DNA of 64,000 nucleotides, taken from positions 2,803,001 to 2,867,000 of the forward strand of contig NZ_CP064356.1 of the NCBI RefSeq assembly GCF_018141545.1. Direction: 5' to 3'. This DNA comes from Miltoncostaea oceani (GTDB lineage: Bacteria; Actinomycetota; Thermoleophilia; Miltoncostaeales; Miltoncostaeaceae). A model generated the notes under the pieces. The model made no database searches. It was not told the origin of the DNA and worked only from the letters and a program-made list of their open reading frames with translations. Each line of letters starts with the position of its first letter. The first letter of the stretch is position 1. The translations under genes were made by a program, and so were the position numbers. This document shows, one piece after another, positions 1 through 64,000 of this stretch.

Positions 1-179
1 ACCGGGTCTTCGTCCGCGCCCGCCGCACCCACGTCGCCGGTGTCCGCCGCCTGTTCCTCGACCTCTGCACCCCCGACGAGCTGGAGACGATGGTCCGCGT
101 GTGGGAGCGCATCTCCCCCGGTTGCACCGGTGTCACGACGACGCCGGGCACCCGTGTGCGGTCCGGGCCGCCGGGGTAG
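1..179 (+). CDS. MarR-family regulator, C-terminal fragment
   Basis: Third frame of the window is open from base 3 to a TAG at 177-179 and gives about 58 residues. The stretch LFLDLCTPDELETMVRVWE followed by a Gly/Pro/Thr-rich tail resembles the last helix of MarR-type winged-helix regulators, which forms part of the dimer interface. The DNA-binding domain lies outside the window, so neither ligand nor target can be judged. It lies on the same strand as the secreted nucleotidase and ends 36 bases before it. The assignment rests on a short terminal segment, and another small helical regulator is possible. Confidence 0.55.
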   Translation, partial: RVFVRARRTHVAGVRRLFLDLCTPDELETMVRVWERISPGCTGVTTTPGTRVRSGPPG

Positions 180-215
180 GGTCGGCGCGAACCCACATCC
201 CACCGGGGAGGCCGG

Positions 216-2036
216 ATGAGAAGCGCACGCGGTCCACGAACGAGGCGGGCCTGCGCCGCCGTCCTCGCCGCCGCCGCGGCGGGCCTGGCGCTCGGTGCCT
301 CCGGTGCGACGGCGACGCAGAAGGCGCCGCGCACCGTCGATCTCCAGATCCTGTCGTTCAACGACTACCACGGGCACCTCGCGCCGCCGACCGGTGGTGA
401 CGGCAACGTCACGACCGCGACGGGCCCCGTGGCCGCGGGTGGCGTCGAGTACCTCACCACCCACCTGAAGGCGCTCCGCGCCGGTCACCGGAACACGTTG
501 ACCGTCGCCGCCGGGGACCTCATCGGCGGCTCCCCCTTCCTGTCGGGCCTCTTCAAGGACGAGCCGAGCGTCGAGACGCTCGACACCCTCGGACTCGACG
601 TCTCGGGGGTCGGCAACCACGAGTTCGACGAGGGCGTCCCGGAGCTGCTGCGGATGCAGTTCGGTGGATGCCACCCCGTCGAGGGCTGCTTCGACCCGGA
701 CGGCTACTCCGGCGCCGGGTTCGACTGGCTCGCCGCGAACGTCACCTACAACGCGGGCGCGACCATCACCCGCCCCGCCGGCTCCAAGGGCTACGGCTCC
801 TGGTTCCGCGCCTCGACCGGCCGCACCGTGCTGCCCCCCACCAGCGTCAAGGTGGTGAACGGCGTGAAGGTCGGCTTCATCGGGATGACGCTGGAGGACA
901 CCCCGACCCTGGTCGCCCAGTCCGGGATCCGGGACGTCTCGTTCGGGGACGAGGTCGTCACCGCCAACAAGGCGGCGAACGACCTGCGCCGCAAGGGCGT
1001 GAAGGCGATCGTCGTGCTCCTGCACGAGGGTGGGCTGCCGCCCGCCGGCGCGACGTTCGACTACACCTGCACGCAGGGTGACGCGGCGGGACTCTCCGGT
1101 CCGATCGTCGAGATCGCGCAGAAGCTGTCGCCCGCGATCGACCTGGTCGTCACCGGCCACACGCACCAGCCGTACACGTGCGACATCCCCGACCCCAAGG
1201 GCACGTCCCGCTGGGTGACGAGCGCCGCCTCCTTCGGGCGCGTGATCACCGAGACGGAGCTGAAGCTCGACCGCCGCACGAAGGACGTCGTGCGGTCGTC
1301 GGTGACGAGCGTCAACCACGCGGTGACCCGCGACGTCGCGGCCGACCCGGTCCAGACGGCGACGATCGCCAAGTGGACGGCCCTGTCGGCCCCGATCGCA
1401 AACCGGGTCGTCGGCTCGGTCACGACCGACATCGCCCGCAGCCTCTCCCGTGACACGGAGTCGGCGCTGGCCGACCTCATCGCCGACGCCCAGCTCGCCG
1501 CGACGTCCGCCGCGGGCGACGGTGGCGCGGTGATGGCGTTCATGAACCCGGGTGGCGTCCGCGCCGACCTGACGTTCGCGCCCTCCCCCGTGGGTGAGGT
1601 GCCGGGCGCGGTGACCTACGGCGAGGCCTTCACGGTCCAGCCGTTCGGCAACCTGCTCGTCTCGATGACGCTGACCGGGGCGCAGATCGAGGCGATGCTC
1701 GAGCAGCAGTGGACCACCCAGACCGACGGGAGCGTGCGGTTCCTGCACCTCGGGGTCTCCGAGGGCTTCGCGTACTCGTGGTCGCGGTCGGCGCCCGTCG
1801 GCCAGAAGGTCGACCCGGCGTCGATCACGCTCGGCGGGACGCCGATCGACCCGGCGGCGTCGTACCGGGTCACGGTCAACTCGTTCCTCGCCGACGGCGG
1901 CGACGGGTTCACCGTCCTGAGGGACGGCACCGACCGCCTCGGCGGCGGGAGCGACCTGGACGCGTTCATCGCGTACCTGACGGCGAACGCGCCCGTCACG
2001 GCGCCCGTCCCGAACCGGGCGACGCCGCTGCCGTAG
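216..2036 (+). CDS. Secreted bifunctional metallophosphatase/5'-nucleotidase
   Basis: A 606-residue protein of the UshA/YfkN family, which hydrolyses nucleotides and UDP-sugars outside the membrane to recover nucleoside and phosphate. Residues 1-34 form a signal peptide (Arg-rich start, Ala-rich core). The metallophosphatase domain shows the metal motifs in order: SFNDYHGHL (about 44-52), AAGDLIGG, GVGNHEFDEG and VVTGHTHQPYTCD. The C-terminal nucleotidase domain has NPGGVRADL and SFLADGGDGFTVL, which supply the substrate-stacking Phe. The length is usual for the family and no C-terminal anchor is visible. The gene stands alone and is followed directly by a strong hairpin. The exact substrate cannot be read from sequence. 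Confidence 0.93.
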   Translation: MRSARGPRTRRACAAVLAAAAAGLALGASGATATQKAPRTVDLQILSFNDYHGHLAPPTGGDGNVTTATGPVAAGGVEYLTTHLKALRAGHRNTLTVAAGDLIGGSPFLSGLFKDEPSVETLDTLGLDVSGVGNHEFDEGVPELLRMQFGGCHPVEGCFDPDGYSGAGFDWLAANVTYNAGATITRPAGSKGYGSWFRASTGRTVLPPTSVKVVNGVKVGFIGMTLEDTPTLVAQSGIRDVSFGDEVVTANKAANDLRRKGVKAIVVLLHEGGLPPAGATFDYTCTQGDAAGLSGPIVEIAQKLSPAIDLVVTGHTHQPYTCDIPDPKGTSRWVTSAASFGRVITETELKLDRRTKDVVRSSVTSVNHAVTRDVAADPVQTATIAKWTALSAPIANRVVGSVTTDIARSLSRDTESALADLIADAQLAATSAAGDGGAVMAFMNPGGVRADLTFAPSPVGEVPGAVTYGEAFTVQPFGNLLVSMTLTGAQIEAMLEQQWTTQTDGSVRFLHLGVSEGFAYSWSRSAPVGQKVDPASITLGGTPIDPAASYRVTVNSFLADGGDGFTVLRDGTDRLGGGSDLDAFIAYLTANAPVTAPVPNRATPLP

Positions 2037-2041
2037 CCGTC

Positions 2042-2078
2042 CCGTCCCCGTGGCCGCACGACGCGGCCACGGGGACGG
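2042..2078 (+). terminator. Intrinsic-type hairpin after the nucleotidase
   Basis: A perfect 16-bp inverted repeat (2042-2057 with 2063-2078) around a 5-base loop begins five bases after the TAG of the nucleotidase. There is no T tract, as is common for hairpin terminators in high-GC Actinomycetota. Confidence 0.75.
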
Positions 2079-2146
2079 CGGCCCGGCGGGTCGATGAGTC
2101 GCCGCGTCCCGCCCGGTCGACACGGGAAACGACCACGGGAGGAGCC

Positions 2147-2788
2147 ATGGGGATCGTCAGGTGCCACATCTCGGTGTCCCTCGACGGCTACGCCGCCGGG
2201 CCGCGTCAGAGCCTCGAGAACCCACTCGGCGAGGGCGGCGAGGGGCTGCACCGGTGGGCGTTCGAACTCGACGCCTGGCGAAGGGAGCACGGCCGGGACG
2301 GCGGCGTCACCAACGCGTCGTCGGCGGTGGTGGAGGAGGTGACCGCGAACGTCGGCGCGGGCGTGATGGGCCGGAGCATGTTCGGCGGCGGACCCGGCCC
2401 GTGGCGCGGGGACCCACCGTGGAGGGGCTGGTGGGGTGACGACCCGCCGTTCCACACGCCGGTGTTCGTCCTGACGCACCATGAGCGGGCGCCCCTCGAG
2501 ATGGAGGGCGGGACGACGTTCCACTTCGTGACCGACGGCGTCGACGTGGCGGTCGCGCGGGCGCGGGACGCCGCGGGCGACCGGGACGTCGCCGTCCACG
2601 GCGGCGCGGACACGGTCCAGCAGACGATCCGGGCCGGACTCCTCGACGAGATCGTCGTCCACGTGACGCCGCTGACCCTGGGCGGCGGGTCCCGTCTGTT
2701 CGAGGACGTCGGCGACGCGACGTTCGAGGTCGTCGGCGCGGTCGACGCGCCGGGCGTCACCCACGTGAGGTACCGGGTGGTGAGGTAG
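2147..2788 (+). CDS. Dihydrofolate reductase family protein (RibD C-terminal-like)
   Basis: A 213-residue cytoplasmic protein of the RibD-C/DHFR-like fold, which uses NAD(P)H for reduction. The N-terminal strand RCHISVSLDGYAAG, the HGGADTVQQTIRAGLLDEI segment and VTPLTLGGGSRLFED are the usual family signatures. The frame is open upstream to 1709, but the ATG at 2147 is preceded by GGGAGGAGCC, begins exactly where homology begins and avoids overlap with the nucleotidase. Family members are mostly uncharacterised; a riboflavin or folate role should not be assumed because no such genes are adjacent. The gene is monocistronic between the terminator hairpin and a convergent minus-strand gene. Confidence 0.88.
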   Translation: MGIVRCHISVSLDGYAAGPRQSLENPLGEGGEGLHRWAFELDAWRREHGRDGGVTNASSAVVEEVTANVGAGVMGRSMFGGGPGPWRGDPPWRGWWGDDPPFHTPVFVLTHHERAPLEMEGGTTFHFVTDGVDVAVARARDAAGDRDVAVHGGADTVQQTIRAGLLDEIVVHVTPLTLGGGSRLFEDVGDATFEVVGAVDAPGVTHVRYRVVR

Positions 2789-3373
2789 CGGAGGCTCGAC
2801 CGTAGCCGGCGGGGGCGGGATCGGCGATCCGTCCGGGCTCGACGGCGGCGCGGGCGGCGGGGGCGGCGGGCCGGATCCCTGGAGCCACCGGCCGTCGCGG
2901 AACCACCGCTGCATCGTCTTGACGGATGGGAGCACGCCGTCCCCCGGCCGGGACCGGCGGCGGAGGTCGCGGATCACCGCTGCCGGGCGTTCCCCCCGCG
3001 CGAACGCGGCCTCGGCGGCGGCGCGCAACGCCGGCCACGAGTACGACCCGGGGCGCTCACGTTCCGGTGGCGGGCCGGTGAGCCGCGCCCGGTGGACGTC
3101 GAGCGCCCGCGACCGGCGTGTCGTCATGCACCCCGACGCCCGCCAGACGTGGAGGAGCGACACTGCGAGGTCCCGCCCCGCCCGGGACGTGAGGAACGCG
3201 TCGGACCGGTGCTCCTCGCACAGCCAGACGCTCACCCCGCAGGGGAGGTGCAGCTCCGCCCGCCGCCCCCGCCCCTTCCCGACGCAGATCGCACACGCCG
3301 GGACGGACCCGAGGTTCTCCCCCTTGTAGAAGCTCCGCGCCACGGGGCCATCGAACCACCGGCGGACCGACAC
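2789..3373 (-). CDS. Unrecognised protein, Cys/His-rich N-terminus, no clear stop
   Basis: The minus-strand frame starting near 3460 (ATG, inside a repeat) or GTG 3373 has protein-like composition. It contains a possible zinc site, CAIC followed by LPCG and LCEEHRSD (first 60 residues from the GTG), then a helical region and VKTMQRWFRDGRW, which looks like a helix-turn-helix recognition segment. The chain then becomes Pro-rich. No stop occurs in this frame until 1616, which would run antisense through the whole reductase gene, so the true 3' end is unknown and a frameshift is possible. The interval given is the part that does not overlap the reductase. I favour GTG 3373 because the ATG start reads through repeat DNA. 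No function is claimed. Confidence 0.4.
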
Positions 3374-3423
3374 GTCGCCGCCGACCCGTGCCGACTCCCG
3401 CCCAGCGCCGTGCCGTCTCTGAT

Positions 3424-3583
3424 CGCACTTGGGGCCGGCTCGACGGCCCAAGTGCGCCATGGAGCACCGGGGCCGCCAGCGGCGGCGGGAGGGTGTCCGT
3501 CGCCCGCCCGGTCAGACCCCCTCAGCACCCCTCCGGGATGGGCGTGGCGCACTTGGGCGTCGCATCGAGGTCCACGTGCGCCA
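3424..3583. repeat. Two inverted-repeat units of the CACTTGG/CCAAGTG family
   Basis: Two hairpin-forming units. Arms 3424-3433 and 3447-3456 (CGCACTTGGG / CCCAAGTGCG) are perfect 10-bp complements. Arms 3545-3552 and 3576-3583 (TGGCGCAC / GTGCGCCA) are perfect 8-bp complements. Each unit ends in GCGCCATGG. The same words occur at 13446-13580 and 30649-31104. The rest of the interval between the two units holds no gene I can support. Confidence 0.7.
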
Positions 3584-3616
3584 TGGGTGACCTCGGGGCG
3601 GGGCGGAGGCGGAACC

Positions 3617-3934
3617 TCAGCCGGGGGCGCCGACCTCGTGCTGGATGACCTCGAAGGACCAGAGCTCGCTCTGGCTGCTCACGGGTCCCTGGGTGTTGTG
3701 GGCCTTGTGGCCACGCGTGAAGGCGGAGCTCTGGACCCAGGCGTCGAAGGCCTCGGTGCTCTCCCAGCGGGTGTAGACGAGGTAGACGCCGCGGTCGTCG
3801 CTCGGGCGGAGGAGCTCGAAGGCCTCGAAGCCGGGGGACGTCGCGACCTCGCCGGCGCGCGCGGCGAAGCGGGCCTCGAACTCCTCGGCGCGTTCGGCGG
3901 GGACGGTGATGGCGTTGATGCGCACGACGGACAC
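3617..3934 (-). CDS. Antibiotic biosynthesis monooxygenase (ABM) domain protein
   Basis: A 105-residue single-domain protein of the ABM ferredoxin-like fold. Family features visible are the first strand VVRINAITVPAE, the SPGFEAFELLRP turn, VYLVYTRWESTEAFDAWVQS and a C-terminal strand. Length is typical; such proteins act as dimers in quinone, haem or other small-molecule chemistry, and many have no known substrate. The frame is open further upstream, but GTG 3934 starts at the fold boundary and lies six bases after the gnd stop, so it probably is the last gene of the pgi-gnd operon. Despite the family name, nothing nearby suggests antibiotic synthesis. Confidence 0.82.
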   Translation of the reverse strand: MSVVRINAITVPAERAEEFEARFAARAGEVATSPGFEAFELLRPSDDRGVYLVYTRWESTEAFDAWVQSSAFTRGHKAHNTQGPVSSQSELWSFEVIQHEVGAPG

Positions 3935-3939
3935 GGCGG

Positions 3940-4953
3940 TCAGTCCTTCTTCTCGTGGTGGCCGCCGAACTGCTTGCGCATGGCGGAGAGGAGCTTGTCG
4001 GCGTAGTCCGCCTCCCCCCTCGAGCTGAACCGCTCGTAGAGGGCGGCGGTGAGGACGTGGGCGGGGACGCCCTCGTCGACCGCGGCCATGACGGTCCACC
4101 GTCCCTCCCCGGAGTCGGAGACGCGCCCGCTGAACTCGCCGAGGGCGGGGTCCTCGTTCAACGCGATCGCCGTGAGGTCGAGCAGCCACGACGAGATGAC
4201 GCTCCCCCGGCGCCACACCTCGGCGACGGCGGCGGTGTCGATCTCGTACCGGTAGTACCGGGGGTCCCGGAGGGGCGTCGTCTCCGCGTCGTGCTCCTGC
4301 TCCTCGCGGCCGATCCCCGCCTTCTGGAGGATCGCCATCCCCTCGGCGTACGCGGCCATCACCCCGTACTCGATGCCGTTGTGGACCATCTTCACGAAGT
4401 GGCCGGCGCCGGCGGGGCCGCAGTGGAGGTACCCCATCTCCGGCTGGGCGGGCTCACCCTCCCGGCCGGGGGTGCGGGGGGCCGCGTCGACGCCGGGGGC
4501 GAGGGCCCGGAGGATCGGGTCGAGCCGCGCCACCGCCTCCGTCTCCCCGCCGATCATCATGCAGTAGCCACGTTCCAGGCCGAACACGCCGCCGCTCGTC
4601 CCGATGTCGACGTGGTGGATGCCCCGGGGCGACAGCTCCGCCGCCCGGTCGACGTCGTCGCGGTAGTAGCTGTTGCCGCCGTCGATCACGATGTCGCCGC
4701 TCTCGAGGTGCTCCGCGAGGTCCATCACCGTCTGCCCGGCGTAGGCGGCGGGCACCATCACCCACGCCGCCCGGGGCACGTCGAGCTTCGAGGCGAGGTC
4801 GGCGAGCGACGTCGCCCCCGTCGCGCCCTCCGCCTCCAGCGCCGCGACGGCCTCGGGACTGACGTCGAACACCACGCACTCGTGCCCGGCGCGCATCAGC
4901 CGGCGCACGATGTTCGCGCCCATCCGTCCCAGTCCGATCATCCCGAGCTGCAT
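3940..4953 (-). CDS. gnd: 6-phosphogluconate dehydrogenase (decarboxylating), short form
   Basis: Converts 6-phosphogluconate to ribulose 5-phosphate with CO2 release and NAD(P)H production, the third oxidative step of the pentose phosphate pathway. At 337 residues it is the short YqeC-type class. Visible: Rossmann motif [16 protein letters not shown] (4-19), [11 protein letters not shown], the substrate signature [21 protein letters not shown], and [20 protein letters not shown] with the catalytic Lys and Asn. The ATG at 4953 shares one base with the pgi stop (TGATG), so the two are translationally coupled. The frame is open upstream as an antisense shadow of pgi, which I ignore. Confidence 0.95.
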
Positions 4954-6578
4954 CAGTTGCTTCTCCCTCGTTCGGCGCGGTAGCGGCGGATGAGTGCGTT
5001 GGTCGAGCCGTCGTGGTGCAGGTCCGGCGGGTCGGGAGCGGTGAGCTCGGGGGCGATGCGGGTGGCGAGCGCCTTGCCGAGCTCGACCCCCCACTGGTCG
5101 AAGGAGTTGATCCCCCACACGACCCCCTGCGTGAACACCTTGTGCTCGTAGAGCGCGACGAGCTGCCCCAGCACCGACGGCGTCAGCGACGGGGCGAGGA
5201 TGACGTTGGTGGGGCGGTTGCCGGGGAACGTCCGGTGCGGCACGAGCGCCGGCGCGACGCCCTCCGCCGCGACCTCGTCCGCCGACTTGCCGAACGCGAG
5301 CGCCTCGGCCTGCGCGAGGAGGTTCGCCATCAGCAGGTCGTGGTGGTCCCCGAGTTCGTGCGCGGGGCGGCACACGCCGATCAGGTCGCTCGGCACGAGG
5401 CGCGTGCCCTGGTGGATCAGCTGGTAGAAGGCGTGCTGGCCGTTCGTCCCCGGCTCGCCCCACACCACCGGCCCGGTGGCGACGTCGACGGGGCGGCCGT
5501 CGATGTCGACGGACTTGCCGTTGCTCTCCATGTCGAGCTGCTGCAGGTACGCGGGGAACCGGCCGAGGCGCTCGCTGTACGGCAGCACGGCGTGGGTGTC
5601 GGCGCCGAGGAAGTTGGCGTTCCAGACGCCCAGCATCCCGAGCAGCACCGGCATGTTCGCCTCCGGCGGGGCGGTGAGGAAGTGCTCGTCCATGATCCGG
5701 AACCCGTCGAGCATCTCCCGGAAGCCCTCCGGTCCGACGGCGATCGCGATCGTCAGGCCGATCGCGGAGTCCATCGAATACCGGCCGCCGACCCAGTCCC
5801 AGAAGCCGAGCATGTCGGTGGTGTCGATGCCGAACGCGGCGACCTCCTCGGCGTTCGTCGACACCGCCACGAAGTGCCGGCCGACGGCGTCCTCGCCGAG
5901 CGCGTCGACCAGCCACGCCCGCGCCGTCCGCGCGTTCGTGAGCGTCTCGAGGGTGGTGAACGTCTTCGAGCAGACCACGAAGAGGGTGCTCGCCGGGTCG
6001 GCGCCGGCCACGGCGTCCGCGATGTCGCTGCCGTCGATGTTCGAGACGAAGCGGATGTCGATCGCGGCGTCGGCCGCGTCGCGCAACGCGCGCACCGCCA
6101 TCGCGGGGCCGAGGTCGGAACCGCCGATCCCGATGTTCACGACGGTGCGGATGCGCTGCCCCGTCGCGCCGGTCCACGCCCCGGAGCGCACCCGGTCCGC
6201 GAGGTCGTACATGCGGTCGAGCACCTCGTGCACGTCGGGGACGACGTCGTGGCCGTCGACGACGATCGACTCCGTCCGCGGCGCCCGCAGCGCCGTGTGC
6301 AGCACCGCCCGGCCCTCGGTGACGTTGATACGAGCGCCGGAGGCCATCTCCGCGGCCCGCTCCGCGACGCCCGCGGCGCGCGCGAGGGCGGCCAGCAGGT
6401 CGAGGGTGCCGCGGTCGACGCGGTTCTTCGAGTAGTCGAGGAACAGGTCCCCCGCCTGCAACGTCAGCTCATCGCCCCGGGCGGGGTCGGCGGCGAACAG
6501 GTCGCGCAGGTGGGCCTCGCGGGCGCCCCCCGCGGCGTGGGCCTCGAGGGCCCGCCACTCGTCGGTCCGTGAGATCAC
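4953..6578 (-). CDS. pgi: Glucose-6-phosphate isomerase
   Basis: Interconverts glucose 6-phosphate and fructose 6-phosphate at the junction of glycolysis and the pentose phosphate route. The 541-residue length is that of the large bacterial form. Signatures in order: [78 protein letters not shown] and [15 protein letters not shown], the last carrying the family catalytic Lys region. It overlaps mazG by 4 bp (ATGA, 6575-6578) upstream and gnd by one base downstream. The grouping pgi-gnd places the two fates of glucose 6-phosphate in one operon. Confidence 0.97.
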
Positions 6579-7576
6579 CGTCGCGCCTCCTCGTACCAGT
6601 GGACCTGACGCTCCGGCGGCAGGCTCTCGAAGTCGTGGCCGGCCTCGGCGGCGAGCCGCGCCGCGGCCTCGACCCTCTCGCGGAACCGCTGCGCCGACGC
6701 CCGCAACGCGAGCTCGGGGTCGGCCCCCACCGCCCGGGCGGCGCCGACCGCCGCGAACAGCACGTCCCCCAGCTCACGCGCCCCCGGCTCGGCGCGCAGC
6801 TCGGCGGTCTCCTCGTCGAGCTTGTCGAGTGCCGCCGGGACGTCGGGGAAGTCGAACCCCACCGACGCCGCCCGCTTCTGCGCCTTCGTCGCGTACGCGA
6901 GCGCCGGCAGGCCGGACGGGAGGTCGTGGAAGATCCCCTGGTCGGCCCGCTCCTCCCGCTTGCGGCGCTCCCACACGTCGACGACGCCGGCGGCGGTCGC
7001 CGCGACCGCGTCGCCGTAGACGTGGGGGTGGCGGGAGATCAGCTTGTCGGCCTGCCCGCGGGCGACGGCGCCGAGGTCGGCGCCCCCCTCCTCCTCGAGC
7101 AGCTGGGCGAGGAACACCGCCTGGAACAGCAGGTCGCCGAGCTCGTCGACGAGGCCGTGGCCGGTGGCGACGGCGTCGGCCACCTCGAAGGCCTCCTCGA
7201 TCGTGTGCGGCACGATCGTCGCGGCCGTCTGCACCCGGTCCCACGGGCAGTCGCGGCGCAGTCGCAGGCCGACGCGGGTGAGGGCCGCGACCTCCGCGCC
7301 GATCGCCCGGTCCCGCAACGTGGCGCGGTCCGGGACGGTGGCGGCGTCCGGCAGGGCGCGGGCGAGGCGGTGGGCCTCGGCGTCGGGCGCCGCGACGACG
7401 GTGCCGTCGGGCAGCGCCGCCGGGTCGCCGAGGGGCGCGGGGTCCACCGGGAGGAGCTCCCGGAGGGCGGCGGGCAGCTCGGGGGCGACCACGTGGGCGG
7501 CGCCGGCGATGACGGCGAGCGCGCGGGCCGGCACGGACTCGGGATCCCCCGCCCCGAGTCCGACGACCGTGATCAT
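6575..7576 (-). CDS. mazG: Nucleoside triphosphate pyrophosphohydrolase MazG
   Basis: Hydrolyses NTPs and dNTPs to monophosphate and PPi, as house-cleaning of non-canonical nucleotides. The protein has 333 residues. Residues 1-100 ([15 protein letters not shown]) resemble a shrunken tetrapyrrole-methylase domain like that of Bacillus YabN. The first MazG domain has CPWDRVQT and the metal motif [11 protein letters not shown] followed by ELGDLLFQ. The second has KLDEETAEL and ELGDVLFA. It lies 10 bases after the parvulin gene and overlaps pgi by ATGA. Position after mfd matches Bacillus yabN. The N-terminal domain looks too short for methylase activity; that is an inference. Confidence 0.93.
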
Positions 7577-7586
7577 GCCGCGGAGA

Positions 7587-8648
7587 CTACGGGGTGGGCG
7601 CCGGGGCGGTCGGGGTCGCCGCCGGGGCGGCCGTGGTCGTCGTCTGCGGCTTCAGCCCGTCGTCCGCGTACACCGTCCGGTCCTCCCACTTCGCGAGCAC
7701 CTTCTCGCTCCAGGTCTGGAAGGTCGTCTGGCGCTTCGCCGCGAGCTGGCTCTGGATGATCTGGGAGCGCGCCTCGGCGAAGGACGTCGTCTTCGCGGGG
7801 GTGATATCCACGGTGATGATGTGCCAGCCGAACTGGGTCTTCACCGGCTGGGAGATCTCACCGTCCTCGAGGGAGAAGGCGACCTTCTCGAACTCGGGGA
7901 CGAGCTGGCCCTTCTGGATCTGCCCGAGGTCGCCGCCCTGGGGCGCGGAGCCCGTGTCGGTCGACTTCTCGCGGGCGATCTCCGCGAAGTTCTCCGGCGT
8001 CAGCTCCGCGCGGATCGCGTCGGCCTCGGCCTCGGTCTCGACGAGGATGTGGCTGGCGGTGCGACCGGCGGCGACGGTGAACTGGTCGGGGTTCTCGTTG
8101 TAGTACGTCCGGGCGTCGGCGGCGGTGAAGCGCACGCCGCGCGTGTACCGGTTGAACAGTGCCTGCTGCTCGAGCTGGTTGCGGACGATCTCCCGGGCGT
8201 CGGCGGTGGTGATGCCGCGCTCCTTGAGGAAGTCGTCGAACTTCTTCTTCGAGCCCTCGAAGTTCGTCGTGGTGATCCGCGCGAGCTCGGCGTCGATCTC
8301 CTCCGCCGTCACCTTGCACGGCTTCCCGCACTCGCGGGCCTCGAACTCGACGACCTTCTGCTGCACGAGCGACTGCAGCGCCTGGCGGCGGACGTCGTCG
8401 TAGCCGTCGGCGCCCTCCTCCGGCAGCGTCGCGCCCTGCGCCTCGGCCTCGGCCCGGCTCTGGTCGATCGTCGTGGTCAGCTCGGCCTCCGTGATGGGGG
8501 CGTCGCCCACCCGGGCGACGACGCCGTCGGGGAGGTTCGACCCGTCGTCGCCACACCCGGCGACGAGCAGGACACCCACCGCACCCAGGGCGGCGAGGCC
8601 GACGAGGACCCCCGCCACGAGCGGAGATCTGCGGTTGGTCTTCGTCAC
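7587..8648 (-). CDS. Parvulin-type peptidyl-prolyl isomerase lipoprotein
   Basis: A PrsA/SurA-like extracytoplasmic folding helper that isomerises Xaa-Pro bonds in exported proteins. The 353-residue chain starts with a lipoprotein signal ending in the lipobox LVAGC, so it should be anchored in the outer face of the membrane. A helical SurA-like N-terminal region follows (about 40-190), then the parvulin domain with ASHILVETEAEADAI, GGDLGQIQKGQLVPEFE and QFGWHIITVD (about 215-305), and a Thr/Ala/Pro-rich tail. The frame is open to 10514 inside antisense mfd; GTG 8648 is chosen because it places the signal peptide at the N-terminus. A hairpin separates it from mfd. Confidence 0.9.
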   Translation of the reverse strand: MTKTNRRSPLVAGVLVGLAALGAVGVLLVAGCGDDGSNLPDGVVARVGDAPITEAELTTTIDQSRAEAEAQGATLPEEGADGYDDVRRQALQSLVQQKVVEFEARECGKPCKVTAEEIDAELARITTTNFEGSKKKFDDFLKERGITTADAREIVRNQLEQQALFNRYTRGVRFTAADARTYYNENPDQFTVAAGRTASHILVETEAEADAIRAELTPENFAEIAREKSTDTGSAPQGGDLGQIQKGQLVPEFEKVAFSLEDGEISQPVKTQFGWHIITVDITPAKTTSFAEARSQIIQSQLAAKRQTTFQTWSEKVLAKWEDRTVYADDGLKPQTTTTAAPAATPTAPAPTP

Positions 8649-8711
8649 GACGGGGGCGATCGTAGCACCTCCATTTCGGGGCCCCGTTAGGGGCGTCTTA
8701 AGGCTCCGGCG

Positions 8712-8732
8712 CGCGGTCGCGACGCGACCGCG
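8712..8732 (-). terminator. Hairpin after mfd
   Basis: Arms 8712-8721 and 8723-8732 are perfect 10-bp complements (CGCGGTCGCG / CGCGACCGCG), six bases beyond the mfd stop. No T tract follows. It may attenuate transcription into the parvulin gene. Confidence 0.55.
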
Positions 8733-8737
8733 GGGTC

Positions 8738-11700
8738 TCATGCGGCGAGTGCCCCGGCGCTCGCGAGGGCGTCCAGCGCGGCCTCCGCGGCGGCGAGCCG
8801 CTCGCTCCCGGCGGCGCCCGCCGGGAGGGAGACGAGGCGCTCGCTGCCGGCGTAGACGGCCGCCGGCTGGGCCTCGCGGAGGGTGCGGAGCTGCTGGCTG
8901 GTGAGGCTCACGGGACCCACCGTGACACGTCCCGACCGCACGGCGATCTGGCTCGCGCCCGCGGCGCGCAGCTTCACGCGCACCCGCTGCACCGAGAGGA
9001 GCGACTCGACGGGGGGCGGGATCGGCCCGAAGCGGTCGGCGATCTCCTCGCGGAGGGTCGCGACGTCCTCGAGCGACGCGGAGAGCGCGATGCGCCTGTG
9101 CAGGTCGATCTTGGCCGCCTCGAGCGTGACGTAGTCGCCGGGGATGTACGCCGACACGGCGATGTCGACCCGCACCTCGCGCTCGGGCGGCTCCTCGCCC
9201 TGCCCCCGCAGGACGGCCTCGTTCAGCATCTCGAGATATAGCTCGAAGCCGATCGCCGCGACGTGCCCGCTCTGCTCGTCGCCGAGCAGGTTGCCGGCGC
9301 CGCGGATCTCGAGGTCGCGCATCGCGATCCGCAGTCCGCTCCCGAGCTCCGTGTAGTCGGCGAGGGCCCGCAGCCGCGACGACGCCTCGCGGGTCAGGGA
9401 CGCGTCGTCGGGATAGAGGAGGTACGCGTGGGCGGTCACCTCGGAGCGACCGACCCGCCCGCGGATCTGGTAGAGCTGGGACAGGCCCAGGGCGTCGGCG
9501 CGCTCGACGATCAGGGTGTTCGCCTGGGGGATGTCGAGGCCCGACTCGATGATGCTCGTCGCGACGAGCACGTCGGCCTCGCCCCGCACGAACGCGAGCA
9601 TGACCTCCTCCAGCTCGTGCTCCGCCATCTGCCCGTGGGCGGTGACGATGTTCATCTCCGGCACGAGCCCGCGGAGCGCCTCCCCGGCGTCCTCGATCGT
9701 CTCGACCCGGTTGTGGAGGTAGAAGCTCTGCCCGCCGCGGGCGTGCTCGCGGCGGAGGGCCTCCACGATGAGGGCCTCGTCGTACTCGCCGACGTGCGTG
9801 GCGATGGGCCGGCGACCGGGCGGGGGCGTCTCGATGACGCTGATGTCGCGGAGCCCGGAGAGGGAGATCTGCAGCGTGCGGGGGATCGGCGTGGCGCTCA
9901 TCGCGAGCACGTCGACGCTGAGCCGCAGCTGGCGCAGCGACTCCTTCTGCGCGACCCCGAACCGCTGCTCCTCGTCGACGATCACGAGGCCGAGGTCCTT
10001 CGGCTGCACGTCCATCGACAGCAGGCGGTGGGTGCCGATGAGGATGTCGAGGCGCCCGTCGCGGTAGCGCGACAGCACGTCCTTCGTCTCCGCGGGGGAG
10101 CGGAAGCGGTTGACGAGGTCGACGGTCACCGGCAGCTCGCCGAACCGCTCGCGGAACGTGGCGAGGTGCTGCTGGGCGAGGATCGTCGTCGGCACCAGCA
10201 TCAGCACCTGCTTGCCGGCAGCCGCCGCCTTGAACGCCGCCCGCATGGCGATCTCGGTCTTGCCGAACCCGACGTCGCCGCAGATGAGGCGGTCCATGGG
10301 CCGGGGGCGCTCCATGTCGTCGGCGACGGCGTCGATGGCGCGCTGCTGGTCGGGTGTCTCGCGGTGGCGGAACGTCCGCTCCAGCTCGCGGGTCATGTCG
10401 TCGTCGGGCGGGAACGCGTACCCCTTCGCCGCGGCGCGGGCCTCGTAGAGGGAGATCAGCTCGCCGGCCATCTCGCGCACGGCCGCGCGGGCACGCGACT
10501 TCATGCGGTCCCACGCCTTGCCGCCCAGCTTCGAGAGGGCCGGCGGGGAGCCGTCGGCGCCGACGTAGCGGGTGACGCGGTGGAGCTGGTCGTGGGGGAC
10601 GTAGAGGCGGTCGCCCTGCGCGAACGCCAGCGCCAGGTAGTCGCGCGTGAGGCCCGCGACGGTGCGCGTCTCGAACCCGGTGAGACGACCGATGCCGTGG
10701 TCCTCGTGGACGACGTGGTCGCCGACCTTCAGGTCGAGGAAGCTCGCGAGGCGCTTGCCGACGACGGGGCCGCGCTGCGAGGACGGCGCCCGGCGGCGGA
10801 GGACGCGCTCCTCGGGGACGATCGCCAGGTTCAGCGCCCGCGACACGAGGCCGGCGCGGACGCCGAGCACCGTGCCGCCGACCTCGCCGGGCGGCGGCAG
10901 CGCGCCCGGCTCGAGCTCGCTGGGACGGAGGCGCTCCATGCGGACGACGGCGCGGGACATGTCGCCGCGGCGGGCGAAGGCCAGCACGACGCGGGTGCCG
11001 CTGCGGGCGAGGCGGGCGAGCTCCCCCTCGGCCTCGGAGGGGGTGCGGCTGGTGAAGCGCGCCTCGACGGCGTCGAAGGCGGGGGTCGCGGACCCGGCGG
11101 GCGGTGACAGGTCGAGCGCGGCGAGGGCGGCGAGCTCGCGCTCGGTCTCCTCGGGCGGGGCGATCGCGCCGGCGGCGGCCTCGTCCTCGAGGCGCTCGTG
11201 GGCCTCCCGGAGGGCGGCGGGGTGCTCCGACGGGGCGAGGCGGATCAGGCGGGCGGCGGCGATGCCGGGCAGCCCGAGGGGGTCGACGCTGTCACCGTCG
11301 GGTTCCGCGGCGGGCCACGCGAGCAGGCGCCCGATGGGGCGGATGGTGCGCTGGGTGAAGGGCGAGAACGCCCGCATGCTCTCGATCTCGTCGCCGAAGA
11401 GCTCGATCCGGGCGGGCAGGTCGGCGGTCGACGGGTAGACGTCGAGGATGCCGCCGCGCACCGACAGGTCACCGCGCTCCTCGACCTGGTCGACGCGTTC
11501 GTACCCGAGGGCGACGAGGCGGTCGATGAGCTCGTCCAGGGAGGTCTGCTGGCCGACCGCCACCTCGAAGGCGTCCCCCGGCGTGCCGGCGACGCGCTCG
11601 GCGACGGCGGGGGCCCCGGCGACGACGACGGTGCCGGGACGGCCGAGGGTCGACAGGGCACGCGCCCGCTGGCCGACGAGGTGCGGCGAGGGGCCGACGG

Positions 11701-11986
11701 CCGCGTTGGCGGGGACCCCCCGCGTCGGCCACAGGGCGACGGCCCCGCGGCCCATCAACGCGACGAGCTCCGTGGAGAGGTCCCGGGCCTCGTCGTCGCC
11801 GGGCGTGACGGCGAGCAGCGAGCGGTCGCCGGTGCGCGCGAGGGCGGAGAGGACGTAGGGCCACGCGGGCCGGGCGACGGCGAGCCCGCCGGCGCGGCCG
11901 TCGGCGTCGAGGCGTGCCGCGGCGGCCGCGAGCGGCGGGTTGGCGGCGATGACGCGGTCGATGGAGGTGGCGCGGGTCTCGCTCAC
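8738..11986 (-). CDS. mfd: Transcription-repair coupling factor
   Basis: Removes RNA polymerase stalled at DNA lesions and recruits UvrA. The 1082-residue protein has the full Mfd layout: an N-terminal UvrB-like region, a CarD-like RNAP-interaction domain near 430-510 (VGDHVVHEDHGIGRL and DRLYVPHDQLHRV), the superfamily 2 translocase with Walker A GDVGFGKTEIA and DEEQRFGV, the TRG-type region after GRVGRS, and the C-terminal UvrA-masking domain. It starts four bases inside pth (ATGA-type overlap, 11983-11986). The order rplY-pth-mfd is the same as in Bacillus ctc-spoVC-mfd. Confidence 0.97.
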   Translation of the reverse strand: MSETRATSIDRVIAANPPLAAAAARLDADGRAGGLAVARPAWPYVLSALARTGDRSLLAVTPGDDEARDLSTELVALMGRGAVALWPTRGVPANAAVGPSPHLVGQRARALSTLGRPGTVVVAGAPAVAERVAGTPGDAFEVAVGQQTSLDELIDRLVALGYERVDQVEERGDLSVRGGILDVYPSTADLPARIELFGDEIESMRAFSPFTQRTIRPIGRLLAWPAAEPDGDSVDPLGLPGIAAARLIRLAPSEHPAALREAHERLEDEAAAGAIAPPEETERELAALAALDLSPPAGSATPAFDAVEARFTSRTPSEAEGELARLARSGTRVVLAFARRGDMSRAVVRMERLRPSELEPGALPPPGEVGGTVLGVRAGLVSRALNLAIVPEERVLRRRAPSSQRGPVVGKRLASFLDLKVGDHVVHEDHGIGRLTGFETRTVAGLTRDYLALAFAQGDRLYVPHDQLHRVTRYVGADGSPPALSKLGGKAWDRMKSRARAAVREMAGELISLYEARAAAKGYAFPPDDDMTRELERTFRHRETPDQQRAIDAVADDMERPRPMDRLICGDVGFGKTEIAMRAAFKAAAAGKQVLMLVPTTILAQQHLATFRERFGELPVTVDLVNRFRSPAETKDVLSRYRDGRLDILIGTHRLLSMDVQPKDLGLVIVDEEQRFGVAQKESLRQLRLSVDVLAMSATPIPRTLQISLSGLRDISVIETPPPGRRPIATHVGEYDEALIVEALRREHARGGQSFYLHNRVETIEDAGEALRGLVPEMNIVTAHGQMAEHELEEVMLAFVRGEADVLVATSIIESGLDIPQANTLIVERADALGLSQLYQIRGRVGRSEVTAHAYLLYPDDASLTREASSRLRALADYTELGSGLRIAMRDLEIRGAGNLLGDEQSGHVAAIGFELYLEMLNEAVLRGQGEEPPEREVRVDIAVSAYIPGDYVTLEAAKIDLHRRIALSASLEDVATLREEIADRFGPIPPPVESLLSVQRVRVKLRAAGASQIAVRSGRVTVGPVSLTSQQLRTLREAQPAAVYAGSERLVSLPAGAAGSERLAAAEAALDALASAGALAA

Positions 11987-12702
11987 GCGTCCCCCTCCCC
12001 CGCGGCGCCCGGCGCCCTCGCCGTGGCGGTGTCCCCCGTCGGCTCGGCCTCGGCCTCGGCGTCGGCGGCGAGGCGCGCGGCCTCCCGGCGTTCGTGGCGC
12101 GACTTCGCCCGGGCGCCCGGCTCGGAGGCGTGGAACCGCTCGATCGCGGCGGGCATGCCCTCCGCGAGGGCGACCTCGGCCATGTCGGCGGCGCGGGCCA
12201 CCATCGCGGCGACCTCCTCCCGCGGCTCCGCGAACCGGGTCAGCACCCAGTCGGCGCCGTCACCGCGGAACTCGGCGGGGGGGCGCCCGATGCCGATGCG
12301 GACGCGCGCGAAGTCACCGGAGCCGAGGCCGCGGACGATCGAGCGCAGCCCGTTGTGGCCGCCGTGGCCGCCGCCGACCTTGCCGCGGACCGTGCCGAAC
12401 GGCAGGTCGAGTTCGTCGTGCACCACGAGCACCTGCCCGGGGACGGCCCGCAGTGCACCTGCCGCGGGTCCGACCGCGTCGCCCGAGTCGTTCATGTAGG
12501 TCAGCGGCACCATCAGTGTGAGGGGGCCGGCGGGTCCGCGGACAGCCACGATGCGGGCGCCGTACCTCGACACGGGACGGCCGGCCCCCAGGCGCTCCGC
12601 CAGGAGGTCGACCACCATCTGACCGGCGTTGTGCCGGGTGCCCGCGTACTTCGGCCCGGGGTTGCCGAGACCCGCGACGAGTCGGAACGGTTCGTCCGGC
12701 AC
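11983..12702 (-). CDS. pth: Peptidyl-tRNA hydrolase with C-terminal extension
   Basis: Cleaves peptidyl-tRNA that dissociates from the ribosome so that tRNA can be reused. Catalytic motifs are present: GLGNPGPKYAGTRHNAG with the active-site His and VVHDELDLPFG with the Asp, plus GHNGLRS. The protein is 239 residues, about 45 longer than the usual form; the excess is a charged Ala/Glu/Arg-rich tail with no recognisable fold (AEAEAEPTGDTATARAPG). It begins 13 bases after the rplY stop and overlaps mfd by 4 bp, so the three are co-transcribed. Confidence 0.96.
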   Translation of the reverse strand: MPDEPFRLVAGLGNPGPKYAGTRHNAGQMVVDLLAERLGAGRPVSRYGARIVAVRGPAGPLTLMVPLTYMNDSGDAVGPAAGALRAVPGQVLVVHDELDLPFGTVRGKVGGGHGGHNGLRSIVRGLGSGDFARVRIGIGRPPAEFRGDGADWVLTRFAEPREEVAAMVARAADMAEVALAEGMPAAIERFHASEPGARAKSRHERREAARLAADAEAEAEPTGDTATARAPGAAGEGDA

Positions 12703-12715
12703 GCCCCGCGCGCCG

Positions 12716-13351
12716 CTACTCGTCGGAGGTCTCTCCGGCCCCGGACTCCGACTCGCCCTCGACGGCCGCGCCGCCCTCGTCGCCCTCGGCCTCGGCCTCC
12801 ACCGTCGGCGCCAGGACGGAGGCGACCACCGTCTCGGGCTCGGACGTGATCGTCACGCCCTGCGGCACCTGGATGTCGGCCACGGTCAGCGAGTCGCCGA
12901 CCTGGAGCTCGGAGACGTCGACCTCGATGTGGTCGGGGAGGCTGTCCGGGAGGGCGCTCACGACGACCTCGCGGAGCGGCTGGTCGAGCACGCCGCCGTC
13001 GCGGACGCCGACGGAGTTGCCGACGAGCGAGATCGGGATGGGGGCCTCGATCTCGACCTTGAGGTCGACCTGCTGGAAGTCGACGTGCAGCACGTCGCCA
13101 CGCACCGGGTGCAGCTGCCAGTCCTTCACGAGGACCGGCTGCGGGCGGGCGTCGCCGACGACGAGGTCGATGACGGCCGTGCGCCCCTCCACGAGGGTCC
13201 GCTTGAGGTCGTGTCCCGGCAGCGCCAGGGGCAGCGAGTCGCCGCCGCTCTGGTAGACGATGCCCGGAACGAGGCCCTGACGGCGGAGGCGCCGTGTGGG
13301 TCCGTTGCCGAACTCGGTGCGGGTCTGGGCGGTGAGGCTGACGTGTGCCAT
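12716..13351 (-). CDS. rplY: 50S ribosomal protein L25, CTC form
   Basis: A 211-residue L25/general stress protein CTC that binds 5S rRNA. The N-terminal L25 domain (SLTAQTRTEFGNGPTRRLR, then VPGIVYQSG) is followed by the C-terminal TL5-like domain (about 95-185) and an acidic Glu/Gly/Ser tail. The frame stays open upstream to 13555 through repeat DNA, giving spurious MVHLG- and AHLG-containing sequence; the ATG at 13351 (MAHVSLTAQ) is where family homology starts. It heads the rplY-pth-mfd group, separated from prs by an inserted MMPL gene. Confidence 0.95.
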   Translation of the reverse strand: MAHVSLTAQTRTEFGNGPTRRLRRQGLVPGIVYQSGGDSLPLALPGHDLKRTLVEGRTAVIDLVVGDARPQPVLVKDWQLHPVRGDVLHVDFQQVDLKVEIEAPIPISLVGNSVGVRDGGVLDQPLREVVVSALPDSLPDHIEVDVSELQVGDSLTVADIQVPQGVTITSEPETVVASVLAPTVEAEAEGDEGGAAVEGESESGAGETSDE

Positions 13352-13445
13352 GCGTGATCGCGATCCTGGTCGGGGCCGACGAGGGAGTGTACCCGACGTC
13401 GCCGTGAACGTGGCGGCCCCCCTCGCGGGGGCTCCGTGGGGCCGT

Positions 13446-13580
13446 CCATGGCGCACGTGAGCCTCGGCTCGAGGTCCAAGTGGACCATCCCGAAAGCCCA
13501 AGTGAGCCACGGCGCCGGGTCCAAGTGGACCATCTGAAAGGCCCAAGTGGACCACGACGCGAGGTCCAATGGACCATGAA
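13446..13580. repeat. GGTCCACTTGGACC-family repeat cluster upstream of rplY
   Basis: Five to six degenerate units read on the minus strand as ATGGTCCACTTGGACC, GTGGTCCACTTGGGCC, GTGGCTCACTTGGGC and similar, spaced about 20-30 bases. The left end has the cap CCATGGCGCACGTG (from 13445) and the right end GGTCCAATGGACCAT (about 13565-13578). The cluster fills the space between the MMPL gene and rplY, which otherwise holds nothing I can identify apart from the rplY leader. Confidence 0.75.
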
Positions 13581-13597
13581 CCGGAGGAGCTGCGGGG

Positions 13598-16500
13598 TCA
13601 GGCGGGCTGTGGGGCGCCCTCGTCGGGTGGGCCGGGGTCGATGGCGGCCGGCGGCGACGGGGCCGGGGCGGGGGCCGCGGGCTCGGGCTCCGGCTCCGCC
13701 ACCGCCTCGGGCTCCGGCTCGGGTTCGGGTTCCGGGTGGGCGTGGGCGGCGAGGATGGATTCGCCTTCGATGTCGATGTGCGGCACGACTCGCTCGACCG
13801 CCCGGGGCAGCCACCACGTCCTCCGTCCCATCAGCGCCAGCAGGGCCGGGGTCAGGATCAGGGCCGCGGAGGCCGCGAGGGCGACCGCGAGGGCGAGGCC
13901 GACGCCGAACTGCTTCACCGTCGGGTCGCCGTTCAGGACGAAGCTCCCGAACACGCCGATCATGATCAACGCCGCCGCCGTGATCACCCGGGCGCTCGAC
14001 GCGACACCCGACGCCACCGCCTGCCGGTCGCCCTCGCCCCCCGCGCGGTGCGTCGCGACCGAGGACAGCAGGAACACCTGGTAGTCCATCGACAGGCCGA
14101 ACAGCACCGCGAACATCATCAACGGGACGTAGCTTGCGATCGGGACCGTGTCGCGGGCGGTGTCGATCCCGAGCGGATCGATCCCCCAGCCGAACTGGAA
14201 CACCGCCGTCAGCACCCCGAACGCCGCGGCCACGCACAACAGGTTCACCAGGGCGGCCTGCACCGGCACGAGGAACGACCGGAACGCGACGAGCAGCACC
14301 AGCACGCTCAGGGCGAGCACCACCAGGATCACCACCGGCAGCCGCTCCGTGATCTCGTCCGCCAGGTCCACGTTCGCCGCCGTGCTCCCCCCCACGTGGG
14401 CCTCCAGGTCGGCCCCCGCCGTCGCCGCCGGCAGGACCGACGTCCGCAGGGTCACGACCAGGTCCGCCGTCTCCGTCGCCGCCGGGGGGGTCGTCGGGAT
14501 CGCGGTGAACACCGCCGCGTCGCCGTCGCCGTTGATCTGCGGCGGCGACGTCCTCGCGATCCCCGCCGTCCCCGTCAGGGCGTCCTGGATCCGCACGAGA
14601 CGCGGGTCCGTGCCGCGGTCGTCGCCCCCCGCCTTCGTCAACGTCGCGGTCAGCTCGTCCTTCAGCGAGAGCGCCCGCGCCTGCTGGTCCTCCGCCCGTG
14701 CCTGGAGCGCCTCCAGGTCGGCCTTCTGCGCCTGGAGGTCCGCCGCCTCGGTCTTGAGCGCCGACGCCTGCCGCTCCAGGGCGGCGGCCTCCGCGACGAG
14801 CCGTGCCCTCTCCCGGTCGAGCGCCGCCGCCTGGCGTGCCAGCGCCTCGGTGCCGGCCACGAGGGTCCGCAGCTGGCGGCGCAGGGTGCCGGGGGCCTCG
14901 GGCAGCGACGCCGCCTGCCGGCGCAACGCCGCCGCCTCCGCGCGCTGCGCCCGCTCGTCCGCCCGCGCGGCGGAGATCCGGGAGCGCAGCCGCTGGGCCT
15001 CGGCCTCCAGGCGGGTGAGCAGGGCCTCCAGCGGCGGGCGCGCGTCCTCCCCGGCGGCGGCGATCTCCTCCCGGACGGCGGCGACGCGGGCGGCGACGGC
15101 CACGAGCTGCCGCTCCGCCGCCCGGCGTCGCGCCGCCCCCGCCCGCGCCCGCGCCGCGGCGGCCTCCGCCCGCGTCACGAGGGCGCGCCCCGCCGCCCCC
15201 GCCGCCGCCACCTCGCGCTCGATCACCGCCCGCTGCGCCCGGAGCCCGTCGCGTTCGCGCGCCAGGGCCGCCGCCTGCGCCTCGAGGGCCGACCGCTCCG
15301 CGACCAGGTCGGCCTGCTGCGCCTCCAGGCCGGCCTGCTGCTCCTCCAGCGCCGCGGCCTGCGCCTGCAGCGCCGCCTGCTGCGCCTGCCCCTCCGCCTG
15401 CTCCTGCTCGAGCTCGGCCTGCAACGACCGCAGCTCGTCCTCCTGCGCCGTCACCGCGGGATCGGCGGTGGCGGGCGTGCCGAGGCTGATGCCGATCAGG
15501 AGGGGGCCGTTGAAGCCGACGCCGAACCCCGCGGCGATCAGGTCGTAGGCGTCGCGCTCCTGGCTGCCGGGAGGTGTCGCGCCGATGTCCTCCTGCCCCA
15601 GCTCGAGGGACCGCAGGGGCACGATCAGGACGGCGAGCACCGCGACGAACGCGCCGATCGCGACGAGCGGCCGCCGCGTGACCGTCCGCCCCCACGACGC
15701 CCACATGCCGGTGCCGGGCACCCGCTCGGCGGGCCGCAGGAAACGCGGCACGCGCAACGCCCCGACGCGGGTGCCGGCCAGGGCGAGCAGGGCGGGGAGC
15801 AGCGTGACGGCCGCCAGCACCGCCGTCACGACCGCGACCGCCGAGGCGTAGCCGAGCGACGTCACGAGCGGGATGCCGGCGACCGCCAGGGCGAGCAGGG
15901 CGATGACGACGGTCGTGCCGGCGAAGACGATCGCGCTGCCCGACGTCGCCACCGCCACGGCGATCGACTCCCGGACCCCCATCCCCGCCCTCAGGCCGTC
16001 GCGGTGGCGGGTGACGAGGAACAGCGCGTAGTCGATGCCGACGCCGAGCCCGATCATCGTGGCGAGCGTCGGCGCGATCACCGGCACGCCGATCACGTGC
16101 CCCATCAGGCCGATCAGGCCGAGCGCCGCGGCGAGGCCGAGGACGGCGGTGACGATCGGCATGCCCATCGCGACCACCGAGCCGAAGGCCAGCGTCAGGA
16201 TGACCATCGCCACGACGATGCCCACCACCTCGCTGCTCTCGGTCTCGGGTTTCGACAGCTCGGCGCCGATCGGCCCGCCCGCGGCCAGCTCGAGCCCCGC
16301 CCGGTCGGCGAACGGCTGCGCCGCGTCGAGGACCTCCTGCGCCTGCGCGGTCGTCAACGTGTCGGAGCCGACGGTCAGGAGGACGCCGATGAACGCCGTC
16401 CTGCCGTCCTCCGAGAGCTGGGCCTGGCCCTGCGTGCTGAACGGGTTGATCGCGCTGTCGACGTCGTCGAGCTTGCGGATCTGCGTCGCCGCGCCGTTGA

Positions 16501-16774
16501 TGGCCTTCTGGCGCGTCCCGCCGTCCTCCAGCGTCCCGTCGCCGACGTGGAAGACGAGGGGGCTGCGGCCGTTCTGCTGCGGCGGGAACCGCTCCGCGAG
16601 GACGTCCTTCGCCGCCTCGCTGTCGGTGCCCGGCAGGCTCTGGTCGTTGCTGGTGTCGGCCCCGACGGCGGAGACGAGCACGAGGACCGCCACGACGGCC
16701 GCGACCCACCCGAGCAGCACGGGCAGGGGGTGACCGGCGATCCCGTGCCCGATCCGGTGGAGGACCCGTGCCAA
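13598..16774 (-). CDS. MMPL/RND-family exporter with long coiled-coil insertion
   Basis: A 1058-residue inner-membrane transporter of the MMPL group, proton-driven exporters of lipids and other hydrophobic molecules. The order is: first TM segment (VLLGWVAAVVAVLVLVSAV), an outer loop, a bundle of TM segments around 170-400 with GLGVGIDYALFLVTRHRDG carrying the family proton-relay acids, then a second outer loop holding about 240 residues (about 445-690) of Gln/Ala/Leu/Arg heptad-like coiled coil. A second TM bundle with FGLSMDYQVFLLSSV follows, and the tail is a Pro/Glu repeat. The large helical insertion is unusual for bacterial MMPL proteins but recalls mycobacterial MmpL4/5-type hairpins. 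No accessory export genes are adjacent. It interrupts the usual prs-rplY neighbourhood. Confidence 0.92.
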   Translation of the reverse strand: MARVLHRIGHGIAGHPLPVLLGWVAAVVAVLVLVSAVGADTSNDQSLPGTDSEAAKDVLAERFPPQQNGRSPLVFHVGDGTLEDGGTRQKAINGAATQIRKLDDVDSAINPFSTQGQAQLSEDGRTAFIGVLLTVGSDTLTTAQAQEVLDAAQPFADRAGLELAAGGPIGAELSKPETESSEVVGIVVAMVILTLAFGSVVAMGMPIVTAVLGLAAALGLIGLMGHVIGVPVIAPTLATMIGLGVGIDYALFLVTRHRDGLRAGMGVRESIAVAVATSGSAIVFAGTTVVIALLALAVAGIPLVTSLGYASAVAVVTAVLAAVTLLPALLALAGTRVGALRVPRFLRPAERVPGTGMWASWGRTVTRRPLVAIGAFVAVLAVLIVPLRSLELGQEDIGATPPGSQERDAYDLIAAGFGVGFNGPLLIGISLGTPATADPAVTAQEDELRSLQAELEQEQAEGQAQQAALQAQAAALEEQQAGLEAQQADLVAERSALEAQAAALARERDGLRAQRAVIEREVAAAGAAGRALVTRAEAAAARARAGAARRRAAERQLVAVAARVAAVREEIAAAGEDARPPLEALLTRLEAEAQRLRSRISAARADERAQRAEAAALRRQAASLPEAPGTLRRQLRTLVAGTEALARQAAALDRERARLVAEAAALERQASALKTEAADLQAQKADLEALQARAEDQQARALSLKDELTATLTKAGGDDRGTDPRLVRIQDALTGTAGIARTSPPQINGDGDAAVFTAIPTTPPAATETADLVVTLRTSVLPAATAGADLEAHVGGSTAANVDLADEITERLPVVILVVLALSVLVLLVAFRSFLVPVQAALVNLLCVAAAFGVLTAVFQFGWGIDPLGIDTARDTVPIASYVPLMMFAVLFGLSMDYQVFLLSSVATHRAGGEGDRQAVASGVASSARVITAAALIMIGVFGSFVLNGDPTVKQFGVGLALAVALAASAALILTPALLALMGRRTWWLPRAVERVVPHIDIEGESILAAHAHPEPEPEPEPEAVAEPEPEPAAPAPAPSPPAAIDPGPPDEGAPQPA

Positions 16775-16871
16775 GAACGCGCCTGTGCCGAGTGACTGGG
16801 GGCGAACCTAACACCGGCGGTCCGCGCCGGAAAAGCCCGGGATCACCGTGGCGGAGCGGTTCCTGCGGCCA

Positions 16872-16887
16872 TCCCCCGTGCGGGGGA
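16872..16887 (-). terminator. Short hairpin after prs
   Basis: TCCCCC (16872-16877) pairs with GGGGGA (16882-16887) around a 4-base loop, eight bases after the prs stop. It is short and has no T tract, so termination is only plausible. Confidence 0.35.
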
Positions 16888-16894
16888 CGTCACG

Positions 16895-17893
16895 TCAGAA
16901 GAGCTGGTTCTCCCCGGCGAAGATGGCGCTGACCGACTCGTCGCAGAAGACGTTGTGGACGGAGTCGGCGAGGATCCGGTCCACGGAGAGGACGCGGAAG
17001 AGGTCGGAGTCGGCGGCCTCGGGCGGCAGGGGGACGGTGTCGCTGATCACGACCTCCTCGATCACCGACTCCTCGAGCCGCTGCACGGCGCTGCCGGACA
17101 GGAGCCCGTGGGTCGCCGCGGCGAAGATCCGGGTGGCCCCCGCGTCCTTCACGACCTTGGCGCCGGCGCACAGCGTGCCGGCGGTGTCGATCATGTCGTC
17201 GATGAGGATGGCGGCGCGCCCCTCGACGTCGCCGATCAGCAGCGTGATCTCGGCCTCGTTGTGGTCGGGCCGCTGCTTGGTGAGCACGGCGAGCGTCGCG
17301 CCGAGGCGCTCGGCGAAGTGGTTCGCGAGCTTCGCGCGGCCGGCGTCGGGCGAGACGACGACGAGCTTCTCGGCGATCGCGCCCTGGTAGACCCGCTCGC
17401 GGAAGTCGTCGACGAACATCGGGAGGGCCGTCATGTGGTCGACGGGGACCCCGAAGAACCCCTGCACCTGCCCGGCGTGCAGGTCCATGGTGAGGACGCG
17501 GTCCACGCCGGCGGCCGACAGCAGGTCGGCGATCAGCTTCGCGGTGATCGGCTCGCGCGGCGCCGACTTCTTGTCCTGGCGCGAGTACCCGTACCAGGGG
17601 ATGACGGCGGTGATGCGGTGGGCGGAGGCGAGCTTCGCCGCGTTGATCATGACGAGCAGCTCCATGAGGCTGTCGTTGACCGGGCGGCACGTCGACTGGA
17701 CGAGGAAGACGTCGGCGCCGCGGACGCTCTCCTCGAAGCGCACGTAGATCTCGCCGTTGGCGAACGTCTTGAGGGTGACGGCGCCGAGGTCGATGCCGAG
17801 GCGCCCCGCGATCCGCTGGCCGAGGTCCTGGCTGGAGCGCCCCGCGAACACCATGAGGCGCTTCGAGTCGTCCCGGTCGATGCTGGTGCTCAC
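16895..17893 (-). CDS. prs: Ribose-phosphate pyrophosphokinase (PRPP synthase)
   Basis: Makes PRPP from ribose 5-phosphate and ATP for purine, pyrimidine, His and Trp synthesis. 332 residues, class I. Visible: TLKTFANGEIYVR, the ATP-site loop WYGYSRQDKK, the flexible-loop and metal motif DLHAGQVQGFF, and the PRPP loop region ILIDDMIDTAGTL (about 225-240). GTG 17893 is used; it overlaps the glmU stop by 4 bp (GTGA, 17890-17893). The open frame continuing to 18994 is antisense-like shadow of glmU. The glmU-prs pair couples cell-wall precursor and nucleotide supply, as in Bacillus. Confidence 0.97.
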   Translation of the reverse strand: MSTSIDRDDSKRLMVFAGRSSQDLGQRIAGRLGIDLGAVTLKTFANGEIYVRFEESVRGADVFLVQSTCRPVNDSLMELLVMINAAKLASAHRITAVIPWYGYSRQDKKSAPREPITAKLIADLLSAAGVDRVLTMDLHAGQVQGFFGVPVDHMTALPMFVDDFRERVYQGAIAEKLVVVSPDAGRAKLANHFAERLGATLAVLTKQRPDHNEAEITLLIGDVEGRAAILIDDMIDTAGTLCAGAKVVKDAGATRIFAAATHGLLSGSAVQRLEESVIEEVVISDTVPLPPEAADSDLFRVLSVDRILADSVHNVFCDESVSAIFAGENQLF

Positions 17894-19290
17894 CGGCTGT
17901 CCCCCCCACCTTCGCTGGCGGCCTCCCGCGCGCGGGCGGTCGCCTTTGCCGTGAACCCCTCGATCACCGACTGGCGGGCGCGGGCGATGCCGAGCGCCCC
18001 GTCGGGGACGTCGTCGGTGACGATCGAACCGGCACCGGTCATGGCGTCGTCGCCGACCGTCACGGGCGCGACGAAGACGCAGTCGGAGCCGGTCTTCACG
18101 CGCGCGCCGATCCGCGTGCGGTGCTTGCGGAAGCCGTCGTAGTTGGCGGTGATGTTGCCGGCGCCGATGTTGGTGCCCTCGCCGATGTCGGCGTCCCCGA
18201 TGTAGGAGAGGTGCGGCACCTTCGCCCCCGCGCCGATGACGCTCTTCTTGATCTCGACGTAGGTGCCGGCCTTCGCGCCGGGCCGCAGGTCGGCCCCGGG
18301 GCGCAGGTACGCGAACGGGCCGACGCTGACGTCGTCGGCGAGCGTCGACGACACGAGGTGGGCGCTGACGACGGTGCAGCGGTCGCCGACGACCGTGTCG
18401 GTCATGACGACGTCGGGGCCGATGCTGCAGCCCTCCCCGATGACGGTGTCGCCGCGCAGGTGCGTGCCCGGCCACAGCACGGTGTCGGGCCCGGCGGTCG
18501 CCCCCGCCGACAGGTACACGGCCTGGGGGTCGGGCATCGTCACCCCGGCGATCATCATCTCGTCGCGCAGGCGGCGCTGCAGGGCCGCCTCGCACGCCGC
18601 CAGGTCGATGCGGTCGTTGACGCCGGTCGCGGGCTCGGGGTCGTCGATCGTCACGGCGACGACGGGTCCGTCGAGGGCCTCGAGCGCGTCGGTGAGGTAG
18701 ATCTCGCCCTGGGCGTTGTGGCTGCCGAGGCCGGCGAGCGCCGTCTCCAGGCGGGCCCGGTCGAAGACGTAGAGAGCGGCGTTGAACTCGCGGATCGCCA
18801 GCTCGGCGGGTGAGGCGTCGCGGGCCTCGACGACGCGGGCGACGGTGTCGCCGGGTCCGCGCACCACGCGGCCGTAGGCGGCGGCGTCCGGCACGACGGC
18901 GGTGAGCATGGTCGCCGCGCGGTCGCCGGCGGCGCGGTGCTCCTCGACCATGCGCGCGACGAGGGCGGCGGGCAGGAGGGGGGTGTCGCCGCACGCGACG
19001 ATCACGACGTCGCAGTCGGCGGCGAGGGCCCCGAGGCCGACCCGGGTCGCGTGGCCCGTGCCGAGCTGCTCCTCCTGCACGGCGACGTCGACGCCGGCCG
19101 GCAGTGCGTCGCGGACGACGTCGGCCGCGTGCCCGATCACCACGACGGTGCGGGCGGCGCCCGCGCCGGTGAGGGCGTCGAGCACCCAGCCGACCATGGG
19201 CCGGCCGGCGAGGGGGTGGACCACCTTGGGCAGGGCGGAGCGCATCCGTGTTCCCTGACCGGCGGCGAGGACGACGGCGCCGATGCTCAT
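17890..19290 (-). CDS. glmU: Bifunctional UDP-N-acetylglucosamine pyrophosphorylase/acetyltransferase
   Basis: Acetylates glucosamine 1-phosphate and then joins it to UTP to give UDP-GlcNAc for peptidoglycan. 466 residues. The uridylyltransferase domain starts with VLAAGQGTRMRSALPK (7-22) and has the QEEQLGTGHA loop. The left-handed beta-helix acetyltransferase domain occupies about 255-455 with hexapeptide repeats and the catalytic-region sequences KKSVIGAGAKVPHLSYIGD and NYDGFRKHRT. It lies 44 bases after the tRNA-Gln 3' end and may share its promoter. Confidence 0.97.
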   Translation of the reverse strand: MSIGAVVLAAGQGTRMRSALPKVVHPLAGRPMVGWVLDALTGAGAARTVVVIGHAADVVRDALPAGVDVAVQEEQLGTGHATRVGLGALAADCDVVIVACGDTPLLPAALVARMVEEHRAAGDRAATMLTAVVPDAAAYGRVVRGPGDTVARVVEARDASPAELAIREFNAALYVFDRARLETALAGLGSHNAQGEIYLTDALEALDGPVVAVTIDDPEPATGVNDRIDLAACEAALQRRLRDEMMIAGVTMPDPQAVYLSAGATAGPDTVLWPGTHLRGDTVIGEGCSIGPDVVMTDTVVGDRCTVVSAHLVSSTLADDVSVGPFAYLRPGADLRPGAKAGTYVEIKKSVIGAGAKVPHLSYIGDADIGEGTNIGAGNITANYDGFRKHRTRIGARVKTGSDCVFVAPVTVGDDAMTGAGSIVTDDVPDGALGIARARQSVIEGFTAKATARAREAASEGGGDSR

Positions 19291-19334
19291 GCGGTTGTCG
19301 AGTCCGTCCCGGGCTGGAGAGAGGAGGTTCTGAC

Positions 19335-19408
19335 TGGCTGGGGCGGGAGGATTCGAACCTCCGGTCGCGGGACCAAAACCCGCTGCCTTACCCCTTGGCT
19401 ACGCCCCA
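19335..19408 (-). tRNA. tRNA-Gln (TTG anticodon), CCA encoded
   Basis: Reading down from 19408, the sequence begins TGGGGCGTAGCCAAGGGG, has anticodon stem GCGGG/CCCGC enclosing the loop TTTTGGT (anticodon TTG), the T-arm GGTTCGAATCC, the acceptor CGCCCCA, discriminator G and a templated CCA at 19335-19337. The acceptor stem is a full 7 bp. It reads CAA codons and by wobble CAG. Its position directly before glmU is shared by other Actinomycetota. Confidence 0.96.
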
Positions 19409-19433
19409 AGGAAGAGCCCTCCATGGCGGGGCG

Positions 19434-19439
19434 AGTATA
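19434..19439 (-). promoter_or_regulatory. Candidate -10 element of the tRNA-Gln/glmU unit
   Basis: On the minus strand TATACT lies 25 bases before the tRNA 5' end, the right place for a -10 box with a short leader. No good -35 box is seen at 16-18 bp. Confidence 0.45.
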
Positions 19440-19468
19440 GACGGACCCGCCGGGGTCGCCGGAGCGCG

Positions 19469-19759
19469 TCACGCGCCGAGGACCACCACGTCGAGCACCA
19501 CGGCGCGGTCCTCGTCGGTCGTCTCGCCGTTCTCGAGGTTGACCATCTCGATCGTCTCGGAGCGGCAGTCGACCCGCACGCGCATCCCCTCCTCGAGCAC
19601 GCCGTCCTTCAGGCGCGCGGCCAGGTCGCCGCTGATCTCGAAGGTGTTCATGCGCATCGGCTCGTCGGTGTCCAGCGTCATGAGGAGGACGTCGCCCGCG
19701 TAGGGGTCGACGTCCTGCCAGATAAGGCTGATCTCACCGGTGATGGACTGCGCCGCCAC
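19469..19759 (-). CDS. Small conserved-looking protein of unknown function
   Basis: A 96-residue acidic soluble protein with no signal peptide or TM segment. It alternates short beta-rich stretches (EISLIWQDVDPYAGDVLLMTLD, read in two pieces; MRVRVDCRSETIEMVNLENGE) and is predicted all-beta by eye, perhaps a small barrel. No cysteine motif apart from a single Cys. It is read towards the tRNA-Gln gene. The frame shows normal third-position GC and an ATG start at 19759. I do not recognise the family. Confidence 0.6.
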   Translation of the reverse strand: MAAQSITGEISLIWQDVDPYAGDVLLMTLDTDEPMRMNTFEISGDLAARLKDGVLEEGMRVRVDCRSETIEMVNLENGETTDEDRAVVLDVVVLGA

Positions 19760-19788
19760 GGCCGCCGAGTCTAGTGTGCGGACGCGAC

Positions 19789-20031
19789 GTGCCTCCGCCC
19801 CCTCCCAGCTACCTCCTCGTCGGGCCCCCCGACCTGCTGCACGACATGACCCTCGACTTCCTCGACGTGGGGTGGGAGGTCGCGGTCGCCGGGTGGCGCG
19901 CCGTCGTGACGGCGGCGCCCGCCGACGCCGCGGCGCCCGCGCCGGGCTGGCCGACCGAGGTGACCCTCATGGGCGTCCGGCACGGCGGGCACGCGGCCGC
20001 CTGCGCCGAGCACCTCTCCGCCCAGGCCTAG
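19789..20031 (+). CDS. Small hypothetical protein
   Basis: An 80-residue frame from GTG 19789 (GTG 19774 is an alternative) to TAG 20031. It opens with a Pro run, then SYLLVGPPDLLHDMTLDFLDVGWEVA and AAGHAAACAEHLSAQA-like helical sequence. No domain or motif is recognised. Support is modest: clean third-position bias, a plausible small alpha/beta composition, and a position that fills the gap between two minus-strand genes. It ends one base before the convergent membrane-protein stop. An over-called frame is possible. Confidence 0.4.
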   Translation: MPPPPPSYLLVGPPDLLHDMTLDFLDVGWEVAVAGWRAVVTAAPADAAAPAPGWPTEVTLMGVRHGGHAAACAEHLSAQA

Positions 20032-20032
20032 G

Positions 20033-20827
20033 TCAGGTGCCGGGGGCCGCCACCGGCGGCCCGTCGCCGGGGCCGCGCGGTCCGCGCATGCGCTCCCAGG
20101 CCACCAGCACGTAGGGGGCCAGGGCGAGGGCCGCGATGTCGAAGAACACGTATCCGCTGGCGGCCCCGCTCGGCGGGTTGCCGTCGGCGATGCCGGTGCC
20201 GGGGATCTCCGCGGCCCAGGTCCACGTGCCGATCCACGTGCCGTAGATCTCGAGGGCGGCGACGACCAGGAAGACGCCGGCGTAGACCGTCGGGGCGCGG
20301 CCCCGCAGCAGGAAGACGATGAGGACGGTCGCGCCGATCGCCCCGGCGACGTCGGTGCGGCTGAGCACCGTCAGGCCGAGGACGGCCCAGACGGTGACGC
20401 CGGTGATGGCGATGCGCACCAGCAGCGCGGGCCGCAGGCGGAAGAACTGGGTCTGGCTCAGGCGCAGGCCGGTGAGGTAGACGAGCCCGTGGCCGGGTGG
20501 CACGAACAGCGGCAGGTTCCCGAGCCGGTAGCTGTAGACGCCCCAGATCACCGAGCCGATGATCTCCGCGCACGTCGCGACCACGACGACCACCGACGTC
20601 TGCGCCCGCTCCATCGGGGTGAGGTAGACGAACGCCACCGCCAGGAAGCCCCACGTGCAGAGGGCGAGCAGGAGCTGGAAGCCGAGGCCGGCGTTGCGGT
20701 CGAGGGCGAGCCCGGTGGCGGTGATCGTCAGCGTCGCCAGGCAGAAGTACCCGGGCTCGCGGTTGATCCTCTCCACCCACCCGACCCTCCGACCGTCCGC
20801 GAGGGCGAGCGATCGGGCGGTGGACAC
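20033..20827 (-). CDS. Conserved-type polytopic membrane protein, function unknown
   Basis: A 264-residue membrane protein with about seven hydrophobic helices (for example LGFQLLLALCTWGFLAVAF, TSVVVVVATCAEIIGSVIWG, VYAGVFLVVAALEIYGTW, IAALALAPYVLVAWERM). The loop GIADGNPPSGAASGYVFFD before the last helix is distinctive and Gly/Pro/Ser-rich. The N-terminus is hydrophilic and probably cytoplasmic; the C-tail is Gly/Pro-rich. It lies head to head with the B12-riboswitch locus and shares the intergenic space, but no riboswitch lies on its own side, so a link to cobalamin is only a possibility. I do not recognise the family. Confidence 0.8.
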   Translation of the reverse strand: MSTARSLALADGRRVGWVERINREPGYFCLATLTITATGLALDRNAGLGFQLLLALCTWGFLAVAFVYLTPMERAQTSVVVVVATCAEIIGSVIWGVYSYRLGNLPLFVPPGHGLVYLTGLRLSQTQFFRLRPALLVRIAITGVTVWAVLGLTVLSRTDVAGAIGATVLIVFLLRGRAPTVYAGVFLVVAALEIYGTWIGTWTWAAEIPGTGIADGNPPSGAASGYVFFDIAALALAPYVLVAWERMRGPRGPGDGPPVAAPGT

Positions 20828-20861
20828 CCACTCAGCCTAGCGGGTAGGTTGGCCTCGCTTC

Positions 20862-21016
20862 ACGGGGTCGGTGCGAGGGAAGCCGGTGGGAATCCGGCGC
20901 GGTCGCGCCACTGTGATCCGGGAGCGAGCCCGCACGACATCGCGTCAGCCACTGGGGGGACCTGGGAAGGCCGCGGGCCTCGCGTTCACACCGGACGAGC
21001 CAGGAGACCTGCTCCG
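20862..21016 (+). ncRNA. Cobalamin (adenosylcobalamin-type) riboswitch
   Basis: The conserved B12-element pieces appear in order: GGTGCGAGGGAAGCCGGTG (about 20870-20888), GGGAATCCGG, GCGGTCGCGCCACTGTGA (B12-box-like core with GCCACTG), GTCAGCCACTGGGG, CCTGGGAAGG and the closing GACGAGCCAGGAGACCTGC (to about 21013). Binding of cobalamin normally reduces expression downstream. Between it and the GTG start, CCTC (21032-21035 region) could pair with the GAGG Shine-Dalgarno just before the start, which suggests translational control. The exact 5' limit is approximate. Confidence 0.93.
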
Positions 21017-21054
21017 GCCCCGCACCCATACCTCCGCGAATCGAGGATCACATC

Positions 21055-22203
21055 GTGCGCTTCACCCTGCGGGCCACCCTGGCCTCCGCCTGCGCTGCCA
21101 CGCTCCTGGCGGCCCCCGTCGCCTCCGCCGTCGACACCGTCGTCCGGGTCGAGGGATCCACGACCACGCTCGTCCCGGAGAGCGCCATCCCCATCGAGGG
21201 GACCGGCACGTCGACCGTCTACGACACCAACTCCGCCCCCGTCGACGTGAGCCGCGGGTCGGCCTTCTGGCAGCTCTACCGGGCCACGTCCAGCACCGGC
21301 CTCGGGTTCGGGTTCGAGTACTTCCCCGCCTTCTCCGCCATCCTCGTGCAGAGGATCGGCCCCGACGCGAACGCCGGCGCGGTCGGCTGGCAGTACCGCG
21401 TCAACCGGGTCTCGCCGCCGGTCGGCGCGAGCGACACGACCCTCGCCGCGGGCGACCGGGTCCTCTGGTACTACGGCGCCGCCGACGGGGCCCGGGAGCT
21501 CGAGGTGACGCCGTCGGGCGACCGCATCGGCACCGGCGGGAGCTTCACGGTGTCGGTGACGAGCTACGCCGCGGACGGCTCCGCGGCGCCGGCCGCGGGC
21601 GCCCAGGTGCGGTACGGCGCGACCGCCGCGACGGCGGACGCCGCCGGGCAGGTGACGCTCGTCGCCCAGGGCACGGGCCTGCAGACGGTCCAGGCGACGC
21701 GCGCCGGCGACATCCGCAGCGCGGCGCGCCCGGTCTGCTCCTTCGGCGCCGACCCCACGGTCTGCAACCTGCCGGCGGCCCCCGCCCCGGCCACCCCCGG
21801 CGCCGGCACCTCGGCGGCGGCCGACACGGTCGCCCCGGGCAGCCGCATCACCCACCCGCGCATCGGGTCGGTCGCCCGGTCCGTCCGCGGCATCCGCGGC
21901 GTCGCCGGCCCGGACCGCTCCGACGTCGCGTCGGTGCAGGTGGCCCTCGCCCGCCGCGTCGGGACGCAGTGCCGGTTCCGCACCCGCTCCGGCGGCCTGA
22001 CGGCCCCGCGGGCCTGCGCGCGTCCCGTCTACGTGACGGCCCGCAGCGTCGGCGGCAACTGGCTCCTCCCCACGGGCAGGGGGCTGGCGCCGGGGAGCTG
22101 GCGCGTCTGGAGCCGCGCGACGGACGGCGCCGGCAACCGCGAGGCACGCGGCCTGTCGCGCATCAACACCGGGGCCTTCCGGGTCGCCCCGGCCCGCCGG
22201 TGA
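21055..22203 (+). CDS. Secreted DUF4430 (transcobalamin C-domain-like) protein
   Basis: A 382-residue exported protein: signal peptide 1-25 (cut after ASA), a DUF4430 domain about 27-145 of the type that forms the beta-domain of animal transcobalamin and intrinsic factor (GWQYRVN at 111-117 and GDRVLWYYG at 133-141 are its hallmark), an Ig-like domain about 150-240, a Pro/Ala/Thr linker, then a second beta-rich domain about 275-375 with paired Cys. It starts with GTG preceded by GAGG and lies 38 bases after the riboswitch. The GTGA overlap with the next gene couples their translation. I infer an extracellular cobalamin-binding role from the fold and riboswitch; direct ligand contacts cannot be assigned. 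No membrane anchor is visible. Confidence 0.88.
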   Translation: MRFTLRATLASACAATLLAAPVASAVDTVVRVEGSTTTLVPESAIPIEGTGTSTVYDTNSAPVDVSRGSAFWQLYRATSSTGLGFGFEYFPAFSAILVQRIGPDANAGAVGWQYRVNRVSPPVGASDTTLAAGDRVLWYYGAADGARELEVTPSGDRIGTGGSFTVSVTSYAADGSAAPAAGAQVRYGATAATADAAGQVTLVAQGTGLQTVQATRAGDIRSAARPVCSFGADPTVCNLPAAPAPATPGAGTSAAADTVAPGSRITHPRIGSVARSVRGIRGVAGPDRSDVASVQVALARRVGTQCRFRTRSGGLTAPRACARPVYVTARSVGGNWLLPTGRGLAPGSWRVWSRATDGAGNREARGLSRINTGAFRVAPARR

Positions 22204-23060
22204 GGCGCGCCGGACCGGTCGTCCTCGCCGTCGCCGCGGTCGCCGTGGCCGCCCCCCACGCGGGGGCGGCCACCGCCGACGACCGCGCGGCCGCGCGGGC
22301 GGCGAGCTGGCTCGCGGCGAACGCGACGGGCGCCCCCGGCGGTCAGCAGGCCGACGTGATCGTCGCCCTCCGGGCCCAGGGACGCACGCCGGCCGCGCTG
22401 CGGCCGCGCCTGCGCGCCCTCGGCCGGGTGGCGCCGTCGTACGCCCGCACCGCGGGCGGCGCCGCCAAGGTGGTGATGGCCTCCGTCGCCGCCGGCGGCG
22501 ATCCCCGCCGCCTCGGCGGCGTCGACTACGTCCGCCGGGTCACGACCCGCTACGCATCGGGTCGCTACGGCGCAACGGCGTACGACCAGGCGCTGTCGAT
22601 GCTGGCGCTGTCGGCGGCGTCGGTACCGGTGCCCCGCGACGCCGTCCGGGCGACCCTCGCCGCCCGCGGCGCCGGCGGGTGGGACTTCTCCCTCGCGCGG
22701 CGGAGGGACTCGGTCGACGCCACCGCGGCGGTGATCGAGGGCCTGCGGGCCGCGGGCCTGCCGGCGTCCGACCCCGGCCTGCGGGCCGCGGCCGCCTGGA
22801 TGACGGCGCAGCGGGCGCCCGACGGCGGGTACGCCACCGCCGGCGGCGGACGACCCGCCGACGCCAACTCGACGGCGGGCGCGATCCGGGCGCTCCGGGC
22901 CCTCGGGCGCACCCCGCCGGCGTCGACCCGCGCCGCGCTGCGGCGGCTGCAGGCGCCCGACGGGGGGGTCCGCGCGACCCGCGCCGTCGCCGGCAGCCGC
23001 CTGATCGCGACGACCGACGCGCTCATCGCGTTCTCGGGGCGGTACCTGCCGTTGCGGTGA
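22200..23060 (+). CDS. Secreted alpha/alpha-toroid protein, transcobalamin N-domain-like
   Basis: A 286-residue protein with an Ala/Val-rich signal peptide (1-24) and repeated helical hairpins of the terpene-cyclase/prenyltransferase alpha-alpha barrel: YGATAYDQALSMLAL (123-137), GGWDFS (159-164), DGGYAT (208-213), DANSTAGAIRALRALG (221-236). There is no DxDD or metal motif of a working cyclase. The same barrel forms the N-terminal domain of transcobalamin and intrinsic factor. With the DUF4430 gene just before it (4-bp GTGA overlap, GTG start) it completes the two-domain set as separate chains. Alternatives are a generic toroid protein of exopolymer or thioester type. The cobalamin role is inferred from context. 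Confidence 0.8.
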   Translation: MRRAGPVVLAVAAVAVAAPHAGAATADDRAAARAASWLAANATGAPGGQQADVIVALRAQGRTPAALRPRLRALGRVAPSYARTAGGAAKVVMASVAAGGDPRRLGGVDYVRRVTTRYASGRYGATAYDQALSMLALSAASVPVPRDAVRATLAARGAGGWDFSLARRRDSVDATAAVIEGLRAAGLPASDPGLRAAAAWMTAQRAPDGGYATAGGGRPADANSTAGAIRALRALGRTPPASTRAALRRLQAPDGGVRATRAVAGSRLIATTDALIAFSGRYLPLR

Positions 23061-23106
23061 CAGCGCGTTCACATCGTGGCCCTGCGGGCATGAGAGGATC
23101 ACCACG

Positions 23107-23766
23107 ATGTCGACGCGACTCCACTTCCAGGCAGAGATGGAGCACTTCCGCACCGGGCTCGTCGAGATGGCGAGCCTGGTGCTGTCGCAGGTCGAGCGCG
23201 GGGTGGCCGCCTGGGAGGACGTCGACGTCGCCGCCGCGGCCGACGTCATCGCCACCGACGACCAGGTCGACGCGCGGTGCGCCGAGCTCGACCAGAAGGT
23301 CTTCAGCCTGCAGCTGCTGGAGGCGCCCGTCGCGGGCGACCAGCGGCTGCTGCACGTCGGGCTGATCGCCGTGATCGCGCTCGAGCGGGTCGGCGACCTC
23401 GCCGTGGCGATCGCGGAGGCCGCGACGTCGGTGCGCCCGGAGGGCGCCGTCCCCGAGGTGCAGGCGCTGATCTCGCGGATGAGCGCCCGGTCGGTCGACA
23501 CGCTCGCGCGGGCGGTGCAGGCCATCGCCCGGGGCGACGCGGAGCTCGGTGAGCAGGCGGCCGTGGAGGCCGCCGTCGTGCGTCAGATGCTCGGGGAGGT
23601 GGTCGCGAGCACCGCGGCCGCGCCCGACGAGCCGGAGACGCGGGTCTGGTCGGCCGCGGCGGTGCTCGTGGGCCGCCACCTCGAGCGGGTCGCGAACAAC
23701 GGCGCCGAGCTCGGCGGCCGTGTCCGGTTCCTGGTCAGCGGAGAGGCCTTCACCCGCGCGACCTGA
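23107..23766 (+). CDS. phoU: PhoU-family phosphate regulator
   Basis: A 219-residue all-helical protein with two PhoU repeats. Each carries a variant of the E/DxxxD metal motif: the first repeat around IALERVGDLAVAIAEA and the second around VGRHLERVANNGAELG. PhoU restrains PhoR signalling and Pst phosphate uptake when phosphate is plentiful. The start MSTRLHFQAEMEHFRTGL is characteristic of actinobacterial PhoU. No pst or phoR genes are adjacent, so it is separated from the usual operon. It lies 46 bases after the toroid gene and might be read through from it. Confidence 0.92.
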   Translation: MSTRLHFQAEMEHFRTGLVEMASLVLSQVERGVAAWEDVDVAAAADVIATDDQVDARCAELDQKVFSLQLLEAPVAGDQRLLHVGLIAVIALERVGDLAVAIAEAATSVRPEGAVPEVQALISRMSARSVDTLARAVQAIARGDAELGEQAAVEAAVVRQMLGEVVASTAAAPDEPETRVWSAAAVLVGRHLERVANNGAELGGRVRFLVSGEAFTRAT

Positions 23767-23793
23767 GCGGGGGCGCGGGCGCCCCCCTGGCGG

Positions 23794-23970
23794 TCAGTCG
23801 CCCTCGGGCTCGCGCGTCGCCGCCGGGGCCGGCTCCCTGGTGCCGCCGTCCTCGTCGGTCTCCGTCGCGGAACGCTCGGCGCGCTCGAGCGACTCGAGGG
23901 CCTCGAGCGCTGACTGGTCCGCCGACATCGTCCGGATGCTGTTCCGCCGCTGCCGCTTTGCCTTTGCCAT
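23794..23970 (-). CDS. Small basic/acidic protein, unknown
   Basis: A 58-residue protein with a basic start (MAKAKRQRRNSIRTM), a short helical middle (SALEALESLERAERS) and an acidic Glu/Pro tail. ATG 23970 is preceded by GGAGGTGGGG, a strong Shine-Dalgarno, which decides this start over the upstream ATG at 24012. No fold is recognised. It might be a nucleic-acid-associated or ribosome-associated small protein, which is a guess from charge alone. Confidence 0.55.
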   Translation of the reverse strand: MAKAKRQRRNSIRTMSADQSALEALESLERAERSATETDEDGGTREPAPAATREPEGD

Positions 23971-24033
23971 CCCCACCTCCCGGGTCCGCCCGAAGTCTAC
24001 CGGGCCGCACAAACGCCCCGGCCGCGGGCGACG

Positions 24034-24420
24034 TCAGATGCCGCCCTCGGCGAGCGCCCGCACGAGGCCGGCGTCGGCGGGCGGGAACGACAGGGCGGGG
24101 AGGTCCTCGCGGCGGACCCACCGGAACTGGACGCTGCCGTGCGGCCGGGGCCGCTGACCGCCGGCCCAGGGACAACGGAAAAAGCGCAGCTCGAGCGGGC
24201 CCGCGCGGGCGGTCCAGACGCGGGGGCCGACCTCGAGCTCGACGCCGAGCTCCTCGCGCAGCTCGCGGCGGAGCGCCTGCTCGTCCCCCTCGCCGCGCTC
24301 GCGCTTGCCGCCGGGGAACTCCCACCGGCCGGGCTGCCCGACCCCGGGTCCGCGCTGACTGACGAGGATCCGCCCGCCCCGTTCGATGACCGCGGCGACG
24401 ACCACCTGCTGGCCCCTCAT
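24034..24420 (-). CDS. mutT: NUDIX hydrolase, MutT-like 8-oxo-dGTP diphosphatase
   Basis: Probably removes oxidised dGTP from the nucleotide pool. 128 residues, the typical MutT length. The Nudix box is present, beginning GGKRERGEGDEQALRREL and ending REELGV, within residues 37-59; the N-terminal strand VAAVIERGGRILVSQRG is MutT-like. It overlaps mutY by 4 bp (ATGA, 24417-24420), so MutT and MutY, two parts of the oxidised-guanine defence, are made together. Precise substrate within the Nudix group is inferred from sequence style and this neighbour. Confidence 0.9.
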   Translation of the reverse strand: MRGQQVVVAAVIERGGRILVSQRGPGVGQPGRWEFPGGKRERGEGDEQALRRELREELGVELEVGPRVWTARAGPLELRFFRCPWAGGQRPRPHGSVQFRWVRREDLPALSFPPADAGLVRALAEGGI

Positions 24421-25202
24421 CGGGCGCGCACCAGCACCGGGCCGCGGGCGCCGGCGAGGCCCTCGGCCACGAGGCTCGCGGCGGCCTCGGGGTCGCGGGC
24501 CGCGTCGACCTCACCACGGTCGGCCAGCTCCCGCAGCAACGCGCCGCGGCGCTGGCGCATCGACCCCTCGTAGCGCCCCTGGGGCCGCCGGGCGGGGGTG
24601 AGGGCGACGGCCGTGCCGCCGTCCGCGGCGGGGCAGCCGTCGCGCAGGGGGCAGCCCGATCCGCAGCGGGGCGCCCGGGCGGTGCACCAGATGCGCCCGA
24701 GGTCCATGATCGCCTGGCCCGCCTCCCACCCGCGGCCGGGCGCGCCCGGCCAGCCGCCGGGGAAGCGGCGGGCGACGACCCGCGCCGCGTTGGTGTCGAC
24801 CGGCAGCACGTCCTCGCCGTCGGCGAAGCAGCGGATCGCGGCGGCGGTGTAGGGCCCGACGCCGGGGAGGTCGGTGAGCCGGTCGGGCCACCCGTCCACG
24901 GCGACGACGCGGGCGGCGGCGTGGAGGTTGCGGGCCCGCCGCGGGTACCCGAGCCCCTGCCATTCGGCGAGGACGTCGCCGAGCTCCGCGCGGGCCATGT
25001 CGGCGGGGGTCGGCCAGCGGGCGGTGAACCGCGCGTAGTAGGGCAGCACCCGCGCGACGGGCGTCGCCTGCAGCTGTGCCTCGGCGACGAGCACCAGCCA
25101 CCGGTCCCGCGTGCGGCGCCACGGCAGGTCCGCGCCCTCGCGCCCGAACCACTCGACGAGGCGCACGACCGCCTCCGCGTGTGCGCCACCCGGCCGGATC
25201 AC
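24417..25202 (-). CDS. mutY: A/G-specific adenine glycosylase, short form
   Basis: Removes adenine mispaired with 8-oxoguanine. The 261-residue HhH-GPD protein has the helix-hairpin-helix LPGVGPYTAAAI, the catalytic Asp in VDTNAARV, and the catalytic Glu in AEAQLQATP. Two oddities: the usual LQQT is LQAT here, and the [4Fe-4S] Cys are spaced C-x6-C-x3-C-x5-C (around residue 186) where x2 is usual in the middle. It lacks the C-terminal MutT-like domain, which recognises 8-oxoG in longer MutY, and is followed by a separate mutT. It could be a variant glycosylase with altered specificity. Confidence 0.85.
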   Translation of the reverse strand: MIRPGGAHAEAVVRLVEWFGREGADLPWRRTRDRWLVLVAEAQLQATPVARVLPYYARFTARWPTPADMARAELGDVLAEWQGLGYPRRARNLHAAARVVAVDGWPDRLTDLPGVGPYTAAAIRCFADGEDVLPVDTNAARVVARRFPGGWPGAPGRGWEAGQAIMDLGRIWCTARAPRCGSGCPLRDGCPAADGGTAVALTPARRPQGRYEGSMRQRRGALLRELADRGEVDAARDPEAAASLVAEGLAGARGPVLVRAR

Positions 25203-25214
25203 GGTGTCAGTGTC

Positions 25215-26192
25215 TCACGGCTCCCCGGTGTCGGCCCGCGGGACCACGACGCGGTGCGGGCCGCCGGGGCCCCGCTCCCACCGGACGATGACCGGGGCGT
25301 GCGCCGTCTGGCGCCCGGCGTCGTCGACGGCGAACGGACCGATCAGCGTGTGGGTGCGCAACGCGCGGGCCGCGTCCCACAGGGCGTCGGGGGCGGTCGA
25401 GCCGGCACGGGCGACGGCCTCCTCCGCGACGAGGCCGGCGGCGAGGGCCTGCGCCGCCGGGTAGTCGCAGCCCGGCGGCAGGGCGACGGGCCCGGGCGTG
25501 CCGTCCCACTGGACGGGTCCGAGCCAGCCGACGACGGCGTCCCCGAGCGCCCTGCCCGCCTCGGCGACCCCGCAGGCGACGAGGGCCGCGGCGATCCCCG
25601 ACCCGGCGAGGGCGCGGCCGAGCGCGAGGTCGTCCTCGAGCCGGCCGCCCCCGACGACCCACGCGGCCCCCGCCCCGGCGGCGGCGCGGACGGCGGCGCC
25701 CGGGTCCCCGGGGTCGAGGGCGACGTCGGCGACCGGGGCGACGCCGGCGGCGGCGAACGCCGCGGCGGCGCCCTCGGCGACCTCCGCGCCGAAGCCCCCG
25801 GGCGCGCGGACGATGGCGACGCGGGGCGCGGGGCCGAGGACCGCGGGCAGACCGCGCCAGTAGGAGCGCGCCGGCCCGAGAACGTCGACGAGGCGCGCCG
25901 CCCTCCGCGGGACGGCCGCCGCCCCGTGGTTCCAGACGACCTCGGGCCGACCGTCCATCGCCTCGGCGACGGCCCGCCCGGCGCCGCTGCCGTAGGGGCC
26001 GAACAGCAGGTCCGCCGACCCGGCGAGGCCGGCGCAGAGGCGTGCGCTCCGCGCGGGGTCGCTGCCGTCGTCCTCGATGCGCAGGCGGACGCCCCGGTCG
26101 CGGGCCCAGGCGTCGAGCCCGGCGCCCGCCTGGGAGCCGAGCGGGCCGAAGCGGCCGCTCAGCGAGAGCGCGGCCGCGGCCCGCAGGGCCAT
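25215..26192 (-). CDS. Branched-chain amino-acid-type substrate-binding-like protein without signal peptide
   Basis: A 325-residue protein with the two-lobed type I periplasmic-binding fold (LIVBP style): ALSLSGRFGPLGSQAGAGLDAW at the start (first-lobe strand and GxxG helix), then LFGPYGSGAGRAVAEAM, RVAIVRAPGGFGAEVAEGA and VVGGGRLEDDLALGRAL. Homologues normally carry a lipoprotein signal; here homology begins at residue 2 and no signal or lipobox exists, so the product should be cytoplasmic. It sits 12 bases from mutY and 10 bases after the exonuclease-GIY-YIG gene, with no permease or ATPase near. It may have become a cytoplasmic sensor, or the signal was lost. The role is unknown. Confidence 0.7.
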   Translation of the reverse strand: MALRAAAALSLSGRFGPLGSQAGAGLDAWARDRGVRLRIEDDGSDPARSARLCAGLAGSADLLFGPYGSGAGRAVAEAMDGRPEVVWNHGAAAVPRRAARLVDVLGPARSYWRGLPAVLGPAPRVAIVRAPGGFGAEVAEGAAAAFAAAGVAPVADVALDPGDPGAAVRAAAGAGAAWVVGGGRLEDDLALGRALAGSGIAAALVACGVAEAGRALGDAVVGWLGPVQWDGTPGPVALPPGCDYPAAQALAAGLVAEEAVARAGSTAPDALWDAARALRTHTLIGPFAVDDAGRQTAHAPVIVRWERGPGGPHRVVVPRADTGEP

Positions 26193-26202
26193 CAGCCGGC
26201 CG

Positions 26203-28056
26203 TCACGCCGTCATCGCCTCGTCGGCGGGTCGCGCGGTCGCCGCGATCCGGTCGACGGCGCGGCCGACGTGCTCGAGCGCCCGGGCGGTCCGCCACCCCG
26301 GCCGCAGGGTGAGCGCGTCGGCGCCGTCGCGCAGGCGCTCCTCGACGAGGGACGCCTCGTCGAGGGCGTCGGCGGCGAGGAGGGGGGCGGGTGGGCGGGC
26401 GTGGCGCCGCAGCCGGGCGAGGCCGTCGCGCACCGGCGTGGTCCACGCCGCGGCGTCGACGACGGCCCGATGGCGGATCACGCCGCCCGCGACGAAGAAG
26501 ACCTCGGCGGCCCCGTCGGGGCCGGAGGGCTCCACGATGACGCCCGACCGCGTCGTCGCGCGTCGCGCGCGCGCGAGGGCGGCGAGCAGCGCGAGCACGG
26601 CGCGCGGCCCGTCGGGCCCCTCCCCCCGCTCGACGTACACGGCCCCGGACGCCACGGCCGCGCCGAGGCGGCAGCCGAGGCCCCCGAGCGCGACGGGGTC
26701 CCCCGCGAGCACGGCGCCGAGGTCGCGCACCGACATCTCCCGGAGGCCGGGGTCGGCGTCGCGCAACGGGTAGAGGACCTCGAGGCAGGCGACGGCCTCG
26801 CGGGCCATCCGCTGGGAGCGGAACGGGCCGAAGTAGCCGGCCCCGTCGTCGCGGACCGCGGCGGCGAGGTGCAGCCGGGGCTCCGGGCCCCCGACGAGGC
26901 GCAGGTACCGGCCGGCGCCGCCGGTGCCACGCCGGTTGCACGGCGGCTGCAGGTCCTTGATCAGCCGGTTCTCGCGCAGCAGAGCCGCGAACTCCGACCC
27001 GCAGGTCTCGTGGTCGATCACCTCGAGGCGCTCCAGCGCCCGGCCGATGAGCCGGCCGTGCTTGCCCCCGGGCCCGAAGTACGCCCGCACCCGCCGCCGG
27101 AGGTTCCCCGCCTTGCCGACGTAGAGGACGTCGCCGTTGCGGTCGCGCATGAGGTACACGCCGGGCGTGGAGGGCAGGTCCTCCGCGAGGGCGAGCTTGT
27201 GGGAGTGGCGCATGCCGCCGAGGCCGGCGTACGCGACGGCGCGCTCGAGGGTGACGACGCCGCGCTCGGCGAGCATCCCGATGAGCACCACTAGCACCTC
27301 GGCGGTCGCCTCCGCGTCGGGCAGGGCGCGGTGGTTGGGGCGGACGGTCGTCTGCGCCCACTCGGCGAGGGTCGCGAGGTCGTGGCGCCCCGCGCGTCCC
27401 GCGAGGAGGCGGCGGGCGAGGATGAGGGTGTCGAGCCAGGGCTGCGTGAAGTAGCGGCCCGTGAGCCGCCGCCGCTCGTAGTTGAGGAACCGCAGGTCGA
27501 ACGGGGCGTTGTGGGCGACGAGGACGTCCTGGCCGGCGAACTCCACGAAGCCGGGGAGCGCCCGCGCGATGTCGGGGTGGCCGCGGACCATGCGGTCGTC
27601 GATCCCCGTCAGGTCGGTCACGACGGGCGGGATCGGCCGGCCCGGGTCGACGAGGCTGCTGAAGCGCTCCTCGATCCGCAGGGCGCGGACGCGGACCGCC
27701 CCGATCTCGGTGACCTTCGACCGCCCCGGCGACCCGCCGGTCGTCTCGAGGTCGACGACGCAGAACGTCGCCTCGGAGAGCTCGGTGTCCGACCAGTCGG
27801 GTGGTGCGAGGCCGACGAGGTCGCGCCCGAGCCACGCCAGGCGGGCGTCGCCCTCGACGATCTCGGCGACGAGCTTGCGCTGCAGGAACTCGGGGCACCG
27901 CCGCAGGCGCAGGAGCTGGGAGGCGACGTGGCCCACCTCCAGCGGCCGGCCCCTCCGCGCGAGGAGCGCGCAGAGGCGGTCGGGCATCGAGTCGCCACCC
28001 TCGGCGCCGGGTTGGGGTGCGGGGAGCGGGAGGTGGAGTTGGGTGGCGGGGAGCAC
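26203..28056 (-). CDS. DEDDh exonuclease fused to a UvrC-like GIY-YIG nuclease domain
   Basis: A 617-residue fusion. Residues about 95-260 are a DnaQ-type 3'-5' exonuclease: VVDLETTGG (Exo I), VLVAHNAPFDLRF (Exo II) and NHRALPDAEATAEV (Exo III with His). Residues about 300-385 are a UvrC/Cho N-terminal GIY-YIG domain: PGVYLMRDRNGDVLYVGKAG. The C-terminal region (GYFGPFRSQRMAREAV) resembles the UvrC post-GIY segment. This matches mycobacterial Rv2191-type proteins, thought to act in DNA repair, but no precise reaction is established. The N-terminal 90 residues are variable. It is followed at 10 bases by the binding-protein gene and then mutY and mutT. Confidence 0.88.
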   Translation of the reverse strand: MLPATQLHLPLPAPQPGAEGGDSMPDRLCALLARRGRPLEVGHVASQLLRLRRCPEFLQRKLVAEIVEGDARLAWLGRDLVGLAPPDWSDTELSEATFCVVDLETTGGSPGRSKVTEIGAVRVRALRIEERFSSLVDPGRPIPPVVTDLTGIDDRMVRGHPDIARALPGFVEFAGQDVLVAHNAPFDLRFLNYERRRLTGRYFTQPWLDTLILARRLLAGRAGRHDLATLAEWAQTTVRPNHRALPDAEATAEVLVVLIGMLAERGVVTLERAVAYAGLGGMRHSHKLALAEDLPSTPGVYLMRDRNGDVLYVGKAGNLRRRVRAYFGPGGKHGRLIGRALERLEVIDHETCGSEFAALLRENRLIKDLQPPCNRRGTGGAGRYLRLVGGPEPRLHLAAAVRDDGAGYFGPFRSQRMAREAVACLEVLYPLRDADPGLREMSVRDLGAVLAGDPVALGGLGCRLGAAVASGAVYVERGEGPDGPRAVLALLAALARARRATTRSGVIVEPSGPDGAAEVFFVAGGVIRHRAVVDAAAWTTPVRDGLARLRRHARPPAPLLAADALDEASLVEERLRDGADALTLRPGWRTARALEHVGRAVDRIAATARPADEAMTA

Positions 28057-28100
28057 CGGCGATCGACTCTAACGCCGGGGTCCGCCGTCATCCCCCGGCG

Positions 28101-28661
28101 CTACGGAGCCGGGAGATCCCCCGGGGAGAAGGGGACGGAGAAGTCGAACTGCGACCCCGTCGGCACGGGGGTGCCGCCCTCCACCCGCACCAGGACGCGC
28201 GGCGCGCCGGAGGCGGCGGCCGCGGTGCGCACCAGGGGTCCCACGATCGCGAGCTCGGCGGCGGCGCCCCCCGGCGGGTAGCCGGACGTGAACGCGCCGC
28301 TCAGGTCGACCGTCGCGAGGGCGCCGTCGGACGACGCGCCGAGCACGCGGGTGCCGGCCGGCAGGGCGGGCAGCAGCGCCGGGTCGGTGGGTCCCGCGGC
28401 GAGGGCATCGAGGGCGGCGCGGAGCCGGTCGTCCCCGGCGGGCACCGCCCGCCGCTCGGTGCGCAGGCGCCCGTCGGCGTCGGCGAACCAGAGGGTCACC
28501 GTCACCGTCGCCGGGGCGGTCGCGGCCGCCGTGGACGTCGCGTCCGCGGGGCCCGTCGCGGTCGTCCCCGCGTCGTCGGCGTCGCCCCCGCACCCGGCAG
28601 CGGCCGCCGCCACGAGCGCCAGGGTCGCCACCACCGTCGTCCACCGCTGCGGAACCCTCAT
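28101..28661 (-). CDS. GerMN-domain lipoprotein
   Basis: A 186-residue predicted lipoprotein: signal sequence and lipobox AAAAGC (Cys about 24), an Ala/Thr/Asp linker, then a GerMN/sporulation-spore-germination-type beta-rich domain (VTVTLWFADADGRLRTERR, LRAALDALAAGPTDPALLPALP, ATVDLSGAFTSGYPPGG). GerMN domains bind peptidoglycan or proteins at the cell surface and are common in Actinomycetota lipoproteins such as LpqB. It precedes the exonuclease fusion by 44 bases on the same strand. The start ATG 28661 is taken in preference to upstream in-frame codons because it begins the signal peptide. Confidence 0.85.
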   Translation of the reverse strand: MRVPQRWTTVVATLALVAAAAAGCGGDADDAGTTATGPADATSTAAATAPATVTVTLWFADADGRLRTERRAVPAGDDRLRAALDALAAGPTDPALLPALPAGTRVLGASSDGALATVDLSGAFTSGYPPGGAAAELAIVGPLVRTAAAASGAPRVLVRVEGGTPVPTGSQFDFSVPFSPGDLPAP

Positions 28662-28786
28662 CGAAACGCCCCTCCCGGTCGCCCTTCCCCCGAACGGGGG
28701 ATCCTCACCCCGCGCCCTTTCCGCAGGTCCGGGCACCGGTGTAGTCTGCCCCCGCCGGCGGCCTCCGCCGCCGGTGGGACTCCGAC

Positions 28787-29803
28787 ATGGCGGGACGCGT
28801 ACCTCCTTCGATGATGACGGGCCGTAACACCACTGGGCTCCGGTCGGCGCGATGGATGGTCCTCGCCGTGATCGCCCTGGTGGCCGCCCTCGCCCTCCCG
28901 TCCCTGGCGTTCGGCCAGGCCGCGGTGGCCGAGCCGACCGCCGCGAGCACCCCGAGCTCCACGGAGCAGACGCCCGCGCCGTCGGACGACTCCACGGAGC
29001 CGGCCCCCGCCGACGACCCGTCGCCGGTGGACCAGGCGCCCGTCGAGGAGCAGCCGGGGACGCCGGTCGATGAGTCGCCCGCGACGGACGGCGGATCGAC
29101 CGAGGCCCCCGCCCCGCCGCCGAGCGAGCAGCCCGGTGACGCCGTCACCCCGCCCGCTCCCGCCGGCGAGGTCGTCCCGACGCCCGAGGTGGCCACCCCG
29201 GCCCCCCCGCCGGGTGTCGCGCCGCTCCCCGTCACCCCCGACGCGCCGCGCCTCGGCGACGCCATCCGCGTCGCCCCGGTCGTCGTCGCGCCGCTCGCGC
29301 CGCCCTCGACGCCGCCGAGCGTCCTCGCGCCGACCTCGGTCGACGCGTCGCCGCCCGACGCCCCCGTCGCGGCCCCGGCCGCCTCCGCCGCCGAGCCGCC
29401 CGCGCCCGTCGCGGTCGCTCCCCCGACGGACCCGTTCGTGACGTACCCGATGGCCCCCGCGCTCGACCCGAACGCCGCGGGCCCCGCCGGCAACGGCCTC
29501 CCGACGGTCGACGCGTCGTCGTTCGACGACTCGCCCACCGTCGAGCCCACCGCCTTCGTTACGCGGCTGGTCGCCCCCGAGGGCAGCGTGCCCTCCGGTG
29601 CGAGCCTGCTCGAGGTGCTTGCCGGCTACGTCCTCCCCGGCTCGGGCGCCCCGCCCGCGTCGAGCATCGTCTTCCTCATCCTGCTGGGCACCCTCCTGCT
29701 CGCGGCCTACGCGCCGCGTCCGCAGCTGTCCGAGCGCGTGTACCTGCTCGGCCTCCTCGGTCCCCGCAGCGGCCACGGCATGGCGGTCCGCCGGCCCGGC
29801 TAG
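28787..29803 (+). CDS. Pro/Ala-rich surface protein with C-terminal membrane anchor
   Basis: A 338-residue exported protein: signal peptide 1-44 (hydrophobic core VLAVIALVAALALPSLAFG), then about 230 residues of low-complexity Pro, Ala, Thr, Glu and Val sequence resembling a wall-spanning stalk, then one TM helix near 285-305 (SSIVFLILLGTLLLAAYA) and a short basic cytoplasmic tail. There is no sortase motif. No enzymatic domain is seen. Its location divergent from the GerMN lipoprotein suggests a cell-envelope setting. The next gene (29901) is a receiver-like protein. ATG 28787 or the internal ATGATG near 28811 could be the start. Confidence 0.75.
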   Translation: MAGRVPPSMMTGRNTTGLRSARWMVLAVIALVAALALPSLAFGQAAVAEPTAASTPSSTEQTPAPSDDSTEPAPADDPSPVDQAPVEEQPGTPVDESPATDGGSTEAPAPPPSEQPGDAVTPPAPAGEVVPTPEVATPAPPPGVAPLPVTPDAPRLGDAIRVAPVVVAPLAPPSTPPSVLAPTSVDASPPDAPVAAPAASAAEPPAPVAVAPPTDPFVTYPMAPALDPNAAGPAGNGLPTVDASSFDDSPTVEPTAFVTRLVAPEGSVPSGASLLEVLAGYVLPGSGAPPASSIVFLILLGTLLLAAYAPRPQLSERVYLLGLLGPRSGHGMAVRRPG

Positions 29804-29900
29804 TTCGGCCCCCGACCCGGTCGAGGTGCGTCCTCGACAGGGTCGATCCGCGTCCCGCGCCCCCCGCCCGATGCGGGGACCGCGCAGAAACTCTCGCGAT

Positions 29901-30323
29901 ATGGGGTACGAACAGATGCACCACCAGACCCAGATCCTGGTCCTCGGCTCCGACGGGGCCGGCCGCTCCGCCCTCGAGGAGACCCTCACCCGGCTCGGCT
30001 ACGTCGTGCTCGGCAGCGAGGCCTCGATGGACGAGACCCCGCCCGCCTCGGGCGACATCGTGATGCTCGACCTCCGCGGCGACGACGCCGACTGGCGCCA
30101 GCTCGCCGACGGCCTGCACGCCGACGACCGGCCGATGATGATCATCTCCGAGCGCCCCCGGCGCCTGGTGCGCTCCCTCTCGGGCCGCGCCGCCTGCACG
30201 ATGGTGATGACCGGCGCCGAGTCCGACGCCGGCTACCGCGTCGCGCTGTCGGTGTGCTCCGCGCTCCGCCAGAACGAGGAGGCGCGTCGCTCGCGTCGTG
30301 GGATCCGCGTCGCGGCACTGTGA
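29901..30323 (+). CDS. Degenerate CheY-like receiver domain protein
   Basis: A 140-residue stand-alone alpha/beta protein with the pattern of a response-regulator receiver: ILVLGSDGAGRSALEETL (strand 1 and helix 1), DIVMLDLRGDDADW (strand 3 with the putative phosphoacceptor Asp), and RPMMIISERP (strand 4 with Ser). The acidic pair at the end of strand 1 is reduced to one Asp, and the conserved Lys of strand 5 is absent, so phosphorylation may not be normal. The frame is open upstream to 29598; ATG 29901 is chosen because the fold starts there. No histidine kinase is adjacent. The region after it to 30640 contains no gene I can support. Confidence 0.65.
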   Translation: MGYEQMHHQTQILVLGSDGAGRSALEETLTRLGYVVLGSEASMDETPPASGDIVMLDLRGDDADWRQLADGLHADDRPMMIISERPRRLVRSLSGRAACTMVMTGAESDAGYRVALSVCSALRQNEEARRSRRGIRVAAL

Positions 30324-30648
30324 GGGGCGTCGAGGTCCGGACCTCGACTGACGGACTGCTGTGCCGACGGGCTCGGTGCGCACGTCGCAGGGATGCGGCG
30401 GACGGACCAGGAGGAGCGTCCCGCTCCGAGCCCGTCGGTGGAGGAGGGACGACGCGGGGAACCCGCCCCGCGTGATCGACGGAGCGGGTCACCCGCTCCC
30501 CCCGATCGACGGAGGCGCCCCGCCGGCGTGAACACCCCGCCGGCGCGGACGAGGAGCCCGCGCGGCCCCCGTCCCCCGTGGCGCTTCGACCGCTCTGACG
30601 ACGTCGCCCCGGGGTGATCGGGCGACGGTCCCCGGCGCCCCCGCGCCG

Positions 30649-31104
30649 TCCATGGCGCAATTGGCCGTCGCCCCGAGGTCCATTTGGACCGAGGAGCCGT
30701 CTCGGCCCGCCCGGCGGCCACTCGGCCGGGAGGTCGAGGTCCGCTTGGCCGAAGAGCCGAGGTTCACTTGGACCGGGCATCGAGGTCCACTTGGACCGAG
30801 AAGCCGACGTCCACTTGGCCAGAGCGCCGAGGTCCACTTGGACCGAGAAGCCGACGTCCACTTGGCCGGAGCGCCGAGGTCCACTTGGACCGAGGAGCCG
30901 ACGTCCACTTGGCCGGCGGGTCGAGGTCCACTTGGACCGAGGAGCCGAAGTCCAGGTGGCCGAAGAGCCGAGGTCCACTTGGTCGCGGGGTCGAGGTCCA
31001 CTTGGCCGGAGCATCGAGGTCCACTTGGCCGGCGGGTCGAGGTCCACTTGGCCGGAGCATCGAGGTCCACTTGGACGAGGAGCGATGGTCCAATTGGATC
31101 ATCG
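30649..31104. repeat. Tandem array of 23/24-bp GGTCCACTTGGACC-type repeats
   Basis: About 15 contiguous units (30735-31083), with degenerate units before and after. Units read GAGGTCCACTTGGACCGAGAAGCC (24 bp) or GACGTCCACTTGGCCGGAGC-type (23 bp); the two kinds alternate over much of the array, giving a 47-bp higher-order period. The core GGTCCA-CT-TGGACC is a near-perfect inverted repeat. The array opens with CCATGGCGCAATTGG (30649-) and closes with GGTCCAATTGGATCAT (31087-31103). It lies between the receiver-like gene and the VOC gene; the space 30324-30648 shows no gene or motif I can name. Confidence 0.92.
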
Positions 31105-31205
31105 ACGGAACCGGGGAGCCGGGGGGACCGACGTAAAGGCAACGCGGGAAGGGCCGTCACGACGTCCCCGGGGATCCGTCCGCGGCGGCTGACTAGACTT
31201 GCCGC

Positions 31206-31559
31206 ATGAGCCTCTTCTCCGGCGTCGACGTCGTCTTCTACCAGGTGTGCTCGATGGACAAGGCGGTCGCCTTCTACTCGGGCATCCTCGGCCTCGAGGT
31301 GCTCCGGCGGGAGGGCAACGACTGGACCGAGCTGCAGGCCGGCGACACCGTCATCGCCCTGTCGGGGGAGCTCGCGACGCGGCCGCACCAGGGGGGCGCG
31401 ACGGTCATCCTGCGCACCGACGACGTCGAGGCCGTCGACCGGCACCTCGGGGAGAACGACGTCCAGCGCGGCCGGATCGAGGACATGGGCGGCGCCCGGA
31501 TGCTCCAGTTCTTCGACCCCGACGGCAACGAGATCGTGGCGATCCAGCCCGACGCATAG
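31206..31559 (+). CDS. VOC-superfamily (glyoxalase/bleomycin-resistance fold) protein
   Basis: A 117-residue single-module vicinal-oxygen-chelate protein: VDVVFYQVCSMDKAVAFYSGILGL at the start (read in pieces), central strand DTVIALSGE, and the C-terminal LQFFDPDGNEIVAIQP with the usual metal Glu. VOC proteins are dimers that bind a divalent metal and act on varied small molecules. The first-strand His common in metalloenzymes is not obvious (Tyr/Gln at VFYQV), so catalysis is uncertain. ATG 31206 with good spacing after the repeat array. Not in an operon; the next gene is convergent. Confidence 0.87.
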   Translation: MSLFSGVDVVFYQVCSMDKAVAFYSGILGLEVLRREGNDWTELQAGDTVIALSGELATRPHQGGATVILRTDDVEAVDRHLGENDVQRGRIEDMGGARMLQFFDPDGNEIVAIQPDA

Positions 31560-31583
31560 CGGGCGGCGGGCGGGGGCGTCGCG

Positions 31584-31955
31584 TCAGCGACGGGCGGCGG
31601 CGACCTCCGCCATGAACGCATCGGGGTCCTCGACCCCGACCCCGATCCGGGCGGTCGTCCACGACAGCGGCGCGCGGACCTTCATCGGCTCCGCCAGCTC
31701 CAGCACCACCATCGACCCGGGCGCGCCGACGAAGGCGACCATCCCCTTCGTGATCCTCGCGCCGACACCGCCCCAGAACGGCCAGTCGAACGTGCCGACG
31801 CGGTCGATCCGGGCGACGGGGACGTCCGCGCGCCCGTGGAGCCCCATCCGCACCCGCACCTCCCCTCCGCCGACCTCGGCGAACGGGCGGTCCGGTGACA
31901 GCGGCAACAGGAACGGCACCGCCCACCACACGCGTCGTATCGGGTAGCTCGTCAC
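31584..31955 (-). CDS. Hypothetical protein with PH-like strand pattern
   Basis: A 123-residue soluble protein rich in beta strands: VWWAVPFLLPLSPDRPFAEV, VRVRMGLHGRADVPVARIDRV and GTFDWPFWGGVGARITKGMV, ending LSWTTARIGVGVEDPDAFMAEV. The pattern of Trp in FDWPFWGGVGARI and the final VEDPDAFM helix resembles bacterial PH-like (DUF304-type) domains or small actinobacterial proteins of that kind, but the match is by eye only. It is convergent with the VOC gene and divergent from htpX. No residues suggest enzymatic activity. Confidence 0.6.
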   Translation of the reverse strand: MTSYPIRRVWWAVPFLLPLSPDRPFAEVGGGEVRVRMGLHGRADVPVARIDRVGTFDWPFWGGVGARITKGMVAFVGAPGSMVVLELAEPMKVRAPLSWTTARIGVGVEDPDAFMAEVAAARR

Positions 31956-32031
31956 GCACCCCGGAGGGTACGCCGTCGGAGCGGTCTATCATCGGACGGA
32001 GGGGCACGGACGACGACGGGGGACGACGACG

Positions 32032-32955
32032 GTGGCCACACGACGCTGGTACGGGCGCGACTCCGGCCTCACCCTGCGCATGGGCCTCACCCTCTTCGGG
32101 CTCGGGCTCGTCTACGTCTTCTTCATCGGCGCGCTCATCGCCGCCGGCGTCGGGGCCGTGGTCGTCCTCGTCATCGCCGCCGGCTTCGCGCTGGTGCAGA
32201 TCCTCTTCGGCGACAAGATCGCCCTCGCCTCCATGGGCGCCCACGTCACCGAACCGCACGAGGCGCCGGAACTGCACGCCATGGTCGAGCGCCTCTGCCA
32301 GCTCGCCGACCTCCCGAAGCCCCGCGTCGCGATCGCACGGTCCGAGATCCCCAACGCGTTCGCCGCCGGGCACAGCCGCAAGACGTCCACCGTCTGCGTC
32401 ACCACCGGCCTCATGGACCGCCTCGAGCCGCGAGAGCTGGAGGGCGTCATCGCCCACGAGCTCTCCCATGTCGCCAACAAGGACGTCATCGTCATGACGG
32501 TCGCGGGCTTCCTCGCGACCGTCGCTGGCCTGCTCGTCCGGTTCGGCGTCTACAGCGGGATGATGGGCGGCGGACGCGACCGCAAGGACAACAGCGCCGC
32601 CGTGTTCCTCGTCGTCATCCTCGTGTCGATCGTCGTCTACGTCGCGTCGTTCCTGCTGCTCCGCGCCCTGTCGCGGTACCGGGAGTTCGCCGCCGACCGC
32701 GGCGCCGCGATCATGACGGGGGCGCCCGCCCAGCTCGCGTCGGCGCTCGGCCGGATCAGCGGGACGATGTCGCGGATCCCCACCGAGGACCTCCGCGCCG
32801 CCGAGGGGATGAACGCGTTCTTCATCATCCCCGCCGTCGCGAAGGGCCTGTCGCTGTCGAGCATCATCTCCACCCACCCGCCGGCGGAGAAGCGGATCGC
32901 CCGCCTCATGGAGATGCAGGCGCAGCTCGACGCGAACCCCGGCGCGACGCTCTAG
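32032..32955 (+). CDS. htpX: M48 membrane metalloprotease HtpX
   Basis: A 307-residue zinc endopeptidase of membrane quality control. Two N-terminal TM helices (about 20-65) precede the catalytic HELSHVANKDV (HExxH, about residue 143), two further TM segments follow (TVAGFLATVAGLLVRFG, AVFLVVILVSIVVYVASF), and the third zinc ligand lies in EFAADRGAA. GTG 32032 is the start. It touches pspAB with no gap (TAG then GTG), and the pair faces pspA-pspAA. The arrangement suggests joint response to envelope stress. Confidence 0.95.
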   Translation: MATRRWYGRDSGLTLRMGLTLFGLGLVYVFFIGALIAAGVGAVVVLVIAAGFALVQILFGDKIALASMGAHVTEPHEAPELHAMVERLCQLADLPKPRVAIARSEIPNAFAAGHSRKTSTVCVTTGLMDRLEPRELEGVIAHELSHVANKDVIVMTVAGFLATVAGLLVRFGVYSGMMGGGRDRKDNSAAVFLVVILVSIVVYVASFLLLRALSRYREFAADRGAAIMTGAPAQLASALGRISGTMSRIPTEDLRAAEGMNAFFIIPAVAKGLSLSSIISTHPPAEKRIARLMEMQAQLDANPGATL

Positions 32956-33531
32956 GTGGGCCTCTTCGACGTCCTCCGCGGGCAGCGCGCACCGAAGCGC
33001 GCCGACCTCGACAACCTCTTCGCCATCGGCGCCGCCGCCATGACCCTCGAGGCGGCGATGGACCTGCGCACCACCGGCCGCGCGGGGGTCTGCTTCAAGA
33101 ACATCGAGGCGGGGGTGTTCGAGGCCCTCATCCGCGAGACGGAGGAGCTCCTCGCCGCGACGAGCTCCGACGCCGGCACCACCGTCAGCCGCCACGACGA
33201 CCCCTACGGGTTCTCGTGGGTGGTCATCGACGACCCCGACCTCGAGGACCTCGTCACCACCACCCACGTCGTCAGCCGGTCACTCGAGGAGCGCGGCTTC
33301 TCGGAGCAGCTCCTCTGCGCCGTCTTCGGCTTCGACGGCCCCCCCGGCCAGGTCGACCTCGTCTACGGCTACAAGCGGGGGACCTTCTACCCCTTCGCCC
33401 CACGGGAGTCGAAGCGCCGCGACAACGCCCTCGAGCTGCGGCTGCAGTCCGCCGTCGGCTCCGAGCTGCCGTTCGAGCCGGAGCTGGAGCGCTGGTACCC
33501 CGTCTGGGACGCGCCGGTCGCCCCCACCTGA
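32956..33531 (+). CDS. pspAB: PspA-associated protein PspAB
   Basis: A 191-residue soluble protein starting MGLFDVLRGQRAPKRADLDN. It matches the family found beside htpX and pspA in Actinomycetota, with a conserved DPYGFSWVVIDDPDLEDLV and a C-terminal ELERWYPVWD. It probably works with PspA in membrane-stress handling; no reaction is known. It begins with GTG immediately after the htpX stop, so translation is very likely coupled. The sequence from 33532 to 33561 separates it from the convergent pspAA. Confidence 0.85.
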   Translation: MGLFDVLRGQRAPKRADLDNLFAIGAAAMTLEAAMDLRTTGRAGVCFKNIEAGVFEALIRETEELLAATSSDAGTTVSRHDDPYGFSWVVIDDPDLEDLVTTTHVVSRSLEERGFSEQLLCAVFGFDGPPGQVDLVYGYKRGTFYPFAPRESKRRDNALELRLQSAVGSELPFEPELERWYPVWDAPVAPT

Positions 33532-33561
33532 ACGACGGCGGGCCGGACCGGCGCCGCGGCG

Positions 33562-33840
33562 CTAGTTCGGGATCAGACCCTCGGAGGAGAGCAGCTCGCG
33601 CGCGTCCGCGAGCGTCGTGCCGTGGCCGGGGACGATCGCGTCGGACGCGTGGAGGTCGTCGGCCGGCAGCGGCTCGCCGGTCGCGATGACGGTGTCCACC
33701 AGCTCCGTCAACGCCGCCGCGAACGCGGCGTCGTCACCCGCGTCGGCGGCCTCCTGGACGCGGTCGTCGATCGCGTGCACCGCGGCGAACGCCGCGTCGT
33801 CGAGCTTGTACTGGCCCTCGCCGAGGATGCGGACGATCAC
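33562..33840 (-). CDS. pspAA: PspA-associated protein PspAA
   Basis: A 92-residue protein with the family start MIVRILGEGQYKLDD and end DARELLSSEGLIPN. PspAA members are small helical partners of PspA and occur directly after it. The ATG overlaps the pspA stop by 4 bp (ATGA, 33837-33840). Its partner role is inferred from co-occurrence; no catalytic residues are present. Confidence 0.88.
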   Translation of the reverse strand: MIVRILGEGQYKLDDAAFAAVHAIDDRVQEAADAGDDAAFAAALTELVDTVIATGEPLPADDLHASDAIVPGHGTTLADARELLSSEGLIPN

Positions 33841-34583
33841 GACGCCTTCCCCCCGCCCTCGATCTGGTCGGGGGCCGGCGACGACCCCGCGCCGATCTCG
33901 CCGCGGAGGCGCTCCAGCTCGGCGTCCACGCCGCTCGACACCGACAGCTGGTCCAGCTCCCGGTCGATGGAGTCCCGCCCGTCGGTGACGTCGGTCAGGG
34001 CGCCGGACTCCAGCAGCTCGTCGATCGCGCCGGCGCGGGCCCGCATCGTCTCGGTCTTCGACTCGGCCCGCTCGATCGCCATGCCGACGTCGGCCATCTC
34101 CTCCGACACGCCGCTGAAGGCCTCGCCGATCTTCGTCTGCGCCTCGGCCGCGGTGTACTGGGCCTTGATGGTCTCCTTGCGGGTCCGGAACGCCTCGACC
34201 TTCGCCGTCAGCCGCTGCTCGGCGAGCACCAGCTTGTCCTGCTCGGCCTGCAGGGTCGCGCGCTGCTCGTCGATGCTCTGCAGCTGCAGCTGGACGCCCT
34301 TCTTGCGCTCCAGGGCGACGCGGGCGAGGTCCTCGCGGTTCGCCCCCAGCGCCTGGCGCGCCTGCCCGTCGAGCTTCTCGACGCTCTGCTCCAGCTTCGC
34401 CGCCTGCAGCTCCAGGCGCTTCTTGCTGGTCGCGACGTCGGCGACGCCGCGGCGCACCTTCTGCAGCAGCTCGAGCTGCTTCTCGTAGGAGTAGTCGAGC
34501 GTCTCCCGCGGGTCCTCGGCCTTGTCGAGGGCCTTGCTGGCCTTGGCCTTGACGATCGTCGTGAAGCGGCCCATCAGGCCCAT
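33837..34583 (-). CDS. pspA: PspA/IM30 (Vipp1) family membrane-protecting protein
   Basis: A 248-residue ESCRT-III-like coiled-coil protein that oligomerises on stressed membranes. Residues 1-25 (GLMGRFTTIVKAKASKALDKA) form the amphipathic membrane helix, EDPRETLDYSYEKQLE follows, and long heptad-rich helices occupy about 30-190. The tail is acidic and flexible. The frame is open upstream to 35303 in antisense DNA; ATG 34583 is where homology begins, preceded by AGGAGCC. It is divergent from a CoA-transferase gene with only 51 bases between starts. Confidence 0.94.
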   Translation of the reverse strand: MGLMGRFTTIVKAKASKALDKAEDPRETLDYSYEKQLELLQKVRRGVADVATSKKRLELQAAKLEQSVEKLDGQARQALGANREDLARVALERKKGVQLQLQSIDEQRATLQAEQDKLVLAEQRLTAKVEAFRTRKETIKAQYTAAEAQTKIGEAFSGVSEEMADVGMAIERAESKTETMRARAGAIDELLESGALTDVTDGRDSIDRELDQLSVSSGVDAELERLRGEIGAGSSPAPDQIEGGGKAS

Positions 34584-34634
34584 CGCGTGGCTCCTCTCGT
34601 GCCGTGCGGAACCGGCCGAGGATAGCATCGGCCC

Positions 34635-35849
34635 GTGTCCGCCCCTCCGCTCACGGGCCTGCGGGTCCTCGACCTCTCCCACAACCTCGCCGGTCCGCTG
34701 ACCACGATGCACCTCGGGGACCTCGGCGCCGAGGTCGTGAAGGTGGAGCGCCCCGAGGGGGACGAGTGGCGCGAGCACGAGCGCATCCCCGGCCAGCCGG
34801 GCCGCGGGCGGCACTACATGCAGGCGAACCGGAACAAGCGGGCCGTCTGCCTCGACCTCCGCCACGAGGGCGCCCGCGCCGCGCTGCACGACCTGATCGC
34901 CCGCGCCGACGTGCTCGTCACCAACATGCGCCCCGGCGTCCCGGAGGCGCTCGGCTTCGGGTGGGAGGAGGCCCGCGCCCTCAACCCCGGTCTCGTCTAC
35001 TGCGAGATCTCGGCGTTCGGGCCGGACGGGCCGCGGGGCGGACGGCGCGGTTACGACCTGATGGCCGAGGCGCTCGCCGGGTTCATGCCGCCGAGCATGG
35101 CCCGCGAGGGCGAGGCGCCCGCCGGCTCCCCGATCCCCATCAACGACACCGCCCTCCCCCTCCTCGCCACGACCGGCATCCTCGCCGCCCTCATCGAGCG
35201 GGGGCGCACCGGCCGCGGCCAGCGCGTCGAGGCGACCATCCTCGGGTCGGCCGTCGCGTTGAACGCCCACTCCCTGGTGCGCATCGAGGGGCTCCCCGGC
35301 CACGGCGTGCCGACGTTCTCACGGGCCTTCTACCGGGCGTACCGCACCGCCGACGGCTGGATCGCCGTCGCCGCCTACGCGGAGCGGCTCGCCCGGCTGC
35401 TGTGCGACGTGCTCGGGCACCCCGGGCTCCTCGACGCGCCGCCGTGGGACGACCGCGCCGCGCGGGTCACCCGCGAGCCGGAGCTGGTGGAGCTGCTGGC
35501 CCCGGCGTTCCGGGAGCGCACCACCGCCGAGTGGGACGACGTCCTCGCCGCGGCCGGCGTGCCCGCCGCGCCGGTGCGCGAACGCGACGACCTCTTCGAC
35601 GACCCCCACGCCCGCGCGACGGGCCTCGTCGAGACCGTCGAGGACGACGAGGTCGGCTCCGTGACCATGACCTCCCCCGTCGTGCGCCTCTCGGAGACGC
35701 CGGGGGCGATCCGCTTCACCGGACGGCACCTCGGGGCGGACACCCGTGAGGTGCTGCGGGAGCTGGGGCGGTCCGACGCGCAGATCGACGCGCTCGTCGC
35801 GGACGGCGCGGCGGTGTGCCGGCCGGCCGCGACGGGGCGGGACGCCTAG
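34635..35849 (+). CDS. CaiB/BaiF family III CoA-transferase
   Basis: Transfers CoA between organic acids by a class III mechanism. 404 residues, the family norm. Visible: LRVLDLSHNLAGPLTTMHLGDLGAEVVKVE (read in pieces, 9-38), the RNKRAVCLDL segment, DVLVTNMRPGVPEALGF and GYDLMAEALAGFM with the catalytic Asp region. Substrate is unknown (candidates include carnitine, bile-acid, oxalate or aromatic acids). No partner dehydratase or dehydrogenase genes are near. It ends with TAG at 35847-35849, sharing CTAG with the sigH stop. Confidence 0.92.
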   Translation: MSAPPLTGLRVLDLSHNLAGPLTTMHLGDLGAEVVKVERPEGDEWREHERIPGQPGRGRHYMQANRNKRAVCLDLRHEGARAALHDLIARADVLVTNMRPGVPEALGFGWEEARALNPGLVYCEISAFGPDGPRGGRRGYDLMAEALAGFMPPSMAREGEAPAGSPIPINDTALPLLATTGILAALIERGRTGRGQRVEATILGSAVALNAHSLVRIEGLPGHGVPTFSRAFYRAYRTADGWIAVAAYAERLARLLCDVLGHPGLLDAPPWDDRAARVTREPELVELLAPAFRERTTAEWDDVLAAAGVPAAPVRERDDLFDDPHARATGLVETVEDDEVGSVTMTSPVVRLSETPGAIRFTGRHLGADTREVLRELGRSDAQIDALVADGAAVCRPAATGRDA

Positions 35850-36550
35850 CGCAGGTCGAGGACCTCGCGGCTGCGCAGGTGCGTCTGCACCTTGCGCTTC
35901 ACGCGCTGCAGCGCGTTGTCGACCGTCTTCGGGGTGCAGTCGAGGCGGCCGGCGATCTCCTCGTAGGAGCGGCCCTCGAGGTACATCGTGAGGACGCCGC
36001 TCTCGAGGCCGGACAGCGACTCGCCGAGGCAGCCGACGAGGCTGCGCAGCTCCTCGGAGGAGATGACCTGGGAGATCGGGTCGCCGACAGGATCGTCCGG
36101 GAGGACCTCGGCGAGGGACATCTCCTGGTCGCCGCTCGCGCCGGCGCGCGTGTGGCTGAACGAGACGTAGGTGTTGAGCGGCGAGTGCTTGTTGCGCGCG
36201 GCCGTCTTGATCGCGGTGATGATCTGACGGGTGACGCACAGCTCCGCGAACGAACGGAACGACGCCTCGCGGTCCGTGCGGTAGTCGCGCACGGCCTTGA
36301 AGAACCCGATCAGGCCCTCCTGCACGAGGTCCTCGTTCTCGCCCCCGGCCAGGAAGTAGGCGCTGGCCTTCATGCGGACGAAGCCGCGGTACTTCTCGAT
36401 CAGCCGGTCCATCGCGGCCGCATCACCCGCCCGCGCCCGTGTGATGAGGGCGCGATCCTGAATCTCGATCCAAGGCTGAGGCTTGTGCCCGTCGGGCCGG
36501 TCGGCGCGCCCCCGTGATGAGGCTTGAGCTCTTGAGAACGCGATGGTCAT
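35846..36550 (-). CDS. sigH: SigH-type RNA polymerase sigma factor
   Basis: A 234-residue sigma-70 family protein closest in look to Bacillus SigH (sigma-30). Region 2: DRLIEKYRGFVRMKASAYF, GGENEDLVQEGLIGFFKAVRDY (region 2.2) and SFAELCVTRQIITAIKTA (2.3/2.4). Region 4: LSGLESGVLTMYLEGRSYEEIAGRL and a recognition helix TPKTVDNALQRVKRKVQ. It directs RNAP to a second promoter class. It follows rlmB at 121 bases and has its own promoter-like sequence. Its place after cysS-rlmB is the Bacillus place. There is no anti-sigma gene adjacent. Confidence 0.92.
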   Translation of the reverse strand: MTIAFSRAQASSRGRADRPDGHKPQPWIEIQDRALITRARAGDAAAMDRLIEKYRGFVRMKASAYFLAGGENEDLVQEGLIGFFKAVRDYRTDREASFRSFAELCVTRQIITAIKTAARNKHSPLNTYVSFSHTRAGASGDQEMSLAEVLPDDPVGDPISQVISSEELRSLVGCLGESLSGLESGVLTMYLEGRSYEEIAGRLDCTPKTVDNALQRVKRKVQTHLRSREVLDLR

Positions 36551-36619
36551 GGGCTTTCTCCCTGGTTCAGCCCTCGACCTTCAAGCTGAACTCAAGCGTT
36601 TGGATGTGACGAGTTGCGC

Positions 36620-36649
36620 ATTGTTATCGTCCGCACAAAGGCGAGTCAA
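36620..36649 (-). promoter_or_regulatory. Candidate sigH promoter
   Basis: The minus strand reads TTGACT (36649-36644) and, after about 15-17 bases, GATAACAAT (36628-36620). This lies in a visibly AT-richer tract than the rest of the window and 70-100 bases before the sigH ATG, which is preceded by GGGAGAAAGCCC. The -35 box is good, the -10 alignment is ambiguous. Confidence 0.5.
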
Positions 36650-36671
36650 TGCGACATTGCCGCAAATAGCG

Positions 36672-37384
36672 TCATTTCGGCATGTGCAACGTTGCATACA
36701 GCAGGATGGCCGAGGCGACCGAGATGTTGAGCGACGCGACGCGTCCCGCCATCGGGATGGTCGCGAGGTGGTCGCACTCCTCGCGCACCCGGGGACGCAG
36801 ACCCTCGCCCTCGGCGCCCATCACGAGCAGCACGTCCCGGGGCCACGCGATCGTCCGGTAGTCGCGGCCGCCCTCGGGGTCGGCGCCGATCGCGACCCGT
36901 TCGCCGCCGCGCGCGTCGTGCAGGAACCCGACCATGCTCCCCACCCGGGCGATCGCCAGGTGCTCGACCGCGCCCGCCGACGCCTTCGCCACCGTCGGCG
37001 TCACGCCGGGGCTGCCGCGGCGGGGGATGACGATGCCCGCCGCCCCCACCCCCTCGGCGACCCGCGCGATCGCCCCGAGGTTGCGGGGGTCCTGCGCGCC
37101 GTCGAGGCAGACGACCGGGCCGTCGCCCTCCAGCACGTCGAGCGGGTCGGCGTACGGGTAGGGGTCGGTCGTCGCGACGACGCCCTGGTGGTCCGACGAC
37201 CCGGCGAGGCGCCCGAGCTCGTCGCGGGTGCGGGTGACCACCGGCACGCCGGCGAGCCACGGCTCGTCCGCGAGCGTCGCGAGGACGGCGACCTCGTGCA
37301 GCGGGCGCCGGCCCGCGGCGATCAGCTCGCGGACCGGGTTGCGGCCGTAGACCCTCTCGGGGCCGTCGTCGCGGCCCCGGGCGC

Positions 37385-37388
<4 letters not shown>
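36672..37388 (-). CDS. rlmB: 23S rRNA (guanosine-2'-O)-methyltransferase RlmB
   Basis: A 238-residue SpoU-type methyltransferase that methylates the 2'-OH of a guanosine in the 23S peptidyl-transferase region. The N-terminal substrate-binding domain begins ERVYGRNPVRELIAAGRRP. The trefoil-knot SPOUT motifs are DGAQDPRNLGAIARVAEGVG, LVMGAEGEGL and IPMAGRVASLNISVASAI. ATG 37388 overlaps the cysS stop by 4 bp. The open frame above that point is shadow of cysS. Confidence 0.95.
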
Positions 37389-38778
<1,390 letters not shown>

Positions 38779-38782
<4 letters not shown>

Positions 38783-39243
38783 CGCTGCTCCAGCAGGGCG
38801 ACGGCGGTGCAGGCGACGCCCTCTCCCCGTCCGAGCGCCCCGAGGCCGTCGGTGGTCGTGGCGTGCACCGTGACCGGCGCCCCGGCGATCGCGCTCATGG
38901 CCCGCTCCATCTCCTCGCGGTACGGGGCCAGCCGCGGGCGCTCGCAGACCGCGACGGCGTGGGCGTTCACGACGGTGAAGCCGGCGGCGGCGACGCGGTC
39001 CAGCACGACGCGCAGCAGGCTCTCGCCGGAGGCGCCCTCCCACTCGGGCGCGCCGGGCGGGAAGACGGCGCCGATGTCCGGCTGGCCGGAGGCCGCGAGC
39101 AGCGCGTCGCAGACGGCGTGGGCGATCGCGTCGCCGTCGGAGTGGCCGACGAGCCCCTCGTCGTGGGCGACGTGGACCGTCCCCAGCATCAGGGGGCGGC
39201 CCGGCCCGAAGCGGTGGGCGTCCACGCCCGTGCCGACCCTCAT
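38779..39243 (-). CDS. ispF: 2-C-methyl-D-erythritol 2,4-cyclodiphosphate synthase
   Basis: Fifth enzyme of the MEP route to isoprenoids. 154 residues, trimeric fold. Visible metal ligands: GTGVDAHRFGPG (Asp and His, 4-15), GHSDGDAIAHAVCDAL, the DIGAVFPPG loop and the TTTDGLGALGRGEG substrate motif. It starts at ATG 39243, overlapping the PHP gene by 4 bp; the frame upstream belongs to shadow. Operon with ispD suggests coordinated MEP flux. Confidence 0.95.
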
Positions 39244-40103
39244 GCCCACCGCAGCTCCACCTGCGAGGGCTCGCGGCCGGCGAAGCGGGTGATCGTCTCG
39301 TAGCCGGCGCCGCGCAGGGCCGCCACCGCCGTCGGGTAGTCGCGGGCGACGTCCTCCGGCGAGTGGGCGTCGCTCGACAGGGTGACCGGGACGCCGGCGC
39401 GCCGGAACCGCGCGAGGAGCGACGGCTCGGGGTAGAGCTCGCCCACCGGCTTGCGCAGGCCCGCCGACGAGCACTCCACGGCGACGCCGGTCTCGGCGAT
39501 GGCGGCGACGGCGTCGTCGAGCAGGTTGTCCATGTCGGGGGGGATCCGCCGCCCGAACACCTTCGGCAGGTCGGGATGGGACATCACGTCGTAGAGCCCC
39601 GAACGCGCCGCGGCGACGAGCTCCTCGAGGTACCGCGACCAGAGCTCCGCCACGGGGAGGCGGCGGTCGCGGTCGGGGTCGGTGGGGTCGTCGATGGCGT
39701 GTCCGTCGAGGAAGTGGACCGACCCGAGCACGACGTCGAAGGGGCGTCCGTCGAGGAACGCGCCGATCTCGTCGCGGCGGTCGGCGAGCCAGTCCATCTC
39801 GATGCCGACGAGCACGGGGAGACCCGACGCGCGGGCGGCCGTGACCGCGTCGACGTAGGCGTCGACGTCCTCGGTCGACTCCTGCCGCCAGAAGTCGTTC
39901 GCGAGCCAGTCACGCGCCGCGGCGAAGCGGTAGACGTGCTCGGTGACGGCGATCTCCCCCACGCCCCGCGACCGGGCCCGCGCGACGTAGCGCCCGATCC
40001 AGCCGGCGGAGAGGTGGCCGCCGTCGGCGTCCCACCGCGGGGCGGCCGCTGCGCGGGGGCCGACGCCGTCCGGCTGCAGGTGCATGTGGTAGTCCGTGAG
40101 CAC
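39240..40103 (-). CDS. PHP-domain phosphoesterase (histidinol-phosphatase-like)
   Basis: A 287-residue PHP TIM-barrel hydrolase. Metal-binding motifs: DYHMHLQP (5-12), EIAVTEHVYRF, GIEMDWLADR, VLGSVHFLDGHA and SDAHSPEDVARDY. This set is that of HisK-type histidinol phosphatases, but no his genes are adjacent and many relatives have other phosphoester substrates. It sits between ispD (11 bases upstream) and ispF (ATGA overlap), an unusual insertion in the MEP operon. GTG 40103 begins the fold; the frame continues open above it. Confidence 0.85.
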   Translation of the reverse strand: MLTDYHMHLQPDGVGPRAAAAPRWDADGGHLSAGWIGRYVARARSRGVGEIAVTEHVYRFAAARDWLANDFWRQESTEDVDAYVDAVTAARASGLPVLVGIEMDWLADRRDEIGAFLDGRPFDVVLGSVHFLDGHAIDDPTDPDRDRRLPVAELWSRYLEELVAAARSGLYDVMSHPDLPKVFGRRIPPDMDNLLDDAVAAIAETGVAVECSSAGLRKPVGELYPEPSLLARFRRAGVPVTLSSDAHSPEDVARDYPTAVAALRGAGYETITRFAGREPSQVELRWA

Positions 40104-40114
40104 GGTCGGTGATC

Positions 40115-40810
40115 CTACTCGCGGGCACGGGCGGCCAGGACGGCCTCCGCCAGGGCGCGATCCGCGGGGGTCGTGACCTTCAGGTTCGGGCCGCCGCTCT
40201 CGACGAGCCGCACCCTGCCGCCCGCCGCCTCGACCATCGACGCGCAGTCGGTGGCGGCACCCAGCGCGCCCTCCGCCGCGGCCCGGTCGACGGCGCCGCG
40301 GAGCACGTTTGCGGCGAACGCCTGGGGCGTCTGCGCGCCCCACAGGCCCTGCCGCGGGAGGGTGGCGTCGATGACCCCGCCCTCCCCGGCACGCTTCAGC
40401 GTGTCGACCACGGGGGCCGCGGCGATCGCCCCGTCGGCGCCGTCCGCGGCGTCGAGCACCGCGCCCACCAGCTCCGGGGACAGGAGGGGGCGGGCGGCGT
40501 CGTGCACCAGCACCGTGCCCGCCGCGGCGGGCGCCGCCGCCAGGCCGAGGCGCACCGAGTCGGCCCGGCTGTCACCACCCGGGACCACGGTCAGCGGCAC
40601 CGCCGTCGAGACGGCCGCCCCCACCTCGTCCTCCCGGCCGGGCGGGGCCACGACGACGAGCGCGTCGATGCGACCGCTGCGCTCGAGGGCGGCGACGCTC
40701 CAGGCGAGCATCGGGCGGCCGGCGAGCGGCATGAGCGCCTTCGGCACCCCCGCCCCCATGCGCACGCCGGCGCCTGCGGCGACGAGGATGGCGACCGTCG
40801 GACTGGGCAA
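40115..40810 (-). CDS. ispD: 2-C-methyl-D-erythritol 4-phosphate cytidylyltransferase
   Basis: Couples MEP to CTP, the third MEP-pathway step. 231 residues. Visible: ILVAAGAGVRMGAGVPKA (nucleotide loop), PGGDSRADSVRLGL, VLVHDAARPL and the C-terminal NLKVTTPADRALAEAVL. The ATG at 40810 is divergent from the small gene at 40875. With ispF it forms the conserved ispD-ispF pair of the Bacillus-like block. Confidence 0.95.
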   Translation of the reverse strand: MPSPTVAILVAAGAGVRMGAGVPKALMPLAGRPMLAWSVAALERSGRIDALVVVAPPGREDEVGAAVSTAVPLTVVPGGDSRADSVRLGLAAAPAAAGTVLVHDAARPLLSPELVGAVLDAADGADGAIAAAPVVDTLKRAGEGGVIDATLPRQGLWGAQTPQAFAANVLRGAVDRAAAEGALGAATDCASMVEAAGGRVRLVESGGPNLKVTTPADRALAEAVLAARARE

Positions 40811-40874
40811 TCCCTCTCCCCCGTGGAGATTCCGTCATGGAGGCGCGAGCCGGAGCCGAGATGATGTCAGGACG

Positions 40875-41069
40875 ATGGCCACCGACACGACGACACCGAC
40901 CCCGACACACCCCGCGGCCGAGGCGATCCGGTTGCGCGCCGCATGGTTGTGCGGACTCGGCGAGGACGAGCGGGAGGCGCTCGCCACGGTGCCCCTGCGC
41001 CAGGTGGACGCCCTGTTCGCCGTCTGGTTGGACGTCCGCGGCCCCGTCGGCCAGCATGGGGGTGGATGA
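40875..41069 (+). CDS. Small conserved-type helical protein, unknown
   Basis: A 64-residue protein: Thr-rich start (MATDTTTPTPTHPAAEAIRL), then two short helices with LCGLGEDEREALATVPL and a C-terminal WLDVRG. No domain name is known to me. Its stop overlaps the DUF72 start by 4 bp (ATGA, 41066-41069), so it is the first gene of a two-gene unit. ATG 40875 is preceded by an AGGAC motif. The frame is open far upstream as ispD shadow. Confidence 0.6.
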   Translation: MATDTTTPTPTHPAAEAIRLRAAWLCGLGEDEREALATVPLRQVDALFAVWLDVRGPVGQHGGG

Positions 41070-41812
41070 GCCTCCACGTCGGAACCTCGGGCTGGGCGTA
41101 CCGCGAGTGGCGGCCCGCGTTCTACCCGGAGGGACTCCCCCAGGACGGGTTCCTCGCCCACTACGCCCATCGACTGACGGCGTGCGAGATCAACGCCACC
41201 CACTACCGGCTGCAGACCGCCGACGCCGTCGCCAACTGGGTGGCGCAGACGCCGGAGTCGTTCCGGTTCGCCACGAAGGCCCACCGGCGCCTCACCCACG
41301 GCCGCGTCCTGCCGCCGCACGGCGGGGGCGAGGCCTTCCTGGCCCGCTTCCTCGCGTCGATCGCCCCGCTCGGCGGGCGCCTCGGGGCGGTGCTGCTGCA
41401 GATCCCGCCGGAGAAGGAACGCGACGACGGCGCGCTCGCCGACCTGCTCGCGTGCCTGCCGCCGTGGCTGCCGGTGGCGCTCGAGTTCCAGCACCCGTCG
41501 TGGGACGTCCCCGCCGTCGCCGAGCGCGTCGCGGGACACGGCGGGACGATCTGCCTCTCGGAGACGGAGGGGGCCCTGCCCGAGCGGCTCCCCGAGGGGC
41601 CGCTCGCCTACGTCCGGCTGCGGGCCCCCGCCTACGACGACGCGTCACGCCGCGGGTGGCGTGACCTCCTCGAGCGTGAGGCCGCGGACCGCCCGGTCTT
41701 CGCGTTCGCCCGGCACGAGGGCGTCCCCGCCGGCGATCCCCACGCGGGCGTCGGCCTCGCCGAGTGGCTGCTCGGGCTCGGGGACGAGGGCGAGCTGGGG
41801 GTCGAGCTCTGA
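41066..41812 (+). CDS. DUF72 family protein
   Basis: A 248-residue TIM-barrel-like protein of the DUF72 (YecE) family. The start MSLHVGTSGWAYREWRPAFYPEG is cut into the motif GTSGWAYREW, then EINATHYRLQTADAV, FRFATKAHRRLTH and GAVLLQIPPE follow; all are hallmarks. Function is not established. The last 168 bases (41645-41812) overlap antisense with the open frame of the GGDEF/HD-GYP gene. The stop at 41810-41812 lies past the family's usual end. Confidence 0.88.
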   Translation: MSLHVGTSGWAYREWRPAFYPEGLPQDGFLAHYAHRLTACEINATHYRLQTADAVANWVAQTPESFRFATKAHRRLTHGRVLPPHGGGEAFLARFLASIAPLGGRLGAVLLQIPPEKERDDGALADLLACLPPWLPVALEFQHPSWDVPAVAERVAGHGGTICLSETEGALPERLPEGPLAYVRLRAPAYDDASRRGWRDLLEREAADRPVFAFARHEGVPAGDPHAGVGLAEWLLGLGDEGELGVEL

Positions 41813-43489
41813 CGCGCCGAGGCGGCCCGCGGCGGCGAGCCCCTCGAGGAGGATGACGAGCGTCGGGTCGAAGTGGGACCCGCCGCAGCGGCGGCACTCG
41901 GCGAGGGCGTCCGCGACGCTGAGCCGCGGCCGGTGGGCGCGGTCGCCGGTCATCGCCTCCCACGCGTCGGCCAGCGCGATGATGCGGGCGCCCTCGGGGA
42001 TCTCGTGGGCGCGGAGGCCCGTGGGGTAGCCGGCGCCGTCCCACCGCTCGTGGTGGTGGCGGACCCAGGAGGTCTGCTCCACGTCGAGGATCCCGGGGAC
42101 GATGCGCGCCCCGAGCGTGGCGTGCTCCTTCACGTGTTCGTACTCGGCGGGCGTCAGGCCGCCGGGCTTCAGGAGCACCGCGTCGGACACGCCGATCTTG
42201 CCGACGTCGTGCACGATGGCGGCCTCCCGGAGCTGCTCGACGCGGGCCGCCGGCCAGCCGAGGCGCTCCGCGAGGGCGACCGCGAGGTCGGCGACCCGGT
42301 TGGAGTGCGCACGGGTGCTGGGGTGGCGCGCGTCGACGGCACGCGCGAGGGCGCGGATCGCGGCGAGGGAGCTCTCGCGCGCGAGCTGGGAGGCGTGGTC
42401 GCCGGCCGAGAGCTGCGTCACCACGTCGGCGCGGTACGGCACCGTCATGTCGCGGCCGGAGCGCTTCGCCCAGTAGAGCGCCCCGTCGGCGAGGCGGAAG
42501 AGCTCGGACGGGTCGCCGCCCGCCGTCGCGAGGTCGCAGACGCCGATCGACACCGTCTGGCGCGTGACGGGGCCGAGCGGCGTGGCGCTGACGTCGCGGC
42601 GCAGGCGCTCCGCGGCGCGCACGGCGCCGGCGACGTCGCTCTCGGGCAGGAGCCACGCGAACTCCTCACCGCCGACGCGGGCGACCATCTCGCCGTCCCG
42701 CACGAGGGCGCGCATCCGGTCCGCGAGGGCGACGAGCACCTCGTCGCCGGCCTGGTGGCCGAGGGAGTCGTTGACGGCCTTGAAGGCGTCGAGGTCGAGC
42801 AGGATGAGGGCGAGGGCGCCACCGTGGCGGCGGGCCCGGCCCGTCTCGGCGAGCAGGCGCTCCTGGAAGGCCCGGTGGTTGGCGAGGCCCGTGAGGGAGT
42901 CGGTCGCCGCCTGGGCGGCGAGCCGGGCCCGGTCCTCGGCGTTGGAGATCGCGACGGCGACGAGCTCGGCGAAGTCGCCGAGCAGGGGTCCCGCCCCCGC
43001 GGGACCGGCCGGGTTCTCGCTCATCACCGTCAGGACGCCCCATTCGGCGCCGTCGACGCGGATCGGCGCCGTCAGCGAGCAGTGGGGGGCGGGGCCGGCG
43101 AGCTCGGGGGAGATCCACGACCCGGCGACGACGGTGGCGCCGCCGCGCTCGGTGCGCAGCACGCGCGCGGACTCGCAGTGCATGACCCCCGCCGCCTCGC
43201 GGGCGACGAGGTCGAACAGCTCCTCCAGGTCGCGGCGCTCCGCGACGGCCGTGGCGACGCGGCGCAGCGCGGCCTGCTCGAGCTGGCTGGCCGCGAGGCT
43301 GGCGTGCAGCTCGCGCATCTCCCGCGAGAGCGTGTCCATCGACTGGTCCATCAGGTAGCGGCCCTCGTCGAACTGCGTGTAGGACCGGTCGACGCTCTCG
43401 AGCAGGCGGGCCCACGACCCGGCGTCCGGCGGCGGCGCGCCGGGCACGAGCCCCGCCTTGCGCAGCTGGCGCACGAGCAGCCGGTGCAT
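41645..43489 (-). CDS. GGDEF and HD-GYP cyclic-di-GMP signalling protein
   Basis: A 614-residue protein with both c-di-GMP making and breaking domains. Residues about 60-200 form a GAF-like sensory region. The GGDEF domain (about 205-370) has VGGEEFAWLL, an intact active site. The HD-GYP domain (about 400-550) has IVHDVGKIGVSD, HHERWDGAGYPTG and ADAWEAMT, also intact. ATG 43489 shares a base with the FIST stop (TGATG); GTG 43492 is an alternative. The last about 55 residues (ELDPQLALVPEPEQPLG onward) are translated from DNA antisense to the DUF72 gene and may not be natural homologous sequence. The pair with FIST suggests a sensor-to-second-messenger unit. Confidence 0.88.
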   Translation of the reverse strand: MHRLLVRQLRKAGLVPGAPPPDAGSWARLLESVDRSYTQFDEGRYLMDQSMDTLSREMRELHASLAASQLEQAALRRVATAVAERRDLEELFDLVAREAAGVMHCESARVLRTERGGATVVAGSWISPELAGPAPHCSLTAPIRVDGAEWGVLTVMSENPAGPAGAGPLLGDFAELVAVAISNAEDRARLAAQAATDSLTGLANHRAFQERLLAETGRARRHGGALALILLDLDAFKAVNDSLGHQAGDEVLVALADRMRALVRDGEMVARVGGEEFAWLLPESDVAGAVRAAERLRRDVSATPLGPVTRQTVSIGVCDLATAGGDPSELFRLADGALYWAKRSGRDMTVPYRADVVTQLSAGDHASQLARESSLAAIRALARAVDARHPSTRAHSNRVADLAVALAERLGWPAARVEQLREAAIVHDVGKIGVSDAVLLKPGGLTPAEYEHVKEHATLGARIVPGILDVEQTSWVRHHHERWDGAGYPTGLRAHEIPEGARIIALADAWEAMTGDRAHRPRLSVADALAECRRCGGSHFDPTLVILLEGLAAAGRLGASELDPQLALVPEPEQPLGEADARVGIAGGDALVPGEREDRAVRGLTLEEVTPPAA

Positions 43490-44619
43490 CACGCCTCGGA
43501 CAACGTCGTGATGGTCATGGTCTGGTTGTGGAGGTCGCAGGTGCCACCGCCGGCGGGCGCGATCTCGCCGTACGAGTAGAAGCCCACCTGGGTCGAGCCG
43601 GCGGGCAGCACCGCGAGGGAGGCCTCGACCTCGTCCTCGCAGAACTCCCCGAGCACGAGCCGCCGCCCGACGCAGCTGATGCCGATGGCGAGCACCGGTG
43701 CGCCCGGCGCGTGGGCGGCCGCCGCGCCGGACGCCGCCTGCTCGGAGCCGTCGACGAGCCGGTCGAGGTTCGCCCGCATCAGCTGGGCGCGCGCCCCCGT
43801 CGGCAGGTCCCCCGCGAACGTCAGCGACTGGGCGTCCTCGTCGACGCCGAGGATCGTCCGCACGAGGGCGGCGCCGTCGCCGAGCCGGACCTCCAGGGGG
43901 AACAGCGGCCCCGTGGCGGGCAGGCCGTCGGCGCGGCGGCCGAGGTACTCCTTGTAGAGGGCGAGGGCGGGGCGCCCGTCGAGCTCGTAGAGGACGTTGC
44001 CGTGCGACCGGGTCACGGTGCGCTCCGGGCCGAACTTCTCCCACCCGCCGCGCGAGCCGTGCCCGACCCCGACGTGGGGACCGTAGAGGCCGATGGCGCT
44101 GACGATGCCGGTGCGGGGGCGTCCGCCGCTCAGCACCCACGTGCTGGCGAAGCGGTCGCCGTCGGCCGCGAGCCCCCCGGTGACCTGGACGTCGGCGGGC
44201 AGCGCCCCGGCGAGCCCCGCCGCGAGCTCGCTGCCGTTGACGGCGAGGCCGTCGGAGAGCACGAACACCGCCCGCAGGCCGGGCCCGGCGAGGTCGGCGG
44301 CGATGAGCGCACCCGCGGCGCGGGAGTCCGCAGGGCCGGCGACCGGCGCCTCCGCGGCGCGGAGGGCGGTGCGGGCGAACCGCACGACGGCGACGGTGAG
44401 CGACCCGTCGCGGAGGGTGTCGCCGTGGATCTCCCCCGCCGACGAGCAGCCGATCACGCACGAGGTGGGGAACGCGGCGGCGAGCTCCGCGAAGACGTCG
44501 TCGCGGTCACGCAGGCCGGGCGCGCCGAACACGATCACCGCCGTCGCGGCGGAGTCGAGATGCCGGGGCCGGTCGCCGGACCAGCGCGCGCCGTCGTGCG
44601 AGAGGGTCACCACATCCAT
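43489..44619 (-). CDS. FIST-domain sensory protein
   Basis: A 376-residue cytoplasmic protein with FIST_N (about 30-210; CVIGCSSAGEIHGD and VTGGLAADGDRF) and FIST_C (about 225-365; LYELDGRPALALYKEYLG and STQVGFYSYGEIAP). FIST domains are thought to sense small ligands such as amino acids and often precede output domains. Here the output is the separate GGDEF/HD-GYP gene, coupled by a one-base overlap. The pair lies between the PIN/TRAM gene and ispD, interrupting the conserved order. The 119-base gap upstream contains no gene. Confidence 0.92.
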   Translation of the reverse strand: MDVVTLSHDGARWSGDRPRHLDSAATAVIVFGAPGLRDRDDVFAELAAAFPTSCVIGCSSAGEIHGDTLRDGSLTVAVVRFARTALRAAEAPVAGPADSRAAGALIAADLAGPGLRAVFVLSDGLAVNGSELAAGLAGALPADVQVTGGLAADGDRFASTWVLSGGRPRTGIVSAIGLYGPHVGVGHGSRGGWEKFGPERTVTRSHGNVLYELDGRPALALYKEYLGRRADGLPATGPLFPLEVRLGDGAALVRTILGVDEDAQSLTFAGDLPTGARAQLMRANLDRLVDGSEQAASGAAAAHAPGAPVLAIGISCVGRRLVLGEFCEDEVEASLAVLPAGSTQVGFYSYGEIAPAGGGTCDLHNQTMTITTLSEA

Positions 44620-44738
44620 GCGGTACGCGTCCTTGTGAGCCTGGCCGCGTCATGCGGCCCGCTTAAAGGATCGGCGGCGCGCGGCCGGGTGTGAGTCCCG
44701 CGCACGCCCACCGCGCCCGGCGGGAGGGGACGCCCCGT

Positions 44739-45788
44739 CTAGGTGCGCGCCTCCGGCAGCTTCGTGAAGATCATCTTGCCGGAGGGGCTCTGCAGGACGC
44801 TGGTCACCTCGACCGTCACCTCACGGCCCACGGCGGAGCGCCCGCCCTCGACCACGATCATGGTGCCGTCCTGGAGGTAGGCGACCCCCTGGTCGTACTC
44901 GCGGCCCTCGCGGATGACCTTCACCAGCAGCGGCTCGCCGGGCAGCACCGCCGGCTTGAGGGCGTTGGCGAGCTCGTTGACGTTCAGCACCTCGACGCCC
45001 TGGATCTGCGCGACCTTGTTCAGGTTGTAGTCGGTGGTCACGATCGACGCGCCGACGTCCTGCGCCATGCGGACGAGCTTCGCGTCGACGCCCTCGATGC
45101 CGGGGTAGTCCGCCTCGCGCACCGAGAAGCCGCCGTTGGCGGTCGCCTTCAGCTCCTCCACGATCTCGAGGCCGCGTCGGCCGCGGGCGCGCTTCAACGC
45201 GTCGGCGGAGTCGGCGACCCGCTGGAGCTCGTCGAGGACGAAGTCGGGGACCACGATCGCCCCCGACAGGAACCGCGTGCGGACGACGTCGACGAGCCGG
45301 CCGTCGATGATGGCGCTGGTGTCGATGAGGCGCGTCGCGGTCGACGACGGCGCCGACCGCGACCGGATGCCGACGAGGCGCAGGATGTCGACGTGGCGGC
45401 GGGCCGCGACGCGGCTGAACACGTACGCGACGACCAGCACCACCGGCAGCAGCAGGTAGGGGCCGATGATCGGGAGCTGCGCCACGGCGACGCCCGCGAG
45501 GGCGGCCGCGACGAGGCCGACGACGAGGCCGAGCGCGCCGACCATGAGCTCGGCGGCGGAGCGTCGGTCGGCCGCCCGGTCGATGGCGCGCAGGCGGTCG
45601 CGCAGCACCTTCCCGAGCAGGCCGCCGAGCAGCACGCCCGCGAGCACGCCCGCCACGGTGATCGCCGCTCGCGCGGCGTACCACCATGGCGAGTCGAACC
45701 ACTCCTCGAGGGGGAGGGCGGCCCCGGCCTGGTAGGCGCCGAGGCCCACGAGCAGGCCGAGGACGATACGGCTGACGACGATCAGCAC
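44739..45788 (-). CDS. PIN/TRAM domain membrane protein (YacL type)
   Basis: A 349-residue protein like Bacillus YacL: four N-terminal TM helices (about 1-140; LIVVSRIVLGLLVGLGAYQ, ITVAGVLAGVLLGGLLG, LGLVVGLVAAALAGVAV, LLLPVVLVVAYVFSRV), a PIN ribonuclease-fold domain (LIDTSAIIDGRLVDVV, with acids in GVDAKLVRMAQ and TTDYNLNKVA) and a C-terminal TRAM RNA-binding domain (about 285-345). It may act on RNA at the membrane; the target is unknown. It follows carD at 99 bases. The same PIN/TRAM gene follows radA/disA in Bacillus. Confidence 0.92.
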   Translation of the reverse strand: MLIVVSRIVLGLLVGLGAYQAGAALPLEEWFDSPWWYAARAAITVAGVLAGVLLGGLLGKVLRDRLRAIDRAADRRSAAELMVGALGLVVGLVAAALAGVAVAQLPIIGPYLLLPVVLVVAYVFSRVAARRHVDILRLVGIRSRSAPSSTATRLIDTSAIIDGRLVDVVRTRFLSGAIVVPDFVLDELQRVADSADALKRARGRRGLEIVEELKATANGGFSVREADYPGIEGVDAKLVRMAQDVGASIVTTDYNLNKVAQIQGVEVLNVNELANALKPAVLPGEPLLVKVIREGREYDQGVAYLQDGTMIVVEGGRSAVGREVTVEVTSVLQSPSGKMIFTKLPEART

Positions 45789-45887
45789 GTCGCAGTCACC
45801 TCATCCACCCGGACCGTGGCGAGTCATACCGCCGTTCCCTTCCCTGTCAGCCCCCGAACCGCCTCCTGTCAAACGGTAGCCGTTTCG

Positions 45888-46451
45888 CTAGTCGACCAGC
45901 GCCTCGGCACCCTTCTTCACGGCGACGGCATCGGCGTCACGACGCTCACCGATGTCCTCGAGGAGGTTCTCCAGGAAGTCGATGGCCTCCTGCTCCTCCA
46001 TGTCGCGCGCGTACATCAACTCACTCGCGAGGATCTTCTTGGCCCGGCCGAACATCTGCTTCTCACCGGTCGAGAGGCCCTTGTCGAGGTCACGGATCGA
46101 CAGGTTCCTGACCACCTCGGCGAGCTCGAAGATGTCACCGGTCTTGATCTTGTCGCGGTTGTGCTTGAAGCGACGGTTCCAGTTCTTCGGCATCTGGGTG
46201 CCGTCGTCGCGCAGCACGGCCAGCACCTCGTCGACGATCTCCTCGCCGATGACCTTCCGCAGACCCGCGGCCTCCGCGTTCTCACACGGGACCATCACGG
46301 TCATGTCGTTGTAGAGGATCTGGATCGTGAGGTACTCGCGGCGCTGCCCGAGGATCTCCTTCAGTTCCTTCTTGACGATCTTGCCCGCGCCATGGTGCGG
46401 GTAGACGACCTTGTCTCCGACCTCGTACAACCGCTCCCCCTCACTCGTCAT
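45888..46451 (-). CDS. carD: CarD-family RNA polymerase-binding regulator
   Basis: A 187-residue protein. The N-terminal RNAP-interaction domain (YEVGDKVVYPHHGAGKI, 9-25, with YLTIQILYNDMTVMVP) binds RNAP beta, and the helical C-terminal DNA-contacting domain follows (MPKNWNRRFKHNRDKIKTGD and MFGRAKKILASEL). CarD stabilises the open promoter complex and tunes rRNA transcription. It occupies the place of disA between radA and yacL in the Bacillus order. Just past its stop AAACGG-CTA-CCGTTT (about 45876-45890) forms a short inverted repeat. Confidence 0.94.
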   Translation of the reverse strand: MTSEGERLYEVGDKVVYPHHGAGKIVKKELKEILGQRREYLTIQILYNDMTVMVPCENAEAAGLRKVIGEEIVDEVLAVLRDDGTQMPKNWNRRFKHNRDKIKTGDIFELAEVVRNLSIRDLDKGLSTGEKQMFGRAKKILASELMYARDMEEQEAIDFLENLLEDIGERRDADAVAVKKGAEALVD

Positions 46452-46469
46452 CGACAGGACATGCCCACG

Positions 46470-47834
46470 TCAGTGGGCGAAAGCGACCTCGAGGGCCTCC
46501 CGGACCCCCGCGACCGCGTGTACGTCTCGTGGAGCCGGCGCCGAGGCGTCGCCTCCGGTCTCGCGCGGCGGCGTCACCGCGACATCGATGCCGTGGGACG
46601 CCATCGCGGCCAGCCGGCGCACACCGTGCCCGGAGGGCCGGATCGCGCCGGTCAGCCCGAGCTCGCCGAACGCGGCGGAGCCGGGCGCCAGCGGCACCCC
46701 GCGGTGGGCGCTGGTGATGGCCAGCGCCATGGCGAGGTCGGCCGCCGGATCGAGCGCCCGGGCGCCACCCGCGACGCTCACGAACACGTCCGCGTCGCCG
46801 AGGCGCACGCCGGCGTGGCGCGATAGCACGGCGATCACCTGGGCGAGCCGGGTGCGGTCGACGCCGATGGCCACCCGCCGCGGGGGCACGATCTCGGTGG
46901 GGCCCACCAGCGCCTGCACCTCGACGAGCAGCGAGCGGCTGCCCTCGACGGCGGGGAACACGCACGACCCGACGCGCTCGCCGGCCTCGGCGAGGTACAA
47001 CCGGGTCGGGTCCTCGACCGACTCGAGCCCCGAGGCGCGCATCTCGAAGATGCCGGTCTCGTTCGTCGAGCCGAAGCGGTTCTTGGTGGCGCGCAGCACG
47101 CGGTGCGCGCGCATGTCGTCGCCCTCGAAGGAGAGGACGCAGTCGACGAGGTGCTCCAGGGTGCGGGGGCCGGCGAGGCCGCCGTCCTTCGTCACCTGCC
47201 CGACGAGCAGCACCGTCACCCCGCGCTCCTTCGCGGCGCGCATCAGCTCGACGGTGACCGCGCGGACCTGGTTCGGGGCGCCGGGGGCGCCCTCCACGGC
47301 GTCCGAGTGGAGCGTCTGGACGGAGTCGATGGCGACGACGTCGGGCGTGTGGGCCTCGATCGCCGCGAGCACGCCCTCGAGGCGCGTCTCGGCGAGCACC
47401 TGGATCTGCCCGCACTCGCAGGTGAGGCGCTCCGCGCGGCCGCGCACCTGGATCGCCGACTCCTCGCCGGTGACCAGCATCGCGCGCCCGGCGAGGGCGA
47501 CCCCGGCGAGGGCCTGCAGGACGAGGGTGCTCTTGCCGATGCCGGGCTCGCCGCCCAGCAGGACGAGGGAGCCCGGCACGAGGCCGCCGCCCAGCACCCG
47601 GTCGAGCTCGCCGATCCCCGTCCGGCGGCGCGCGGGGGCGTCGTCGGTGAGGTCGGCCAGCCGGGTGACGACGGGCACGGGACCGATCGGCCCGCGACGG
47701 GGGGAGGGTGCGGGGGTGGCCTCCTCGGCCACGGTCCCCCACTCACCGCACGTCGCGCACCGCCCGACCCAACGCGGGGCCTGCGCACCGCAGGCCCCGC
47801 AGGAATAGACGACCCGTGGACGCGTCTGCGCCAC
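46470..47834 (-). CDS. radA: DNA repair protein RadA
   Basis: A RecA-related branch-migration ATPase of homologous recombination, 454 residues. N-terminal zinc finger CGACGAQAPRWVGRCATCGEW (9-29, read as two CxxC pairs), Walker A GGEPGIGKST (about 92-101), the RadA-specific KNRFG in ATKNRFGSTNE, and a C-terminal Lon-like domain (about 290-450). GTG 47834 is chosen because it opens the zinc finger; the frame is open above as clpC shadow. It lies 20 bases from clpC and 18 from carD. Confidence 0.95.
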   Translation of the reverse strand: MAQTRPRVVYSCGACGAQAPRWVGRCATCGEWGTVAEEATPAPSPRRGPIGPVPVVTRLADLTDDAPARRRTGIGELDRVLGGGLVPGSLVLLGGEPGIGKSTLVLQALAGVALAGRAMLVTGEESAIQVRGRAERLTCECGQIQVLAETRLEGVLAAIEAHTPDVVAIDSVQTLHSDAVEGAPGAPNQVRAVTVELMRAAKERGVTVLLVGQVTKDGGLAGPRTLEHLVDCVLSFEGDDMRAHRVLRATKNRFGSTNETGIFEMRASGLESVEDPTRLYLAEAGERVGSCVFPAVEGSRSLLVEVQALVGPTEIVPPRRVAIGVDRTRLAQVIAVLSRHAGVRLGDADVFVSVAGGARALDPAADLAMALAITSAHRGVPLAPGSAAFGELGLTGAIRPSGHGVRRLAAMASHGIDVAVTPPRETGGDASAPAPRDVHAVAGVREALEVAFAH

Positions 47835-47854
47835 GCCAGACCCTCGCCCGGGGA

Positions 47855-50374
47855 TTACGACTCGCTCGGTCCGGCGGGCGACTCCTCGGAGGCCGCGCCG
47901 GCAGCCGCGCCGACCGTCTCGGGCTGGGGCTCGGGCTCGGTCACGACGAGCTTCATCTCCTCGCCGTCCCGGTCGACCACCACGCTGCTGCCGTCGATGA
48001 AGCCACCGGAGAGCAGGCGGTCGGAGAGCGGGTCCTCGATCAGGCGCTGGATCGCGCGGCGCAGCGGCCGGGCGCCCATCGTCGGGTCGTAGCCCTGCTC
48101 GACCAGGAGGTCCTTCGCGTCGTCCGTGAGGCGGAGGGCCAGCCCGTGCTCCTTCATCTGGTTCTGGAGCCGGACGAGGAGCAGATCGACGATCTGGGTG
48201 ATCTCCTCCTTGGTGAGCTTGTGGAAGACGATGATCTCGTCGATGCGGTTGATCAGCTCGGGCCGGAAGACGCGCTTGAGCTCGCCCATGATCCGCGACT
48301 TCATGTCGTCGTAGGACAGGCCGGTCTCGTCCGTGACCGAGAAGCCCAGCGGCGTGTTCCGCGAGATGGTCGCGGCGCCGATGTTCGACGTCATGATCAG
48401 GATCGCGTTGCGGAAGTCGACCGAGCGGCCCTGGGCGTCGGTGAGGCGCCCGTCCTCCAGGATCTGCAGGAGGATGTTGAAGACCTCGGGGTGCGCCTTC
48501 TCGACCTCGTCGAGCAGGATCACCGAGTACGGCTTGCGACGGACCTGCTCGGTGAGCTGGCCGCCCTCGTCGTACCCGATGTAGCCGGGGGGCGAGCCCA
48601 CCAGCCGCGACACCGCGTGCTTCTCCATGTACTCGGACATGTCGACCTGGATCAGCGCGCTCTCGTCGCCGAACAGGAACTCCGCGAGCGTGCGGGCCAG
48701 CTCGGTCTTCCCGACGCCCGAGGGGCCGAGGAAGATGAACGAGCCGGACGGGCGCTTCGGGTCCTTGATGCCGGCGCGGGCGCGGCGGATCGCGCGGGAG
48801 ACGGCCTTGATGGCCTGCTCCTGCCCGATGACGCGCTTGTGGAGCTCGTCCTCCATCCGCAGCAGCTTCTGCGTCTCGGCCTCGGTGAGCTTGAACACCG
48901 GGATGCCGGTCCACATCGAGACGATGTCGGCGATCTCCTCCTCGCCGATGGAGGCCCGCGGGCCGCCCTCGTCGCTCTTCCACTGCTCCTCGAGCTCGCG
49001 CTTCTTGTTCGTGAGGCGCCGCTCCTTGTCGCGGAGGTTGGCGGCCTTCTCGAACTCCTGCGCCTCGATGGCCGCTTCCTTCTCCTTGCGGACCTGGTCG
49101 ATCTCCTCCTCGAGCTCCCGGTAGGTCGGGGGCGCGGTCATCGTCCGGATGCGCATCCGCGACGACGCCTCGTCGATGAGGTCGATCGCCTTGTCCGGCA
49201 GGAACCGGTCGGCGATGTAGCGGTCCGCCAGGTTGGCGGCGGCGGCGAGCGCCTCGTCGGTGATCGTGACCCGGTGGTGGGCCTCGTACCGGTCGCGGAG
49301 GCCGCGCAGGATCTGCTCGGTCTCCTCCTGGGAGGGCTCGTCGACCTGGATCTTCTGGAACCGGCGCTCGAGGGCCGAGTCCCGCTCGAGGTACTTGCGG
49401 TACTCGTCGAGCGTCGTGGCGCCGACGGTCTGCAGCTCGCCACGTGCGAGTGCCGGCTTCAGGATGGAGGCCGCGTCGATCGCGCCCTCGGCGGCGCCCG
49501 CGCCGACGAGATTGTGCAGCTCGTCGATGAACAGGATGATGTCGCCGCGCTGGGTGATCTCCTTCATCACCTTCTTCAGGCGCTCCTCGAACTCGCCGCG
49601 GTACTTGGAGCCGGCGACGAGGGCCGCGAGGTCGAGCGTGTAGATCTGCTTGTTCCGGAGGAGCTCCGGGACCTCGTTGCTCGCGATGCGCTGCGCCAGG
49701 CCCTCGATGACGGCGGTCTTGCCCACGCCGGGCTCACCGATCAGGACCGGGTTGTTCTTGGTGCGGCGCGAGAGGATCTGCATGACCCGCTCGATCTCGG
49801 TCTGGCGACCGACGACCGGGTCGAGCTTGCCCTCCGCCGCGAGCTTCGTGAGGTTGCGGCCGAACTGGTCGAGCAGCTTGCTCGACTTCTTGTCGCCGCT
49901 CTGCCCGCCACCGCTGGCCTGGCCCTGCTGACGGCGGCCGGGGCCGGAGAGCATGCGGATGATCTCGTTGCGGATCTTCTCCGAGTCGGCGTCGAAGTCG
50001 GCGAGGATCCTCGCGGCGACGCCCTCGTTCTCACGCACCAGGCCGAGCAGGATGTGCTCGGTGCCGATGTAGTTGTGGCCGAGCGACAGCGCCTCGCGCA
50101 GCGCCAGCTCGAGCACCTTCTTGGCGCGCGGCGTGAACGGGATCTGGCCGGAGGTGACCTCCTCGCCGGATCCGACGATGCGGATGACCTGCGCGCGGAC
50201 CTCCTCGACCGTGATCTCGAGCCCCTCGAGCACCCGCGCGGCGAGACCCTCCTCCTCGCGCAGGAGGCCGAGAAGGATGTGCTCGGTCCCGATGTAGTTG
50301 TGCTTGAGGGTGCGCGCCTCCTCCTGGGCAAGTACGACGACCTGCCGGGCGCGCTCCGTGAACCGTTCGAACAT
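47855..50374 (-). CDS. clpC: ATP-dependent Clp protease ATP-binding subunit ClpC
   Basis: An 839-residue AAA+ unfoldase that feeds proteins to ClpP. Two Clp_N repeats (1-145; [20 protein letters not shown] and [20 protein letters not shown], nearly identical), D1 with Walker [15 protein letters not shown] and [10 protein letters not shown], an M-domain with a UVR-like segment ([18 protein letters not shown], about 440), D2 with [11 protein letters not shown] and [12 protein letters not shown], and a Gly/Glu/Ser tail. Upstream AGGAAGGGGAATCCCG is the Shine-Dalgarno. It heads the clpC-radA-carD-yacL unit. No ctsR or mcsAB genes precede it, so regulation differs from Bacillus. Confidence 0.97.
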
Positions 50375-50547
50375 CGGGATTCCCCTTCCTGCTCACCCGG
50401 CCCCGGAGACGCGAAAACCGCGCCGGCGGTGGACGACGGGCGTTGAAGAGTGCGGGACTTCGAGGGACGGGACCCGCGGACGGCCACCCGGTCGAGTGCG
50501 CCCACGGCTTGGGGACAGAGGTTCCGACGGCGGGCCGCCAGAGGGTG

Positions 50548-50553
50548 ATCCTA
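50548..50553 (-). promoter_or_regulatory. Weak candidate -10 for clpC
   Basis: On the minus strand TGCTAGGAT gives an extended -10-like TAGGAT about 175 bases before the clpC ATG; no convincing -35 box is seen. In the rest of the 364-base gap (50375-50738) I see only the rpsR terminator hairpin and GC-rich leader. Confidence 0.3.
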
Positions 50554-50695
50554 GCACGGTGACCCCTCTCGCCCCCTTCATCGGCGGGCGCGGGGTCGAG
50601 CCGGAATATCGCGGTCGGGCGGTGTCCCCTCGCCCCCCGTGCGGATGGTCGTCCCCGTCCGCGGAACCCCCCGGACGAGGGTCGACCAGGATGCG

Positions 50696-50732
50696 GGGGC
50701 CGCGATCATCGTCCGATGATGACCGCGGCCCC
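50696..50732 (-). terminator. Strong hairpin after rpsR
   Basis: On the minus strand GGGGCCGCGGTCATCATCG pairs with CGATGATCGCGGCCCC around a tiny GA loop, with a small bulge in one arm, six bases beyond the rpsR TAG. It insulates rpsR from clpC. Confidence 0.75.
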
Positions 50733-50738
50733 GGACGC

Positions 50739-51017
50739 CTAGTGGCGTACCTTGCGGTCCTGGTCGGGGTAGATCAGCAGGCCCATCGTGCGGGCGCGCT
50801 TCACGGACTTCGCGACCAGCGTCTGCTGGCGGCGCGACAGCCCGGTGATGCGACGCGACCGGATCTTCCCGCGCTCGCTGACGAACCGTCGCAGCGACGG
50901 GTAGTTCTTCCAGTCGATCTCCTCGGCGGCGAGCTGCGGACGGCGCTTGCGCTGGGCGGGGGCACCGCCCTTGCGGCCCTTGGTCTTCGATCTCGCTCGG
51001 CCTCGTGGCTTGGCCAT
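50739..51017 (-). CDS. rpsR: 30S ribosomal protein S18
   Basis: A 92-residue basic protein of the small subunit platform, binding with S6 near the 16S central domain. Signatures: IDWKNYPSLRRFVSERGKI and SRRITGLSRRQQTLVAKSVKRAR. The N-terminal 25 residues are an Arg/Lys-rich extension (AKPRGRARSKTKGRKGG). No CxxC, so a zinc-free form. Unlike the common rpsF-ssb-rpsR-rplI operon it stands alone here, between csbD-type genes and clpC. Confidence 0.95.
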   Translation of the reverse strand: MAKPRGRARSKTKGRKGGAPAQRKRRPQLAAEEIDWKNYPSLRRFVSERGKIRSRRITGLSRRQQTLVAKSVKRARTMGLLIYPDQDRKVRH

Positions 51018-51087
51018 CTACTCCTCGGTCTCTCGGTCCGTACGACGGCGGGGGACTATAGCGCACGTCCCCCGCCGGGTCGGCGGA

Positions 51088-51192
51088 TCAGAGCGGCAGG
51101 GCGTTCCGCATCCCGCGCGCACGGCGGCGGACGTACCGCTTGCCGACGCGCCAGACGACCACTCCGAGTCCTGCGTAGAAGGTCTTCTTCAC
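51088..51192 (-). CDS. 34-residue basic small protein
   Basis: GTG 51192 to TGA 51088 reads MKKTFYAGLGVVVWRVGKRY followed by an Arg-rich stretch and ends NALPL. The start is preceded by GGGGAGGGACGCC, a strong Shine-Dalgarno, and the gene begins 12 bases after the csbD stop, so co-translation is likely. A short hydrophobic segment (YAGLGVVVW) is followed by many Arg, as in small membrane-associated peptides. It is below the length of usual gene calls. Function unknown. Confidence 0.55.
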   Translation of the reverse strand: MKKTFYAGLGVVVWRVGKRYVRRRARGMRNALPL

Positions 51193-51204
51193 GGCGTCCC
51201 TCCC

Positions 51205-51390
51205 CTACGAGCGCTTGACGGCGTCCTTGAGGTCCCCGAGGGCGTCCTTGACCTTCTCGCCGGCCTGGCGGGCCTTGCCCTCGGACTGGTCCTGACGGCC
51301 CTCGGCCTTCTGCTCCTCGTCGCCACGGACGGCGCCGAGCGCCTCCTTGGCCTTGCCGCCGAGCTCCTTGGCCTTGCCTGAGTCCGTCAT
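51205..51390 (-). CDS. CsbD-family stress-associated protein
   Basis: A 61-residue hydrophilic protein: repeated KAKE/KVKD heptads (KAKELGGKAKEALGAVRGDE, then KARQAGEKVKDALGDLK). The CsbD family is induced by general stress in several bacteria; its biochemical role is unknown, and a partially disordered helical nature is suggested by composition. It is followed by the 34-residue gene at 12 bases. ATG at 51390 has a GGAGACC-type leader. Confidence 0.88.
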   Translation of the reverse strand: MTDSGKAKELGGKAKEALGAVRGDEEQKAEGRQDQSEGKARQAGEKVKDALGDLKDAVKRS

Positions 51391-51494
51391 GCGGTCTCCA
51401 TCGTCGCGTTTTCACAGACGACGGGTGGTACCCGCAACAGGCCCCGGCCAACCGGCCGGGGGTCCCGCGCGCCGGGGTCCGCGAGGGGCCGGCG

Positions 51495-52946
51495 TCAGCT
51501 CCGCATGGCGGGGAAGAGCACGACCTCGCGGATCGTGTGGCGGTCGGTGAGGAGCATCACGAGACGGTCGATCCCCATGCCGAGCCCGCCGGTGGGCGGC
51601 ATGCCGTGCTCCAGCGCCGCGAGGAAGTCCTCGTCCATCGGCTGGGCCTCGTCGTCGCCGGCGTCGCGGTCCCGGGCGGCCATCGCGAAGCGCTCGCGCT
51701 GGTCGTCGGGGTCGTTCAGCTCCGTGAAGGCGTTCGCGATCTCCATGCCCCCGGCGAACGCCTCGAACCGCTCGACGACGGCGGGGTCGTCGGTGTGGCG
51801 CTTGGCGAAGGGCGAGAGCTCGAGCGGGTAGTCGTGGAGGATCGTCGGCTGGATCAGGGTCGGCTCGAGGGTCTGGGTGAGGAGCGCGTCGACGAGCTTC
51901 GCCCAGGGCGTGTCGTCGGGCGCGTCCAGGCCGGCGGCCCGCATCGCGGTGCGCAGCGACGCCTCGTCGGTGTGCACCCGGACGTCGATGCCGCTCGCCT
52001 CACGGAGGCCGTCGCGGAAGTCGATGCGGCGCCACGGCGGCGCGAAGTCGATCTCCCCGCCCTTCCAGGGGACGGTGGTGCCACCGGTCGCGGCGGTCGC
52101 GACCGCGGCGACCATGCCCTCGAGCATGTCCATCACGTCGCGGTAGTCGGCGAAGGCCTCGTAGGTCTCCACCATCGTGAACTCGGGGTTGTGCTTGTGG
52201 CTGACGCCCTCGTTGCGGAAGTCCTTGCCGAGCTCGTAGACCTTCTCGAGGCCGCCGACGAGGCAGCGCTTGAGGTAGAGCTCGGTGGCGATCCGCAGGT
52301 AGAGGTCGCGGTCGAGGGCGTTGTGGTGGGTGACGAACGGCCGGGCCGCGGCGCCGCCGTAGATCGGCTGCAGCGTCGGCGTCTCGACCTCGAGGAAGCC
52401 CCGCTCGTCGAGGTAGCGCCGGACGGTGGCGATCGCCTTCGAGCGGGTGATGAACGAGGCGCGCACGTCGGCGTCGGCCATCAGGTCGAGGTACCGCTGG
52501 CGGAAGCGGGTCTCGGGGTCGCGCAGGCCGGCGTGCTTGTCGGGGGGCGGGCGGAGCGACTTGGCGAGCATCGTGGTCGCGTCGACCGCCACGCTCAGCT
52601 CGCCGCGCCGGGTGCGGGCCACCGGCCCGTCGGCGCCGACGATGTCGCCGAGGTCGAGGTCGAGGAGCGCCGCCATCGCGTCGTCGCCGATGCGGTCGCG
52701 CGCGGCCCAGAGCTGGATGCGCCCGGAGCGGTCCTCGATGTCGAGGAACGCGACCTTGCCCTGCCCGCGGCGCCCGGTCAGGCGACCGGCGACGCGCACC
52801 GGCACGTCCCCCGTCTCCCCGGCCTCGAGCGCCTCGTGCTCGGCGCGCACGTCGGCGATCTCGCGGCGGCCCGGGAACCGCGGCGGGAAGGGGTCGACGC
52901 CCGCGGCGCGCAGCGCCTCGGCCTTCGCCCGGCGCTCCCCGATCAG
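51495..52946 (-). CDS. lysS: Lysyl-tRNA synthetase, class II, probable CTG start
   Basis: Charges tRNA-Lys. The OB-fold anticodon domain begins with VAGRLTGRRGQGKVAFLDI; the catalytic core has motif 1 near PTLQPIYGGAAARPF, motif 2 RNEGVSHKHNPEFTMVE and motif 3 GGLGMGIDRLVMLLTD. Starting at GTG 52850 would give 451 residues and remove the family N-terminus. The same frame continues upstream with ERRAKAEALRAAGVDPFPPR, typical of LysRS, and has no ATG, GTG or TTG before greA. CTG 52946, preceded by GAGGGGGG about 10 bases earlier, gives 483 residues. The upstream gene greA ends 31 bases before it. Confidence 0.9.
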   Translation of the reverse strand: MIGERRAKAEALRAAGVDPFPPRFPGRREIADVRAEHEALEAGETGDVPVRVAGRLTGRRGQGKVAFLDIEDRSGRIQLWAARDRIGDDAMAALLDLDLGDIVGADGPVARTRRGELSVAVDATTMLAKSLRPPPDKHAGLRDPETRFRQRYLDLMADADVRASFITRSKAIATVRRYLDERGFLEVETPTLQPIYGGAAARPFVTHHNALDRDLYLRIATELYLKRCLVGGLEKVYELGKDFRNEGVSHKHNPEFTMVETYEAFADYRDVMDMLEGMVAAVATAATGGTTVPWKGGEIDFAPPWRRIDFRDGLREASGIDVRVHTDEASLRTAMRAAGLDAPDDTPWAKLVDALLTQTLEPTLIQPTILHDYPLELSPFAKRHTDDPAVVERFEAFAGGMEIANAFTELNDPDDQRERFAMAARDRDAGDDEAQPMDEDFLAALEHGMPPTGGLGMGIDRLVMLLTDRHTIREVVLFPAMRS

Positions 52947-52977
52947 CCCCGCGAGGCCCCCCTCGGGGGCCTGTGGG

Positions 52978-53466
52978 TCAGTGCCCGTGGTCGCCCGCCT
53001 GGATGTCCACGATCTGGTACTGGAGCGCGCCGCGCGGCGCCGGGATCGTGACCTTCTCGCCCTTCTTCTTGCCGAGGAGGGCCTTCCCGACGGGGCTCTC
53101 GTTGGAGAGGCGCTGGTTCTTGGGGTCGGCCTCGGCCGAGCCGACGATCGAGTACTCGCGCGTCGTCTTGCTCTTGACGTCCTTCAGCGTGACGCGCGCC
53201 CCGATGGAGACCGTGTCGGTCGACAGGTGCTCCGTGTCCACGACGCGGGCGTTGCGCAGCTTCTGCTCGAGCGTCTGGATGCGGTAGAAGAGCTGCGCCT
53301 GCTCGTTCTTCGCGTCGTCGTACTCCGAGTTCTCGGAGATGTCACCGAACTCGCGGGCCTCCTTGATGCGCTCGGCCACCTCGCGACGCTTCGTCGTCGA
53401 GAGGTACTCGATCTCGTCCTTGAGCTTGGCAAAGCCCTCTTCCGTCAGGATCACTTCGCGGTCCAT
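52978..53466 (-). CDS. greA: Transcription elongation factor GreA
   Basis: A 162-residue RNAP secondary-channel factor that triggers cleavage of backtracked RNA. The N-terminal coiled coil has LTEEGFAKLKDEIEYLS and the acidic tip near GDISENSEYDDAKNEQ, whose Asp/Glu position the catalytic metal. The C-terminal FKBP-like domain has VSIGARVTLKD and NESPVGKALLGKKKGE. ATG 53466. Position between dusB and lysS is shared with many Actinomycetota. Confidence 0.96.
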   Translation of the reverse strand: MDREVILTEEGFAKLKDEIEYLSTTKRREVAERIKEAREFGDISENSEYDDAKNEQAQLFYRIQTLEQKLRNARVVDTEHLSTDTVSIGARVTLKDVKSKTTREYSIVGSAEADPKNQRLSNESPVGKALLGKKKGEKVTIPAPRGALQYQIVDIQAGDHGH

Positions 53467-53541
53467 CGGGTGGGTCTCCTTCGTGTAGGAGCGGTGCGGC
53501 CCGTGAGCGGCCCGGAAAGGTAACCGCGTCGCCCCGCGTAA

Positions 53542-54597
53542 TCAAGCGGCCGCGGAGGCGTCCACGAGCGGCCGCAGGCGGTCGAGGGCGCCCTCGACGG
53601 TCGGCGCGGTGAGCATCTCGCCGAGCACGCCGTGGCCGACGTCCTGCCCCGCGAGGTACCAGGGGTAGAACTTGCGCATGAAGCCGACGACCCGGCCGTC
53701 GCCGAGCGCGAGGCGCGCGTCGCCGGCGAAGAGGGCCATCTCCTCCACGACCTCGGCGAGCGTCGGCCGCGCGCGGGGGACCCCGGAGAGGATCTCGCCG
53801 AAGACCCACGGGTTGCCGAGGGCGGCGCGCCCGACGGCGATCGCGGCGCAGCCGGTGGTGTCGAGCACCCGGCGCGCGTCCTCGGGCGTGGCGATGTCGC
53901 CGCTGGCGATGACGGGGATGCCGACGGCCTCGACCACCTCGGCGGTGATGCGGTGGTCGGCGTGCCCGCCGTACTCCTCGGCAGCGGCCCGCGGGTGCAG
54001 GCAGATCGCGGCGGCGCCGGCCGCCTCGAAGCGGCGCGCGGTCTCCAGCGGGACGGACGTGCCGGGGGTGAGGCCGCGGCGCATCTTGACCGTGACGGGG
54101 ACGTCGACGGCGCGGACCATCGCCTCGACGATGCGGGCGGCGGCCTCCGGGTCGGCGAGCAGGGCGGCGCCGGCGCCCGTCTTGCAGATCTTGGGGACGG
54201 GGCAGCCCATGTTGATGTCGACGAGGTCGGCGCCCGCGGCCTCGACCGCGCGGGCGGCCTCGACCATGGCGTCGACGTCGGCGCCGAACACCTGGACGCC
54301 GACGGGGTGCTCCCCCGGCGCGATCTGCAGCATCCCGAGCGTCTTGCGGTTGGCGTAGCGGATGCCGAAGCTCGCGATCATCTCCGACACCGTGAAGCCG
54401 GCCCCGTGGCGGCGGGACTGGCTGCGGAACGCCCAGTTGGCGATGCCCGCGAGCGGCGCCTGCACGAGCCGGTTCTCGAGCCGCAGCCCGCCGATCTCGA
54501 CGGGCTCGCGGACGGGCCAGTCGGCGGGCGGCGCGACCGGGGCGGGCGGCGGGGCGGCGGCGCGCCCCGCCAGGACGGCGCTCATGCGCTTCCTCAT
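53542..54597 (-). CDS. dusB: tRNA-dihydrouridine synthase DusB
   Basis: Reduces uridines in tRNA with NADPH and FMN. 351 residues. TIM-barrel motifs: RLVQAPLAGIANWAFR, DINMGCPVPKICKTGAGAALL (catalytic Cys; read in two pieces), VTVKMRRGL, CLHPRAAAEEYGG and IPVIASGDIATPEDARRVL. N-terminal about 30 residues are an Ala/Pro-rich extension. ATG 54597 overlaps the coaX stop by 4 bp (ATGA). Position next to lysS follows the Bacillus order. Confidence 0.95.
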   Translation of the reverse strand: MRKRMSAVLAGRAAAPPPAPVAPPADWPVREPVEIGGLRLENRLVQAPLAGIANWAFRSQSRRHGAGFTVSEMIASFGIRYANRKTLGMLQIAPGEHPVGVQVFGADVDAMVEAARAVEAAGADLVDINMGCPVPKICKTGAGAALLADPEAAARIVEAMVRAVDVPVTVKMRRGLTPGTSVPLETARRFEAAGAAAICLHPRAAAEEYGGHADHRITAEVVEAVGIPVIASGDIATPEDARRVLDTTGCAAIAVGRAALGNPWVFGEILSGVPRARPTLAEVVEEMALFAGDARLALGDGRVVGFMRKFYPWYLAGQDVGHGVLGEMLTAPTVEGALDRLRPLVDASAAA

Positions 54598-55388
54598 CGG
54601 GGGTCCCCCGTCTCCGCCGGCCGGCGGGCGTTGAGCTCGTGGACCATCCGCAGCCCCTCGAGCGTGAGCAGGGGGTCGTTCTCGTCGATCTCGACGGAGA
54701 GCGGGCAGACCAGGGCCGCGAGGCCCCCGGTGGCGAGCACGAAGGTGTCCGGCCCGAGCTCCTCCTTCATGCGGGCGACGACCCCGTCGACCATCGCGAC
54801 GGTGCCGAAGACGATGCCGGAGCGCATGCTCTCGGCGGTCGACTTGCCGATCACGCGGGGCGGGGCGACGAGGTCGACACGCGCGAGGCGGGCGGCGCGG
54901 GACGCGAGCGCGTCGAGCGAGGTCTCGATGCCGGGGGCGATCGCCCCGCCGAGGTACTCGCCGGACTCGGACACGGCGTCGAACGTGGTGGCGGTCCCGA
55001 AGTCGACGACGATGCACGGCCCGCCGTGGCGGCGGTGCGCGGCGACGGCGTTGACGATGCGGTCGGCGCCGAGCTCGCGGGGGTTGTCGATCGCGAGCGA
55101 GATGCCGGTGCGGACGCCCGGGCCGATGATGGTTGCCTCGCGGTGCAGGTACTTGACGGCGAGGGACGCGTAGGCGGCGGAGAGCGTCGGGACGACGGAC
55201 GCGACGATCATCTCGTCGAGCTCACCGAGGCTGCCGCCGCGCAGGCGGAGGATCTGGTCGTGGTCGGCCGCGAGCTCGTCGGCGGTGGCGCCGCGCTCGG
55301 TTGAGATGCGCCACTCGTGGAGGAGCTCCTCCCCCGAGTAGACCCCCGCCTGCGTCTGGGTGTTGCCGACGTCGATCGCGAGCAGCAT
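54594..55388 (-). CDS. coaX: Type III pantothenate kinase
   Basis: Phosphorylates pantothenate, the first step of CoA synthesis; the type III enzymes are insensitive to feedback by CoA. 264 residues, ASKHA fold: LLAIDVGNTQTQAGVY (2-17), DNPRELGADRIVNAVAA, VVDFGTATTFDAV, GGAIAPGIETS and VFGTVAMVDGVV. It begins 11 bases after the DUF2469 stop. Confidence 0.95.
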   Translation of the reverse strand: MLLAIDVGNTQTQAGVYSGEELLHEWRISTERGATADELAADHDQILRLRGGSLGELDEMIVASVVPTLSAAYASLAVKYLHREATIIGPGVRTGISLAIDNPRELGADRIVNAVAAHRRHGGPCIVVDFGTATTFDAVSESGEYLGGAIAPGIETSLDALASRAARLARVDLVAPPRVIGKSTAESMRSGIVFGTVAMVDGVVARMKEELGPDTFVLATGGLAALVCPLSVEIDENDPLLTLEGLRMVHELNARRPAETGDPR

Positions 55389-55399
55389 CGCGCGGGCCC

Positions 55400-55720
55400 T
55401 CAGGCGGCGGGTTCGTCGGGGGTCGCGGGCGCGTCCCCCTTCAGGATCTCGACCGTGACGTCCTGCGTCGTGTAGATCTCGACGCGCGGGATGATGCGCG
55501 TCGGGCGGTTCTTGTCCCACACCCAGACGTCCTCCATCGTGATGTGGAAGAAGGGGTAGGACGCCTGCGGCATGAAGTCCCGCTCGAAGCGGTTGCAGAG
55601 GTACGTCGCCTCCTGCGTGAGGACGCAGAAGCGGAACAGCGGGAAGACGTCGGCGTACTCCCGCTTGAGCCTCAGCTCGAGCTCGGCGTCGTACTCCTCG
55701 AGCTCGTCGGTGTGGGACAT
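55400..55720 (-). CDS. DUF2469 family protein
   Basis: A 106-residue soluble protein recognised by its acidic start (ELEEYDAELELRLKREY, 5-21) and the central EDVWVWDKNRPTRIIPRV, which matches the pattern of the mycobacterial Rv2901c-type family. No function is established. In mycobacteria it is linked with ribonuclease HII; here it lies before coaX and after folK. ATG 55720. Confidence 0.85.
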   Translation of the reverse strand: MSHTDELEEYDAELELRLKREYADVFPLFRFCVLTQEATYLCNRFERDFMPQASYPFFHITMEDVWVWDKNRPTRIIPRVEIYTTQDVTVEILKGDAPATPDEPAA

Positions 55721-55754
55721 GCCAGGTGCTCCTCGGTGCTCGGACGGCCGCCGA

Positions 55755-56282
55755 TCATAGCGCGCCCCCTCCGGGCTCCCGGGCGGGCACGAGGGCGCCG
55801 GGAACCCGCTCGGCAGGCTGCTCGACGGGGTCGAGCGCGGCGGCGAGCGACGCCAGCGCGCGACCGTCGGGGAGCGCGATGGACGGGTCGATCTCGAGCA
55901 CCGGCAGCAGCGCGAACCGCCGTTCGTGCAGGCGGGGGTGGGGGATGTCGAGGCGGGCGTCGTGCCACTCCCCGCCGTCCCAGAGCAGCAGGTCGCAGTC
56001 GATCGCGCGGGGCCCGAAGCGGATGCCACCGGGGGCGCGGCCGAGCTCCCGCTCCATCTCCTTCACCGCGTCGAGCAGCGCGGGCGGCGCGAGGTCGGAG
56101 GCGATGCGGGCGGCGGCGTTGAGGAACGCCGGCTGGTCGGTGACCTCGCGCGGCGCGGTCTCCCAGGCGCCGCTGACGGCCTCCAGCGTGTGCCGGACGG
56201 CGAGCCGGCCGAGGGCCGCCTCGAGGGCGGCGCGGCGGTCGCCGAGGTTCGCCCCGAGCCCGAGCCAGTAGCGCGCGCTCAC
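55755..56282 (-). CDS. folK: Hydroxymethyl-dihydropterin pyrophosphokinase
   Basis: Activates 6-hydroxymethyl-dihydropterin with ATP for folate synthesis. 175 residues. Visible: YWLGLGANLGDRRAALEAAL, the substrate segment DQPAFLNAAARI, ELGRAPGGIRFGPRAIDCDLLLW and IPHPRLHERRFALLPVLEI (the HPRL motif). It overlaps folB by 4 bp (56279-56282). A separate kinase gene is typical outside plants and protozoa. Confidence 0.95.
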   Translation of the reverse strand: MSARYWLGLGANLGDRRAALEAALGRLAVRHTLEAVSGAWETAPREVTDQPAFLNAAARIASDLAPPALLDAVKEMERELGRAPGGIRFGPRAIDCDLLLWDGGEWHDARLDIPHPRLHERRFALLPVLEIDPSIALPDGRALASLAAALDPVEQPAERVPGALVPAREPGGGAL

Positions 56283-56659
56283 GCCGGCGGGGTCGCGACG
56301 CGGCGCAGCGTGACGGAGGCGCCGCTGAGGGTGTGGGGGATCGCGACGTGGGGCTTGTGGACCGTCACCTCGACGGCGGCGACGCCCGGCTCGGCGAGTG
56401 CGCGGTCGGCGATCAGCCCGGCGAGGCGCTCGATCAGCTTCACGGGTGGGCCGGCGACGATCGCGACGACGGCGTCGGCGAGCGCCGCGTAGTCGACGGT
56501 GTCGCCGAGGCCGTCGGACAGGGTCGCCGTCGACGCGGCGAGGGTCATGGTCACGTCGACCACGAAGCGCTGCCCCAGGTCGGTCTCGGCGGGGTAGACG
56601 CCGTGGCGCCCGAAGGCCTCGAGACCCGTCAGGGACACGGTCAGCCGGTCGTCGCTCAT
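56279..56659 (-). CDS. folB: Dihydroneopterin aldolase
   Basis: A 126-residue folate-pathway enzyme. It yields hydroxymethyl-dihydropterin and glycolaldehyde. Visible: VSLTGLEAFGRHGVYPAE at the start (catalytic-region His and Tyr), FVVDVTM, DTVDYAALADAVVAIV, and the Lys-containing end VTVHKPHVAIP. It overlaps folP upstream by 4 bp (56656-56659). Confidence 0.94.
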   Translation of the reverse strand: MSDDRLTVSLTGLEAFGRHGVYPAETDLGQRFVVDVTMTLAASTATLSDGLGDTVDYAALADAVVAIVAGPPVKLIERLAGLIADRALAEPGVAAVEVTVHKPHVAIPHTLSGASVTLRRVATPPA

Positions 56660-57480
56660 CCCGCCTCCTCCACCGCCCGCCAGACGGCGAGGGCGTCGTG
56701 GGTCTCCCGGACGTCGTGCACCCGCAGCACCGCGGCGCCGCGGGCGACGGCGGCCAGCCCGGCGGCGACGGAGGCGGGCATGCGCTCCCCCACCTCGCGG
56801 CCGAGGAGCGCGGCGAACATGCTCTTGCGCGACACGCCGATCAGCACGGGGCGCCCGAGCGCCGCGAGTGCGGGGACGCCGGCGAGGAGGGCGAGGTTGT
56901 GCTCGAGGCGCTTCCCGAACCCGAGGCCGGGGTCGAGGATCACGTGCTCCTCGGGGATGCCGGCGTCGACGGCCGCGTCCAGGCGGCGTGCGAGGTGGTC
57001 GCGCACCTCGCCGACGACGTCGCCGTAGCGGGGGTCGGACTGCATCGTGCGGGGGTCGCCCCGCATGTGGACGAGGCAGATCGCGGCGCCGCGCTCGGCG
57101 ACGAGGGGCAGCATCGCGGGGTCGCCGCGGCCGGCGGTGACGTCGTTGACGAGCGCCGCGCCCGCGTCGAGGGCGGCGGCCGCGACGGCGGCGGAGGACG
57201 TGTCGATGGAGAGCGCGATCGGCGGCGGGTCGTCGCGGACGGCGGTGAGGACGCCGGCGAGGCGGGCGAGCTGCTCCTCCGGGGGCACCGGGTCGGCACC
57301 GGGCCGGGTGCTCTCCGCGCCGACGTCGCAGATCGCGGCGCCGTCGGCCGCCATCGCCCGGAGGCGCGCGACGGCGTCCGTCGCGGGCAGCGGGCCGTCA
57401 CCCCCCCAGAGGGAGTCGGGGGTGACGTTGAGGATCCCCATGACGCACGGGGGGTCCAGCCAGGAGAGGGGGTCGGCCAC
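56656..57480 (-). CDS. folP: Dihydropteroate synthase
   Basis: Joins para-aminobenzoate to the pterin, the sulfonamide target. 274 residues. Visible: MGILNVTPDSLWGGDG (14-29), a variant of the NVTPDSFSDGG loop, DVGAESTRPGADPV, VNDVTAGRGD, DPGLGFGKRLEHN and LIGVSRKSMFA with the essential Lys. First of the folP-folB-folK cluster. It is divergent from the HD/LuxR gene with 58 bases between starts. Confidence 0.94.
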   Translation of the reverse strand: MADPLSWLDPPCVMGILNVTPDSLWGGDGPLPATDAVARLRAMAADGAAICDVGAESTRPGADPVPPEEQLARLAGVLTAVRDDPPPIALSIDTSSAAVAAAALDAGAALVNDVTAGRGDPAMLPLVAERGAAICLVHMRGDPRTMQSDPRYGDVVGEVRDHLARRLDAAVDAGIPEEHVILDPGLGFGKRLEHNLALLAGVPALAALGRPVLIGVSRKSMFAALLGREVGERMPASVAAGLAAVARGAAVLRVHDVRETHDALAVWRAVEEAG

Positions 57481-57538
57481 CCGCCAAGGCTACGCGCGCG
57501 GGCAGCGCCGGGGCGGCGGGTCGTGCGACACTCGGCCC

Positions 57539-59095
57539 GTGGGCGAACGGCTGCGTCTCGCCGACCTGCTCGGCGGCCTCTCCATCGCGACGGACCTCGG
57601 CTTCGGCCTCCCTCCGGAGGAGGCGATGCGGAGCTGCCTCCTCGCCACCGCGCTCGCCCGCCGCGTCGGGCTCACCGAGGCCGAGGTGTCCGACGCCTTC
57701 TACACCGCCCTCCTCGGGCACGTCGGGTGCCCCGCCCTCTCCCACGAGACGGCGGCGGTCTTCGGCGACGAACGCCGCGTGACCGCCGCGGCGGCGGCGG
57801 TCCACCTGGCCGACCCCGCCGAGATCGCGGCGGGCCTCGTGCCCGCGCTGCTGGAGGGCGTGCCGAGCGCCGACCGGGGGCGGGTCGCCCGCTACGTGGC
57901 CGAGCACGGGACGGAGTTCGGCCGCATGTACGACACCGGGTCCTGCGAGGTGGCTCGCGCAACGGCCCGGCGCCTCGGCCTCGGCGCCGGCGTCGAGCGG
58001 GCCCTCCACGAGATCGGCGAGTGGTGGAACGGCGGCGGGGCGCCGCAGGGGCTGCGCGGGGACGACATCGCCGTCGTGGCCCGCATCGCCCAGGTCGCGG
58101 CCGACGCCGCGCGCCTGGACCACCTGCGCGGGCCCGACGCCGCGGTGGCGGCGCTGCGGCGCCGGGCCGGTGGCGTGCTCGACCCGGGGATCGTCGGGGC
58201 CCTGGTGGCCGACGGGACGCGCATGCTCGCCGGGTCCCGTGCGGGCGATCCGCGTACCCGCATGCTCGAGGTGGAGCCGACGCCCCACCGCGAGTACCCC
58301 CGCGCACGGCTCCCCGCCATCGCCGCCGCGTTCGGGGACCTCGCGGACCTGAAGACGCCCTTCACCCACGGGCACTCGGCGGCGGTCGCGCGGCTCAGCC
58401 GGGCCGCCGGGGAGCGCATCGGCCTCGACCCCGCCGCGGTCGCGTCCCTCGAGGTGGCGGCCCACCTCCACGACCTGGGCCGCCTCGCCGTCTCGAACGT
58501 GGTGTGGGAGAAGCCCGGCCGGTTGACCGGGGGTGAGTGGGAGCAGGTGCGGATGCACGCCTACCACTCCGAGCGGATCCTCGCGACGTCGGAGGCCCTC
58601 GCCCCGCTCGCCCGGCTGGCGGGCATGCACCACGAGCGGCTCGACGGGTCGGGGTACCACCGGGGCTGCGGGGCCCGGGACCTGCCGGTCGCCGCCCGGG
58701 TCCTCGCCGCGGCGGACGCCTGCGCGGCGATGACCCAGGACAGGCCGCACCGGCCGGCGCTCGGCGCCGAGGCCGCCGCCGACGCCCTCGCGGGGGAGGC
58801 GCGCGCGGGCCGGCTCGACCACGATGCGGTGACCGGCGTCCTCGACGCTCTCGCGGACCGGCCGCCGCGGCGTGGCCGGCGGCCGGGTCCGGGGGGCCTG
58901 AGCGCGCGCGAGGTCGAGGTGGTGCGGCTGGTCGCCGCGGGGTGCTCGAACGCCGCGATCGCGGAGCGCCTCGTCATCTCGCGGCGGACGGCCGAGCACC
59001 ACGTCCAGCACGTCTACGGGAAGCTCGGCGTGTCCAGTCGCGCCGCCGTCGCGCTGTTCGCCCACGAACACGACCTCCTCGCCACCGCCGTCTGA
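57539..59095 (+). CDS. Tandem HD-domain regulator with C-terminal LuxR helix-turn-helix
   Basis: A 518-residue cytoplasmic protein. The first HD-like half (about 1-240) has lost most metal residues (ALLGHVGC). The second half (about 270-430) has AAHLHDLGRLA and HHERLDGSGYHRG, an HD-GYP set in which GYP has become GYH. The C-terminus is a LuxR/FixJ DNA-binding domain: LSAREVEVVRLVAAGCSNAAI and SRRTAEHHVQHVYGKLGVSS. GTG 57539 is chosen from family length. The combination suggests a nucleotide- or ligand-gated transcription factor; c-di-GMP hydrolysis is not certain because of the degenerate motif. It stands alone. Confidence 0.85.
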   Translation: MGERLRLADLLGGLSIATDLGFGLPPEEAMRSCLLATALARRVGLTEAEVSDAFYTALLGHVGCPALSHETAAVFGDERRVTAAAAAVHLADPAEIAAGLVPALLEGVPSADRGRVARYVAEHGTEFGRMYDTGSCEVARATARRLGLGAGVERALHEIGEWWNGGGAPQGLRGDDIAVVARIAQVAADAARLDHLRGPDAAVAALRRRAGGVLDPGIVGALVADGTRMLAGSRAGDPRTRMLEVEPTPHREYPRARLPAIAAAFGDLADLKTPFTHGHSAAVARLSRAAGERIGLDPAAVASLEVAAHLHDLGRLAVSNVVWEKPGRLTGGEWEQVRMHAYHSERILATSEALAPLARLAGMHHERLDGSGYHRGCGARDLPVAARVLAAADACAAMTQDRPHRPALGAEAAADALAGEARAGRLDHDAVTGVLDALADRPPRRGRRPGPGGLSAREVEVVRLVAAGCSNAAIAERLVISRRTAEHHVQHVYGKLGVSSRAAVALFAHEHDLLATAV

Positions 59096-59207
59096 GGGTG
59101 AGCGACCGCGCCGCGGACGCGCAATATGGGCAGACCTACCGATGCCGGCGGGGGCGCGGCGGCCGAGGCTCACGGCCGTCACCACCGTCCGCCACCCGGA
59201 GGCCACC

Positions 59208-60050
59208 ATGAACCACCGCATCCGCTCCGTCCGCCTGTCCACCGGCGTCCGCCTGGAGTACGTCGAGCACGGCGACCCGCGCGGCGTCCCCCTCGTGTTG
59301 CTCCACGGCTACAGCGACTCGCTGCACTCGTTCGCTCCGCTGATGCGGCACCTGCCCCCGTCCCTCCGCGTCGTCGCGCCCAGCCAGCGCGGCCACGGCG
59401 ACTCGGACCGGCCGGCGGCCGGTTACGGGCCCGAGGTGTTCGCATCCGACGCGGTCGCCCTGCTGGACGCGCTCGGCATCGACCGCGCCGTCGTCCTCGG
59501 GCACTCGGGGGGCAGCTACGCCGCGCAGTACGTCGCGATCGGGGCCCCGGAGCGCACGCTCGGCCTCGTCCTGGTCGGCGCGTTCCGGTCGATGCGCGAC
59601 ATCGAGGGCGTCGACGGCCTGCGCGAGGCCGTCGCGGGCCTCGGCGACCCGGTGGACCCCGGATTCGTGCGTGACTTCCAGGCGAGCACCCTCACCCGCC
59701 CGGTTCCCCCGGGGTTCTTCGCGATGGTCGTCTCCGAGAGCCGCAAGCTGCCGGCCGCCGTCTGGCGGGCGTACCTGGAGGACTCCCTCGCGGCGGAGGT
59801 CCCGACCGAGCGGGGGCCGGTCATGGCGCCGACGCTGATCCTGTGGGGGGACCGCGACGCCTACGCCCGCAGGGCCGACCAGGAGGCGCTGGCGGACGTG
59901 ATCCCGGACGCCGAGCTGGTCGTCTACGAGGGGACGGGACACGTCCCGCACTGGGAGGAGCCGGCACGCGCCGCCGCCGACGTGGCGGCGTTCGCGCGAC
60001 GGGTCGCCGCGGACGCGGAGCCCGCCCGGCGCCCGGTGATCGCCGGCTGA
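59208..60050 (+). CDS. Alpha/beta-hydrolase
   Basis: A 280-residue hydrolase with the complete catalytic set: oxyanion motif LLHGYSDS, the nucleophile elbow GHSGGSY (Ser about 99), the acid in LWGDRDAY and the His in GTGHVPHWEEP. The cap domain covers about 125-205. ATG 59208 follows CCGGAGGCCACC, a strong Shine-Dalgarno; the frame open to 59142 is upstream extension. Closest in style to epoxide hydrolase- or haloperoxidase-like esterases; the substrate is unknown. A strong hairpin follows and ends it against ftsH. Confidence 0.9.
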   Translation: MNHRIRSVRLSTGVRLEYVEHGDPRGVPLVLLHGYSDSLHSFAPLMRHLPPSLRVVAPSQRGHGDSDRPAAGYGPEVFASDAVALLDALGIDRAVVLGHSGGSYAAQYVAIGAPERTLGLVLVGAFRSMRDIEGVDGLREAVAGLGDPVDPGFVRDFQASTLTRPVPPGFFAMVVSESRKLPAAVWRAYLEDSLAAEVPTERGPVMAPTLILWGDRDAYARRADQEALADVIPDAELVVYEGTGHVPHWEEPARAAADVAAFARRVAADAEPARRPVIAG

Positions 60051-60082
60051 GGCGGCGGGACCCGGATCCGGCCTGTCGACGG

Positions 60083-60110
60083 CGGCGGCCGCCCCGTGGG
60101 GCGGCCGCCG
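60083..60110. terminator. Shared hairpin between the hydrolase and ftsH
   Basis: A perfect 13-bp inverted repeat (60083-60095 with 60098-60110) centred on GT lies between two convergent genes, 33 bases after the hydrolase stop, and can serve both directions. Confidence 0.8.
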
Positions 60111-60153
60111 GCACTACCACTCGAAGCCCACCCCCGGGTCGGGGGGGTGGTGT

Positions 60154-62132
60154 CTACGCCTCGGTGAGGGGTTCACCGGCCCCCGGGTAGGGGAGGCGCT
60201 TGTGCTTGGGCTTGTCGGGGGCGTTCGCCAACTCCGATTCGCGGGCGAGCTCGGCGGCCTTCGCGTCGCGTTCGGCGAAGACCTCCGCCTCATCACGGCC
60301 CTCCAGCAACGCGATGAACTCGGTCCGCTCGATCGTCTCGCGGCGCAGGAGGATCTGGCTGAGGTTCTCGAGGTCCTCACGGTGCTCGGTGAGGATGTCA
60401 CGGGCCCGCTGGTGGGCCTCCTCGATGATCCTGCGGATCTCCGAATCGATCGTCCGGGCGAGGTCATCCGAGTAGTCGGGTTCCGAATGCATGTCGCGGC
60501 CGAGGAACGGCGCCCCATGGTTGTGGCCCAACACACGCGGCCCCAACTTGTCGGACATCCCGAACCGCATCGTCATCTGCTTGGCGGTGCTCGTCACCTT
60601 CTCGAGGTCGTTCGCGGCGCCCGTCGTGATCTCACTGAACACCAACTCCGCCGCCGCCCGGCCCCCAAGGTCATCGCCATCTGATCCTCGAGCTGGGCCC
60701 TGGTGGTGAGGAACTTGTCCTCCACCGGCATCGAGATCGTGTACCCCAACGCCTGGCCGCGGGACACCACCGAGATCTTGTGGACGGGGTCGGCATCCGG
60801 GAGGAAATGCCCGACCAGGGCATGCCCCATCTCGTGGTAGGCGGTCACCACCCGCTCCTTTTCGGAGAGGAGGCGGGACTTCTTCTCGGGACCCGCGATG
60901 ACACGCATGATCCCCTCCTCCAACTCGGCCTGCTCGATCAACCGCTTGCCCTTACGGGCTGCGAGCAACGCCGCCTCGTTCACGAGGTTCGCGAGATCCG
61001 CACCCGTGAACCCCGGCGTCTGACCCGCAAGGGTCATCAAGTCGATGGCCTTGGCGATCGGCTTGCCCTTGGTGTGGACCCGCAGGATCTGGGCGCGGCC
61101 ATCCCGGTCGGGGCGGTCCACCACGATCTGCCGGTCAAAGCGGCCGGGCCGAAGCAACGCCGGGTCGAGGATGTCGGGTCGGTTGGTGGCGGCGATCAAG
61201 ATGATGTTGTCCTTCGCCTCGAAACCATCCATCTCCACAAGGAGCTGGTTCAAGGTCTGCTCACGCTCGTCATGGCCACCACCGAGCCCCGCGCCACGGT
61301 GCCGGCCGACCGCGTCGATCTCATCCATGAAGATGATGCAGGGACTGGACTGCTTGGCCTGCTCGAACAGGTCCCGGACACGGCTGGCGCCGACACCGAC
61401 GAACATCTCCACGAAATCCGACCCGGAGATCGAGAAGAACGGGACACCCGCCTCACCCGCCACGGCACGCGCCAGGAGGGTCTTCCCCGTCCCCGGGGGA
61501 CCGAACAGGAGGACGCCCTTGGGGATGCGGGCCCCCAAGGCCTGGAACTTCTTCGGGTTCTCGAGGAACTCCTTGATCTCATGGAGCTCCTCCACCGCCT
61601 CATCCGCCCCCGCCACATCCTTGAAGGTGATCTTCGGGGCGTCCACCGCCATCCGCTTCGCCCGGGACTTCCCGAACGACATCACCTTCGACCCACCACC
61701 CTGCATCCGGTTCATCAGATAGATCCAGAACCCGATGAACAAAATGAACGGCGCCAACCAGATGAGACTCGACCACCACGGAGACGACGGGATCCCCTTC
61801 ACCTCGAACGGGACCTTCGCCGCCTCCAACTGGTTCACCAGGGTGTTCGAATAATCCTCGGGGTAACCGGTGGTGAACTTCGTCTCATCCTTCAAGACGA
61901 CATCCACCTCCTTCGACTCCACCTTGATCGTCGCCCGCTCCACCCGACCATCACCGATGTCCGTCACGAACTGATCGAAGGTCGGCGCCGGAGACGACGG
62001 CTCCGACGACACCACCAACCGCTGCGCCACGAACACCAACAAGATCACGATCAAAATCGGGAACGCCGCGCTCTTGAGGAACTTGTTCACCGTGCTCCAG
62101 ACAGGCGGGGGTGTTGAGCCGTCGATCGGCAC
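60154..62132 (-). CDS. ftsH: FtsH membrane AAA+ metalloprotease, reading frame broken by one base
   Basis: Degrades membrane and soluble proteins. Two frames cover it: residues 1-about 489 from 62132 down (two TM helices near 20-40 and 120-140, Walker [12 protein letters not shown], Walker [23 protein letters not shown], and the zinc site [10 protein letters not shown]), and a second frame (to 60154) with [17 protein letters not shown] and the rest of the protease domain. They would join at [14 protein letters not shown] if the run of five C (60662-60666) had six. Total length would be 659 residues. FtsH is usually essential, so a sequencing or assembly slip or an RNA-level event is likelier than loss. 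Codon choice (CAT, GAT, TTG) is less extreme than in neighbours. Confidence 0.9.
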
Positions 62133-62252
62133 GCGCGACGAGCTGCTTGACCGCCGGGCGGGACGCGATCCCTGCGTCCGAGGATAGCAGCGCCCTCCCC
62201 GCCCCCCGCTCCCCCCGCCGCGGGGTCCCCGGACCCGCTCACGACGGTGGGG

Positions 62253-62786
62253 TCAGAGCTCCAGCTCGGCGATGTAGGGCAGCTCGCGGTACCGCTCCGC
62301 GTGGTCGAGGCCGTACCCGATGACGAAGACGTCGGGCAGGTCGAAGCCGATGTAGCGGGTCGGCATCTTCAGGCGCTTGTGGCCCGGCTTGGTCAGCAGC
62401 GAGCAGATCTCGAGCGACGCCGGCTTGCGCGACGCGAGGTTCTTCAGCAGGTACGAGAGCGTCAGACCGGAGTCGATGACGTCCTCGACGAGGAGCACGT
62501 GGCGCCCGGCGATCGGGATGTCCAGGTCCTTCAGGATCCGGACGACGCCCGACGAGTGGGTCGCGGAGCCGTACGACGAGACGGCCATGAAGTCGAGCTC
62601 GCACGGGACGCTGATGCGCCGGACGAGGTCGGCGATGAAGAAGATCGCGCCCTTCAGGACCCCGATGACGAGCAGCTCGCGGCCCTCGTAGTCGGCGGAG
62701 ACCTCGGCGGCGATCTCGGTGATGCGCGCCTGCAGCTCCTCCTCGGAGACGAGGGTGCGGCCGATGGACCCGTAGTCGCCGCTCAT
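62253..62786 (-). CDS. hpt: Hypoxanthine phosphoribosyltransferase
   Basis: A 177-residue purine-salvage enzyme using PRPP. Visible: the strand-loop LVIGVLKGAIFFIADLVRRI, the PRPP motif VLLVEDVIDSGLTLSYLL, and the base-contact region TRYIGFDLPDVFVIGYGLDHAERYR (cut: DLPDVFVIGYGLD). ATG 62786 overlaps the tilS stop by ATGA (62783-62786). The tilS-hpt-ftsH order is widespread in bacteria. Confidence 0.95.
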   Translation of the reverse strand: MSGDYGSIGRTLVSEEELQARITEIAAEVSADYEGRELLVIGVLKGAIFFIADLVRRISVPCELDFMAVSSYGSATHSSGVVRILKDLDIPIAGRHVLLVEDVIDSGLTLSYLLKNLASRKPASLEICSLLTKPGHKRLKMPTRYIGFDLPDVFVIGYGLDHAERYRELPYIAELEL

Positions 62787-64000
62787 GCGCCCACCAGCTC
62801 GAGCACGACGGCGCGGACGCCGGGAGGGGCGAGCAGGTCGTCGGCGGCGCGGTGGCCGGCGACCCAGACGACGCGGTCGCCGTCGGCCACGACGGGCACC
62901 TCGGGACGCCGGCGCGCCGGGACGCCGCGGTCGGCGAGCAGGCGCCCGACCGCCACGTGACCCCCGTCGCGCAGGGGCAGGCGGTCGCCGGGCCGCGTCG
63001 ACCGCACCCGCAGGGGGCGTCCGCAGGCGACGGCCACCCGGTCCGCCGCGGGCGGCGCGGCGGCGCCGATGCGGGCGGCGACGGCGACGTCCCCGAACCG
63101 GACGCGACCCGGGATCCCGAGGTCGGCCTCGGCCGGCGCCGGGCGAGGGGGGCCGCTGACCACCAGCACGCCCCGTGCGACGGCGGCGCGCCCATCACCC
63201 GGCAGGTTGACCACGCCGGGCGCCCCGCAGAGTCCGAGCACCCGCGCGAGCGGGCCGGTGCCCGCCGCGTCGGCGGGCAGCCCCGCCCCGGCGACGAGGC
63301 GGCGGACCAGCAGGCGGCGCATCGCGGCGGGCTCGGCGAGGAGGGCGTCCACGCGCAGCCCGTCGCCGTCGCGGGCGCGGTCCCACGCCGCGTCGACCAG
63401 GGGGGCGATCAGCTCGGCCTCGTCGCGCAGCACCTCGGCGAACGCCGCCACGTGGCGCTCGGCGCCGGGGTGGACCGCGGCGAGCGCGGGCACGAGGCCG
63501 TCGCGCACCCGGGTGCGGGCATACGCCGGGTCCGCGTTGGTGGGGTCGACGGCGACCGGCAGGCCGTGGGCGGCGCACCAGGCGCGCGTCTCGGAGGCGT
63601 CGAGCGGCAGCAGCGGCCGCACCAGGTCGCCGCGGCGGGGCGCCATGCCGAGGGCGCCCGTCCGCCCCGCGCCGCGGGCCATCCGGAAGAGGACCGTCTC
63701 GGCCTGGTCGGAGGCCGTGTGGCCCGTCGCGATCCGCGTGTACCCGCCCGCGGCGGCGACGCGCGCGGCGGCGTCGAGGCGCAGCGCCCGGGCCCGCTCC
63801 GGCGCACCGGGCCCCGGCTCCATCGCGAGATCGGCCCGGTGGGTCCGCAGGCCGAGCGCCGCGGCGGCCTCGAGGGCGGCGTCGGCCTCGCCGGCGGAAC
63901 CCGCACGCAGGCCGTGGTCGACGCTCAGCACGCCGACGGGTCCGTCGTGGACCCGGGTCAGCAGGTGCATCAGGCAGGTCGAGTCGGCGCCGCCGGAGAC
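62783..64000 (-). CDS. tilS: tRNA(Ile)-lysidine synthase, 5' end outside the window
   Basis: Modifies the wobble cytidine of tRNA-Ile(CAU) to lysidine, changing its codon reading. About 405 residues are visible. The PP-loop SGGADST is at the window edge (63976-63996), the frame runs through the edge and continues outside, so the start is missing. Other parts: VDHGLRAGSAGEAD, ATGHTASDQAETVLFRMARG, and the C-terminal TilS substrate-binding domains with STRPGDRLPLRDGG (about 320-333). It overlaps hpt by 4 bp. Confidence 0.94.
   Translation of the reverse strand, partial: VSGGADSTCLMHLLTRVHDGPVGVLSVDHGLRAGSAGEADAALEAAAALGLRTHRADLAMEPGPGAPERARALRLDAAARVAAAGGYTRIATGHTASDQAETVLFRMARGAGRTGALGMAPRRGDLVRPLLPLDASETRAWCAAHGLPVAVDPTNADPAYARTRVRDGLVPALAAVHPGAERHVAAFAEVLRDEAELIAPLVDAAWDRARDGDGLRVDALLAEPAAMRRLLVRRLVAGAGLPADAAGTGPLARVLGLCGAPGVVNLPGDGRAAVARGVLVVSGPPRPAPAEADLGIPGRVRFGDVAVAARIGAAAPPAADRVAVACGRPLRVRSTRPGDRLPLRDGGHVAVGRLLADRGVPARRRPEVPVVADGDRVVWVAGHRAADDLLAPPGVRAVVLELVGA

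Follow-up and report, generated by a model that had tools for sequence, protein, structure and literature searches.

A riboswitch-controlled DUF4430 and alpha/alpha-toroid protein pair as the probable capture part of a cobalamin ECF transporter in Miltoncostaea oceani

Overview of the locus

We analyzed a pair of overlapping genes that follow a cobalamin riboswitch in a 64-kb window (the whole stretch of DNA under study) of the Miltoncostaea oceani genome. We concluded that their products, a DUF4430 protein and an alpha/alpha-toroid protein, probably represent the extracellular substrate-capturing part of an ECF-type cobalamin transporter, split off with a B12 riboswitch of its own. What makes this reading the most likely one is a predicted ECF operon at a second locus of the same genome, together with relatives in which these genes share one operon or lie side by side. 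The computations established the riboswitch, the folds of the products, the coupling of the two genes, the recurrence of the pair as a conserved unit, the regulon of two loci, and the single operons and joint S component-toroid frames of relatives. The features of the locus are as follows.

20876..21010, + strand: cobalamin riboswitch aptamer (RF00174), located with cmscan
20903..20907, + strand: TCGCG, putative L5 loop segment and candidate kissing partner of the downstream hairpin loop, proposed from 5-base complementarity
21031..21046, + strand: putative expression-platform hairpin CCTC-(8)-GAGG, read by eye from the leader sequences
21055..22203, + strand: gene 1 (DUF4430a), GTG start, exported DUF4430 (SLBB, transcobalamin beta-domain-like) protein of 382 aa
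21121..21486, + strand: DUF4430/beta-grasp domain, gene 1 residues 23-144, from VIA-align of the model
21487..21747, + strand: Ig/PKD-like domain, gene 1 residues 145-231, matched to the PKD domain of collagenase G (Z 10.6)
21811..22200, + strand: C-terminal Ig-like extension, gene 1 about residues 253-382, from a low-confidence part of the model
22200..23060, + strand: gene 2, exported alpha/alpha-toroid protein of 286 aa, its GTG start codon contained in the GTGA overlap

The sequence-only reading of this DNA had described two exported proteins translated with a GTGA overlap and devoid of a visible membrane anchor, and the present results agree on each of these points. By hydropathy, both gene 1 and gene 2 products have a single hydrophobic segment, which is N-terminal and has an AxA-like site, and none elsewhere. 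The genes are separate open reading frames in different frames that share the 4 bases GTGA, and the pair therefore comprises two chains, unlike the one-chain layout of the transcobalamin/intrinsic factor family.

Cobalamin riboswitch and leader

The cobalamin riboswitch that had been recognized by eye upstream of the pair was recovered when the region was searched with cmscan. The RF00174 match at 20876-21010 (+) scored 74.8 bits compared to a gathering score of 31.5 (E 1.3e-16), and a tRNA was the sole further Rfam match within the 64-kb window. The GTG start codon of gene 1 at position 21055 is located 45 bases downstream of the aptamer. A small hairpin of the CCTC-(8)-GAGG type was seen by eye ahead of the start codon in most of the 16 leaders, including one (L048) with a compensated stem, CCTG/CAGG, and its 3' arm in the window is the Shine-Dalgarno sequence of gene 1. 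Short-window minimum-energy folds of the leaders did not always contain this hairpin.

The TCGCG segment of the aptamer at 20903-20907 is complementary over 5 bases to CGCGA at 21035-21039. The corresponding loop pairs in relatives are of two types, TCGCG/CGCGA and TCCCG/CG(A)GGA, the latter requiring one bulged A; two leaders (L038 and L039) did not match the pairing scheme. The aptamer loop and the hairpin loop seem to co-vary between both types across relatives, although the existence of just two types implies few independent events of co-change. Taken together, the Shine-Dalgarno hairpin and its potential pairing with the aptamer loop suggest that the riboswitch controls translation by the usual kissing-loop mechanism.

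The DUF4430 protein

The assignment of a DUF4430 domain to the first protein was confirmed by both sequence and structure. The Pfam family PF14478 (DUF4430) matched residues 110-141 with 33.5 bits (cut-off 23.8), and the beta domains of B12 carriers were the first structural matches of the model. For residues 23-144, VIA-align aligned haptocorrin (4kki) over 100 residues with Z 13.3 and an rmsd of 2.0. All of the top 14 matches were animal B12 carriers, the beta domains of haptocorrin, intrinsic factor, and transcobalamin outranking all other structures (Z 11.7-13.3), and the next match was a protein of Ruminococcus gnavus with the annotation putative metal binding. The model, which is confident for about residues 25-244, shows a beta-grasp fold in which the helix is followed by an inserted beta-hairpin (helix 70-81; strands 85-90, 95-101, 110-116, 135-142, and 148-153). 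The C-terminal extension matched Big_13 with 14.3 bits, which is below the cut-off, and had no membrane segment by hydropathy. Foldseek alone returned no match under E 0.001 for the gene 1 model, probably because of 138 low-confidence C-terminal residues. A profile search with the gene 1 alignment against PDB sequences gave no meaningful match, and the link between gene 1 and transcobalamin thus stands on Pfam and structure.

The alpha/alpha-toroid protein

The second protein had been read as an alpha/alpha toroid without cyclase motifs, and this description proved accurate. The model of gene 2 (mean pLDDT 91.6) is a six-hairpin alpha/alpha toroid of 12 helices that aligned to intrinsic factor, squalene-hopene cyclase (SHC), and prenyltransferases over 225-253 residues. 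The best structural match was SHC (Z 27.6), compared to Z 21.4 over 225 residues for human intrinsic factor, and a profile search with the gene 2 alignment against PDB sequences matched cyclases but not transcobalamin. The proposed likeness of the toroid to transcobalamin therefore holds for the fold, but a toroid fold is not in itself indicative of transcobalamin, for which the argument comes from gene context. Against NF053823 (the SCO2321 family), gene 2 scored 51.1 bits, far under the equivalog cut-off of 300.

Neither the DxDD nor the DDxxD/E motif was found in gene 2 and its 14 relatives (15 sequences), and Cys and His are very scarce in the same 15 family members, which argues against both class II cyclase and zinc prenyltransferase chemistry. 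A role of gene 2 as a cyclase was rejected on the lack of cyclase motifs in the 15 sequences. All six inner helices of the toroid carry, close to the N-terminus, a polar residue that is invariant or nearly so (D52, K90, D129, D173/T175, T225, and T271, from the alignment and the model). As placed in the model, these residues would fit a ligand pocket and are consistent with a corrinoid as the ligand.

Alternatively, the toroid might have enzymatic activity towards the captured cobamide or a cell-surface polymer, with B12 bound by the DUF4430 protein alone. Its nearest folds, those of terpene cyclases and sugar-active alpha/alpha-toroid enzymes, speak for such a role, but the motif and residue patterns of the 15 members and the occurrence of the toroid and the S component in one frame in other families (see below) make it unlikely.

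Conservation of the pair

Homologues of gene 1 and gene 2 were sought in 60 relatives, which by name are mostly Thermoleophilia and other actinobacterial metagenome bins, with a few doubtful labels (Bifidobacterium breve, Acidobacteria). Both genes are present in 26 same-family genomes, and the adjacent pair recurs as a unit, the two genes being side by side by coordinates in 20 of them. In the remaining same-family genomes, the two genes are on different contigs, and in G002 they are located at contig ends. Relatives with the genes on different contigs include G012, G021, G025, G033, and G034. A cobalamin riboswitch lies directly upstream of the gene 1 homologue at all 17 fetched relatives' loci that contain one. 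Gene 1 and gene 2 overlap by 4 nt in 7 of 11 relatives, and in the others gene 2 starts within 9 nt of the end of gene 1.

A paralogue of the gene 2 toroid with a C-terminal Ig-like part was observed at L033 8236-9702 (-), which corresponds to G000:C1:2163235-2164701; no cobalamin riboswitch was found near it.

A second cobalamin riboswitch and a predicted ECF operon

No Btu or ECF genes were detected among the scanned genes flanking the pair; the gene directly downstream encodes PhoU, which is not B12-related, and the membrane protein encoded upstream had no Pfam match. The claim that no BtuFCD or ECF transporter adjoins the pair is thus correct for the locus, but it does not extend to the genome, where a predicted ECF operon is found under a second cobalamin riboswitch about 2.66 Mb from the window locus. 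The genome contains two cobalamin riboswitches and two DUF4430 genes, one behind each riboswitch, a coincidence with a probability of ~1e-7 under random placement (4,400 genes assumed).

The second locus has the order riboswitch-DUF4430b-EcfT-EcfAA-S with overlapping genes. In Pfam/NCBIfam searches, DUF4430b matched DUF4430 with 46 bits, EcfT matched CbiQ with 63 bits, and EcfAA has two ABC_tran domains and matched cbiO with 275 bits, above its cut-off. The S component matched PF12822 weakly (19.9 bits, below the cut-off of 30.7), and its assignment leans on its position and on a homologue in L112 (PF12822, 34.7 bits). Across 61 genomes, the gene 1 homologue and the S component occurred together in 31, alone in 3 and 6, and not at all in 21 (Fisher p 3e-8, uncorrected for relatedness).

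With respect to the B12 requirement of the host, the genome encodes MetH (1712 bits), and a genome search for two biosynthetic markers found no CobQ above the cut-off and no CbiC at all; the host probably relies on B12 uptake. Three Peripla_BP_2 proteins are also encoded, so a BtuFCD-type route is possible as well.

Cobalamin-class riboswitches also govern B12-sparing genes, which would be compatible with capture of a ligand other than B12 under B12 limitation, such as a cobamide precursor, a cobalt chelate, or a methionine-saving nutrient. This reading could further draw on the possibility that some archaeal members bind other metabolites (Burroughs et al., 2007, PMC1796856). However, the DUF4430 model matched B12-carrier beta domains first, the context is that of an ECF transporter, and MetH was found without CobQ or CbiC, and we consider a different ligand the least probable of the alternatives.

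Gene order in other lineages

In other Thermoleophilia families, the genes form one operon with the order riboswitch-DUF4430a-DUF4430b-EcfT-EcfAA-S-toroid (L118 and L119), and the coordinates of the genes other than EcfT and EcfAA in three further genomes (G037, G048, and G054) match this order. The window pair thus corresponds to the first and the last genes of this operon. A single open frame spans the S component and the toroid in L118, L127 (G045), and G055, the last of these with a frame of 542 aa that contains both matches, and probably in G060. Hydropathy revealed an additional segment between S and toroid in these frames, which would place the toroid outside. At L060 (JANQPH010000014.1), the two riboswitch units stand side by side (riboswitch-D2-T-A-S-riboswitch-D1-toroid), and at L122 the unit found in the window directly precedes ECF genes (riboswitch-DUF4430-toroid-SCO2322-like-T-AA). 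Loci from other actinobacterial lineages (L111-L117) have the order DUF4430-T-AA-S-toroid, often after a riboswitch and a large protein. By hydropathy, a C-terminal membrane segment is present in the canonical toroids of L112, L118, and L120 and in one SCO2322-like protein, but not in the window toroid. At L058 3931-5858 (+), the order is riboswitch-toroid-DUF4430b without DUF4430a, and the toroid may accordingly pair with either DUF4430 protein.

The large protein between the riboswitch and DUF4430 is about 850-890 aa long (L112 550-3252, L113 933-3491, and L114 753-3359, all +).

Given the single-operon order in relatives, the extracellular genes at the two ends of an ancestral operon appear to have been joined in the window family into a soluble unit of their own under riboswitch control. 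The direction of this change was deduced from the distribution of gene orders rather than from a tree. The secreted B12-scavenging system that the sequence-only reading had proposed is retained in so far as B12 capture is the likeliest function, but the ECF genes under the second riboswitch and the joint loci of relatives make the pair better understood as part of an ECF transporter than as a scavenger that works by itself. A secreted scavenger that stands alone, or a shed 'corrinophore' with its own receptor, in either case with no tie to ECF, would account for the lack of visible anchors, the absence of a transporter beside the pair, and the riboswitch of its own. Such a system is nevertheless very unlikely in view of the single-operon and side-by-side ECF layouts, the S-toroid frames, and the co-occurrence with S.

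Proposed mechanism

In the capture part of an ECF transporter that we favor, low intracellular cobalamin would cause the riboswitch to free the Shine-Dalgarno sequence of gene 1, assuming the usual direction of the response, and both proteins would be produced through coupled translation and exported via Sec. One cobamide would then be clamped between the DUF4430 domain and the toroid in a presumed two-chain sandwich, in the manner of the two transcobalamin domains. The soluble pair might stay in the cell wall or diffuse away. The cobamide would be handed over, presumably to S, at the membrane part formed by DUF4430b, EcfT, EcfAA, and S, which would import it and feed MetH. We infer that B12 is the ligand of the pair. 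Against the ECF-capture reading stand the closer match of the toroid to SHC, the weak match of the S component, the location of the genes on different contigs in several relatives, the gene order at L058, and the possible BtuFCD-type route.

More tentatively, the two soluble proteins may join round the cobamide to form a ligand-assembled extracellular B12 carrier that has left the membrane-bound ancestral arrangement and delivers to the ECF transporter. This arrangement, which we regard as possible but doubtful, would be a bacterial counterpart of soluble transcobalamin.

Other features of the window

A tandem array at 30718-31097 consists of units of about 23/47 bp in 8-16 copies, the consensus containing CGAGGTCCACTTGG, and related units are also present at the distant positions 13450-13583. 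The window contains 17 occurrences of AAGTGGACCTCG (at most one mismatch), compared to 0.3 expected. In an MMPL-family transporter of 1058 aa encoded at 13598-16774 (-), a long coiled-coil-like insert separates the membrane halves. A Peripla_BP_6-like protein encoded at 25215-26192 (-) has an HhH-GPD glycosylase on one side and an exonuclease/GIY-YIG protein on the other, with no recognized transporter adjoining.

Comparison with known systems

Bacterial fusions of SLBB(DUF4430) and toroid domains in either order, encoded in operons with CbiO/CbiQ-like genes and predicted to scavenge B12, have been described previously (Burroughs et al., 2007, PMC1796856), and the concept, including the ECF linkage and the predicted scavenging role, is thus already known. 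The reversed DUF4430-toroid order noted earlier is present as the order of the genes, but it is no surprise, because fused proteins occur in either order (PMC1796856) and, with two separate chains, it is merely a gene order. The bacterial proteins of Burroughs et al. (2007) share with the window pair the same two domains, export, and ECF-type operons. They are fused in one chain, whereas the window pair consists of two chains encoded away from the ECF operon under their own riboswitch. In line with the suggestion that the split pair may be undescribed, we found no description of the two-chain, detached, apparently soluble form or of the S-toroid frames in the open-access literature, a search that may miss earlier work.

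The SCO2321/SCO2322 families (NF053823 and NF040672) of Streptomyces-like and other actinobacterial genomes likewise comprise separate toroid and SCO2322-family proteins in ECF neighbourhoods (L125 and L122). They differ from the window pair in gene order and in the C-terminal membrane segment carried by both the canonical toroid and the SCO2322-like partner. No cobalamin riboswitch was found at two such loci with full NF053823 scores (L120 and L121), and no related work on SCO2321/SCO2322 was found in the open-access literature. ECF-CbrT of Lactobacillus delbrueckii (PMC5997447) is likewise an ECF-type B12 uptake system; the accessible part of that report mentions no extracellular binder, unlike the window pair. 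According to the accessible parts of the corresponding reports, the BtuG and DUF4465 binders of Bacteroides (PMC6143338, PMC13398666) also capture B12 at the cell surface and feed a transporter, but the resemblance is one of analogy only, as they have differently named domains and belong to an outer-membrane TonB system.

ECF transporters have no classical soluble binding proteins, and little is known of how they catch scarce vitamin B12 on the outside. Judging from the operons and the joint S-toroid frames, toroid and DUF4430 proteins seem to serve Actinobacteriota as a dedicated capture module. Both members of the split pair are apparently soluble and could be purified and assayed without membrane-protein work.

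Animal transcobalamin, intrinsic factor, and haptocorrin resemble the pair in combining a toroid (Z 21.4) with a DUF4430/SLBB beta domain (Z 11.7-13.3). Unlike these carriers, the window pair consists of two chains with the DUF4430 gene first, has extra Ig-like domains, and is controlled by a riboswitch, and its binding of B12 is a prediction. Animal transcobalamin has been proposed to derive from a bacterial toroid-DUF4430 protein (PMC1796856), and the window pair bears on this bacterial origin.

Follow-up and report, generated by a model that had tools for sequence, protein, structure and literature searches.

A tandem array in Miltoncostaea oceani as a probable member of a genus-specific, REP-like family of dispersed palindromic repeats

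The stretch of DNA analyzed here (the window; 64,000 nucleotides of contig NZ_CP064356.1 of Miltoncostaea oceani, positions 2,803,001 to 2,867,000) carries a tandem array of short near-palindromic units. The array is probably a copy of a genus-specific, REP-like dispersed palindromic repeat without a recognizable RAYT, amplified locally by tandem duplication. The family is dispersed over the main chromosome, occurs in no searched genome outside the genus, and takes the form of a doublet with a 23-bp spacing. Copies lie inside genes, a common flank accompanies copies in two species, orthologous sites differ in presence and absence, and tandem units stand in register. The spreading unit is probably a doublet of two GGTCCRNNYGGACC whose starts are 23 bp apart. 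The genus, which belongs to Actinobacteria, was represented by four genomes: the source genome G000 (4.54 Mb in three contigs, the main contig C1 and the contigs C2 and C3) and its relatives G001, G002, and G003.

The initial annotation had described a tandem array of 23/24-bp units at 30649–31104 of the window, and this array proved to be real. TRF called 30718–31097 with periods of both 47 (8.2 copies, 84% matches) and 23 (16.3 copies), and, together with a unit table, the main array was resolved into 16 contiguous 23/24-bp units at 30738–31100 on the plus strand, a strand assigned from the asymmetric CACTTG center. The units start at 30738, 30761, 30784, 30808, 30831, 30855, 30878, 30902, 30925, 30949, 30972, 30995, 31018, 31041, 31064, and 31087, and their consensus is CGAGGTCCACTTGG(A/C)C(C/G) followed by a linker. 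The alternation of two sub-types with a 47-bp period, proposed for the whole array, is strict for eight units at 30784–30972 (plus strand; 24 + 23 bp), where type A is GGTCCACTTGGACC and type B is CGTCCACTTGGCCG with its variants; beyond 30972, the units simply follow one another every 23 bp. Cores 47 bp apart are separated by about 4.5 helical turns, as had been argued for cores on alternate faces of the helix, but neighbors at 23–24 bp (about 2.2 turns) are by the same arithmetic not opposite, and the reasoning applies to no more than half of the units. Motif scanning identified an isolated upstream unit, GGTCCATTTGGACC, at 30677–30690, and a degenerate one, CGGCCACTCGGCCG, that keeps the register of the array, at 30715–30728, neither with an assigned strand. 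The array ends at 31064–31100 in a doublet of GGTCCACTTGGACG and GGTCCAATTGGATC, 23 bp apart and likewise without an assigned strand, which resembles the dispersed doublet form. According to our own gene caller, the array is flanked upstream by a gene of 140 aa without a Pfam match (29901–30323, plus strand) and downstream by a glyoxalase-like gene (PF00903; 31206–31559, plus strand), and the orthologs of both are adjacent in G003. The window contains another, smaller cluster of this family at 13473–13553 on the minus strand (sites at 13473, 13518, and 13540), between genes for ribosomal L25-type and MMPL-type proteins.

The motif is strongly overrepresented in the window, with 29 occurrences of GTCCANNTGG against 1.42 in shuffled sequences (largest, 4) and 19 of TCCANTTGG against 0.28. 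Just four contiguous units out of 16 carry the 14-mer GGTCCACTTGGACC in full. The B units, in which two palindromic pairs are broken, are not palindromes, because positions 1–14 are complementary in only 8/16 units and positions 3–12 in only 7/16. The claim of a core more conserved than its linkers was borne out: in 15 contiguous units, the frequency of the majority base averaged 0.900 over the 14 core columns and 0.719 over the nine linker columns, but the final three linker bases (CGA) were kept as well as the core.

A search of the source genome and its relatives, as the initial annotation had suggested, revealed that the motif and its arrays recur across both G000 and the genus. The window array is one of approximately two dozen clusters in G000, where GGTCCANNTGGACC has 44 exact sites (18 loci by our count), all on C1, against two for the reversed pattern. 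Looser patterns add further arrays, for example at 856, 1519, 1627, and 2633 kb, and the longest arrays reach about 20 units. A 464-kb zone around the window contains 36 exact sites, compared with 0–1 for six control palindromes, and 13 clusters; nearly all of its strong noncoding tandem arrays carry the motif, with locus-specific linker variants. Local array growth looks like tandem duplication, since units of one locus have the same variants and units of other loci have different ones. On C2 and C3, there were no exact sites (p = 0.023 for 18 loci), and a 160-kb sample of C2 showed no motif excess. C1 begins at dnaA, and a separate parS-like site lies near the C1 end close to dnaA; the family is therefore distinct from the usual ParB sites, with which it shares the form of short chromosomal palindromes but not the clustering at the origin. 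A terminus- or origin-marking role, prompted by clustering at 2.35–2.88 Mb, was considered and rejected: sites are spread over C1, G003 differs, and the position bias relative to the origin proposed for checking is weak (KS p = 0.039). No strand preference, the other half of that check, was seen by eye. A second, weak DnaA-type domain match (29.3 bits) was also noted at C2:788558–789073 (L007), on this 0.82-Mb contig.

Among the relatives, exact sites and reversed controls numbered 6 and 1 in G001, 8 and 0 in G002, and 11 and 5 in G003, where the excess is clear from a paired pattern (18 matches on both strands vs. 0 for the control). Each of 57 other genomes gave 0–5 exact matches, about equal to its controls. 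Additionally, a sequence-only doublet model matched 4 of 399 genomes of the class, which are all four of the genus, and 0 of the 395 class genomes outside it; this search scored 16 candidates per genome, so that per-genome counts are lower bounds and weak copies elsewhere may be missed. A loose three-core pattern run over wider genome contigs was set aside: the matches listed span many unrelated phyla, many at 21-bp spacing, and were read as coding repeats.

The ancestral unit of the family looks like a GGTCCRNNYGGACC doublet at exactly 23 bp, in which each half is near-palindromic and the whole, at 37–43 bp, is again near-palindromic. Close pairs of sites were counted in an unselected 400-kb zone of G003: 12 of 27 were spaced at exactly 23 bp, compared with 0/9 and 0/12 for two control palindromes. 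Of 34 strong sites in that zone, 22 had a partner at this spacing, where other offsets averaged 2.05. One of two control palindromes also gives 13 pairs at 23 bp in the G000 zone, and its similarity to the motif, through which it would detect the arrays, is the probable reason. The exact spacing is found at many loci with varied linkers, and isolated doublets without tandem copies exist. Forty-six doublets from the four species aligned without gaps over 43 columns; these were 46 of 64 rows, and those dropped were tandem copies with almost the same sequence, rows of direct-repeat type, and weak rows (18 in all). This choice of rows favors palindromic ones and should thus favor pairing, yet no covariation emerged: 70.0% of cells paired in the long hairpin, compared with 71.0% for shuffled partners, 85.3% compared with 86.6% in the two short hairpins, and 81.4 compared with 81.4 within the G001/G002 subfamily. 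The conservation of the doublet is one of sequence, not of base pairing.

The genomic context of the family was examined for 66 clusters. Of these, 55 were intergenic (22 convergent, 23 tandem, and 10 divergent), seven fell within called genes, and four were at contig edges; the set includes orthologous G001/G002 pairs, hence is non-independent, and some context labels may be wrong, as they derive from our own codon-usage gene caller. Clusters were enriched in convergent regions (22/55 intergenic clusters vs. 68/501 background regions; p = 6e-6 by Fisher's test across all species and 3e-4 for G000 alone), with no significant depletion in divergent regions, and doublets are mostly sited 3' of genes, near stop codons. 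In-frame copies were found in Pfam-matched genes of four kinds: FliK-like (G000 and G003; its Flg_hook match lies below the curated Pfam cut-off), DUF190 (G001), photolyase-like (G002), and LuxR-type (G003). The labels at window position 47255 and at L162 2280 are not regarded as convincing. The intragenic doublets always lie outside or between the best-matched domain stretches and are translated in different frames. In the FliK-like gene (L148 2385–3932 and L156 2327–3853), the doublets occupy the low-complexity middle, so that the linker peptide is shaped by the repeat; in G001, no good doublet lies within the FliK-like gene. The element of the photolyase-like gene is present in both G001 and G002, whereas the G000 gene has 33 nt less at this position. 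In the DUF190 gene, G000 lacks the element and has a linker of equal length, with no net insertion, which argues against simple insertion there.

Comparison between species points to copying and shows turnover. In G001 and G002, 14 copies at 12 loci, some of them non-independent as orthologous pairs, have in common a non-palindromic flank of about 30 bp on one side, with TGCAGGCGYTTCGGGGNGAT beside the doublet, giving an element of about 70–80 bp with the flank included. Such a flank is hard to account for by independent protein sites and easy to account for by copied DNA. No target-site duplication was seen by eye. At loci L252–L265 of these two species, the conserved flank beside the doublet (GAAANCG ... 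TGCAGGCGCTTCGGGG) might fold into another small hairpin, with weak support (64% of cells paired). The G000 region at 2.48–2.95 Mb is syntenic with 0.75–1.15 Mb of G003 (290 reciprocal best pairs, mean 75% identity). In the orthologous intergenic region of G003, 108 bp long with the flanking orthologs adjacent, the window array is absent and there is no good motif; consequently, the array is not a fixed architectural element. The initial annotation had regarded absence from relatives, combined with a core no better conserved than the linkers, as the mark of neutral duplication; the single sister species examined does lack the array, yet its core is the more conserved part. Nine of the 13 G000-zone loci were read at their G003 counterparts, four of the nine from one flanking gene only, and two of the 13 were not readable: seven had no good motif, one had weaker doublets (2559604 in G000, about 1.087 Mb in G003), and one had a cluster (2602320/1040249). 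Two further clusters are shared between G000 and G003, at 2522088/1116437 and in the FliK copy. In total, 3–4 of the 13 have been retained at the orthologous position, compared with 0.38 expected by chance (p = 0.004 for three), in a statistic that counts intergenic regions as equal targets; orthologous retention was also found between G001 and G003 (L166/L162). The loci of the family therefore turn over fast, with more retention than inert DNA predicts, and this excess gives a hint that, besides the decay of inert repeats, selection or hot spots of insertion are involved.

Several classes of known elements resemble the family in part. REPs and REPINs are described with the doublet as replicating unit, tandem clusters, and intragenic units (PMC3116915, PMC3733652). 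REPs are reported to favor convergent and unidirectional regions, and besides the REPs with an unpaired terminal GTAG or CGTC tag, untagged REP-like families are also named (PMC3733652). The present repeats share with them small dispersed palindromes, mainly in doublets, enrichment in convergent regions and 3' of genes, some tandem clusters, and some intragenic copies. They differ in that the halves are themselves near-palindromic, the pitch is fixed at 23 bp, and arrays extend to about 20 units. Furthermore, compensatory changes are termed common in REPINs (PMC3116915), whereas here they do not exceed shuffles, and the Y1_Tnp (RAYT) domain PF01797 was found in 0 of the four genus genomes, with 5 of 14 control genomes positive. 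On these two grounds, we call the family REP-like in behavior but stop short of classifying it among the REPINs. Rickettsia palindromic elements, which insert in frame into protein genes, are given as about 150 bp long with a conserved peptide (PMC10969869); the likeness is in palindromes lying in frame within unrelated protein genes, here four Pfam gene families, but the doublets are 37–43 bp long, occur in varied frames, and are mostly intergenic. Bacterial MITEs, presented as small non-autonomous dispersed DNA (PMC10969869), are similar in size and dispersal and differ in their target-site duplications and autonomous partner, neither of which was found here. None of three spelled family 14-mers occurs in the papers searched, and among these a search on palindromic repeats in Thermoleophilia gave only unrelated ones.

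Taken as a REP-like family, the repeats would move by transposition-like or templated copying, with the doublet as the moving unit and the enzyme supplied in trans, and arrays would be built by slippage or unequal recombination between 23-bp units. Downstream and convergent positions may be those where insertion and growth harm least, and a mild role there, in transcript ends, supercoiling, or host-protein binding, is conceivable. Dispersed doublets, in-gene copies, and common flanks in two species form a pattern typical of small dispersed repeats. Against this reading stand the lack of Y1_Tnp in all four genomes, with no other mobilizing enzyme identified, together with the unexceptional compensatory changes, the unchanged DUF190 linker, the missing target-site duplication, and the excess of retained clusters. 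If the REP-like reading is right, it describes a family with fixed-pitch doublets and in-gene copies but no recognizable RAYT, in a lineage seemingly outside the REP survey PMC3733652, whose main text does not contain the word Actinobacteria. It would then be testable how repeats spread without a known transposase and how doublets become long arrays.

The main rival holds that doublets and arrays are sites for a putative genus-specific DNA-binding protein, whose two dimers would sit 23 bp apart on roughly one face of the helix, the arrays serving as high-occupancy sites for chromosome organization or regulation. We regard this as possible but rather unlikely, and keep it on account of the sequence-level conservation without pairing covariation, the exact 23-bp pitch with varied linkers, and the partial retention of loci (G000/G003, including the FliK-like gene, and G001/G003); the absence of exact sites from C2 and C3 is also in its favor. 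A protein-bound or DNA-structural role in place of slippage, as first proposed, agrees with the conserved sequence and recurring spacing but not with local growth that looks like tandem duplication. Additionally, 7 of 9 orthologous places in G003 lack a good motif, the common non-palindromic flanks in G001 and G002 point to copying, strand and origin biases are absent or weak, and no candidate protein was singled out. A more specific version is doubtful: that a putative chromosome- or gene-regulating protein of the genus recognizes GGTCCRNNYGGACC pairs with a spacing of exactly 23 bp, on the main chromosome and not the second replicon, and that the arrays of the source species are high-occupancy anchors kept by selection at some orthologous loci, even in coding genes. 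Were the binding-site rival true, the family would represent a new lineage-specific chromosome-marking system.

A plain neutral minisatellite, in which arbitrary intergenic sequence grew by slippage without family-level mobility or function, is improbable. Tandem units with locus-specific linkers are what it predicts, and G003 also has unrelated intergenic tandem arrays, but an identical core with a 23-bp pitch recurs at many unlinked loci in four species, including isolated doublets, and the core is conserved above the linkers. Among those unrelated arrays is one with a 76-bp unit (C1:858734–859119, L171; 5.1 copies, 94% match), which adjoins a gene whose G000 ortholog neighbors the array at 2802311, so that different repeats seem to grow at one spot. 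Another, with a 69-bp unit (C1:1019279–1019605, L179; 4.7 copies), lies between convergent genes.

RNA hairpins acting as bidirectional terminators or mRNA stabilizers between convergent genes are very improbable, for although the enrichment near stop codons and between convergent genes and the near-perfect palindromes of 37–50 bp formed by some G003 doublets would suit them, pairing does not covary above shuffles, the window array as single-stranded DNA folds no better than shuffles (z = −1.0), 29900–31600 contains 0 intrinsic terminator-like sites (GC hairpin plus T run), and copies lie within coding genes. Rfam covariance models gave no match at E ≤ 1 in seven element loci. Within the window, the only Rfam matches were a cobalamin riboswitch (RF00174, 74.8 bits) at 20876–21010 on the plus strand and a tRNA, tRNA-Gln (ttg), at 19335–19408 on the minus strand.
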